Below are positions 1-34,169 of a stretch of 34,169 nucleotides of DNA, one piece after another. The notes under the pieces are model-generated. The model saw only the letters and a list, made by a program, of their open reading frames with translations, was not told the origin of the DNA and made no database searches. The position numbers were made by a program, and so were the translations under genes. The DNA lies in IMG/VR virus record IMGVR_UViG_3300033153_012687, positions 1 to 34,169 of that record; one strand, written 5' to 3'. Numbering within the stretch: the stretch's first letter is position 1; every line of letters starts with the position of its first letter. The stretch comes from a virus.

Positions 1-791
1 GAATCTTCGGAACGCCATTCCATAGATTCACCAGTTTGTGTATCCACAAGCATCTGCTGTGTTCGATAATCTTTATAATAGAACTCATCATAAGGAAGAA
101 GATTTTTATCACTGTATCCATAACTTTCTGGCATAAACTGAAACTTGCCATCCTTATTACCCATACCCATTAAACCCATAATCTCATCTGTATCATCAGG
201 AAGTAAAGACACACATTCACGCTTTGTTAAAAATGAGCGCTTCCATAAACCTCTACAGTCAGACAAATCTTGCTTGCGGAAGAATGGATCAATTAGAAAA
301 CTATTGTAACTACAATTATCAACTTTAATATTACCTGAAACAGGATCGGATCTGTAATCTACCCAGATCTGCAGCAGATTCATTCCAGTAACAAGTGCAC
401 CATGAAAAGAGTCAGATATAGTTTCAAGAATTCCTTCTTGTTGATTGGCCCACATTAAAATCTTTGAGAACTGGTTTGCAGTCTCTTCGTCACCATTTTC
501 AACAGGAGTTACGATCGTAGACTTGCGGTTCCTTCGTTGATGACCGCTTATCATATTTACGACTCGGCGAATACGGTTAAAGCTAAATTGCTTACGTTGA
601 TGTGCAGGGAGATTGCCGTAAATATCATTCCATAGTGTTTGGTCACCTGCCTCGAAACGAGTATCATTATCAGCCTCTGACCAAAAAGCTTGGTTAATAC
701 TGATGCTTTCCGAATAGAAAGCCTCCATTCTAGACAAGATACCTTTATCTTTCTCATCATAAAATTGGGGCCCTAACTGTGGAAATAGCAT
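1..791 (-). CDS. Portal protein, P22 type (3' end cut by window edge)
   Basis: The portal forms the dodecameric ring at the capsid vertex through which DNA is packaged and ejected. I read the frame by hand from the ATG at 791-789, which follows AGGAG by about 7 bases. About 263 residues are visible and the frame is still open at base 1. The N-terminal part (acidic helix, then NRIRRVVNMISGHQRRNRKS around residues 67-86, then a 'FxGALVTGMNLLQIWVDY' stretch and IDPF around residue 160) matches the P22-like portal family (Pfam Phage P22-like portal) as I know it. The family is usually about 650-750 residues, so most of the gene lies outside. Its position downstream of TerL and GroES in the same direction supports the call. 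The exact subfamily is uncertain. Confidence 0.82.
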   Translation of the reverse strand, partial: MLFPQLGPQFYDEKDKGILSRMEAFYSESISINQAFWSEADNDTRFEAGDQTLWNDIYGNLPAHQRKQFSFNRIRRVVNMISGHQRRNRKSTIVTPVENGDEETANQFSKILMWANQQEGILETISDSFHGALVTGMNLLQIWVDYRSDPVSGNIKVDNCSYNSFLIDPFFRKQDLSDCRGLWKRSFLTKRECVSLLPDDTDEIMGLMGMGNKDGKFQFMPESYGYSDKNLLPYDEFYYKDYRTQQMLVDTQTGESMEWRSED

Positions 792-819
792 CTGTTCTCC
801 TATTTACTATAGTTTCTCA

Positions 820-871
820 GCAGCCCTTGCGAGTACCCTGAAGACGGAGAAACAACCCGCCAAGGGACTGC
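820..871 (-). promoter_or_regulatory. Long hairpin in the portal mRNA leader
   Basis: In the 152-base gap between GroES and portal, the minus-strand RNA can form a stem of about 15 base pairs. GCAG pairs with CTGC, CCCTTG with CAAGGG and GCGGGT with ACTCGC, with one bulged T, one bulged G and a loop of about 20 bases. It ends about 29 bases before the portal start. No T-run follows it on the minus strand, so it does not look like an intrinsic terminator. An RNA stabiliser, processing site or translational control element is possible; the function is inference. Confidence 0.5.
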
Positions 872-943
872 TTTTATATGATTTTAGAATCGCAGACTAA
901 CTATAGCAAGTTTATTTACTCTTTGGTAAAATCTATTTCTCTT

Positions 944-1228
944 TTATTCCATTACAGCAAACAGCTTATCCTCACCAATCAACATACAATCGTTACCCAC
1001 ATCAACTCCACGGAATGGACCGAAATAGACAATATCACCCTCTTTTACAGACATTTGGCTCCTAGTACCATCTGGTGATAGCTTACCTGGGCCTACAGCT
1101 AGGACTTCTCCGGTTTGACCTTTTTGCTTCACAGTTCCTGGTACAATGATACCAGCAGGAGTCTTTCCACTTTCCTGTATCTTCTTAATTAAAACTTTGT
1201 CGTGCAATGGACGCATATTACTTTTCAT
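944..1228 (-). CDS. Phage-encoded GroES-like co-chaperonin
   Basis: A 94-residue GroES (Cpn10) homologue, close to the usual 95-97. It has the family start MRPLHDKVLIKK (residues 5-16), a mobile loop ESGKTPAGIIVPGT (19-32) whose IIV should contact GroEL, then GEVLAVGPGK (40-49) and VKEGDIVYFG (61-70). The end GEDKLFAVME is also typical. I chose the ATG at 1228 rather than the upstream one at 1273, because AAGGG lies before it and it follows the previous stop by one base. No GroEL partner is present here, so it would work with host GroEL, as T4 gp31 does, presumably to fold the capsid protein. Its place just upstream of the portal and capsid genes fits that role. Confidence 0.93.
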   Translation of the reverse strand: MKSNMRPLHDKVLIKKIQESGKTPAGIIVPGTVKQKGQTGEVLAVGPGKLSPDGTRSQMSVKEGDIVYFGPFRGVDVGNDCMLIGEDKLFAVME

Positions 1229-1229
1229 T

Positions 1230-1895
1230 TTAACCCTTTCTTTCCATCTCATATTTAAGCCTGTAAACCACACTCGACGACACCTTAAGTTTCCTAGAAA
1301 TATCCATTGGGCGCAACCCCAACTTCAACAAGTTAAGTATTTCGTCTCTATACTTTTTAGACCTAACAATCTTCCACTTACAATTATCCGCACAAAAGTC
1401 TTTAGTGTTATCTATTCTACTTAAACGTCCATACTTAGGAAGTTTCCCCATATCTTTATAGAACCTCATAAAGTCAATTCTCCACTCATCGCATACCTTG
1501 ATACCTATCCATCCTAAACTCTCCCAGCGATAATCTGTTTTGCAATAACATCCGTTAATCATTATTCGCCACTGACTATAGATAGGAGATCCATACAATC
1601 CTTTGCCCTCTTTAGTACGCCCCCATGTATTCTTATGCCATACAAATTTAATATAGCATTCCTTACACTGCTTAGTTTTATCTCCTAAAACCCTTACACA
1701 TGACAAACTTCTTTTTTTTCCGCAATCACACTTACATAAATAATGATAATATCCCGTAACTACCCCATTGAAACCAAGAATCGTCCAATGATTGAACTTT
1801 TCACCTATCTTACTCTTAAGAAATGCAACGCGAGTCTTTTTCGATTCCTGTGGAGGATTTGCTTTACTGTCAAATTCTTTGCATTTATCACACAT
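1230..1895 (-). CDS. Homing-endonuclease-like protein (zinc motif, HNH/AP2-like core, C-terminal HTH)
   Basis: A 221-residue protein. Residues 30-40 (IGEKFNHWTIL) and the Cys cluster CKCDCG (54-59) with CKEC (77-80) are followed by YSQWRIMINGCY (106-117), WIGIKVCDEW (129-138), F-x-DMG (145-150) and LSRIDN..NCKW (159-174). This pattern is known from phage HNH/AP2-type homing endonucleases, whose usual core is 'GRGI-VC-W...LDRIDN...NCRW'. The C-terminus (190-217, GLRPMDISRKLKVSSSVVYRLK) looks like a helix-turn-helix that reads the target. The start abuts the upstream TAG and has GAAGGG before it. It sits between small phage genes, as free-standing mobile endonucleases often do. Activity is not assured: some HNH positions differ from the family consensus. 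Confidence 0.72.
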   Translation of the reverse strand: MCDKCKEFDSKANPPQESKKTRVAFLKSKIGEKFNHWTILGFNGVVTGYYHYLCKCDCGKKRSLSCVRVLGDKTKQCKECYIKFVWHKNTWGRTKEGKGLYGSPIYSQWRIMINGCYCKTDYRWESLGWIGIKVCDEWRIDFMRFYKDMGKLPKYGRLSRIDNTKDFCADNCKWKIVRSKKYRDEILNLLKLGLRPMDISRKLKVSSSVVYRLKYEMERKG

Positions 1896-2309
1896 CTATT
1901 CACCCTTCTTATTCCACCCATCAACAAATTTTCGTCGTAACCTAGTGTATTCTTCTTCTGTAATTAATTTAGCCTCTAACTTTATGGCAAGAGCATCTAC
2001 ACCTTCATAATAAATAGCCGTTCTAATATACTCTGCTTCAAGTTTTTTATCCCCTAAAGTATCTATCGTCCTAAAGCTTTTTGCGCCTACCCTACATCCG
2101 TGCCAATCTAGGAAGATCTCACCACACGCACAATCTTTTTGCTTCTCTTCAATTTTTAATATTTCTGTGTCAAGAATCGTATTGCATTTTTTGCATCTTA
2201 TTCTAACTCTTCTACACGTTACAAAAGTCTTACATCCGCGCCTCTCTGCACGCTCCCTAAGATCCTGCTGCTCCAACATATTTTCTTTATGCCATTCATC
2301 CTCGGTCAT
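1896..2309 (-). CDS. Small zinc-ribbon protein, unknown function
   Basis: A 137-residue protein when started at the ATG at 2309, which has GGAGG 7-8 bases upstream. This overlaps the preceding gene by 14 bases; a longer frame exists but has no ribosome site. A central RCKKC and a later DCACGE form a likely four-cysteine zinc ribbon around residues 40-65, preceded by two basic Cys-containing stretches (RRGCKTFVTCRRVRI). The C-terminal part is helical (LGDKKLEAEYIRTAIYYEG...ITEEEYTRLRRKF). I do not recognise a family. A nucleic-acid-binding or adaptor role is only a guess from the zinc ribbon. Confidence 0.7.
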   Translation of the reverse strand: MTEDEWHKENMLEQQDLRERAERRGCKTFVTCRRVRIRCKKCNTILDTEILKIEEKQKDCACGEIFLDWHGCRVGAKSFRTIDTLGDKKLEAEYIRTAIYYEGVDALAIKLEAKLITEEEYTRLRRKFVDGWNKKGE

Positions 2310-2577
2310 CTTTTGCCTCCCTAAAGTCTTTCTCCACCGAATCCAACAGCCCCTGGTACACACCAACAAGCTCATTCATGTAGGGTAATTCCTTCAGGTT
2401 TTTCATATATTTAAATATGGGGGCCAAAATAAGAGCTACAGTCAACGTTTGAAACGCCTGTCCTTCAGTAACTCTACCAGCCTTCTTTGTTACATAACTA
2501 CTCGCCTTCTCCATCTCTACAGCATTTGCAATTAAATCCAACAAATACTCTTCTGCTGTCTTATTCTTCTTAGCCAT
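2296..2577 (-). CDS. Hypothetical protein, 93 residues
   Basis: Starts with the ATG immediately after the upstream TAG (2578-2580), which implies translational coupling. The N-terminus is lysine-rich and helical (MAKKNKTAEEYLLDLIANAVEMEKASSYV). A moderately hydrophobic stretch (AFQTLTVALILAPIFKYM, about 41-58) is too short and too interrupted to be a confident membrane segment. The C-terminus is helical and acidic. I do not recognise a family. It belongs to the chain of small genes read from the promoter at 3438-3466. Confidence 0.68.
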   Translation of the reverse strand: MAKKNKTAEEYLLDLIANAVEMEKASSYVTKKAGRVTEGQAFQTLTVALILAPIFKYMKNLKELPYMNELVGVYQGLLDSVEKDFREAKDDRG

Positions 2578-2745
2578 CTACTTACACTTCCTAAACTCTT
2601 TCTCATACACCATCTTTATCCCCTCACAGAACAACCATGACTTAGTCTTTTTGTTCTTACTCAACAAGAAGAATGAGATAAGTTCGTTTACCATTGTCTC
2701 ATCATCTTTAGATATATAAATGGTTGTTTTAGTTTTCTTATTCAT
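2578..2745 (-). CDS. Small ribbon-helix-helix-like DNA-binding protein
   Basis: A 55-residue reading frame. The ATG at 2745 shares one base with the upstream stop (TAATG) and is preceded by GGAGG. Residues 6-52 fit a ribbon-helix-helix (CopG/Arc) pattern: a short beta strand KTTIYIS, then KDDETMVNELISFFL, a turn, and TKSWLFCEGIKMVYEKEF. Such proteins bind operators as dimers through the strand. It is encoded about 0.7 kb downstream of the palindromic promoter at 3438-3466, so it could be the regulator of that operon; this is inference. The fold call rests on pattern only. Confidence 0.62.
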   Translation of the reverse strand: MNKKTKTTIYISKDDETMVNELISFFLLSKNKKTKSWLFCEGIKMVYEKEFRKCK

Positions 2746-3026
2746 TATTCCTCCTGCTTTTTATCTTCACCACCCTCTAAAATAAGATCATATATTTCAT
2801 CTTCACTAAACTTGCCTTCTTTGACTGCTTCTCTTACGACATTCAAATGCTTTTCTACTTCCTCAAAAACTTCTGTTAATTCCTCAAACACTAAATCTAA
2901 CATTACTATAGTGCCGGTACCAAAAACCCCATCTCTGCACCATCTGGTTGCTATCTTTTGTAAGAACTTTTGCTTTAAGTTTTTCATTTCTTCCTTTATC
3001 TCTTTATGGTTATTCTTATTCACCAT
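2745..3026 (-). CDS. Hypothetical helical protein, 93 residues
   Basis: The start overlaps the end of the upstream gene by 11 bases. The N-terminal third is basic (MVNKNNHKEIKEEMKNLKQKFLQKIATRWCRDG) and the rest is acidic and helical (FEELTEVFEEVEKHLNVVREAVKEGKFSEDEIYDLILEGGEDKKQEE). The segment MKNLKQKFLQK (residues 14-24) is repeated almost exactly in the mini-frame at 3219-3263, including at DNA level, so part of this gene has been duplicated. No family recognised. Confidence 0.65.
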   Translation of the reverse strand: MVNKNNHKEIKEEMKNLKQKFLQKIATRWCRDGVFGTGTIVMLDLVFEELTEVFEEVEKHLNVVREAVKEGKFSEDEIYDLILEGGEDKKQEE

Positions 3027-3219
3027 TCAGCATAATTTTTATTATTTCTTTAAGCTCTACCGGCGAAAGATCATTTCCACAATACTGCCCAACATCATAC
3101 ATTTTTTGCATATTAAGATCGTTGGATTTTTTCATCTCACGAACATCCTTATGCATCGCATTTATACTAACAGTAAGTTCGTCGACTCTTTTAAGTAAAT
3201 ATTTCATTTCTTCAGTCAT
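3016..3219 (-). CDS. Small coiled-coil protein, unknown function
   Basis: A 67-residue protein. Its ATG shares a base with the preceding stop (TAATG) and has AAGGA upstream. Residues 1-40 form heptads (MKYLLKRVDELTVSINAMHKDVREMKK), indicating a dimeric or trimeric coiled coil. The C-terminus contains LSPVELKEIIKIML. No family recognised. The tight overlaps with both neighbours place it in the same operon. Confidence 0.65.
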   Translation of the reverse strand: MTEEMKYLLKRVDELTVSINAMHKDVREMKKSNDLNMQKMYDVGQYCGNDLSPVELKEIIKIMLNGE

Positions 3220-3263
3220 TATTTTTCCTTCTTTTGTAAGAACTTTTGCTTTAAATTTTTCAT
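3219..3263 (-). CDS. 14-codon mini reading frame, duplicate of an internal segment of the 2745-3026 gene
   Basis: ATG at 3263, 14 codons (MKNLKQKFLQKKEK), stop overlapping the next start as TAATG. The first 11 residues equal residues 14-24 of the protein at 2745-3026, and the DNA matches over 35 bases with one difference. It may be a translated coupling peptide, or simply the scar of a partial duplication. Expression is not shown. Confidence 0.3.
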   Translation of the reverse strand: MKNLKQKFLQKKEK

Positions 3264-3267
3264 TCGA

Positions 3268-3402
3268 TCACCATTCCTTAATAAACACAACCCAATAATA
3301 TAATATTGCCAAACTGATAAACGTAGTAAATGAATAAATAAAGGTATATATAGTATAAGGTAGATCTGGCTCCCTGCTTATGAACAATAGATAAAAAGGC
3401 AT
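3268..3402 (-). CDS. 44-residue small membrane protein
   Basis: First frame after the promoter at 3438-3466. The ATG at 3402 follows AGGAG by 4-5 bases. A single hydrophobic segment (TIYTFIYSFTTFISLAILYYWVVFI, about residues 17-41) and a short KEW tail suggest one membrane span. It is too short for family assignment. A lysis, superinfection or membrane-anchor role is possible but not shown. Confidence 0.6.
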   Translation of the reverse strand: MPFYLLFISREPDLPYTIYTFIYSFTTFISLAILYYWVVFIKEW

Positions 3403-3435
3403 AACGTCTCCTCTTGTTTTTATATATTACTGCTC

Positions 3436-3466
3436 ACAGTATAACATTATAATGCTATACTGTTAA
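3436..3466 (-). promoter_or_regulatory. Leftward sigma-70-type promoter embedded in a 28-bp palindromic operator
   Basis: On the minus strand, TTAACA (3466-3461), a 17-base spacer and TATACT (3443-3438) make a good sigma-70 promoter. The interval 3436-3463 is an inverted repeat with half sites ACAGTATA and TATACTGT and a near-symmetric centre (CATTATAATG), 26 of 28 positions symmetric. The palindrome covers most of the promoter, so a dimeric protein bound there should block RNA polymerase. It reads toward the genes at 3402 and below. Confidence 0.72.
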
Positions 3467-3480
3467 GCAATTCTTCCTAT

Positions 3481-3541
3481 TGGAGTGGATTGGAATCCAA
3501 TGGAATCCAAGTGAGCTCACTGTGACTTTTGGGAATTTTCC
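3481..3541. repeat. Cluster of short palindromes and a tandem repeat in a control region
   Basis: TGGAATCCAA occurs twice in tandem (3491-3510); each copy with its preceding T is an 11-base palindrome centred on A. It is followed at once by the perfect palindrome AGTGAGCTCACT (3510-3521), then GGGAA-TT-TTCCC at 3531-3542. This lies 20-80 bases upstream of the leftward promoter and could hold activator or regulator sites. No gene fits here. Confidence 0.5.
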
Positions 3542-3561
3542 CACTCTTCCCACTTGCTTGA

Positions 3562-3596
3562 CAAAAAGAAATACCGGCGTGTATGAGGCGCCGGTA
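3562..3596 (-). terminator. Intrinsic terminator of the terminase operon
   Basis: On the minus strand, ACCGGCG pairs with CGCCGGT (7 bp, all strong pairs at the base, 9-base loop) and is followed by ATTTCTTTTTG. It lies about 50 bases after the stop of the 25-residue peptide gene and about 100 bases before the next leftward promoter, so it separates the terminase operon from the GroES/portal operon. Confidence 0.82.
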
Positions 3597-3646
3597 CGAA
3601 AAGAGTTCTCGCATATGAACGAGAAGAGCATGAATGCAAAACTTCT

Positions 3647-3724
3647 TTATCTTAGCGCGCTCCAAATTAACGCACCAAAGAAAATAACAACTGCAGATGC
3701 ACCTAAAACTATATATAAATTCAT
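3647..3724 (-). CDS. 25-residue membrane micropeptide
   Basis: ATG at 3724 with AGGAG 7 bases upstream. The product is one hydrophobic helix (YIVLGASAVVIFFGALIW, residues 4-21) with a basic end (LR). It is the last gene before the terminator at 3562-3596. The good ribosome site and its placement 17 bases after the HTH gene support translation. The role is unknown; very small single-span phage proteins include holin-like and regulatory peptides, but nothing here decides between them. Confidence 0.55.
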   Translation of the reverse strand: MNLYIVLGASAVVIFFGALIWSALR

Positions 3725-3741
3725 AATGTATCTCCTAGTAA

Positions 3742-3951
3742 CTATCTCTTTCTATTTTCCAAAAACTCAATAACATCACACTTAGCATAAACTATCTTGT
3801 GTTTCAACTTTATCCACGCGGGGCTACACTTATTTGTCCTTGCGTGGTAAGCCGAGTCGATACAAGAGTATATTCCGAGTTCTACAAGATGTGCGCTGGT
3901 TAGAAACGCCGGATAACTTTCTAACATCTTTTCTATCGGCGACAATATCAT
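3742..3951 (-). CDS. Excisionase-like helix-turn-helix protein (AlpA/MerR-type small HTH)
   Basis: A 69-residue protein. FLTSAHLVELGIYSCIDSAYHART (16-39) and PAWIKLKHKIVYAKCDVIEFLENR (44-67) match the layout of the small winged HTH family found in excisionases and phage regulators: 'T..ELVELGI-S..SAY-AR..G..P..IKLG.KV.Y...DV..FL'. The start overlaps the previous stop as ATGA and has GGAGG upstream. Since no integrase is visible, a role as a transcription regulator or DNA-architecture protein is more likely than excision. It could act on the palindromes just downstream; that is inference. Confidence 0.72.
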   Translation of the reverse strand: MILSPIEKMLESYPAFLTSAHLVELGIYSCIDSAYHARTNKCSPAWIKLKHKIVYAKCDVIEFLENRKR

Positions 3952-4127
3952 TTTGATTCCTCCATATCCTCATCCTCCTTTTCAAGTACCTCAACTCTCT
4001 CAAACAACTCCTCAAGTTTCTCGCATATTACACCGATTGCTATAAAATTATTGCTCGCATCAACCTTTCTATCTTTTATCTTAGATAGAAGATATTTAAA
4101 TTCAGCATCTCGTCTTTCGTTGTCCAT
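3948..4127 (-). CDS. 59-residue coiled-coil protein
   Basis: Read by hand: ATG at 4127, GGAAAGGG upstream, stop overlapping the next gene as ATGA. It starts 15 bases after the TerL stop. The C-terminal half is a strongly acidic heptad helix (EKLEELFERVEVLEKEDEDMEE, 36-57). No family recognised. It is clearly part of the terminase operon. Confidence 0.62.
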   Translation of the reverse strand: MDNERRDAEFKYLLSKIKDRKVDASNNFIAIGVICEKLEELFERVEVLEKEDEDMEESK

Positions 4128-4142
4128 ACAAACCCTTTCCTA

Positions 4143-5507
4143 TTAATACTGAGGTGTGTCATCTCTAAAGAACCTAGGCAACCCAGCCTGGGCCCCATAC
4201 CTTGCCTCGTGATAATTCTTATCTATGTCCTGTGAACTTAATCCATCTCTTGTTTTAGGCAATGATATACATAAATATCTCATAGCATCTGCAAAATGTG
4301 ACGACCAATCGTGAAGCGGCTGCGCTTTATAAACTCGTTTCTTCACATCGTATTCTTGCCTATAGTTTTCAAGAGCTTTTATGAGTGGCTTACACTCAAC
4401 TTCATCAATCCAAATCTTACTGAATGCACTTCTTACCGCCTCGATCCCATCAGGTATAGCAATATTATCCGCTGTGATAAAATTAATACCCAACTGCCTA
4501 GCCTTTTCAATACGAGTAATCCCAGAACCAAACTCCATAACTTTTATGTCATGTGGAGCGATATGTTTCCCAAGGAGAAACGGCTTGTTCTTGATCACCT
4601 TCACATAATGCTCAAGCCCCTCCTTGGCGTTCTCATAACAATCTATAATTCTTACGGTCTGCCCTATCACCTGAAAGAATATGATTGCTGTGCTGTCGCG
4701 AACGCCAATATCCCAGGCCGTATGGACTTGAAACCCAGACTCCCACGGCACAGCACCTATTTGTCCTTTAACTCGCATACGATCGATATATTTGGTATAA
4801 AATGAACCCTCGATTCCAAGCGAAAAACTACAATAATATTCTTGCTGTATTAAGCAGTCTGACAGCTCACCTGATTGTCGCTCGCGCTCTATTGCCTCAA
4901 GAGGAATATGGTTTGTGTCTTCAACTGTTAACTTGGAACAAAACCATTCATCAGATCTCTGCGCTATTTGGTAGAGCTCCCAAAGATGATTTTTACCCCG
5001 AGGTGTCGAAATAAACAAGGCCCACCCCTGATTTGCCGTCAGGATCGGCCTAACGAAGGAATAAGCACGTGGATCACTTAACGCGAATTCCGAAAAAATA
5101 ATTCCTTTTGGATTTGTTCCGACTAAAGCGTTGTCGTAATTGTCAGATCCGATTATCTGAAAAACTGATCCATTAATGAGCCTAATGCGCATCATTTGCT
5201 CATTTCTAGACTCTATTAACTCCTCTGGAAGATAATCAAGTATCCTGAATCCGTCGTTATCAATCGCATCCCACAGAATACGCCTTCCGCCAGAAAATGT
5301 TGGGAAGCAGTAATACACAGTTTTAACTTCTTTAATAAGTTCTCTAATACATAGATTGTACGCCGTAACATCTTTCCCGGCGCGGCGAGGCCATATTGCC
5401 AGTACCCGCTTGTATCCTTTGTTTTCTATAGCGTCAAATATGCAATGCTGATAATCTCTAGGCTTAAACTTATTTAAATGTATCTTGGTTTCTACCTTTA
5501 ACTGCAT
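4143..5507 (-). CDS. terL: Terminase large subunit (DNA-packaging ATPase and nuclease)
   Basis: A 454-residue TerL that pumps DNA through the portal and cuts concatemers. The N-terminal ATPase has a deviant Walker A, WPRRAGKD (39-46), a Walker B GIIFSE with catalytic Glu140 (135-140), and a coupling motif FISTPRG (165-171). The C-terminal RNase H-like nuclease shows WDIG with Asp266, a central PHD (Asp320) and HFADAMRY with Asp407 (404-411). The length is normal for this class. The start at 5507 has GGGGA about 9 bases before it and overlaps the upstream gene by 38 bases. Downstream lie GroES and the portal in the same direction. The subfamily (pac or cos type) cannot be decided by eye. Confidence 0.96.
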   Translation of the reverse strand: MQLKVETKIHLNKFKPRDYQHCIFDAIENKGYKRVLAIWPRRAGKDVTAYNLCIRELIKEVKTVYYCFPTFSGGRRILWDAIDNDGFRILDYLPEELIESRNEQMMRIRLINGSVFQIIGSDNYDNALVGTNPKGIIFSEFALSDPRAYSFVRPILTANQGWALFISTPRGKNHLWELYQIAQRSDEWFCSKLTVEDTNHIPLEAIERERQSGELSDCLIQQEYYCSFSLGIEGSFYTKYIDRMRVKGQIGAVPWESGFQVHTAWDIGVRDSTAIIFFQVIGQTVRIIDCYENAKEGLEHYVKVIKNKPFLLGKHIAPHDIKVMEFGSGITRIEKARQLGINFITADNIAIPDGIEAVRSAFSKIWIDEVECKPLIKALENYRQEYDVKKRVYKAQPLHDWSSHFADAMRYLCISLPKTRDGLSSQDIDKNYHEARYGAQAGLPRFFRDDTPQY

Positions 5508-6051
5508 TTATACTGATCCCCTTTTTTTCCTTTTTTCTACCTTCTTCCTCTTCCTGCAAAATCTTGGCGCCCGCATTCATTATTTCATGTAGCTTCTTTC
5601 TATCAGAAGCTACATCGAACCCGTGCTTTGACCACTCAGGGACTTCCAGGCTTACAGATTTCTCTGGCTTTACAGTATAGCTCTTCGAAACAATCTTATC
5701 TCCTGCAGGCGCACGAAAAAAAGGCGTCGCTTTTTCCGGAAATTCTACTGTAACTTTTACTCCTAAGCCACTTGTATCCGAATGCCTAATCGCTACGAGA
5801 AGAATATCAAATAGCTCCCGCACCTTAAGTACAGCCAAATCATCTGGGGTGCCATACTCAAGGCCACGATAAAAGACTGCTTCGCAACCAGTTTCCAAGA
5901 GCTCTCCCCGAACACCCTTTAAGGTAAGAACTCGATCTTTTTGCCCTATGACCCTTACGTCAAACATGTTTTCGGCTAAGTACACTTTGTCGTCTACCCT
6001 TTTAGGATAAATACTTAGGCCATCTTTTATGTCTTCATTTGTCAGTTTCAT
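5470..6051 (-). CDS. Hypothetical protein upstream of TerL, 193 residues
   Basis: ATG at 6051 with GGGGAG 4 bases upstream, overlapping the preceding gene by 17 bases and TerL by 38. Residues 20-115 are mixed beta and helix (VYLAENMFDVRVIGQKDRVLTLKGVRGELL...ELFDILLVAIRHS). The C-terminal 50 residues are charged (QEEEEGRKKEKKG). No known domain recognised. The position between TerS and TerL suggests a packaging accessory role, but this is context only. Confidence 0.75.
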   Translation of the reverse strand: MKLTNEDIKDGLSIYPKRVDDKVYLAENMFDVRVIGQKDRVLTLKGVRGELLETGCEAVFYRGLEYGTPDDLAVLKVRELFDILLVAIRHSDTSGLGVKVTVEFPEKATPFFRAPAGDKIVSKSYTVKPEKSVSLEVPEWSKHGFDVASDRKKLHEIMNAGAKILQEEEEGRKKEKKGISINAVKGRNQDTFK

Positions 6052-6445
6052 TTACTCCCCTTGCGCCCTTCTTCTTTTCCGCTGGCTTCTTCCCTTTAAT
6101 TTCTCCCCGCAATTTAATTAACTCATCGTCGAATTGGACGGTTGTCCTAACTAATAACATTTTAATACTACACACTTTCTTCTCTAGTTTTTCATAACCT
6201 GCTTCCAAAGTAAGTATGCTTCTAGTTAGATTCTCCCGATCAGAGTCAAACACTGACTTATTATCGTTATATCGTGACAATAGTGCTCTATCGCTATCTC
6301 TTATTTGCAAGTCTTTTAATTTATTATACTCGGACTTATAGTAACTATAGCTATAGAATGACATCCTCCGAGTTATAAAAATTAATATACAGGTTGTTAT
6401 AGCCCCCAACATAAAGTTTGCAAAAATCATCATGCCGTAGTTCAT
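6035..6445 (-). CDS. Membrane-anchored coiled-coil protein, 136 residues
   Basis: Start taken at 6445 (AAAGGA upstream) rather than 6463. Residues 5-25 (MIFANFMLGAITTCILIFITRR) form an N-terminal membrane segment. The rest is polar helix with heptads (SILTLEAGYEKLEKKVCSIKMLL) and a Lys-rich tail (KGKKPAEKKKGARG). The architecture resembles inner-membrane spanins, but also many unrelated phage proteins; no partner outer-membrane spanin or endolysin is visible, so function is left open. Confidence 0.7.
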   Translation of the reverse strand: MNYGMMIFANFMLGAITTCILIFITRRMSFYSYSYYKSEYNKLKDLQIRDSDRALLSRYNDNKSVFDSDRENLTRSILTLEAGYEKLEKKVCSIKMLLVRTTVQFDDELIKLRGEIKGKKPAEKKKGARGVNETDK

Positions 6446-6485
6446 TTCTTTCCTTTCACACACCTCTCAGGATCATATGTCAGTT

Positions 6486-6980
6486 TCACTTCTTTTTTTC
6501 CTTAACTTCATCTGTATTCTTCGCCGGCGTGATAATAACTTCCACCGACCTATCAGAATTGTCAGCAGATACCCTCATGGCGGCTTGCTCGTCCTCACAC
6601 TGCCTCGTAACTGAACAGTAGTGTCGCATTGTTTTTGATACCATCCCGGAGTCTAGCTTCTTTTCGAATAAACCCATAGCCCCTTTTTCGCGACGAGACC
6701 CGATACGTTCTTTCGCATAGACAAGGGCCGCGGCAAGATTATCGTGGCTGGCTACAAAGTCATAAAAACTTTGCGTTGGAATGCCATGGCTATTATAAAA
6801 ATCATTAATCCTGAAAGAGTCATCCTTGTCCGCCCATGCTTTAAAATCCTTAGCCATTTGATCTAATTTTGTAGCACTTATAACACGCTCCTTAAAGGTT
6901 GCCATGTCCCTATATACCCTGCTACGCCTATTTGTTTTTTTACCGTTCGTCATGTTATTATTATTGACTTTCTTTTCCAT
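6486..6980 (-). CDS. terS: Probable terminase small subunit
   Basis: A 164-residue basic protein. Residues 26-100 (MATFKERVISATKLDQMAKDFKAWADKDDSFRINDFYNSHGIPTQSFYDFVASHDNLAAALVYAKERIGSR) have the helix-turn-helix layout of phage small terminases: a short domain ending in a 'GIPxxSFYxF' recognition turn, then a long oligomerisation helix. The tail is charged and Lys-rich. It lies two genes upstream of TerL in the same direction, as expected. The ribosome site for the ATG at 6980 is weak; an ATG at 6953 is possible. Assignment is by pattern and position. Confidence 0.7.
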   Translation of the reverse strand: MEKKVNNNNMTNGKKTNRRSRVYRDMATFKERVISATKLDQMAKDFKAWADKDDSFRINDFYNSHGIPTQSFYDFVASHDNLAAALVYAKERIGSRREKGAMGLFEKKLDSGMVSKTMRHYCSVTRQCEDEQAAMRVSADNSDRSVEVIITPAKNTDEVKEKKK

Positions 6981-6986
6981 ATTTAT

Positions 6987-7373
6987 TCACAATTTGGTTA
7001 TTAAGATTTCGGTCCGTGGTTCGTGGCCGTAAATCTTTTTAGCGGTTAGAGATGATATTACACAAGGTTTATCATATATGACACCTTTGCAGATTTTTTG
7101 GGCAAAGGCAATAAGATCTCTAAGAAGTGGTCGGCCTTTATGTATAGTATTGGCACGATTCCTTCTTTGAGTTCCTCTTTTAATGGGCATTATAAATAAT
7201 AATTGCATATCGATGGGAAATGTGATCTTTTGTTGGCCTTCGGCTTGGCCATCCAGTTGTATTTTGAAGAATGTTTTGGATTCTTTCTGGCTGCTCCACA
7301 TTTTGTAATGATCGTCGGTAGTCTTGCTGGATACTGGAGCTCCCTTGAGTGTGTAGCGTAGATTTGAAATCAT
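6987..7373 (-). CDS. RusA-family Holliday junction resolvase homologue, apparently lacking two catalytic aspartates
   Basis: A 128-residue protein with AAGGAGG before its ATG. The fold pattern of RusA is present: N-terminal YTLKGAPVSSKTT (7-19), a central strand ITFPIDMQLLFIMP (50-63), then HKGRPLLRDLIAFAQKICKGVIYDKPCVISSLTAKKIY (78-115) and a last strand EPRTEILITKL. In RusA the loop reads 'kPDlDNl.K...Da..G..y.DD..I..l...K'. Here the first two Asp positions are Leu83 and Arg85, while Asp101 and Lys112/113 remain. Phage RusA proteins resolve branched DNA before packaging, fitting its place next to TerS. It may be inactive or use a changed metal site. Confidence 0.7.
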   Translation of the reverse strand: MISNLRYTLKGAPVSSKTTDDHYKMWSSQKESKTFFKIQLDGQAEGQQKITFPIDMQLLFIMPIKRGTQRRNRANTIHKGRPLLRDLIAFAQKICKGVIYDKPCVISSLTAKKIYGHEPRTEILITKL

Positions 7374-7466
7374 AGCTATCCTCCTTAAAGTTGGAATCTT
7401 GGTCCATTGTACTCTTAAGGTGTAAGCTACACACTTCTAGGAATTAGTAAAGATTGGGGTTGGGCT

Positions 7467-8051
7467 CTATAGTGGAAAGGTTTGTTGTTCGTCGTCGGGG
7501 GTTGCTTCGCCGTCTAAGTAAGCATCTATAATGGGAATGAGTTCTGGTTTATGGTTAACAAACACACCTCTAAGAAATGCGAGACCTTTTTTATTCATCT
7601 TTCCGCTACGTATGGCTTTTTTGAGTTCTTCTATGGGTTCGAGGTTTCGTCGTTGTTCATCTGTAAGGTGTTTACTTATAACGTTCGTTGTGTTGTCTGC
7701 CATCTTATTGGTGTATTGCTTTTTGTTTGGTCCAAACTCACGCATGATATCATTGCAGACCTTCATGTTAAAGATCTCACCTTCAAGGGTAACATCTCCT
7801 TCGGAGTCAAAATTAGGGAACTCACTCATAGCATCCCATATTGGTGGGAGATTCAATCGTTGTGATTCGAATACACAATAAGCGAAGTATGTGTTAAATG
7901 GGGATTCTGGTGTTAGAAGGTGTGTTCTCTGAAAAAGAGAGAGAGCTTTATATAGCACTTTATCAGAAAAGACAGCGAGTCTTATTTTGCCTGCACGTGT
8001 AAGTTTAAGAAAGCGAAGTTTGGATTCTATAACGCGAGAAATGTTCATTGC
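7467..8051 (-). CDS. Hypothetical protein at head of the packaging operon
   Basis: A 194-residue protein if started at the ATG at 8051, preceded by AAGGA about 9 bases upstream. A TTG at 8129 would add 26 residues but has no ribosome site and overlaps a likely promoter. The sequence is helical and mixed charged; the middle (EFGPNKKQYTNKMADNTTNVISKHLTDEQRRNLEPIEELKKAIR, about 115-160) is amphipathic, and the end is acidic (YLDGEATPDDEQQ). I do not recognise a family. It may be a replication or recombination accessory given RusA downstream; that is inference. Confidence 0.68.
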   Translation of the reverse strand, partial: AMNISRVIESKLRFLKLTRAGKIRLAVFSDKVLYKALSLFQRTHLLTPESPFNTYFAYCVFESQRLNLPPIWDAMSEFPNFDSEGDVTLEGEIFNMKVCNDIMREFGPNKKQYTNKMADNTTNVISKHLTDEQRRNLEPIEELKKAIRSGKMNKKGLAFLRGVFVNHKPELIPIIDAYLDGEATPDDEQQTFPL

Positions 8052-8100
8052 CATTCTTGATATCCTTGTTATTATAGGTTCGTATGTTTTTTCATAGATT

Positions 8101-8129
8101 AGTATGTCATAAATTGCCTTTATTGCCAA
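8101..8129 (-). promoter_or_regulatory. Candidate leftward promoter for the packaging operon
   Basis: TTGGCA (8129-8124), a 17-base spacer and CATACT (8106-8101) on the minus strand fit a sigma-70 promoter. Transcription would begin near 8095, before the ATG at 8051 and after the alternative TTG, which supports the shorter gene. It is sequence resemblance only. Confidence 0.45.
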
Positions 8130-8224
8130 GGTTTTATGGCATACTTTTCACTTAAAGACAAAGCTTGCCTATCACACTAACGATTCACTGTTAAATTCTT
8201 CTCTTGTTGAAAATTTTAAAAGAT

Positions 8225-8653
8225 TTATTCACGCGGATTGTCTCTAAATGAATGTGCCATTTTAGCACAGTACATTTTCCTATTATACAAAGAGTATCTT
8301 CTCTTAGAAACTGCAATCAGATACAATTTTTTATATAAAGATACAAGAGAATCCTTTAATAGGGAGACATATTCTGATAGAGACGCAGCTAGTATTTTAT
8401 GGATCTTTAATTGCATTTTGCGTAGTTTAAAGACGTTTGATAGCCTGTAGACGTTCGTTTGGTAACACCTACCTTCTTTGTACGAGTTATACTTGGACTG
8501 AAAGATAAACATCACGATCATAGATAAAATATATGAATCCGTCTTACCTCGAAAGAACCCCTTGGTCTTCCACACATCCTGGTTTAAATGAATATAATTA
8601 AAAGTTTTATTTTTTACTTGACTTTGGGTGAGGATTTGATTAGTATTATTCAT
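8225..8653 (-). CDS. Hypothetical protein, 142 residues, possibly DNA-binding
   Basis: ATG at 8653, weak ribosome site (AAAGTAAG). The protein is basic and rich in Lys, Tyr and Ser. Residues 25-80 (QDVWKTKGFFRGKTDSYILSMIVMFIF...EGRCYQTNVYRLSNVFKLRKMQLKIHKIL) loosely resemble the winged-helix domains of small replication or regulatory proteins ('...sNkyLA..lgls.rtv...i..L'). The later part is unlike them. It is the only gene between two intergenic control regions and is divergent from the early operon, a common place for a regulator. Function unknown. Confidence 0.55.
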   Translation of the reverse strand: MNNTNQILTQSQVKNKTFNYIHLNQDVWKTKGFFRGKTDSYILSMIVMFIFQSKYNSYKEGRCYQTNVYRLSNVFKLRKMQLKIHKILAASLSEYVSLLKDSLVSLYKKLYLIAVSKRRYSLYNRKMYCAKMAHSFRDNPRE

Positions 8654-8700
8654 GTAACTTACTTTTTGGTAAAAATTCTGTTTGTAAGTTATAAAGATAT

Positions 8701-8729
8701 GTGAGCAGACGATGGTTACGCCTGCTCAC
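8701..8729. other. Hairpin between the divergent operons
   Basis: GTGAGCAG (8701-8708) and CTGCTCAC (8722-8729) form an 8-bp perfect stem with a 13-base loop. On the plus strand it is followed by TCTTTATATTT, a poor T-run. It may be a weak terminator or a regulatory element in the leader of the 8653 gene. Confidence 0.35.
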
Positions 8730-8804
8730 TCTTTATATTTCAATTAAATTCCCCCACATAATATCATCTCCTCAAAATAACACAACAACTTTCTAATGTT
8801 TCCC

Positions 8805-8833
8805 TTGACACTTCTGTACATTTCCTGTACAAT
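8805..8833 (+). promoter_or_regulatory. Early rightward promoter with GTACA-N5-TGTAC operator
   Basis: TTGACA (8805-8810), 17 bases, TACAAT (8828-8833): a near-consensus sigma-70 promoter about 40 bases before the first early gene. The inverted repeat GTACA-TTTCC-TGTAC (8816-8830) lies between the boxes and overlaps the -10, where a bound dimer would block polymerase. The same operator, base for base, is in the promoter at 21855-21883. A second inverted pair, CTTCTGT (8811-8817) and ACAGAAG (8838-8844), is present only here. Confidence 0.87.
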
Positions 8834-8874
8834 TATAACAGAAGTACGATCTAACCCGTAAGACGGAGATACTT

Positions 8875-9066
8875 ATGTTTACTCGAACTGAACTCTTACT
8901 GATGTGGAATAAAACTTGCATTAACTGCAAAAAAAATAGCCACGAGCATGGAGACCTATTCTGCTCAGATAATTGCAGCGCCCATTATAGGCAGCGTTGC
9001 TCTAAAAATAAACGTCATCTTATCGCTATATATGATCTAGAACTCGAACAAAAGGACAAAGCATAA
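8875..9066 (+). CDS. Small zinc-finger protein, first gene of the early operon
   Basis: A 63-residue protein; ATG at 8875 with GGAGA 5-6 bases upstream. CINCKK (16-21) and FCSDNCSAHYRQRC (29-42) hold a likely four-cysteine zinc site of treble-clef type, similar in layout to the 78-residue protein at 22121-22357 (CLNCNKEF...YCKWSCY), the second gene of the other operon with the same operator. The C-terminus is charged. Phage early zinc proteins often act on host transcription or nucleases, but no function can be assigned here. Confidence 0.72.
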   Translation: MFTRTELLLMWNKTCINCKKNSHEHGDLFCSDNCSAHYRQRCSKNKRHLIAIYDLELEQKDKA

Positions 9067-9410
9067 TGGAACACAATTATAAAGAAATGTTCGGTGCCGC
9101 ACTTGAAGACTCGTACTGGGAACTACTCGATTATATTGAGGTTGCCCTAGGTAAAAAAGGTCTCGGACCAGAAGAGCATTTTAACGGCAGAGAAATTAAT
9201 GCGTTACCAGAAGAAGCAAGAATACGGGTGTGGACACGACTTGGTAATTTCTACAAAATATGGTCAGAACATAAGAAGTATATTAAAGAAGCATATCCAA
9301 CAATAAATAAACTCCTAGAGCTAACTAAAGAAGTTGACAGCGTATTATCGACCGACTGCAATTGTGGCAGATGCGATCATCTAAACCCAACAGAAAAGGA
9401 CAAAGTATAA
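9066..9410 (+). CDS. Hypothetical protein, 114 residues, Cys-rich end
   Basis: The ATG shares a base with the preceding stop (TAATG), with AAAGGACAAAG upstream. Mostly helical and acidic (MEHNYKEMFGAALEDSYWELLDYIEVALGKK). The C-terminal DCNCGRCDH (97-105) is a small cysteine cluster. No family recognised. Its 3' junction carries the same 22-base sequence as its 5' junction (one difference). Confidence 0.72.
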   Translation: MEHNYKEMFGAALEDSYWELLDYIEVALGKKGLGPEEHFNGREINALPEEARIRVWTRLGNFYKIWSEHKKYIKEAYPTINKLLELTKEVDSVLSTDCNCGRCDHLNPTEKDKV

Positions 9411-9667
9411 TGGAAATCAAATCGCTCGCCTTAAAACTAGAAAAAGAAATCAACTCTAAAATGAAAGTGTTCAACGAAATGGGCGCCAAAGCCAAAGAGC
9501 TACAGCGAGAACTACACGAACAACACTTAGCTATGGCAAAACTCTTCGATGAACTTAAACCCGTAGAGTATATCGTTAGGCACCACAACCCTAATATGTG
9601 CGGACTGTTTGATGAACTCCTTAAACTATTAGATAAGAACTGTGAGAAGACAACCAAGGAGAAATAG
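9410..9667 (+). CDS. Coiled-coil protein, 85 residues
   Basis: Start at 9410, sharing a base with the preceding stop as TAATG and with AAAAGGA about 9 bases upstream. It is almost entirely helix with heptads (LALKLEKEINSKMKVFNEMGAKAKELQRELHEQHLAMAKLFDELK, residues 6-50), and a short C-terminal LFDELLKLLDKNCEK. No family recognised. Confidence 0.7.
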   Translation: MEIKSLALKLEKEINSKMKVFNEMGAKAKELQRELHEQHLAMAKLFDELKPVEYIVRHHNPNMCGLFDELLKLLDKNCEKTTKEK

Positions 9668-10039
9668 GTGGAATTTGAAAATATCTATATCCACAAAGAT
9701 AAACTCACAAAAGATCGCATAGACGAGAGGGTGGGCACTGTAAATTTCGAAGTTGTCTTTAAGGGTGCCATTAAATTAAATAACATCTGCATGGTAAAAA
9801 AAGATGCGCCAGAGCCCTTGTGCCGCAAAACGTTTCCAGTTTGGTTTGATCTTCACGAAATGGAGAGCTGCGGGGACTTCGCATATGAAATAATCTGTAA
9901 CGATACAAAATGGTTAATCATAATTGCGTTGCTAGAAGCGCTTAAAAAGCTAAATTTATACCCATGGGGCGACGTTGATAAAGCAATTAAAATAACCAAA
10001 CGTGCCTTTTTAGATTATGTACAAAAGGAAGATGCATGA
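9668..10039 (+). CDS. Hypothetical protein, 123 residues (GTG start)
   Basis: GTG at 9668 directly after the upstream TAG, with AAGGAG 7 bases before it. The N-terminal half is beta-rich (NIYIHKDKL...VGTVNFEVVFKGAIKLNNICMV), followed by a PLCRKTFPVWFDL stretch and C-terminal helices (WLIIIALLEALKKLNLYPWGDVDKAIKITKRAFLDYVQ). It overlaps the next gene by 4 bases (ATGA). No family recognised. Confidence 0.72.
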   Translation: MEFENIYIHKDKLTKDRIDERVGTVNFEVVFKGAIKLNNICMVKKDAPEPLCRKTFPVWFDLHEMESCGDFAYEIICNDTKWLIIIALLEALKKLNLYPWGDVDKAIKITKRAFLDYVQKEDA

Positions 10040-10413
10040 AAACACCCAATTATAAACAAGTATACAAACCAAAAGCACTTTCTTACCTGTTTGATAAAGA
10101 CGAAGCAACTTCATTTGGCGTCTGCATGAATGGCCTATATGAACTATTTGAAAAATATAACTGGCAGGGCTTCGTAGCGATAGAAGATGGCTATAAAAAC
10201 GCCAATTATGTCACTAATATAGATCTGGTGAAAAATACAAACCGTCAAGACGGACGCCTTTTAACTGTGATTATTCTTTATTTAGACACAATAACCAAAA
10301 AGTACGATGTCAACATCGAGATCATGGTTGATGAACCCGATAAAGATTTCGATAAGCCATTGTATATCAACACGGACGGCTGCTCAAAACTCAACCCCAA
10401 AAACTACAATTAA
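10036..10413 (+). CDS. Hypothetical protein, 125 residues
   Basis: Starts within the upstream stop (ATGA), so translation is probably coupled. Mixed alpha/beta sequence: SYLFDKDEATSFGVCMNGLYELFEKYNWQGFVAIEDG (16-52), then a strand pair LLTVIILYLDTITKKYDVNIEIMVD (75-99). No motif recognised. It lies in the middle of the early operon. Confidence 0.72.
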   Translation: MKTPNYKQVYKPKALSYLFDKDEATSFGVCMNGLYELFEKYNWQGFVAIEDGYKNANYVTNIDLVKNTNRQDGRLLTVIILYLDTITKKYDVNIEIMVDEPDKDFDKPLYINTDGCSKLNPKNYN

Positions 10414-10423
10414 AGGGAAACCA

Positions 10424-10738
10424 ATGAAACATAAAATGAGCGCTAAAACAGAGAACGTCCTCAAAATATTTAGCATGTGGAATGATATGCTTCTAGGACT
10501 TGATAAAATAATGCCGCAAAATAGAATTTTTCTAGTTCTCGATGAGTTAGACAAGCATTTAAATATTGAGGCTGACGATGGAAACGCCTTCGAAGCTTTT
10601 ATATATGCCTATAAAAGCGACATAGAGGAAAAACTTGTTGAAGCTGTTGTAAAAGAAGAGTATTTAATGGCAGGTCAATATGTTGCTATAATTAGGCACA
10701 TACAGCGCGAACATTCTTTTGGCCATTCAACACTATAA
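10424..10738 (+). CDS. Hypothetical helical protein, 104 residues
   Basis: Start at the ATG at 10424, preceded by AAAGGGAAACCA. The same box, base for base, precedes the ERF gene at 10864, so the two starts share a duplicated ribosome site. A longer upstream frame only overlaps the previous gene out of frame and is ignored. The sequence is helical with many acidic residues (LDKIMPQNRIFLVLDELDKHLNIEADDGNAFEAFIYAYKSDIEEKLVE). No family recognised. Confidence 0.7.
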   Translation: MKHKMSAKTENVLKIFSMWNDMLLGLDKIMPQNRIFLVLDELDKHLNIEADDGNAFEAFIYAYKSDIEEKLVEAVVKEEYLMAGQYVAIIRHIQREHSFGHSTL

Positions 10739-10863
10739 ATAACAAACTGGAGAAACATGGGAACAAATAGACAAAGATGCTTGTCCTACAGAGGTAAATG
10801 AGGCGCTGTGAGGAAGAGGAACTGCGGAGAATATTGAGCTAACTATATTGAAAAGGGAAACCA
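10739..10863 (+). other. Gap in the early operon with possible gene remnant
   Basis: A 125-base stretch between tightly packed genes. One frame reads protein-like (GETWEQIDKDACPTEVNEAL, in-frame TGA, then GRGTAENIELTILKRET), which suggests a decayed small gene. A separate 14-codon frame (ATG at 10756, CTGGAGAAAC before it) has a ribosome site. Neither is supported well enough to call a gene. Confidence 0.3.
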
Positions 10864-11634
10864 ATGGAAATAAATGACATCTCAAAAATACTAGAAACCG
10901 TAATCAAACTCTGCGATAGAAAAATAAGCGAACAAATCTCAACGCTAATCAACGATAACACAAAAGGCAATGATCCGTATCAGTCTGAGAACATTAAAGA
11001 GCTAGCGACAGCATTTGCTAAGGCACAGGGCGAATTCAAGTCCATAGAGTACAACAGAGAGAACCCATACTTCAAAACACAATACGTTGACCTTTATGCT
11101 ATCCTTAAAGGCGTCAGACCTGCTCTCACTAAAAACGGAATCTCCTTCTTACAATACACAGAACTTTCTCGAGACGGCAAAGGACCCACAATATTACACA
11201 CCAGGCTTCTACACTCAAGCGGCCAATGGGTAGAAACAAGATCAAGAATAATCCCACCAAAAAACGATCAACAATCTTATGGCTCTACACTAACATACCA
11301 AAAACGATATGCCGCAGCTTCTCTACTAGGTATAGCCGCATCAGATGATTCATCTGATGATGATGGCGAAGTAGCCATGATAGAAACAAGGCAAGCCTTT
11401 GTAAAGGGACCATCAACAAAATATAACCCCAGAGAACAGTCATACCAGACCATAACTAAAGAACAACTAGAAGAACTAGAGTATGAACTTGCCCAATACC
11501 CTGACATCGGTGAAGAAGTTATAGACAAATTGAAACTACAAAGCCTCGCCGACCTCCCTAGAAGCAAATTCCAAATATCCATAACACGTATCAGAGAAAT
11601 AAAAGAGCTGCGCAATGAAGGATCCAATAAATAA
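10864..11634 (+). CDS. erf: ERF-family single-strand annealing recombinase
   Basis: A 256-residue protein of the ERF superfamily (P22 Erf), which anneals complementary single strands in phage recombination and replication. The domain spans about 44-170: IKELATAFAKAQGEFKSI (44-61), NPYFKTQYVDLYAILKGVRPALTKNGISFLQ (67-97), LLHSSGQWVETRS (115-127), then QQSYGSTLTYQKRYAAASLLGIA (136-158) and the acidic run DDSSDDDGE (161-169), which is the family's usual 'eDdDG' end. The C-terminal part is a helical linker and tail. AAAGGGAAACCA precedes the ATG. It would cooperate with the RusA-like protein encoded leftward at 6987-7373. No SSB or exonuclease is visible here. Confidence 0.93.
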   Translation: MEINDISKILETVIKLCDRKISEQISTLINDNTKGNDPYQSENIKELATAFAKAQGEFKSIEYNRENPYFKTQYVDLYAILKGVRPALTKNGISFLQYTELSRDGKGPTILHTRLLHSSGQWVETRSRIIPPKNDQQSYGSTLTYQKRYAAASLLGIAASDDSSDDDGEVAMIETRQAFVKGPSTKYNPREQSYQTITKEQLEELEYELAQYPDIGEEVIDKLKLQSLADLPRSKFQISITRIREIKELRNEGSNK

Positions 11635-11649
11635 TCCTAGGAGAATAAA

Positions 11650-11931
11650 ATGTTTCTATATGTAATAGCGATGTTGCTTGGCGCTGGTGTGGCATTTTAT
11701 ATTTTAACAAGTCTTTGTGTGGACACACTAGCCGAACGAGTTATAGACACAGTTCGGGATGACTTTCAAAAGAGGGCTGATTATTTTAGGCGCGACGAAC
11801 TAACAGAAAATGATCGCCAACTTTTACATAAATTTAAAGTAGAGTCTTTTAAGTTTACTAATACATTCCGAATACTTACCGACGAAATAGAGGAACTAAA
11901 GACCAAGTTAAATGTAAAGGAGAACAAATGA
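11650..11931 (+). CDS. Membrane-anchored coiled-coil protein, 93 residues
   Basis: ATG at 11650 with AGGAG 5-6 bases upstream. One N-terminal membrane segment (LYVIAMLLGAGVAFYILTSLCV, 3-24) is followed by a soluble helical part (TVRDDFQKRADYFRRDELTENDRQLLHKF, then TFRILTDEIEELKTKL). It overlaps the next gene by 4 bases. The pair may act together in the membrane; the shape is spanin-like but nothing else supports lysis. Confidence 0.7.
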   Translation: MFLYVIAMLLGAGVAFYILTSLCVDTLAERVIDTVRDDFQKRADYFRRDELTENDRQLLHKFKVESFKFTNTFRILTDEIEELKTKLNVKENK

Positions 11932-12167
11932 ATATACCAATAACCCTTATTATTGTTCTTATAGTCATAGATCTCACACTCACTATAGCCGCGTACTTAA
12001 ACAATAGGTGTGAAATAAATGAACTGCGAAAGTCATATGGAATTCGCGTATCATACCTAAATGAGAAACTCAAAAATCTCAAGTGTGACTTGAACGCAGA
12101 GAAGCAAAATATTAGCAACCTTCGCAAACTGCTTAATAGGCCTCAAAATAAATCACGTCATAGTTAA
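11928..12167 (+). CDS. Second membrane-anchored coiled-coil protein, 79 residues
   Basis: Starts in the ATGA overlap with the upstream gene, with AAAGGAG before it. Residues 3-25 (IPITLIIVLIVIDLTLTIAAYLN) form a membrane segment; 28-67 is a basic coiled coil (CEINELRKSYGIRVSYLNEKLKNLKCDLNAEKQNISNLRKLL). It is the last gene of the early operon. The topology repeats that of its neighbour at 11650-11931 and of 6035-6445. Confidence 0.7.
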   Translation: MNIPITLIIVLIVIDLTLTIAAYLNNRCEINELRKSYGIRVSYLNEKLKNLKCDLNAEKQNISNLRKLLNRPQNKSRHS

Positions 12168-12200
12168 AAAAGAGTCGCACTATGGGTTAGACAGTGCGAC
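12166..12200 (-). terminator. Intrinsic terminator for leftward tail transcripts
   Basis: GTCGCACT (12174-12181) and AGTGCGAC (12193-12200) form an 8-bp perfect stem with an 11-base loop. On the minus strand it is followed by TCTTTTTT, a typical terminator. It ends transcription coming from the fibre genes just before the convergent early operon. On the plus strand there is no T-run. Confidence 0.82.
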
Positions 12201-12250
12201 ACATAAAAGGAGAGTAGTAATGGGCCGGTTAACTTCTTAGCTCTTTCTTA

Positions 12251-13597
12251 TCAAGTTGGCGTATCAATATAATAAGCCCCCTGAATCTTAAAGTAAGCAT
12301 CATTATGAAAATCAACATTATCCATCATAGCATTAGCGGCCCCCGGCGCAGTTTTAATTAACGTTAATTCACCATCAGCATGATCAACTGCCCAAGCATG
12401 AAACGCTGTATAGCCACCATTAAAATCAATATTATCCAACTCAACCGCATATATATCCTGAGTTCCCGTTCCACCTGCACCTGGAGCAAATGGCAATCCG
12501 TCAATACGAGCAGTACCAACTCCAGTACCATCATGCGTCAACGTAATAACAATAAAAATGAAACACAAGTTGCCAAACCGAGTGTAAAACCCTTTTCTAC
12601 TAGCGTATGTTACTCCCGCTGAAGAACCACCAAATTTTAATACAGGGACAAACGTTCCAGTAGAATACGCAAAATCATTTAAACCATTTTTAAGGTTAAT
12701 ATTAACTATATTTCCCGCACCCGTTGTTTCTATATTTGAGCCCGGCATACCTATTATTTCTACCTCATTAAGCGCCGGAATCGCAGGTCCCAAAAGATCC
12801 GTCGGAAAAGATAGCGGCACTGTTCCATCCGCATCAATAGTAATCCTATTAGCAGCACCTGTAGTCTGAATCCCTGCTCCTCCAAATACCTCTAGCTCGC
12901 CAAGTACCGGAATCGCCGGACCACCCAGATCTGTTGGGTAGGAAGTTGCTACCGTACCGTCAAGATCAATAGTGATTCTATTAGCAGCACCCGTAGTCTC
13001 TAGCCCTGCTCCACCGAACACCTCTAGCACCCCTGCTACCGGTATAGCTGGACCCAAATTATCAGTATCAAACTGATCAGATAACGTTCCATCCGTACCA
13101 ATAGTAATTCTGTTAGCCACAGCTGTAGTCTGAAGCCCGTCTGCACCAAATACCTCCAGTACCCCTGCTGCCGGTATCGCTGGACTCGTAATATCCGTTG
13201 GGTATTGCTCAGCAAGCGTTCCATCTGTATCAACAGTAAGCGTATTTGTTGCAGGATTCCCAGTCACAATTAATGGACCCCCACCAATTGTATTTATATT
13301 TCGCGCTCCATCTACCGATACAGCTCCGCCAACATTTCCTGTAAGCGTAAGCAGGCTTCCTGTTGAAGTTAAAAGCAACCATCTAGCAATTCTATTATTG
13401 AGACTTACAAGCATCCAAACGCCTTCTACTGGGGCCGTCGACCTATCTATCCATAACTCGCCGACATTAAAGTTCTTACGGTCATTTGGCGTTGGCGCTC
13501 TATTATATGTCGCTAATCCTGGCGGCGAAACAGGTGCAACTCCCATATACGCTAATGGCCAAAGGCCAGATCTTTTACTTTGTTTCCTTTTAGCCAT
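12251..13597 (-). CDS. Tail fibre protein with four 44-residue repeats
   Basis: A 448-residue fibre. The N-terminus has a short attachment-type module (VGELWIDRSTAPVEGVWMLVSLNN, 46-68) also seen in the 741-residue fibre (VGTIWVDVPNDDAYVLTSV). Residues 125-302 hold four repeats of the pattern DGT....YPTD..GPAIP..G.LEVFGG.G..TTGAANRITI, which should fold as a trimeric beta shaft. Residues 303-448 form a distinct C-terminal domain (VLKFGGSSAGVTYASRKGFYTRFGNLCFIFIVITLTHDGTG...AYYIDT) typical of receptor-binding tips. It is last in the leftward tail module, just before the terminator. The class call is firm; receptor unknown. Confidence 0.8.
   Translation of the reverse strand: MAKRKQSKRSGLWPLAYMGVAPVSPPGLATYNRAPTPNDRKNFNVGELWIDRSTAPVEGVWMLVSLNNRIARWLLLTSTGSLLTLTGNVGGAVSVDGARNINTIGGGPLIVTGNPATNTLTVDTDGTLAEQYPTDITSPAIPAAGVLEVFGADGLQTTAVANRITIGTDGTLSDQFDTDNLGPAIPVAGVLEVFGGAGLETTGAANRITIDLDGTVATSYPTDLGGPAIPVLGELEVFGGAGIQTTGAANRITIDADGTVPLSFPTDLLGPAIPALNEVEIIGMPGSNIETTGAGNIVNINLKNGLNDFAYSTGTFVPVLKFGGSSAGVTYASRKGFYTRFGNLCFIFIVITLTHDGTGVGTARIDGLPFAPGAGGTGTQDIYAVELDNIDFNGGYTAFHAWAVDHADGELTLIKTAPGAANAMMDNVDFHNDAYFKIQGAYYIDTPT
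12692..13225 (-). repeat. Four tandem repeats of about 132 bp in the fibre gene
   Basis: Units at 13225-13094, 13093-12962, 12961-12830 and 12829-12692, each coding for 44 residues (46 in the last) starting with DGT and ending ANRITI or similar. Units 2 and 3 are most alike; the last is most diverged. Confidence 0.8.
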
Positions 13598-13606
13598 TAT
13601 TTACTC

Positions 13607-13900
13607 CTATGTATTTTTAATTTCTCTTGCCGATCTATCTTTATATTCTGGCTGTGCAAAAACAAGTGTTGCATATTCATCTTTATTTGTGGGGAGTGAT
13701 GTAAATTTAGCTGATTCAAATTTAGGATCCCACTCTGCTTTAAGGCGCTTAAAACATTGCTCATACTTGTGCATAATAATATACTTAACTCTTCTTTTCA
13801 TATCCTCTTCGAACTCTTCAGACAATATTTCGTTCTTTATAACTTTCTTCTGTATTTCTGTAAGTGTAAATAAATCTTTAGCATCAACTGATATTTTCAT
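13607..13900 (-). CDS. Small conserved tail-module protein, 97 residues
   Basis: ATG at 13900 with AGGAG upstream. Helical and charged (LTEIQKKVIKNEILSEEFEEDMKRRVKYIIMHKYEQCFKRLKAEWDPKF), ending in FTSLPTNKDEYATLVFAQPEYKDRSAR. The 'LPT..D.....F.QP.YKDRSAR' ending is one I associate with small proteins next to phage tail fibre genes; its function is not known to me. It lies between the three C1q-like genes and the repeat fibre, so it is probably a fibre chaperone or virion component; that is inference. Confidence 0.68.
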   Translation of the reverse strand: MKISVDAKDLFTLTEIQKKVIKNEILSEEFEEDMKRRVKYIIMHKYEQCFKRLKAEWDPKFESAKFTSLPTNKDEYATLVFAQPEYKDRSAREIKNT

Positions 13901-13907
13901 AATTCTC

Positions 13908-14627
13908 CTAACAAACTAACTCACCACTAAAATAACTATAATAAGCCGTAGCTGGCATGTCGACAGTCTTAGTTCCACCCGTAGATACAACAGATATGTG
14001 CACAGTATCAGTTGCATCCATATCCGTTAAAACGCTAAACGGGAGATACAAATAACTATTAATACCAAGATTAGAAGCACTGTCAGAAAAACCCAGAATC
14101 GTTCTATTAGATGTAACTATATTTATATACCCCAATGTTGCACCACCAGCAAAATCTTCTAGGCACACCTGTCCTGTAAATTTATATCGGCCCGTAATAG
14201 GAGCCGTAAAAGTTCCCGAAGTTACATAATCACTTCCTTGATCAAAAACCTGTACCTCAAACGGAATTGTAAATGGTGTAGCATCCCCTGTCTGATTTGT
14301 ACGCGCAGTATTATTATAAGCCATAAAGCACGGCTGAAGCGCCATATTTCTAAATCCATCTGAGTCTAATATGAATGTGTCCGTGCCTCCGTTATTTATG
14401 ACAAAACTACCTGTTCCATTAGGCTTAAAAGTAATATCGCCAGCTGCAGCAGAATCTATAGTTAGTTGGGCTGTTCCAGAAGGATTAGCTCCAGCAGACG
14501 TGGATACAACAACTTTTAATTTATCGCCATCAGTATTATCCAAACCAATAGCAACAGAGCCTCCAGAATCGATTTCTTGATATGCGTATACATCTGTACT
14601 TAAATCTTTAAATCCTTGCTTTGCCAT
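13908..14627 (-). CDS. C1q-like tail/receptor-binding protein, copy 3
   Basis: 239 residues. N-terminal MAKQGFKDLSTDVYAYQEI tag, a fibre module with QLTIDSAAAGDITFKPNGTG and VINNGGTDTF (about 52-86), then a C1q/TNF-like jelly roll (about 97-239). Typical C1q stretches are FMAYNNTARTNQTGDATPFTIPFEVQVFD, SGTFTAPITGRYKFTGQVCL and the end AYYSYFSGEL. C1q domains trimerise and bind ligands at fibre tips. It has the same length as its two upstream neighbours (720 bp each), 9 bases apart; the ribosome site GAGGTTTATT is identical to that of copy 2. Confidence 0.78.
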   Translation of the reverse strand: MAKQGFKDLSTDVYAYQEIDSGGSVAIGLDNTDGDKLKVVVSTSAGANPSGTAQLTIDSAAAGDITFKPNGTGSFVINNGGTDTFILDSDGFRNMALQPCFMAYNNTARTNQTGDATPFTIPFEVQVFDQGSDYVTSGTFTAPITGRYKFTGQVCLEDFAGGATLGYINIVTSNRTILGFSDSASNLGINSYLYLPFSVLTDMDATDTVHISVVSTGGTKTVDMPATAYYSYFSGELVC

Positions 14628-14636
14628 AATAAACCT

Positions 14637-15356
14637 CTAACAAATTAACGCACCACTAAAATAAGTGTAATAAGCGGTAGCCGGCATATCTACTGTTTTA
14701 GTTCCACTATTAAGATCTGTTCTAACTCTTACTGTATCAGCTGCATCCAATGGAACTTGATAGATAAACCTCAAAAAAATATAACCACTCAAACTTGTCA
14801 TAGATACGTCTTTATATTCTCCTGGATCAATTCCACCTGTCCAATAAATTAATGTTCTTGGGTCAATAACACCCCCCCCAAAATCAGATAAACATACTTG
14901 TCCTTGAAAGGAGTAAATTCCATCCATAGGCGCTGTAAAAATCCCCGAACCAGCCGCATAATCTGACCCTTGATCAAAAACTACCACTTCGAATATAACA
15001 AAAAAAGCTGACGCATCACCAGTGATATTGCTTCTAAGCGTATTGTTATACGCAAAAAATGCAGGGTTAAGACCCATTGTCATTTCGCCAGTTGATCTCA
15101 TTTCAAAGGTATCTGATGATCCATTATTTATTATGACACTGCCTGTACCATCTGGAGTTAAAGTTATATTTCCATTAGCTGACGGATCTATTGTTAACTG
15201 TTCAGATCCAGAGGGATTTGCACCAGCAGAGCTGGACGTTACAATCTTAAATTTATCGCCATCAGAATTATCCAATCCAACAGCTACTGATACACCTGAT
15301 GATACCTCTTGATATATATATGGATCAGTATCGTACTTAAATCCTTGCTTTGCCAT
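14637..15356 (-). CDS. C1q-like tail/receptor-binding protein, copy 2
   Basis: 239 residues, same architecture as the genes on either side: MAKQGFKYDTDPYIYQEV tag, fibre module (QLTIDPSANGNITLTPDGTG, VIINNGSSDTF), C1q-like domain with FFAYNNTLRSNITGDASAFFVIFEVVVFDQ, FTAPMDGIYSFQGQVCL and TAYYTYFSGALIC. It resembles copy 3 most in its first 90 and last 20 residues; the middle of the C1q domain (ligand-facing loops such as IDPRTLIYWTGGIDPGEYKD) differs strongly. This pattern fits duplication followed by divergence of binding surfaces. Confidence 0.78.
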   Translation of the reverse strand: MAKQGFKYDTDPYIYQEVSSGVSVAVGLDNSDGDKFKIVTSSSAGANPSGSEQLTIDPSANGNITLTPDGTGSVIINNGSSDTFEMRSTGEMTMGLNPAFFAYNNTLRSNITGDASAFFVIFEVVVFDQGSDYAAGSGIFTAPMDGIYSFQGQVCLSDFGGGVIDPRTLIYWTGGIDPGEYKDVSMTSLSGYIFLRFIYQVPLDAADTVRVRTDLNSGTKTVDMPATAYYTYFSGALIC

Positions 15357-15365
15357 AATAAACCT

Positions 15366-16085
15366 CTAACAAATAAGGGCACCACCAAAATTACTATATC
15401 CTTGAGTTGCAGTTATAGCTGCAAACTGTGTACCACCTGTAGCCATAATCTGAGCATACGCCGTATCAGCTGCGTCCATTGGAACAATCACACTCATTAA
15501 AAATATATATACCCCAAACCTTCCTATATCACCTATTGATTTACCTTGCCCTATAATAGTTCTATCAGAAGTAACAAGTGTAATAAAACCTTGTGTCCAC
15601 GCACCACCGCTACTAAGGGAAACTTGCACTTCAAACCTATAGTTGCCTGTTTTTGGCGCTGTAAATACTCCTGTTGTATGGTCATAATCAGAGTTCTGAT
15701 CTACTAATTCGACCTCAAATATCATATCGTAATAAGTTCCATCCCCAGTAGCTCCAAGTCTTGCCGTAGCATTTGAAGCAAAAAAAGCAGACTGTAGTGG
15801 CAATAGCCCTTCACCATCATTGGTCATTTTAAATGTGTCATCAGATCCATTATTAACTATAAAATTACCAGTTCCGTTAGGCATGAAAGTTACATCGCCA
15901 TTAGCCGCTGGATCTACAACAACCTCAGCGCTTCCAGTAATCGCAGCTCCGCCAGTATCCAAAACATACATCTTCCACTTATCGTTATCTCCTGTATCTA
16001 TCCCTATAGCAGCTGACGCACCAGAAGTAATTTCCTGGTACAAAAAAGGATCAGTAGCTAGATCTTTGAATCCTTGCTTTCCCAT
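15366..16085 (-). CDS. C1q-like tail/receptor-binding protein, copy 1
   Basis: 239 residues, first of the three in transcription order. MGKQGFKDLATDPFLYQEI tag, fibre module (VVVDPAANGDVTFMPNGTGN, IVNNGSDDTF), then the C1q-like domain (FFASNATARLGATGDGTYYDMIFEVELVDQ, GVFTAPKTGNYRFEVQVSL, YSNFGGALIC). It is the most diverged copy in the C1q half. GGAG precedes the ATG and it follows the adhesin-like fibre gene by 8 bases. Virion location is inferred from context and domain type. Confidence 0.78.
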   Translation of the reverse strand: MGKQGFKDLATDPFLYQEITSGASAAIGIDTGDNDKWKMYVLDTGGAAITGSAEVVVDPAANGDVTFMPNGTGNFIVNNGSDDTFKMTNDGEGLLPLQSAFFASNATARLGATGDGTYYDMIFEVELVDQNSDYDHTTGVFTAPKTGNYRFEVQVSLSSGGAWTQGFITLVTSDRTIIGQGKSIGDIGRFGVYIFLMSVIVPMDAADTAYAQIMATGGTQFAAITATQGYSNFGGALIC

Positions 16086-16093
16086 GAATACTC

Positions 16094-18445
16094 CTACGAA
16101 TCTGAAAGGGTATACATATAACTATATGAACCAACCCAGTTAAATGTTTGTGCAGCAACTCCAATCACACTTATAATCACACTTTGCGATCCTACATGAG
16201 CTTCTGCCGTTACATCACAAGTAGATGTTGTAGTAGTATTGATTACAGGTACACCCACAAGGGCTACATCTCCACCGTTGGAACGATAAACTGTTACAAA
16301 GACTTCTGCTCCACACGCATCTGCAAACGTTGACCTAAACCCATTTATGTATGCCTTAACAGATATCATCTCACTGTCACCTACAGCCAGAGTAATAATA
16401 GCTGTTGCTGTGTCATTTCCAGTTTGCACACTCGCTTGTTTTGTATACCATTCTGAACTTGCATATCCAGCCGCAATACCATCAAGTATAAAACCTGCCG
16501 TATTTGCCTTAACTGATGTTGTTGCTGTAATGCTAGCTGCTCCAGTAATATCACCTGCAATATAAGTTGTATCTTGCTGCCCAGCCCCAGCGCCATGTGT
16601 TCCTATACGTATAATATTACTTTCTGTTGCTACACCAATGTTATATATCATAATATTGCTTGATTCAGCTGCTGTATATTCACTACCAGCTAATCTCCCA
16701 ATACATGTGTTATAAGAACCAGTAAGAAGTGTGTTTGCAGCCTGATCACCAACTGCAGTATTATATGCTCCAGAAGTTGCAGTTGCTAATGCACTTCTAC
16801 CGAATGCACAATTGTAAGAACCAGTTTCTTGAAACTTTAATGCAGAACCTCCAAAGGCAACATTATAACTTCCGGATTCCACTTTCCATAGAGCCGCATC
16901 ACCAAATGCTGCGTTATAATCACCTGTTGTCAATTGAGCAAGGGAAAGGCGACCTAGGCAAAGATTGTTTGTTGCAGTTGTCATGGTACCATTTCCAGAA
17001 CCACTTCCAACGAAAAAGTTGTTTGTGCCAAAAACATGAGCGTATCTTGTACCATTAAACTCAATTACACCTTCTGTCATCCCAGCATTAGTTGCAGGAA
17101 GAGTAAGGTTTCCAGCTGTTATTATTGCATCCCCGCTAGTTACTGTTAGCGCTGTTGCAGATGTAACCGATCCAGGAAAAGATGGACTCACTAAACTTAG
17201 ATCCTGGTCACACATAGTTATTGTACGAGTAGTAGCATTTGCGATTGTTGAAGCTTCAAATGCTATCTCTTTAGTTGAGTCGCCATCATCAAGAATCCTA
17301 AATACATTATCGGGAAACTCTGTTGCGTAAGCCGTTGAACCACCTGGAGCTAGACTAGGAAAGAATCCACGTAAATCTATATTAGATACTGAAGTCCATG
17401 TTCCACTCGCAGCTACAGAATGCCTTAAGTTCATCTGATAAATCAAGAAACCTGTTCCTTTAAAGTCAGATGGAATACTAAAATTAGCATACTTACTTGA
17501 GTCTGCTAAAAGAGCCGCTTGGTTATTATAGACACCACCAGGAAGATTGACCATTAGTTTGCAATCACCTGTTGCCTCACTAACGACACCCCATATGACC
17601 AGTGAAAAATATTTACCTGACATCGAACCACCGGTAGAATCTGTAAGCAACGCATTAAGATCAGTCACAATATTGTAGGATGCCCCTACGCCAGGATCAT
17701 TAACTGTATATACATCTGGAGTTCCGGCAAATGCGGGAAACGTGTGTGCGTGCAACTGATAAACTTTTCCTGAAGCATTCGTAAATATAACATTATCAGC
17801 GGATCCACCATTAGGTGTAATAGTCAGAGTTTGACCAACGCCACTTGTCCACGTAGCATTCTGCTGCCTAATCCACTTATTAATCATAGACAAATGCCCT
17901 TGCTCAGATGGAGCTACTACATGGTCTGTCCATGAATGCATTTTATATGCGCCGTCTGTTGCCAAAGAAGCTGCACTTTGACATAGTACAGTGGCAACCG
18001 CTGCAAATTCTGTTGCTGGCCATCCTACTGTACTAGCAGTTAAAGTTTTCGTGGACTGCAACAAATAAACATAATTTATTTGAGGAGCATCGTCTGCCCC
18101 AGCTGTTAATACAACAGTATCGGGAGCAGTAACCCAATTATAAAAACCATCAGAGAATATAGCTGTTAAATTTCCCGTTCCAGCTTTCTCAACTGATAGA
18201 GTAATGACACCACCGCCCGCTGTAACTGTAACAGCTGAAGATTCTATAAGCGATCCATTCCAACCATTAATTGCGACAATCCCTGCATTTGCAGTCAAAT
18301 CAATCGTAACGGTTTTTCCGGCTCCCGTAGTGCCTATATAATCACCACCAAGAATGTTAATTTGGCCCAATGACTCTGTCGCAGTTCCCGAATCTGTAAC
18401 AAAAGATATCGCTCCTCCATCGCCACCGCCTATAAACCCACTCAT
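16094..18445 (-). CDS. Large tail fibre with adhesin-type NTAxG repeats
   Basis: A 783-residue fibre. The N-terminal module (TDSGTATESLGQINILGGDYIGTTGAGKTVTIDL, 16-50) is the same repeat type as in the other two fibres. About 490-590 carries six or so repeats of the form G.YN.AFG..AL......G (for example YNAAFGDAALWKVESGS, YNTAVGDQAANTLLTGS), as in the left-handed beta-roll head of YadA-type trimeric adhesins. This is followed by SNIIRIG and DTTYIAGDITG, a common sequel in such fibres. The C-terminus (about 665-783) is beta-rich. The start overlaps the upstream stop (TAATG). Likely a trimeric host-adhesion fibre. Confidence 0.8.
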   Translation of the reverse strand: MSGFIGGGDGGAISFVTDSGTATESLGQINILGGDYIGTTGAGKTVTIDLTANAGIVAINGWNGSLIESSAVTVTAGGGVITLSVEKAGTGNLTAIFSDGFYNWVTAPDTVVLTAGADDAPQINYVYLLQSTKTLTASTVGWPATEFAAVATVLCQSAASLATDGAYKMHSWTDHVVAPSEQGHLSMINKWIRQQNATWTSGVGQTLTITPNGGSADNVIFTNASGKVYQLHAHTFPAFAGTPDVYTVNDPGVGASYNIVTDLNALLTDSTGGSMSGKYFSLVIWGVVSEATGDCKLMVNLPGGVYNNQAALLADSSKYANFSIPSDFKGTGFLIYQMNLRHSVAASGTWTSVSNIDLRGFFPSLAPGGSTAYATEFPDNVFRILDDGDSTKEIAFEASTIANATTRTITMCDQDLSLVSPSFPGSVTSATALTVTSGDAIITAGNLTLPATNAGMTEGVIEFNGTRYAHVFGTNNFFVGSGSGNGTMTTATNNLCLGRLSLAQLTTGDYNAAFGDAALWKVESGSYNVAFGGSALKFQETGSYNCAFGRSALATATSGAYNTAVGDQAANTLLTGSYNTCIGRLAGSEYTAAESSNIMIYNIGVATESNIIRIGTHGAGAGQQDTTYIAGDITGAASITATTSVKANTAGFILDGIAAGYASSEWYTKQASVQTGNDTATAIITLAVGDSEMISVKAYINGFRSTFADACGAEVFVTVYRSNGGDVALVGVPVINTTTTSTCDVTAEAHVGSQSVIISVIGVAAQTFNWVGSYSYMYTLSDS

Positions 18446-18777
18446 TAACTTGCACCGTAAATGGATGATACATATGCAAAACCTGTTGTGGCCACACCAA
18501 TTCGCTTTACATATATCACTGTTCCCTTAGGAACATACAGGCCACCACCACTTCTATTTGATGTAACATCTATTACAAAGCCATCTCCATTTGACAATGG
18601 AAAATGATCTAAAACTCCATCAAATGAAAACATCAATGATTCATCTGTATAATTTAATATAGTGAATATTCTAGATGGGTTTTCAAGCGCAGTTCCTATT
18701 GCCATATACCCGGCTACTATAGATCCAGCAGCTAATGACCTTAATTCCTCTGCCTTAGCTTTAATATTAAAATTCAT
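18445..18777 (-). CDS. Small beta-rich tail protein, paralogue B
   Basis: 110 residues; ATG at 18777 with GGGGA upstream. It is clearly homologous to the next gene upstream: both read ...AE.LRSLA.GSI...Y..(V/I)GTA.ENP.RI....N.TD.SLMFS..GV.D.FPL..G......(I/V)..N......L....GT.IYVK......GFAYV...YG. A compact beta fold for tail or capsid surface decoration is likely. No named family recognised. Its end is coupled to the fibre gene. Confidence 0.72.
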   Translation of the reverse strand: MNFNIKAKAEELRSLAAGSIVAGYMAIGTALENPSRIFTILNYTDESLMFSFDGVLDHFPLSNGDGFVIDVTSNRSGGGLYVPKGTVIYVKRIGVATTGFAYVSSIYGAS

Positions 18778-18785
18778 AATATCCC

Positions 18786-19124
18786 CTAGTTATTATAACC
18801 GTAGAACACCGTGACATAGGCTGCTCCAGATGTTGGACTAACAATTTCTTTTACATATATCCTTGTTCCTTCTGCGATAAATAAACCGCTTGGAGTTGTT
18901 TTATTTGCTGTAATATTTAAAAGAAGTGATTCGCCAGTACCAAGTGGAAATGTATCATCTACGCCATTTAGGGAGAACATTAATGATTTATCTGTTAAAT
19001 TTTTAACTAATAGTATTCTAACAGGATTTTCAATAGCAGTACCAACACCAGCATATGTGGCACCTATCGATCCATGAGCTAAACTCCTTAATGGCTCAGC
19101 CATTAAACGAACAGAATAAGACAT
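18786..19124 (-). CDS. Small beta-rich tail protein, paralogue A
   Basis: 112 residues; ATG at 19124 with GAGGGAG upstream, 8 bases before its paralogue at 18445-18777. The shared core is LRSLAHGSIGATYAGVGTAIENPVRI...KSLMFSLNGVDDTFPLGTGE. A tandem duplicate with moderate divergence. A structural role is inferred from the neighbours and composition. Confidence 0.72.
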   Translation of the reverse strand: MSYSVRLMAEPLRSLAHGSIGATYAGVGTAIENPVRILLVKNLTDKSLMFSLNGVDDTFPLGTGESLLLNITANKTTPSGLFIAEGTRIYVKEIVSPTSGAAYVTVFYGYNN

Positions 19125-19150
19125 AATTTCTCCCTCTTTAGGCTTTGATT

Positions 19151-19387
19151 TTAGTTGCTGTCTTCTTTTTCTTCCTTCTCCTCACCATTCTTATCTTCTT
19201 CTTTCTCTTCTTTCTCTGGTGGTGTAGCCCTGTCAACTGCTTCTTTAGAAAGCTTAAGAACCTCTTGTAACATCAAAAACGCTACATCGTAAGCTTCTCC
19301 AAAAGGAGATCCTACAGGCATTGTAAATGTATAAACACGCTCATTTTTTTCTACTTCTAAAACAATAACTGCTTTCTGTGTAACCAT
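19151..19387 (-). CDS. Small protein with acidic C-terminal tail, 78 residues
   Basis: Start chosen at 19387 (GGGAG 5 bases upstream); a longer frame up to 19462 runs into a hairpin and has no ribosome site. Residues 1-40 are a beta hairpin-like segment (TQKAVIVLEVEKNERVYTFTMPVGSPFGEAYDVAFLMLQEVL). Residues 53-78 are almost only Glu, Lys, Asp and Pro. Possible tail assembly or chaperone factor; not recognised. Confidence 0.62.
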   Translation of the reverse strand: MVTQKAVIVLEVEKNERVYTFTMPVGSPFGEAYDVAFLMLQEVLKLSKEAVDRATPPEKEEKEEDKNGEEKEEKEDSN

Positions 19388-19447
19388 TAATTCTCCCGTT
19401 ACATTATTAAAAATTCGTCTTTCGACATGAGCATAACAACAATAGAA

Positions 19448-19483
19448 ATATCCCGCTAACAATTTAGCTTGTTAGCGGGATAT
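19448..19483 (-). terminator. Strong hairpin after the large beta-helix fibre gene (candidate terminator)
   Basis: A perfect 15-bp inverted repeat (ATATCCCGCTAACAA with its complement) around a 6-base loop, in the 165-base gap between the 741-residue fibre gene and the next gene. On the minus strand it is followed by TTTCTATTGTT, a broken T-run. It may end or reduce transcription, or protect the 3' end of the fibre mRNA. Confidence 0.6.
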
Positions 19484-19552
19484 GGGAGTTAGATTCATGA
19501 AACAAGCAAACAATAAACACTGTTTTATTTCAAATAAAGACCCAGAATGAAA

Positions 19553-21778
19553 CTATGCAGCGATTATGAAAAATGTAAGCAAAATATCGCCGTTAAGAGC
19601 GGCAGCCCCATTATTTTGACACTGTACCGTAAACGATCCAGCTCCTGGAGTAATACGCTCTACTGATAAACGACAATCATTTGCCCCTATATTAGAAACG
19701 GAACACAATATTGCGGACCCTACTGTACACACACTATTTGTAACAGTAAGCGTGACCTGAGCTCCTGCGCCAGTAACTTGTCCTGTAAAGGTTCCAACGC
19801 CCACGTTTGCATTAATAGTTACGGTTAATGCTGCTTGCGAATCTACAGCAGGAGTCATAGTAACTATTCCAGCTGCATTAATATCTATTCCACCGGTTCC
19901 AGCATCCAGAGAAATATCTGTCGCTCCGGTCACATTACCTATGGCTATGGTTTTCGCTACGGCATCTGCCCCGAGTGAGATTGAACCAGTGCCTGTTTGC
20001 ATAGTAAATGCGCCATCGGTTGCATCAACAGTAAATCCACCAGTTCCGTAATCTAAGTCGATACCACCCGCAGCATCAGATGCGTTAATGACTATAGAAG
20101 CTGCACCTGCTAGTCCAGCTGTAATAGCACAACCACCAACAGTTGACTGTAAGTGAACGGACGCTGAAGCAGTTCCTTGAGTGGAAAGCAAACGAATGGT
20201 TTCTGTTGTTCCGCCGTTAGCATGTAGGTAAATACAATCAGCTGCATCTATGGTTGAGTTTAATATAACTGAACCCAGGGTTGCGTTTGCTGTAATATCA
20301 CCGGATCCAGAATCAAGAACCACGCCGCTTGTTGTATTCGTATTTCCTAAAGTGAGAACTTTTGCTGCGGCCCCTGTGGCTATATTTATATCTTGCGCAA
20401 TTGCATCGTTACCTATACCTATTACGCCTGCACTCGAATTAAGTTCAAGCACACCAACGGAATCGATAGTGACAGCATCAGTTGATGTTATGGTAATATC
20501 TCCTGTACCAGATTGAATAACTGTTTGGCAGGTAGTATTAGTCGAGCCTACAGTAACCACGTGGGCACTCGCATCGACACCAATATCCAAAGTACCTGTT
20601 CCAGAAGTAACAGCAACGTTACCGTTAGTAGCTCCAACTGTAATTCCCCCTGTGCCAGCAGCCAATGTAATTCCACCTGCTGCATCTGTAGCTGTAAGCT
20701 GAACTGCATCGCCAACGGCTTCGCCGCCAGTTACAACTACAGAGCCCAAAGTGGAAATAAGACTTAAATCAAAAGCTCCTGTTACGGTGTAATTAGAAGC
20801 CGCAGCGCTATCTAATGATAATTCGCCGGTCGTATCAATTATAATACCTGCGGTACCAGCATCTATATCAATTCCACCTGCTATATCAGAAGCTATAATA
20901 TTAAACGCATCGGCACTTGCTAGACCAGCGTCTAATGTTATACCGCCAACATCAGAATGTACATTAATAGAGTTTAGTCCTGTACCCTGATCGGCATGTA
21001 TATCTATTGTTTCCGAAACACCTGCATTTGCTCTTAGATAAATTGTTTGTGCGGCATCTGTTGAACCTGTAATAGTACAAACACCACTTGTCATAGTAAA
21101 ATCAACGCCTGCAGTTAACGAGCCTGCAACCGAAGGGCTTGCATCAAGGTTTATAGTTACTGTAGAACCTGCTCCTGCGGTCCCCATGTTAGTGCCGCCT
21201 GCCACGGTAACTGCTCCTGCAGCGGGTGTTGCGGTGCCAGCGTCCGTTGGAAATGTCGACGCTACAGCACCTGTTGCAGTTATTGTTACACTATTTGCCG
21301 CATTAGTAAGATTAATACCAGCACCTGCGGTAAGCGTTGCCCATGCTGGAGCACCTGCAGTACTAGAAATTAAGATCTGTCCGTCAGTTCCCTCAGTTGA
21401 AGAAAGTAACCCTGCAGCAGTTGATTGTACAACACCTCGGGTAAGGCCGCTAATTGTAGCAGTTGTTCCTACTAATAGAGATGTACCAACGGCTGTTGTT
21501 GTGCCAGAAATAAGAGTAGTTCCAGCTGTTACACCAGCAGTAGTTGTAACGGATGTAAATGTTCCAGAACCACCTCCAGCATTTATCCATATAGCTCCTC
21601 CACCGCCTACAGATGTTAAAACATAAGCGTCATCATTTGGTACGTCTACCCAAATAGTACCAACCTCAGCTCTATCACGTGTCCTTGGAGCCCTCTGAGA
21701 AACGATAGGAAGCGGAGGCATTTCTATCGTAGAGCCACCAATACCATACGCCCTATTATTTCTTATAGATGTTCCCAT
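19553..21778 (-). CDS. Large beta-helix tail fibre, 741 residues
   Basis: ATG at 21778, AAGGA upstream. N-terminal module RAEVGTIWVDVPNDDAYVLTSVGGGGAIWINA (35-66), then low-complexity Thr/Ser/Gly/Ala repeats, a fibre repeat (FPTDAGTATPAAGAVTVAGGTNMGTAGAGSTVTINL), and a long run of short beta-strand units (GGITLAAGTGGITV, GNVAVTSGTGTLDIG, AKVLTLGNTNTTSGVVLDSGSGDIT). An 80-residue block (IYLRANAGVSETIDIH...GGIDIDAGTAGIIIDTTGELSL) recurs about 270 residues later (IYLHANGGTTETIRLL...GGIDLDYGTGGFTVDATDGAF). A small domain ends the protein (TVTINANVGVGTFTGQVT...ILLTFFIIAA). Likely trimeric beta-helical fibre. Confidence 0.8.
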   Translation of the reverse strand: MGTSIRNNRAYGIGGSTIEMPPLPIVSQRAPRTRDRAEVGTIWVDVPNDDAYVLTSVGGGGAIWINAGGGSGTFTSVTTTAGVTAGTTLISGTTTAVGTSLLVGTTATISGLTRGVVQSTAAGLLSSTEGTDGQILISSTAGAPAWATLTAGAGINLTNAANSVTITATGAVASTFPTDAGTATPAAGAVTVAGGTNMGTAGAGSTVTINLDASPSVAGSLTAGVDFTMTSGVCTITGSTDAAQTIYLRANAGVSETIDIHADQGTGLNSINVHSDVGGITLDAGLASADAFNIIASDIAGGIDIDAGTAGIIIDTTGELSLDSAAASNYTVTGAFDLSLISTLGSVVVTGGEAVGDAVQLTATDAAGGITLAAGTGGITVGATNGNVAVTSGTGTLDIGVDASAHVVTVGSTNTTCQTVIQSGTGDITITSTDAVTIDSVGVLELNSSAGVIGIGNDAIAQDINIATGAAAKVLTLGNTNTTSGVVLDSGSGDITANATLGSVILNSTIDAADCIYLHANGGTTETIRLLSTQGTASASVHLQSTVGGCAITAGLAGAASIVINASDAAGGIDLDYGTGGFTVDATDGAFTMQTGTGSISLGADAVAKTIAIGNVTGATDISLDAGTGGIDINAAGIVTMTPAVDSQAALTVTINANVGVGTFTGQVTGAGAQVTLTVTNSVCTVGSAILCSVSNIGANDCRLSVERITPGAGSFTVQCQNNGAAALNGDILLTFFIIAA

Positions 21779-21854
21779 ATTATTCCTTATTTAAGTATTA
21801 ATATATTACTCACGACAAGTAGACCTTTAATAATTACCGAATTCAATCTATTTG

Positions 21855-21883
21855 TTGACAATTATGTACATTTCCTGTACAAT
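21855..21883 (+). promoter_or_regulatory. Rightward promoter with GTACA-N5-TGTAC operator, upstream of the RHH gene
   Basis: TTGACA (21855-21860), 17 bases, TACAAT (21878-21883). The operator GTACA-TTTCC-TGTAC at 21866-21880 is identical, in sequence and in placement relative to both boxes, to that of the early promoter at 8805-8833. Identity extends from one base left of the operator to five bases right of it. The first gene downstream encodes an RHH protein, so autoregulation is likely. Confidence 0.87.
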
Positions 21884-21915
21884 TACACAATATACAAACA
21901 AAAATAAGGGACAGT

Positions 21916-22161
21916 ATGGATAAAATAGATAATCAGACAGATATAGTTGAGAACAAAGAAGAAGAACAAGTAGAGAAAATCATGCGCCAAAGATTGGCTG
22001 TTGATTTGCCGATACATATACATGAAGAAGTAAAACTTGTAGCAAGACAACACAATTGTACAATTACAAGATGGGTACTAAAGACAATAATTCAAAAACT
22101 AAAAATAGAGAGACTTTATAATGAAAAAGCTAATAGAAAAAAGATGCCTAAATTGCAATAA
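21916..22161 (+). CDS. Ribbon-helix-helix regulator (Arc/CopG type), candidate repressor of both rightward operons
   Basis: 81 residues; ATG at 21916 with AAGGGA 6-7 bases upstream. An acidic N-terminal arm (1-20) precedes an RHH pattern at 25-62: strand RLAVDLP, helix IHIHEEVKLVARQHN, turn CTI, helix TRWVLKTIIQKLKIE. RHH dimers insert a beta strand pair into the major groove of palindromic operators. Its own promoter carries a palindrome that is repeated at the early promoter. P22-like phages also use RHH repressors (Arc, Mnt). The binding link is inference, but specific and testable. It overlaps the next gene by 41 bases. Confidence 0.8.
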   Translation: MDKIDNQTDIVENKEEEQVEKIMRQRLAVDLPIHIHEEVKLVARQHNCTITRWVLKTIIQKLKIERLYNEKANRKKMPKLQ

Positions 22162-22357
22162 AGAGTTTGAGGTAGATGAGAAGAGAAAGGATGCGAAGTA
22201 CTGCAAGTGGAGTTGCTATAGTGAAGATATAAGAAAAATAAGACAAAAAACAGGCTCTCTAAAGTTAAGAGCTAAAAGGTTAAAGTACTTTGCTTATACT
22301 CTATATTTATTAGCAATAGCAGCAACAATTACAATAGCAATCCAATATTTTACTTAA
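22121..22357 (+). CDS. Zinc-ribbon protein with C-terminal membrane segment
   Basis: 78 residues, starting inside the RHH gene in another frame. CLNCNKEFEVDEKRKDAKYCKWSC (9-32) is a treble-clef-like four-Cys site, similar to that in the early protein at 8875-9066. A basic stretch (RQKTGSLKLRAKRLKYF) leads to one membrane helix (AYTLYLLAIAATITIAIQYF, 58-77). The 3' end overlaps the convergent ejection-protein gene by 8 bases. The ribosome site is weak, so translation is probably coupled to the RHH gene. Function unknown. Confidence 0.7.
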   Translation: MKKLIEKRCLNCNKEFEVDEKRKDAKYCKWSCYSEDIRKIRQKTGSLKLRAKRLKYFAYTLYLLAIAATITIAIQYFT

Positions 22358-25300
22358 TCTCTTCTCTTAACTTTTGATAAAGATTAGAAAATTTCTTAGT
22401 AGTCACACCACGCGAATATAGATATTTCCTCACAGCGTTAATTTCTTCCCTATCCTTAGTGATTAATGCCATCTTGAAACGATCCCTTATTTGATTTATC
22501 GAATATTCATTTCTTACTAATGAAACACGAGATTTAATCGTTTTCTCAGGAATCCCTCCAATACGCATTAACTCTATAATCGAATAGAGTTTTTCTTTTC
22601 TTCTAACGCTATCCTTTTCTGATAATGCTGCTTCGATAAAAGGAATAGCACTATGCGGATTAATAGCCTTAGAAACTGGGTATGCTCCAAACATAGACCA
22701 TAAATAAGGTCCCCAACCTTTATCAGATATAGTTCTAAGACTAAATGGCAAAGCAGACTTAATCAAATGTTTAAGCCTAGATGGTATTTGTTTAAGAGTA
22801 TTAGTTTCACCACCCCATGCAAGTTTTTGACCATACTTATACCCTGGCTCTGCTACCCACACTTGGCCTCCACCCTTTGGAGTACCCCCTAAATATTGCT
22901 CTACTAACATCTGAATTAATGGAGCAGCTTTACTAAAAAGTGCTTGCCCCAAATCTGTAAAATATCTGCCAATTTCTAAAACCTGTTTACCAAAATGACC
23001 AGAAAGTTTTTCGCCTTTTGCATTTCTCCCAGGGTTAAATATAATATCTGTTCCAGGTAATCGTACATCCGCATCTGGCATTGGAAACTTATAAGACATT
23101 GGACCTTCAATAGTCAAAGCCTTAATAGCTCTATCTATATAAAATCTAAGACCGCTAATTTTTTTATCTTTTTTATCTGTTTGTACCCATCCTGCATTGA
23201 AAAATTTAAATGCTCCATGTATCGCAATAAAAGCAATACCATATCTTTTCATAAACTGTCTTCCTAGTTTTCCTTTAGTACCAGGAGCAAATACATCAAG
23301 AAACTGCCTAATTGTAGACATAGTCCAATCTGGGTAACCAATAAGTCGCCTTAACACTTTCGAGTTCCTGCTTGAGTTCCAAAAATTCATATATTCAAGA
23401 TTTTGACCGCCTGCTTGATTATTAACAACGTCAGCAATATCTTGCTTAATATGTTTAACTTCTTCAGGAGTAAACTTTTTTCCTGCATTTATCTGCTTAG
23501 TTATCTCAGAGTTTACATAATGCTGGTAAGTAGCAATCTTCATTCTAGGATGAAACTCTTCAAACAAGTAATTCGCTCCTTTAGACATTAAAGCTAAACC
23601 CTTATTGGCTCCTTTAGATGCAAGATTATCCGGCAAAAGTTCAGCGCCTTTTTTCATCGCATCTACGCCTTTACCAATCAAACCAAAACTCTTCTTGATA
23701 CCTTTTGCATTACGATAGTCTACCTTTAAACCATGTTCAATTGCATCACTCATAACAGCAACTTCATTCTTTAATATTCCTGATTTCTTATACCAAAAAG
23801 GGTTTTTAAGTGCTAAGCCGGAACCTACTGCTGATTCAAATAAAGAAACATAGTGAAATGGAGACAATTCAACACGCGTATATCTTATTAAGTTTGTAGC
23901 TTTATCGTAAGCATTCCATGCTCTTACAGAGCCACCCTTATGCCTATATGTTGTATCAGCAAAAACTCCTTGTAATGCACTATGAAAATCTGGATGTACC
24001 AATGCAGGCGCATCAGAAGGTTTCCACATCTTATTAAGAACTTTACCTTCTACTGTTGGTTCAAATCTATAAGATTTTAAAAACAAATTATCTATAGGTA
24101 TATAACCCTCACTCTTAGCTTCTCCATAAGCTTTTCCATCAAGAGAATTGACTACAAAAGGAATAGGATTATCTTTTTGTGTGTTTTGTATCTCCTCTAA
24201 CAAATCAAGATTCGCTAAAGTTTTAATAATTTGTTCATTATATGTATGTACAAAATCAACAATTGATTTATACCTAGGTTTTAATCCAGCTTCCTTAAAA
24301 GCAGTTAGAAAATTCAAAAACTCTTTAGGTTTTGCAAATGGAACCTCTGTTCCAAACTTAGCAGCAACCTTATCAAACGCCTTATTAAATTCTTTATTAG
24401 TATACTCATACATACCTGGCATATATGCGTCTCTAAGAATATCTCTAGGATTAATATTTTTTGTTGCTGGATGCTCATTATGCTGTCTTGCCATACTAGC
24501 AAAGAACTCTTTTATCGGGCCATCTGTAAGCTGTTTGGCTGCTTCTGGAAGTCGCTTAGATAACTCCTTAAAAGTATCTCCCTTGACGAACGGGTTACCT
24601 GTCTTTTGCTTATAGTAAATCATTTCTTCAAGATTTTTAGCCGTAAACTTTTGCTCCTTTTGAGCTAACTCAACAGCTTCATTAACCTTAGTCTGTATTT
24701 CATAAACTTTTCTATTTCTTTTCCCAAGATTATCTCTAACAATTTGCTTAAGTCTTTTCCTCTGTGTTTCAACACCAAGCTTTGGAAAGGTTTTCTTTAT
24801 TTTTTGTTGAATCTTTTCAGGTAACATTTTAACAAACGTATCTGCTGTTGAACGAGTACCAGGCTTTTGTAATTCTCCAAAAAATGATTTTGTTTTACCA
24901 TATGCTCCTATAGTCCCTTTTATAGCACCATATGTAAGTACATTATCTAGAATGTGTTGAGCTGTCGGCCTTTTGCCCTCTAACAATCCTTGTGCTCCAG
25001 TCATACCAGTTAACTCTAATCCTGCTGTTGCTACCGCTTTTCCTGGTTTAGTATTTAAGAGCTTATTAAACTTAGGAATTTTCTTTAAAAATGGTAAAAA
25101 CTTTGCCATACCTGCGGTTGCTAACCCTACCACCGCACCTTTGCCTGTTTCCTTAGAAATTCTTCCAATGCTATTTAAATAATCACCAAAAGATAAATCT
25201 CCACCCTTATCTACATATTCGCTCCAATACTCTTGAGATGCTTGCTTAATCATTGCGGGGAGAGCCATAGCTCCCATTACAGCTCCAGAAGTCGCTCCTG

Positions 25301-25715
25301 CTGCAGTACCAACAACTGGCACAGTAGAACCTAATAACGCTCCAGCTGCTCCACCCATTTTTCCGCCTGCCCAAAATCCTGGAATATCATATATCAATTC
25401 ACCAGCCAAAGCTGCTACATGTTCTAACCAGTTTTCATCTGAAGGTACATCTTCTGGCCTATGAAACATTAATAAACTAGCAACTCCATGAGACTTGCCT
25501 CTTGAAAATGCATCGGCCAGTGTACGACTTGCAGTTTCACTTGAGTTTTCTTTTGCTAATTGACGAAACCTATTAACTTTTTCCCCGTCAACTTCCTGTG
25601 CAACCTGACTAACTCCATCTTTATTTTTTATGTCATTTGCTTCTGCAATTTGACGGAATCTGTTATTCGGTTCTTTAGCATTTGCTTCTGCAATTTGACG
25701 AAATCTGTTTGGCAT
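22350..25715 (-). CDS. Large internal virion / DNA-ejection-type protein, 1121 residues
   Basis: The largest gene here. The N-terminus has three short repeats, NRFRQIAEAN (3-12), NRFRQIAEAN (18-27) and NRFRQLAKEN (48-57). A Gly/Ala-rich hydrophobic region follows (104-157, including MGGAAGALLGSTVPVVGTAAGATSGAVMGAM), suited to crossing membranes. The rest is long, mainly helical and basic, with no enzyme motif that I can see. Size, position next to two smaller Gln/Ala-rich proteins and the DNA-stabilisation gene, and the membrane-active segment fit the large ejection protein of podoviruses (the role of P22 gp16/gp20 or T7 gp15/gp16). Assigned by context and composition. Confidence 0.7.
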   Translation of the reverse strand: MPNRFRQIAEANAKEPNNRFRQIAEANDIKNKDGVSQVAQEVDGEKVNRFRQLAKENSSETASRTLADAFSRGKSHGVASLLMFHRPEDVPSDENWLEHVAALAGELIYDIPGFWAGGKMGGAAGALLGSTVPVVGTAAGATSGAVMGAMALPAMIKQASQEYWSEYVDKGGDLSFGDYLNSIGRISKETGKGAVVGLATAGMAKFLPFLKKIPKFNKLLNTKPGKAVATAGLELTGMTGAQGLLEGKRPTAQHILDNVLTYGAIKGTIGAYGKTKSFFGELQKPGTRSTADTFVKMLPEKIQQKIKKTFPKLGVETQRKRLKQIVRDNLGKRNRKVYEIQTKVNEAVELAQKEQKFTAKNLEEMIYYKQKTGNPFVKGDTFKELSKRLPEAAKQLTDGPIKEFFASMARQHNEHPATKNINPRDILRDAYMPGMYEYTNKEFNKAFDKVAAKFGTEVPFAKPKEFLNFLTAFKEAGLKPRYKSIVDFVHTYNEQIIKTLANLDLLEEIQNTQKDNPIPFVVNSLDGKAYGEAKSEGYIPIDNLFLKSYRFEPTVEGKVLNKMWKPSDAPALVHPDFHSALQGVFADTTYRHKGGSVRAWNAYDKATNLIRYTRVELSPFHYVSLFESAVGSGLALKNPFWYKKSGILKNEVAVMSDAIEHGLKVDYRNAKGIKKSFGLIGKGVDAMKKGAELLPDNLASKGANKGLALMSKGANYLFEEFHPRMKIATYQHYVNSEITKQINAGKKFTPEEVKHIKQDIADVVNNQAGGQNLEYMNFWNSSRNSKVLRRLIGYPDWTMSTIRQFLDVFAPGTKGKLGRQFMKRYGIAFIAIHGAFKFFNAGWVQTDKKDKKISGLRFYIDRAIKALTIEGPMSYKFPMPDADVRLPGTDIIFNPGRNAKGEKLSGHFGKQVLEIGRYFTDLGQALFSKAAPLIQMLVEQYLGGTPKGGGQVWVAEPGYKYGQKLAWGGETNTLKQIPSRLKHLIKSALPFSLRTISDKGWGPYLWSMFGAYPVSKAINPHSAIPFIEAALSEKDSVRRKEKLYSIIELMRIGGIPEKTIKSRVSLVRNEYSINQIRDRFKMALITKDREEINAVRKYLYSRGVTTKKFSNLYQKLREEIK

Positions 25716-25717
25716 TT

Positions 25718-26425
25718 TTATACCTCAAAGCCAAAACTTTTGGCCATTTGTTCAGCTTTTTTATAGCTATTACCAGACTTTTTTAAGAAATAATTTATTA
25801 ATTCATCTGTTAAATTATTATTAACAAATGCATCTGCCATTCCTTCGCCCAGTCCTTCACTTATAAATTTTTGCTTTGCCTCTTGGGATGTTATAAGGCC
25901 TCTCTTAACCCTATTTAATGTTTCTAATTTAAGTTTTCGCATTTCAACAATCCCAACCTTACCTGCTACTTTACTTATTGCAACACCAACTTTAGCCCAA
26001 TCTTTCTCCATGTTACCACCTCGCAGATCGAGGCTTGCCTTCGCTATATTATTTCTTTCCCGTTTAATAATATTTTCTTCTATACGTATTTTAGTATTAG
26101 TGTCAGCTTGGTCCATTCGTCTATTAGCTTGTGCTATCTTTATATTAGATATCTCTATTCTTCTCCGAGCATCAACTTTCTTTTGAGGACCTTCCATTAC
26201 ATCTTTAAGAATAGGCTGTAATGTTCTTTCATCAAATTGAGATAATGCTTGTGCTATTTGAGGTGGAAACAAAGCTTCTAAACCCTTTAACTTTCTAGAC
26301 TGAGTTTGCCGCTGAGATAATTCACCAAGTTTGTGTTGTGCTAACATCTGTAAACTTTGACTTATACCCTGAGAAAGACCTGTTCCTAATCTTTCGCCAA
26401 CACCGGGTTCTCTAATAATTGCCAT
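25718..26425 (-). CDS. Probable internal virion / ejection protein, 235 residues
   Basis: The start overlaps the preceding stop by one base. It opens with MAIIREPGVGERLGTGLSQGISQSLQMLAQHKLGELSQRQTQ, then long charged helices (DARRRIEISNIKIAQANRRMDQADTNTKIRIEENIIKRERNNIAKASL), and a helical end. Rich in Gln, Lys, Arg and Leu, without enzyme motifs. Proteins of this start ('...GxGERLGxGLxQGLxxLAxxK...') sit beside large ejection proteins in many phages, as I recall. Role inferred from context. Confidence 0.68.
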   Translation of the reverse strand: MAIIREPGVGERLGTGLSQGISQSLQMLAQHKLGELSQRQTQSRKLKGLEALFPPQIAQALSQFDERTLQPILKDVMEGPQKKVDARRRIEISNIKIAQANRRMDQADTNTKIRIEENIIKRERNNIAKASLDLRGGNMEKDWAKVGVAISKVAGKVGIVEMRKLKLETLNRVKRGLITSQEAKQKFISEGLGEGMADAFVNNNLTDELINYFLKKSGNSYKKAEQMAKSFGFEV

Positions 26426-27234
26426 TAGGTTCCCCTTTGAAGAATATATTTAATTAATTCAAGCACTGTTGCCATTGTAGCACTTGGCGCTCCACCCTGT
26501 GCCGCAGCAGTTGCTATATTTCCTCCACTACTAAGCAACTGTTGTGACCATTCTGGTCGTTGTGATCCAAATTGATCCGCAGGTTGTTGTTTGTATGCTT
26601 CTAGTTGCTGTGGTCCAGCTTGCATTAATTCAGTTCCTCTTGCACCACCTTGCCATTCTGGTTGTTGTAATCCAAGTTGATCCATAGGTTGTTGTTGTTG
26701 CGGTTCCCCTTGCTGCGGTAATCCCAGTTGTCCCATAGGTTGTTGCTGACCTTGATTTCCTCTACTTAATATATATGCCATTAAAGCCATTGGTCCTCCT
26801 TGCAGTGCTCCCATACCAGCTAGTTCAGCAATTCCTGGTGATCTTTCACGATAATCGGTTCCAAATTGTGGCGCCATCCCCATACCAAGAAGATTTTGAT
26901 CTTGTCCTCGTTGTTGAAGGCCATATTGACTCTGAAGAGCTGCCAAATTTTCTTCCAGACCTGCACCAGCTTGTCCTAATACACTCCTAAATGAACCACT
27001 TCTTGTTGGGCTACCACCCATACTAGTAAATCTTTCTGCAAGAGAAGGAACGGTTTGTTGATGAAATTTGGTTCTAGCAGCTTTTTCTATTGGTGCAAAT
27101 CCATCCTGACTTTCTCTTAAGCGCGACATTGCCATTTGCCTGGCTTCATCTAAATCAGCTCGTTGCCCAGGTGTAACTGTAGGATACTGTTCTCTTCTTC
27201 CCGGAGTTCCCCTAAAAAAATCTGTAACTGCCAT
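26425..27234 (-). CDS. Gln-rich probable internal virion protein, 269 residues
   Basis: ATG at 27234 with AAAGGA upstream. N-terminal TDFFRGTPGRREQYPTVTPGQRADLDEA, then FAPIEKAARTKFHQQTVPSLAERFTSMGG (46-74) and SFRSVLGQAGAGLEENLAALQSQYGLQQ (81-108), a pattern I associate with a small phage structural protein found next to the large ejection protein. Residues 162-233 are Gln/Pro repeats (QQPMGQLGLPQQ, QQPMDQLGLQQPEW, QQPADQFGSQRPEW). An Ala-rich end follows. Likely packaged in the capsid and ejected with DNA; inference. Confidence 0.7.
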   Translation of the reverse strand: MAVTDFFRGTPGRREQYPTVTPGQRADLDEARQMAMSRLRESQDGFAPIEKAARTKFHQQTVPSLAERFTSMGGSPTRSGSFRSVLGQAGAGLEENLAALQSQYGLQQRGQDQNLLGMGMAPQFGTDYRERSPGIAELAGMGALQGGPMALMAYILSRGNQGQQQPMGQLGLPQQGEPQQQQPMDQLGLQQPEWQGGARGTELMQAGPQQLEAYKQQPADQFGSQRPEWSQQLLSSGGNIATAAAQGGAPSATMATVLELIKYILQRGT

Positions 27235-27338
27235 TTTGAATCCTTTTATTAATTAATCTCACAATTACATCTTATAATATATAGAATAGCATACAAGAAC
27301 TATTCTTTTTTCTGACTTTAAATTTGAAAGGCGATAAA

Positions 27339-27878
27339 ATGAGCCCAGTACAAAATCGTGGAGCATTTGTCCCCACAACACAGGTCTATGATATTTCGCA
27401 TATTTACGAAATGGACATTAAAAGCAAAGATTTTAAAGATTTTTTAGTTGGATTAAGTCAAAGTGTTAATAATCTATCACTTTCATTAAATATAAGAGAT
27501 GCCGGCTATTACACTCAAACAGAATTTGTTTGTGGGCAATTATGGTTTCCGGATCCTACTTTAACATCTACTTCATCAAAAAGACCCACATATAGACAAG
27601 TATACAGAAAAGCAATTAACTTCGGCGCACTCCTAAATGCAGCAACCAAAACAGTACCCCATGGAATTACCCCTGATGCAAATTATTCATTTACCAGGAT
27701 ATATGGAACCGCAACAGATCCTACAGGATTAGAATATATACCACTTCCATACTCAAGTGAAATAGCAAATGGTGGAATCAGATTATACATAGACGATACT
27801 AACGTTTACATTAGAACATGGAAAGATTGGACTGACTTCACAATATGTTATGTTATCTTGGAATACATAAAAGAATAA
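27339..27878 (+). CDS. Structural-type protein on the opposite strand within the virion module
   Basis: 179 residues from the ATG at 27339, which follows GAAAGG by about 7 bases; a TTG 15 bases earlier lacks a site. The sequence has an N-terminal helix (RGAFVPTTQVYDISHIYEMDIKSKDFKDFLVGLSQSVNNLSLSLNIRDAGYY) and a beta-rich C-terminal half (INFGALLNAATKTVPHGITPDANYSFTRIYGTATDPTG...IPLPYSS...IRLYIDDTNVYIRTWKDWTDFTICYVILEYIKE). The second half looks like a fibre or decoration head domain. It ends at the base before the stop of the convergent stabilisation gene. I recall similar proteins beside tail genes of other phages, without a known role. Confidence 0.78.
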   Translation: MSPVQNRGAFVPTTQVYDISHIYEMDIKSKDFKDFLVGLSQSVNNLSLSLNIRDAGYYTQTEFVCGQLWFPDPTLTSTSSKRPTYRQVYRKAINFGALLNAATKTVPHGITPDANYSFTRIYGTATDPTGLEYIPLPYSSEIANGGIRLYIDDTNVYIRTWKDWTDFTICYVILEYIKE

Positions 27879-30083
27879 CTATTGAAGTCTTCCAATAGGC
27901 ATTGCATGAAAAATCATACCATTTAACTGAAAGTCGCTCCAAGCTATTTCCAGGTCCTTCATTTGATTATCATCAAGATATAAGTGAAGTTGTATTGTTT
28001 CGCCATGTGCCTGTGTATAAATAGAATGCCACAATTGTGTCTGCGCTTGTTCAGAAGTAACATTAGCATATGGGAATGTTTCCAAAATACTTGTTCCCAA
28101 TAAAGAGTCATTCAAAATCAACTCACCCGCATTCGCATAAGGCAATGATACATTAGAAAATGAACTATAGTAGTCTACTGTAATTTCTCCAGTTGCAGTC
28201 CTATCTACATTAAAATCTACCTTGTTAATACTCAGGTTCTTGGCTTTATCTGTATAAAAATTATATGGCTTAGTTAATAGCTCTATTTTACTTATGCGAG
28301 CAACAGTACCTCCTCCTATATATGCAGTTATGGCCTCTGGAGGATCAACTAATGTTACAGTATCTTCATTTACAATTCCAACCTGATAAACATTATCGTT
28401 TACCTCAACTGTTCCTTGGGCGTTTTCAATTATTATGTATTCATCTTCCGATAGGTTATGATCTATTATCGTAATTACAAGATCCGTTGCCACAATGTTT
28501 ATATCTGTTATCTGAAGAGCTGGAGAATTACTAAAAGTATCTGGCTCAATGAGAAAAGTGAATCCTTGTTGATTACCCGCAATAACATTCCTAAAGCCGG
28601 ATTGAAGTACGCCGTCATTCCATTCTACACCCATTTCCTGCCACGTATCTGTAATGGCCTGCCAAATGCGATCATCTGTATTTTGAAAATACCCAAAAGT
28701 TGTAATAGAATCATCGTTAAAAGCCCATGTATTATTTTTATAATTATACGCTAATACTCTGGTTGGAAAAATAGCATTTCCCTCTGCTTCTGGAAATGTC
28801 CAGTAAACCATTTCTGTTGTATAATCACGAATGCCGTGAACTCTAAAAATGCCGTCATTTTCATTATGTATCTGAAAAACCTTTTCTGGTATTTTTGAAT
28901 CTATTCTTTCAACATGTGCTCCGTTACAAGCATGTATTCCAACATTACCGACACCAAGAGCAACTTTATCAAAAGGAACTATTGAAAAGGTAGATTCTAC
29001 TCCTAACTCAGAATTAATTTTTTGCCAGATAAATGGATTAACTTGGTTACCCGTGTAAACTAATTCAAAAGTACTTCTTTCGAAGAAAACGATTAATCGA
29101 TCTTTTATTATTTGCGCTGTAATAATGGCTTCTTTTGTTGGTGCATCCTCAAAGTTCCCGAGCCCCGGTATATCTTCTCTAAAAGCATCCGCATCTAACG
29201 GACTTCCATTTTGTGAATATCTACAACGATTAACAAATGAAACACTTGTATTTTCTACGGTATTCAATAAAACAAGTCTATCCTTAAAAGGAACTATAAT
29301 TCTTGCAGTTTCAATATAAGTTGCGGCATCATATAACGGCCTAAAAGTAGTCCACTTAGAAGTTATGCTATTATAATACCTCATTCTATATGGTTCAATT
29401 TCATTGTAATTTGTTACGAACAGAATATTATCACTTTCTGCTGCTCCACGATATGTAATACCCCAAAAGAACTGTGAATTTGAACCAGCCCATAATGCTT
29501 CACCAGCATTGGTTGTAAATCCAGCCAAACGTTCCCAACCTCCTCCGGCATATTGATAAGCAAATTGGGTATCAAAGGCATAAACTGGTTCATCGTTTAT
29601 CGCTGAAACTTCATATGTAATGAGACCCATAACCGGTTCTGCTGGATAAAAATAACAAGCTGTTGCTGCATCTGCACCATTAATAACATATGCTCCAGTT
29701 GCAGGATTATAGGTATAAACAGTCGCTCCAACATCTGTTGTTAACATATCCTGTGCTCCAGGTGTATCATCAACAACAGTAAACATTTCATCGCCTATAG
29801 AAAACATTTGACCGGCTTTAAATATTACTCCATCGACTGTTCCCGCAATATTTCCTGCGCCATCTGTATTACCAAGATTCATTCTTAATCGTGAATATAA
29901 TTGCTGAACCCCAACATCCTCTGCCTCACTAACGAATGATGAGCCAAATCGCTTTCTTACACTACCATGATAAACGTAAGCGTTTTTCAATTTAGCAAAA
30001 GCTTTATCCGGGATTAACCAGGGTTTGAGATCTGTTTGAAGACCATCATTAATAGGTGCAATTATAAAACGATTACTGGCCAT
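27879..30083 (-). CDS. Packaged DNA stabilisation protein (P22 gp10 type), with inserted beta domain
   Basis: 734 residues. The N-terminus (NRFIIAPINDGLQTDLKPWLIPDKAFAKLKNAYVYHGSVRKRFGSSFV) is characteristic of the tail hub proteins that plug the portal after packaging (Pfam phage stabilisation family, P22 gp10). Beta-propeller-like repeats follow (WAGSNSQFFWGITYRGAAESDNILFVTNYNEIEPYRMRYYNSITSKWTTFRPLYDAATYI, GVGNVGIHACNGAHVERIDSKIPEKVF, LAYNYKNNTWAFNDDSITTFGYF). Residues about 520-595 form a separate beta module (LQITDINIVATDLVITIIDHNLSEDEYIIIENAQGTVEVN...) shared with the small head proteins. P22 gp10 is about 470 residues; this one is longer. Confidence 0.82.
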   Translation of the reverse strand: MASNRFIIAPINDGLQTDLKPWLIPDKAFAKLKNAYVYHGSVRKRFGSSFVSEAEDVGVQQLYSRLRMNLGNTDGAGNIAGTVDGVIFKAGQMFSIGDEMFTVVDDTPGAQDMLTTDVGATVYTYNPATGAYVINGADAATACYFYPAEPVMGLITYEVSAINDEPVYAFDTQFAYQYAGGGWERLAGFTTNAGEALWAGSNSQFFWGITYRGAAESDNILFVTNYNEIEPYRMRYYNSITSKWTTFRPLYDAATYIETARIIVPFKDRLVLLNTVENTSVSFVNRCRYSQNGSPLDADAFREDIPGLGNFEDAPTKEAIITAQIIKDRLIVFFERSTFELVYTGNQVNPFIWQKINSELGVESTFSIVPFDKVALGVGNVGIHACNGAHVERIDSKIPEKVFQIHNENDGIFRVHGIRDYTTEMVYWTFPEAEGNAIFPTRVLAYNYKNNTWAFNDDSITTFGYFQNTDDRIWQAITDTWQEMGVEWNDGVLQSGFRNVIAGNQQGFTFLIEPDTFSNSPALQITDINIVATDLVITIIDHNLSEDEYIIIENAQGTVEVNDNVYQVGIVNEDTVTLVDPPEAITAYIGGGTVARISKIELLTKPYNFYTDKAKNLSINKVDFNVDRTATGEITVDYYSSFSNVSLPYANAGELILNDSLLGTSILETFPYANVTSEQAQTQLWHSIYTQAHGETIQLHLYLDDNQMKDLEIAWSDFQLNGMIFHAMPIGRLQ

Positions 30084-30695
30084 TTAAGCTCCTATTCCTA
30101 TAGCTAAATATCTATACCAGGCTGCCCTTGCTGTTACTTCTGTTCGCCTTGAACTCCATGTAGTAATAGAATCTCTATCAAATGATTCTAGCCTTACAAA
30201 TACATCAGAATCTACATTTGGAGCTTCAACAGCATAAGTGGTTATCATTACTTGAAAAGGAGAACCAGCAGCAAATCTAGGTACTCCAGCTCCCGCTGCT
30301 GGAAATGGAAGATTATAAGTTCCCGCACCAGTTCCTGTTTCACCCCATTTAATCAAAAGACCAGAAGGTAATTGACTCCATCCATTATTCGCGGTTAATA
30401 ACGCACTAGTCATATCTATTTGAGTTCCGCTATTTTCTCTTCTGAAAAATAATTGAGATACGATTGGTGTATATGCACCAGCTTTTGTATATACAGCTCC
30501 CTCGTCAACAGCTGTAGCTGGAGCTACTGCCTGCTCCGGCAAAGAAACAAATTGGTGTTTTCCAGCATTTGCGAGATTAAATGTATAATGATTTACACCT
30601 ACGAGTGTATTAATTGCTGCAAAGTTAGCTAAAAGAGCCGCTTGCGAAGCACTAATTCTATCTGTTGGCTGCGGAATATTTTCATTATAAGGCAC
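30084..30695 (-). CDS. Fibre/needle-tip-like protein with gp53-like C-terminal domain
   Basis: 203 residues; GTG start at 30695 preceded by AGGAG. N-terminal NENIPQPTDRISASQAALLANFAAINTLVGVNH (4-36) is a short helical or oligomerisation piece. The C-terminal part (106-203: GWSQLPSGLLIKWGETGTGAGTYNLPFPAAGAGVPRF...PFQVMITTYAV...VFVRLESFDRDSI...YRYLAIGIGA) follows the 'LPxGLIIQWG...FP..F....V..T' pattern of tail fibre tip domains (gp53-like). It lies where P22 encodes its tail needle, between the hub and adaptor genes. Needle or fibre function is inferred. Confidence 0.72.
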   Translation of the reverse strand: MPYNENIPQPTDRISASQAALLANFAAINTLVGVNHYTFNLANAGKHQFVSLPEQAVAPATAVDEGAVYTKAGAYTPIVSQLFFRRENSGTQIDMTSALLTANNGWSQLPSGLLIKWGETGTGAGTYNLPFPAAGAGVPRFAAGSPFQVMITTYAVEAPNVDSDVFVRLESFDRDSITTWSSRRTEVTARAAWYRYLAIGIGA

Positions 30696-30719
30696 GGTTA
30701 AACTCCTATTCGTAATTTA

Positions 30720-31691
30720 TTACCAATTTCCCCAACCAGAATGATTATTTCCACCGCCCACTTGTTGCGAATATATTGTAGCGACACGCTCTTTGGTTTG
30801 TTGGACAATTACTCTTCTTAAAACTAAACGTTCCTGCATGGTAAATTCAGGCATTATCATTGCTACACTTTCAACATCCATACGATCTTCAAATATTTTT
30901 TTTGCAGCACCATAAGCTATGTATTGCCACCATTGTTGAAGCTCCGGCTCTTCCGCCCCAGCTAATAGCGCTGTAGGTCTCACATAGACTTCCATTGTGA
31001 TTTCATATGGTTGATCTGGTATAGGCCTCAAGACAAAAGAATTATCAAAATAAAGTATAGCCTTTGGCATAGATGGTACATAAGGAACCGTTTGACTATT
31101 AATGGTCTCGTTATCTCCAGGGGCTGCACTAAACTGTAAAGTATAATCTCCTGTAAGATAATCAATTGTTCCTGCACCATCGCCTTCCAAGATTCCCTCA
31201 CCATCATCATGCAATTCCAAACCATTATCATTCAGATCTATTGAACTAAAAAGAACTGCATTTACTTGCATTGGAATATAATTTCTGTTTAAGGTGCCTG
31301 CAAAATTTGTAATAACACCATTGCCCTTGACCCCAATAGAAGCAATACTTCTCACTATTGGGTACATATTATAAAACTGCTCCTGGGATTGCATGAGTGT
31401 TGTAGGGTATCCCGCAATATAGACTGGCCTATGTGTTGTTATATATTTGTTTTCAAAATCATAGAGGGGATCAGCTGGGTCAACAACATTTGTTGAATAT
31501 GTATGGACATATGGTTCAGTAAAAAAAGTAAAATTTTCTCTAAGTGTAAACAATCTCAGATGTTCCGGGAAGTCGTATAAAATAAAGGTATTTACATACT
31601 CATCTATTTCAACGTTTGTTATCTGTGAATCTGATGGGCTTCTCGTTAGCCTACGTATTTTAATACGTATTGCATCAAGGTCAGCTGCCAT
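30720..31691 (-). CDS. Head-to-tail adaptor protein (gp4-like role)
   Basis: 323 residues; ATG at 31691 with AGGAAAG upstream. The N-terminal segment AADLDAIRIKIRRLTRSPSDSQITNVEIDEYVNTFILYDFPEHLRLFTL (2-50) and the C-terminal helices (WWQYIAYGAAKKIFEDRMDVESVAMIMPEFTMQERLVLRRVIVQQTKERV) match the layout of podovirus connector proteins that sit under the portal. The middle has a beta region with a DNGLELHDDGEGILEGDGAGTIDYLTGDYTLQF stretch, also common in this class. The call is by sequence pattern plus position between capsid and hub genes. Confidence 0.77.
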   Translation of the reverse strand: MAADLDAIRIKIRRLTRSPSDSQITNVEIDEYVNTFILYDFPEHLRLFTLRENFTFFTEPYVHTYSTNVVDPADPLYDFENKYITTHRPVYIAGYPTTLMQSQEQFYNMYPIVRSIASIGVKGNGVITNFAGTLNRNYIPMQVNAVLFSSIDLNDNGLELHDDGEGILEGDGAGTIDYLTGDYTLQFSAAPGDNETINSQTVPYVPSMPKAILYFDNSFVLRPIPDQPYEITMEVYVRPTALLAGAEEPELQQWWQYIAYGAAKKIFEDRMDVESVAMIMPEFTMQERLVLRRVIVQQTKERVATIYSQQVGGGNNHSGWGNW

Positions 31692-31769
31692 AACACTTTC
31701 CTACTTTAATGTATTTTACAATCTTACTTTTTACAATACTAACAAGTTCCAATACCGTGGCCTATTACT

Positions 31770-32126
31770 TTATAAAACATTTCTAATAGCAGAAGACAAC
31801 ACATCGTTTGCTTCTCCAACAGGTAAAACCTGGGCACATGTATTATCGTGCGCTCCGGGTACTCCTGGTATCGCAAAAGCATCGAACTTACGTGTATCTA
31901 TATTTATTGTAAAAGTATCTGTACCGGTTACAGTAATCTCTCCTTTAAGTTTATTGCCCTGCTGCATCCCCTCTGTTTTTGGTATTAACAATCTTACTAT
32001 CTGGCCAGTTATATAATCATGATCGAATGTTGTAGTGACTGTTGCAGGATAATCCTGTGTTATAGCCGCGATAAGCCTCATGGATGGCTGAAATGTTGGC
32101 GATTCGTTGGAATAGCAGGTACTCAT
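31770..32126 (-). CDS. Small head protein made of one FCCH-like beta domain
   Basis: 118 residues; AAGGAG 6 bases before the ATG. Nearly the whole protein (18-105: MRLIAAITQDYPATVTTTFDHDYITGQIVRLLIPKTEGMQQGNKLKGEITVTGTDTFTINIDTRKFDAFAIPGV...AQVLPVGE) is one beta module that is also found in the 33591-32617 protein and in the stabilisation protein. It resembles the domain often annotated in phages as 'ubiquitin-activating E1 FCCH-like'. A capsid or connector surface role is likely. Confidence 0.7.
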   Translation of the reverse strand: MSTCYSNESPTFQPSMRLIAAITQDYPATVTTTFDHDYITGQIVRLLIPKTEGMQQGNKLKGEITVTGTDTFTINIDTRKFDAFAIPGVPGAHDNTCAQVLPVGEANDVLSSAIRNVL

Positions 32127-32136
32127 TTACATCTCC

Positions 32137-32535
32137 TTAAACGGCTACAGTCTCAACAGTAACTATTTCCTTACTACCATCTTCCATGTCTTCAATATCC
32201 ATAAACTCAAGACTTTGAAATCCAAAACGCCTCACTTTTTGACCTATCTTCATTACAGGCACTCCATTCTTATCTACAGCATAAGAGTGTACAGGATAAG
32301 AGCCATTCTTATTTAAATGCTTAGCTACTCCGAGAGGAATTCTATATGTTTCATTGTCTATTAATGTGAATTTTTCAATAGGATCTCCCTCATAAGCCTT
32401 GAAAACAAAACTTACTGATCCTCCAGGAACCTCATAAAATCTAAATACACCACTAACTGGTTCCCTGTCTTTATCGCGCATATATTTAAGTTTTTGTTTT
32501 AGTGCTTTTTTATCTATATTTGTTTGTACTGACAT
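32137..32535 (-). CDS. Conserved head-module protein, 132 residues
   Basis: ATG at 32535 with GAGGAAA upstream. Basic N-terminus (DKKALKQKLKYMRDKDREPVSGVFRFYE), beta core (GGSVSFVFKAYEGDPIEKFTLIDNETYRIPLGVAKHLNKNGSYPVHSYAV, 39-88), then KIGQKVRRFGFQSLEF and an acidic end. The phrase 'PVSGVFRFYE.PGG...F.F....GD.....L.DG..Y..P..VA.HLN' is one I associate with a small protein encoded near N4-gp56-type capsid genes in aquatic phages; no function known to me. Confidence 0.72.
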   Translation of the reverse strand: MSVQTNIDKKALKQKLKYMRDKDREPVSGVFRFYEVPGGSVSFVFKAYEGDPIEKFTLIDNETYRIPLGVAKHLNKNGSYPVHSYAVDKNGVPVMKIGQKVRRFGFQSLEFMDIEDMEDGSKEIVTVETVAV

Positions 32536-32555
32536 AAAATGTTTCCTCGTATTTG

Positions 32556-32581
32556 CGAGGAGGGCATCTTCGCCCTCCTCG
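32556..32581 (-). promoter_or_regulatory. GC-rich intercistronic hairpin in the head operon
   Basis: CGAGGAGGGC and GCCCTCCTCG form a perfect 10-bp stem with a 6-base loop, in the 81-base gap between two head genes and about 20 bases before the ATG at 32535. No T-run follows on the minus strand. Probably an mRNA processing or stability element that sets relative expression, or a partial terminator. Confidence 0.55.
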
Positions 32582-32616
32582 TCCCATTAAAAGAATATCA
32601 AATATTAAAACTACAA

Positions 32617-33591
32617 TTAATTATTTACTATTATCGACACTCCGGCCTTCCAGTAGATCACATCATTTGCTATGCCTGCAGGAGAATCATTGCCACCACC
32701 AAGAAGCATTCTATATTCTGCAACGTTCTCTGTAGCTCCATCAAGCTGGTTAGCATAATCTACATGAGTAGATTCCCCTATTGGAACAACTTGCGCTGGT
32801 GTAAATACATCATCAGCAGTAACAGGCCAGTCAAAAGCTGTAAATGCCGTAGAATCTATATCTACTGTGATTGTATTATTAGCCGCATCCGTATCAACAA
32901 TGGTTCCTATAAGGCCATCCATTTCTACCATGTCTAAGTATTCATCAACCCTAAACCTTACCTTCTCACCAATATCCATAAGATTAGTTACAGTAGTGGT
33001 AACGACCGCTTGAGCAGCTTGTGTTATATTAGCAATTGTACGGGCACGTGGATAATAAATAGGATCGAAATTAACCTTGCGGAGCTGACCAGCAACAATT
33101 ACACCTGTTGTTACAATTTGGTTCATCCAAACAAGTTCAAATTCAGTATTTGCAACAAGATTGTCTATTGTAAAATCAATTGCACCCAATTGTTGAGCGC
33201 CAGTAACATCTAGAATTCTTACAACATCGCCATCTGCTAACCCAGTAGTATCTGCTAAAGAGACTAGTGGCGGAGCAGCATTATCAATTGTAGTAATTGT
33301 AGCATTTAAAAGCCCAGCTGCAGTTGATGAAGTATCTTGATATGTAAATCCATTAGCAGCATAAGCATCTATCTCTAGAGAATCATCTGCAGCTAACTTT
33401 AACCAAAAAATACCTTCGCCATCCGCCATACCACGCTGCCATTCAGACTTTACAACTGTAGCGGCACCACCGGCTGCTAATGTAGTATAGTTGTAAACAG
33501 TCATCCAATCGCAACCCTGGCGCATCTCAAGTGCTGTTTCTGCACCATCTGATACAAAAGAGCCTTGCTCTATCATTGTATTATAAGCCAT
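32617..33591 (-). CDS. Capsid-associated protein with two FCCH-like beta domains
   Basis: 324 residues, immediately downstream of the capsid gene; AAAGGA precedes the ATG. The N-terminal 90 residues (MRQGCDWMTVYNYTTLAAGGAATVVKSEWQRGMADGEGIFWLK) form a separate beta domain. Two copies of a beta module follow: about 95-185 (ATITTIDNAAPPLVSLADTTGLADGDVVRILDV...GAIDFTIDNLVANTEFEL) and 189-285 (TIANITQAAQAVVTTTVTNLMDIGEKVRFRVDEY...GTIVDTDAANNTITVDIDSTAFTAFDWP...AQVVPIGE). Likely a decoration or head-completion protein; function inferred from position. Confidence 0.72.
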   Translation of the reverse strand: MAYNTMIEQGSFVSDGAETALEMRQGCDWMTVYNYTTLAAGGAATVVKSEWQRGMADGEGIFWLKLAADDSLEIDAYAANGFTYQDTSSTAAGLLNATITTIDNAAPPLVSLADTTGLADGDVVRILDVTGAQQLGAIDFTIDNLVANTEFELVWMNQIVTTGVIVAGQLRKVNFDPIYYPRARTIANITQAAQAVVTTTVTNLMDIGEKVRFRVDEYLDMVEMDGLIGTIVDTDAANNTITVDIDSTAFTAFDWPVTADDVFTPAQVVPIGESTHVDYANQLDGATENVAEYRMLLGGGNDSPAGIANDVIYWKAGVSIIVNN

Positions 33592-33611
33592 AATTAGTCC
33601 TTTCTATTCTG

Positions 33612-34169
33612 TTAAGCAGCTGGAGTACAGCGTAGATTGATAATCCACAAATCATTAGTAATTCGCGGGACTTCCGCAAATTTATAACCAACAGAAGCAT
33701 TAAGGGCTAATGGACCATCATATATTGGTGGTCTATAAATAAACGAAGCGCTATATCCATCCTGCTCTATACAAGCATAAGCTTCCATACCAACACAGAA
33801 TATATTGAAAATGTCATCGTTCAATAAAGACGCATTTGCAGTTACTGATCCAATTGAAGAAACCAAGAATCTAAGGTTTCCAACTGAACCCCACTCAGAA
33901 CGCAAAGCATTCATCGGTGATGGATATTCATTTTTATGCATAAAACCGTCAACACGATCAACTTCTCCTGTCAACTTTGTTGAACACAGAGCGAAGTACG
34001 CATCACGAATTGGAGCTGTTCCAAATTTCAAATCTCCTTCAATACTGTCCATAATTGTATAGGCATTTGAATCTAAAAGAGCACGAACAGTTTCGTCAAT
34101 ATCTACACGGTTTATCTCTGTAGGATTATCCGCATTTACACCGGCAACACAGTTTACAAACCCTGCTCC
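33612..34169 (-). CDS. Major capsid protein, N4-gp56 family (5' part outside the window)
   Basis: The frame is open to the window edge, so the visible 185 residues are the C-terminal part; an internal Met at 34052 is not the true start. IDETVRALLDSNAY...GTAPIRDAYFALCSTKLTGEVDRVDGFMHKNEYPSPMNALRSEWGSVGNLRFLVSS, then NIFCVGMEAYACIEQDGYSASFIYRPPIYDGPLALNASVGYKFAEVPRITNDLWIINLRC. The 'PIRDAY...E.GSVGN.RF' and 'DPL......VG.K......I.ND.WI..' blocks are typical of the N4-gp56 family (HK97 fold). Full members run to about 350-400 residues. It leads the head operon and is the likely client of the phage GroES. Confidence 0.87.
   Translation of the reverse strand, partial: GAGFVNCVAGVNADNPTEINRVDIDETVRALLDSNAYTIMDSIEGDLKFGTAPIRDAYFALCSTKLTGEVDRVDGFMHKNEYPSPMNALRSEWGSVGNLRFLVSSIGSVTANASLLNDDIFNIFCVGMEAYACIEQDGYSASFIYRPPIYDGPLALNASVGYKFAEVPRITNDLWIINLRCTPAA

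Follow-up and report, generated by a model that had tools for sequence, protein, structure and literature searches.

A ribbon-helix-helix protein gene and an early recombination operon of a tailed phage have a common promoter operator: a candidate circuit for early shut-off

Two promoters of the tailed phage considered here carry the same palindrome, GTACATTTCCTGTAC, at their -10 hexamers. One of them precedes an early operon with a recombination gene, the other a small operon whose first gene encodes a protein of the ribbon-helix-helix (RHH) type, and this arrangement raises the question of whether the RHH protein reads the palindrome and, if so, whether it controls both operons. By the window we mean the whole stretch of DNA that was analysed, a 34-kb virus record of IMG/VR (34,169 nucleotides), the features of which are collected in Table 1. 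Those of the small early genes between 9066 and 10738 that were scanned gave no family match.

Table 1. Coordinates of the window features discussed in the text
Feature	Position	Strand	Remarks
Large terminase subunit	4143-5507		54-72% identical to those of the 65 contigs found
RusA	6987-7373		
Early promoter	8805-8833	+	-35 TTGACA 8805-8810, -10 TACAAT 8828-8833, spacer 17 bases
Operator copy 1, GTACATTTCCTGTAC	8816-8830		Overlaps the -10; identical stretch 8815-8835
First early gene, 63 aa, zinc-finger-like	8875-9066	+	DUF2116 treble clef, E 0.002, below the curated cut-off
Other small early genes (9066, 9362, 9668, 10036, 10307)	9066-10738	+	
Erf single-strand annealing protein, recombination gene of the early operon	10864-11634	+	Pfam ERF 3.6e-20, PHROG 2324 2e-40
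RHH-operon promoter	21855-21883	+	-35 TTGACA 21855-21860, -10 TACAAT 21878-21883, spacer 17 bases
Operator copy 2, GTACATTTCCTGTAC	21866-21880		Identical stretch 21865-21885
RHH protein, 81 aa, proposed repressor	21916-22161	+	Predicted DNA-binding strand QRLAVD, residues 25-30
Second RHH-operon gene, 78 aa	22121-22357	+	C-x2-C...YC-x3-C zinc-finger-like part and one C-terminal hydrophobic segment
Conserved virion protein, 146 aa	33612-34052		Found in 558 viral contigs

Two promoters and their common operator

The preliminary description of this DNA gave both promoters as TTGACA, 17 bases and TACAAT with GTACA-TTTCC-TGTAC at an equal offset in each, and the letters and coordinates are correct for the promoters (8805-8833 and 21855-21883) as well as for the palindromes (8816-8830 and 21866-21880). 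The identity between the two copies is more extensive than first described, covering 21 consecutive bases, TGTACATTTCCTGTACAATTA, at 8815-8835 and 21865-21885, and the promoters as a whole agree in 28 of 31 positions, with all three mismatches falling within the 5 bases that separate the -35 hexamer from the operator. In a sequence of the length and composition of the window, about 0.001 exact 20-base pairs would be expected. A pattern scan of the window found GTACAN5TGTAC in exact form at the two promoters and nowhere else, and with two mismatches allowed the number of sites rises to 13, which is the chance number. The two operator promoters are also the only sites in the window that match the consensus TTGACA/TATAAT in at least 11 of 12 positions at a spacing of 16-18, the chance expectation for such 11/12 sigma70-like sites in the window being 1.75. 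When the window is taken alone, the palindromicity of the RHH promoter is unexceptional (p 0.12).

It had been argued that the likeness of the two promoters reflects selection and not recent duplication. Selection is indeed compatible with the data, but so is duplication, because the 21 identical bases include the non-palindromic core TTTCC together with the bases directly 3' of the -10 hexamer, and a common origin of the two copies by promoter duplication would leave such identity.

The RHH protein and its locus in related phages

Judged by family profiles and predicted fold, which agree with each other and with the earlier assignment of the first gene of the second operon, the product of the 21916 gene clearly belongs, as far as the family is concerned, to the RHH proteins. 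In a profile search against solved structures, an alignment of 27 members matched ParD (2an7, 5.6e-5), ParG (1p94, 1.3e-4) and Arc (1b28, 1.3e-3), 22 of the 27 members matched the PHROG 'Arc-like repressor', and the Pfam families matched by the members were ParD, CopG_antitoxin, HicB and NikA-like. The 21916-22161 protein by itself gives weak family matches (E 0.02-0.05). Its model (pLDDT 87) has helices at 33-45 and 50-75 following QRLAVDLP, the predicted strand QRLAVD being unpaired in the monomer, and the model resembles AtaR, TacA, PutA, Arc and CopG with Z scores of 5-7, where a Z under 8 is weak if taken alone. Positions 12-50 of the profile align on residues 11-49 of Arc, which places the R-x-D of the strand at Arc residues 9, 11 and 13, i.e., at DNA contacts of Arc; the corresponding residues of the window protein are R26, A28 and D30.

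About 55 relatives of the window phage were read in pieces. An RHH gene occupies the equivalent location in 44 of the 57 phage contigs read; the RHH profile is matched 26 times in the window plus 27 other contigs and 48 times in the 57 contigs, and further loci, partly from phages already counted, have an RHH gene in 56 of 69 cases. In most relatives the gene lies on the strand opposite to the virion genes, between the block that spans 22350-27234 in the window and the tail-fibre genes. The RHH proteins diverge fast, those of the relatives being 16-40% identical to the window protein; a search for close relatives by means of back-translated patterns returned none, and the family is visible through synteny and profiles only. 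At the RHH location of six loci (L268, L273, L275, L276, L277 and L287) there is a protein of about 150-165 aa with an apparently HNH-endonuclease-like start and an RHH profile score, possibly an HNH-RHH fusion.

Behind the RHH gene lies, in 33 of 74 cases, a small gene whose product contains a strongly hydrophobic stretch. The combination of such a stretch with a zinc-finger-like part is found 3' of the RHH gene in the window and in G008, G009, G012, G056, L288, L305 and L325. The second gene of the window operon (22121-22357) matches no toxin family, and many relatives have a small membrane protein in that place.

Operators of the RHH genes and their link to the early promoters

A search of IMG/VR with the strict promoter-operator pattern returned three matches. 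The first, L004, belongs to a distant relative (phage G002) and reads TTGACA-N5-GTACAAAATTTGTAC-AAT before an RHH gene which is in the equivalent location and divergent from the same tail-fibre gene; G002 is the only relative with the full pattern. The second, L003 (G001, 9059-9087, minus strand), reads TTGACA-N5-GTACAACTAATGTAC-AAT and stands directly before a RecT-like operon; the phage is unrelated, and a search for an RHH gene like that of the window found none in it. The metagenome from which L003 comes also contains members of the window phage family. The third, L005, is situated only some bases upstream of the start of a gene in what appears to be a T4-like phage and probably arose by chance. 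The single exact GTACAN5TGTAC of G057, within the coding sequence of an apparent capsid gene, is due to chance.

Three more relatives, G004, G005 and G018, have the R-A-D strand of the window protein and carry GTACACATSGTGTAC over the -10, the sites being GTACACATCGTGTAC or GTACACATGGTGTAC, so that a predicted operator covers the -10 of the RHH gene's own promoter in these three phages, in L004 and in the window. The RHH promoters of G009 and G015 contain TGTACA palindromes at a different spacing, and other palindromes lie upstream of the RHH genes of G013 (TTGCACAATTGTGCAA) and G008 (CTACAAATGTAG); the A/T-rich palindromes of G006, G012 and G044 are indistinguishable from what composition gives. 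Overall, palindromes are enriched in RHH promoters relative to the upstream regions of other genes of the same phages (Fisher p about 8e-6, or about 6e-5 with near duplicates removed). A TGTACA-type site is present upstream of 17 of the 34 RHH genes with R-x-D versus 4 of the 38 others (p about 3e-4) and of 4.1% of other genes; the site is thus absent from half of the R-x-D group, and the correlation is exploratory since it was first spotted in part of the data on which it was tested. After clustering the association has p 0.004 at 50% identity and p 0.02 at 45% identity. Because the type of operator correlates with the predicted contact residues, the protein appears tied to the site, and these sequence comparisons support the assignment of the TGTACA-type operator to the RHH gene. 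The RHH operator recurs in L305 (4542-4563) and G015 (108-123) directly 3' of the RHH gene, where it apparently belongs to the promoter of the unit that follows, a second target that differs from the early promoter of the window.

The operator is common to the RHH and early promoters in four phages, and it is a different operator in each. Besides the window these are G008, where CTACAWWTGTAG, of the form CTACA-WW-TGTAG, occurs in both promoters 5 bases after the -35, as in the window, with the two copies oppositely oriented; G022, where a sequence like TATGTTACATNTGTG is common to both promoters and TTACATATGTGTG occurs twice in the early one; and G051, where TCAAG-N4-CTTGA with a different N4 surrounds the -35 in both promoters and the early copy is 41 bases before erf. 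For most relatives no operator common to the two promoters was found, and it is absent from the early regions, as read, of G002 (L004), G004, G005 and G018 despite the GTACA-TGTAC type of site before their RHH genes. An automated test for shared operators in 35 phages reached only moderate significance (Fisher p 0.015), although in the window and in G022 the top rank out of more than 200 places was obtained. This test is a rough one, its placement of the early region being wrong for G051 and probably for others. From the sites as they stand, a minority of phages appears to have a genuine link to the early promoter, and gain or loss of this link seems to come easily. The earlier proposal that the RHH protein also silences the early recombination operon is strengthened by the recurrence of a shared operator in three further phages, and its absence from most relatives restricts how widely the proposal may apply.

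The proposed circuit, its rivals and its known counterparts

The most probable reading, to which we assign a probability of about 0.7, is that the 21916-22161 protein is a phage repressor of both operons that shuts off early transcription by negative feedback. RHH dimers would bind GTACA-N5-TGTAC via antiparallel beta strands, in which R26, A28 and D30 take the positions of Arc 9, 11 and 13, and since the operators overlap the -10 of near-consensus promoters of the host sigma70 type, the bound repressor would block RNA polymerase. Upon infection both promoters would be active simultaneously, the RHH protein would accumulate, and it would then close its own operon together with the early recombination operon, the outcome being an early pulse. 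We infer the binding of the sites, the repression that follows from binding and the purpose of the circuit, i.e., early shut-off and not lysogeny. The suggestion of an autoregulated repressor thus gains from the RHH fold, the palindromes in the gene's own promoter and the correlation between residues and operators, with repression itself as the deduced part.

The main rival is a moron-like or toxin-antitoxin-like cassette, in which the RHH protein would control its own unit only and the early site, left over from a promoter duplication, would count for little in regulation. It owes this rank to the small hydrophobic-segment genes that recur behind the RHH gene, and it also agrees with the RHH unit of most relatives standing alone among blocks of virion genes that run on the other strand, with the numerous antitoxins among the best solved-structure matches, with the early link missing from most relatives and with the non-palindromic core within the 21 shared bases, as expected from duplication. 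We nevertheless regard the cassette as unlikely to be the whole explanation: three more phages share different operators between the same two promoters, duplication does not predict the opposite orientation in G008, and an identical site over the early -10 should be bound regardless of its origin. That another regulator reads the palindrome, either a host repressor or another phage protein such as one of those with a zinc-finger-like part, is quite improbable. The promoter-operator pattern before the RecT operon of the unrelated L003 would fit such a regulator, but operator and RHH gene otherwise travel together, the operator type tracks the RHH contact residues, L004 has the operator and the RHH gene without a zinc-finger-like gene behind it, and the strong divergence of operators between relatives is incompatible with a shared host factor.

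The lowest probability goes to a lysogeny switch, in which the RHH protein would hold the early operon off and thereby maintain a silent carrier state of the phage. Operators common to both -10 hexamers would suit such a switch, as would the tyrosine integrase encoded near erf in G051, which belongs to the four linked phages. However, this is the one integrase among the 31 phages tested, with none in the window or in 29 of the 30 others, and a family search of the window record found neither a tyrosine integrase (PF00589) nor an HTH_3 repressor of the CI/Cro type (PF01381), which makes early feedback shut-off likelier than lysogeny. In addition, the contigs that carry relatives in bacterial MAGs are free ones, in several cases phage-sized, with no visible integration. 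The term two-promoter switch, used in the preliminary description, is therefore too strong, there being no sign of two stable states.

RHH proteins with comparable tasks are known from several systems. Arc of phage P22, which the window protein resembles in fold by profile and model match, acts at promoters overlapped by its operator, its own included; Arc has a single operator between adjacent promoters of the immI region, whereas the window has two operators 13 kb apart, each a lone 15-base palindrome. The plasmid repressors of the CopG, ParG and omega type are likewise short and autoregulating, with ParG and CopG among the profile and fold matches, and omega controls several promoters by reading heptad repeats, but the targets of these proteins are plasmid copy number or partition genes. 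The RHH antitoxins (ParD, AtaR, TacA and KacA) are similar in their autoregulating operons with a small second gene, ParD being the nearest by profile and antitoxins standing high in the fold list; they differ in that no known toxin family was found adjoining the phage RHH gene, whose operon has a variable second gene that in many cases codes for a small membrane or zinc-finger/membrane protein. The experimentally studied viral parallels are SvtR of SIRV1 and AvtR of AFV6 (PMC5569661). Through imperfect inverted repeats SvtR represses the promoter of its own gene and also acts on other promoters of the virus, and at its strongest target, the structural gene gp30, a distance of about 80 bases separates the site from the promoter elements (PMC5569661). 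The window protein resembles SvtR as a small viral RHH protein with sites at its own promoter and at a further viral promoter, repression in the window being read from these sites; it differs in that SvtR works on archaeal promoters, from a distant site and on a structural target, whereas the window sites overlap the -10 and the target would be an early recombination operon.

Since autoregulated viral RHH repressors are already known, a single circuit of this kind is unsurprising, and the proposed window circuit, which is well supported, is ordinary in kind and of use as part of a natural set of repressor-operator variants. The value is in the set: one locus offers dozens of homologues whose predicted contact residues and nearby palindromes vary, with or without a link to the early promoter, so that the rules by which RHH proteins recognise DNA and the rewiring of early regulators become testable. 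A more doubtful idea is that the set is a system of fast-changing specificity, in which contact residues and operator would be peculiar to each phage and the connection to the early promoter would be made and broken repeatedly; the repressor of a resident phage would silence the early genes of any newcomer that has this operator, and this would select for new specificities.

The hosts of these phages may be environmental chlamydiae. The loci concerned are L204, L205 and L333-L346. Among 84,980 species genomes scanned, relatives of the 33612-34052 virion protein were present only on contigs of a Parachlamydiaceae MAG and a Simkaniaceae MAG, and among Chlamydiota genomes 8 of 234 had such relatives, in several cases on free contigs of 35-40 kb. 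The window phage family, with more than 500 contigs, may infect environmental chlamydiae, co-binning being an alternative; the related phages on Chlamydiota-binned contigs have no recognisable RHH gene, and in the literature on tailed phages of chlamydiae no relevant paper was found. The window also encodes a GroES-like co-chaperonin (944-1273, minus strand; Pfam Cpn10 2.9e-20), a gene also present in one other of the loci read (L044). It further contains two exact direct repeats, one around the starts of two adjacent small genes (2954-2978 and 3230-3254) and the other where paralogous 239-aa genes begin (14608-14645 and 15337-15374).
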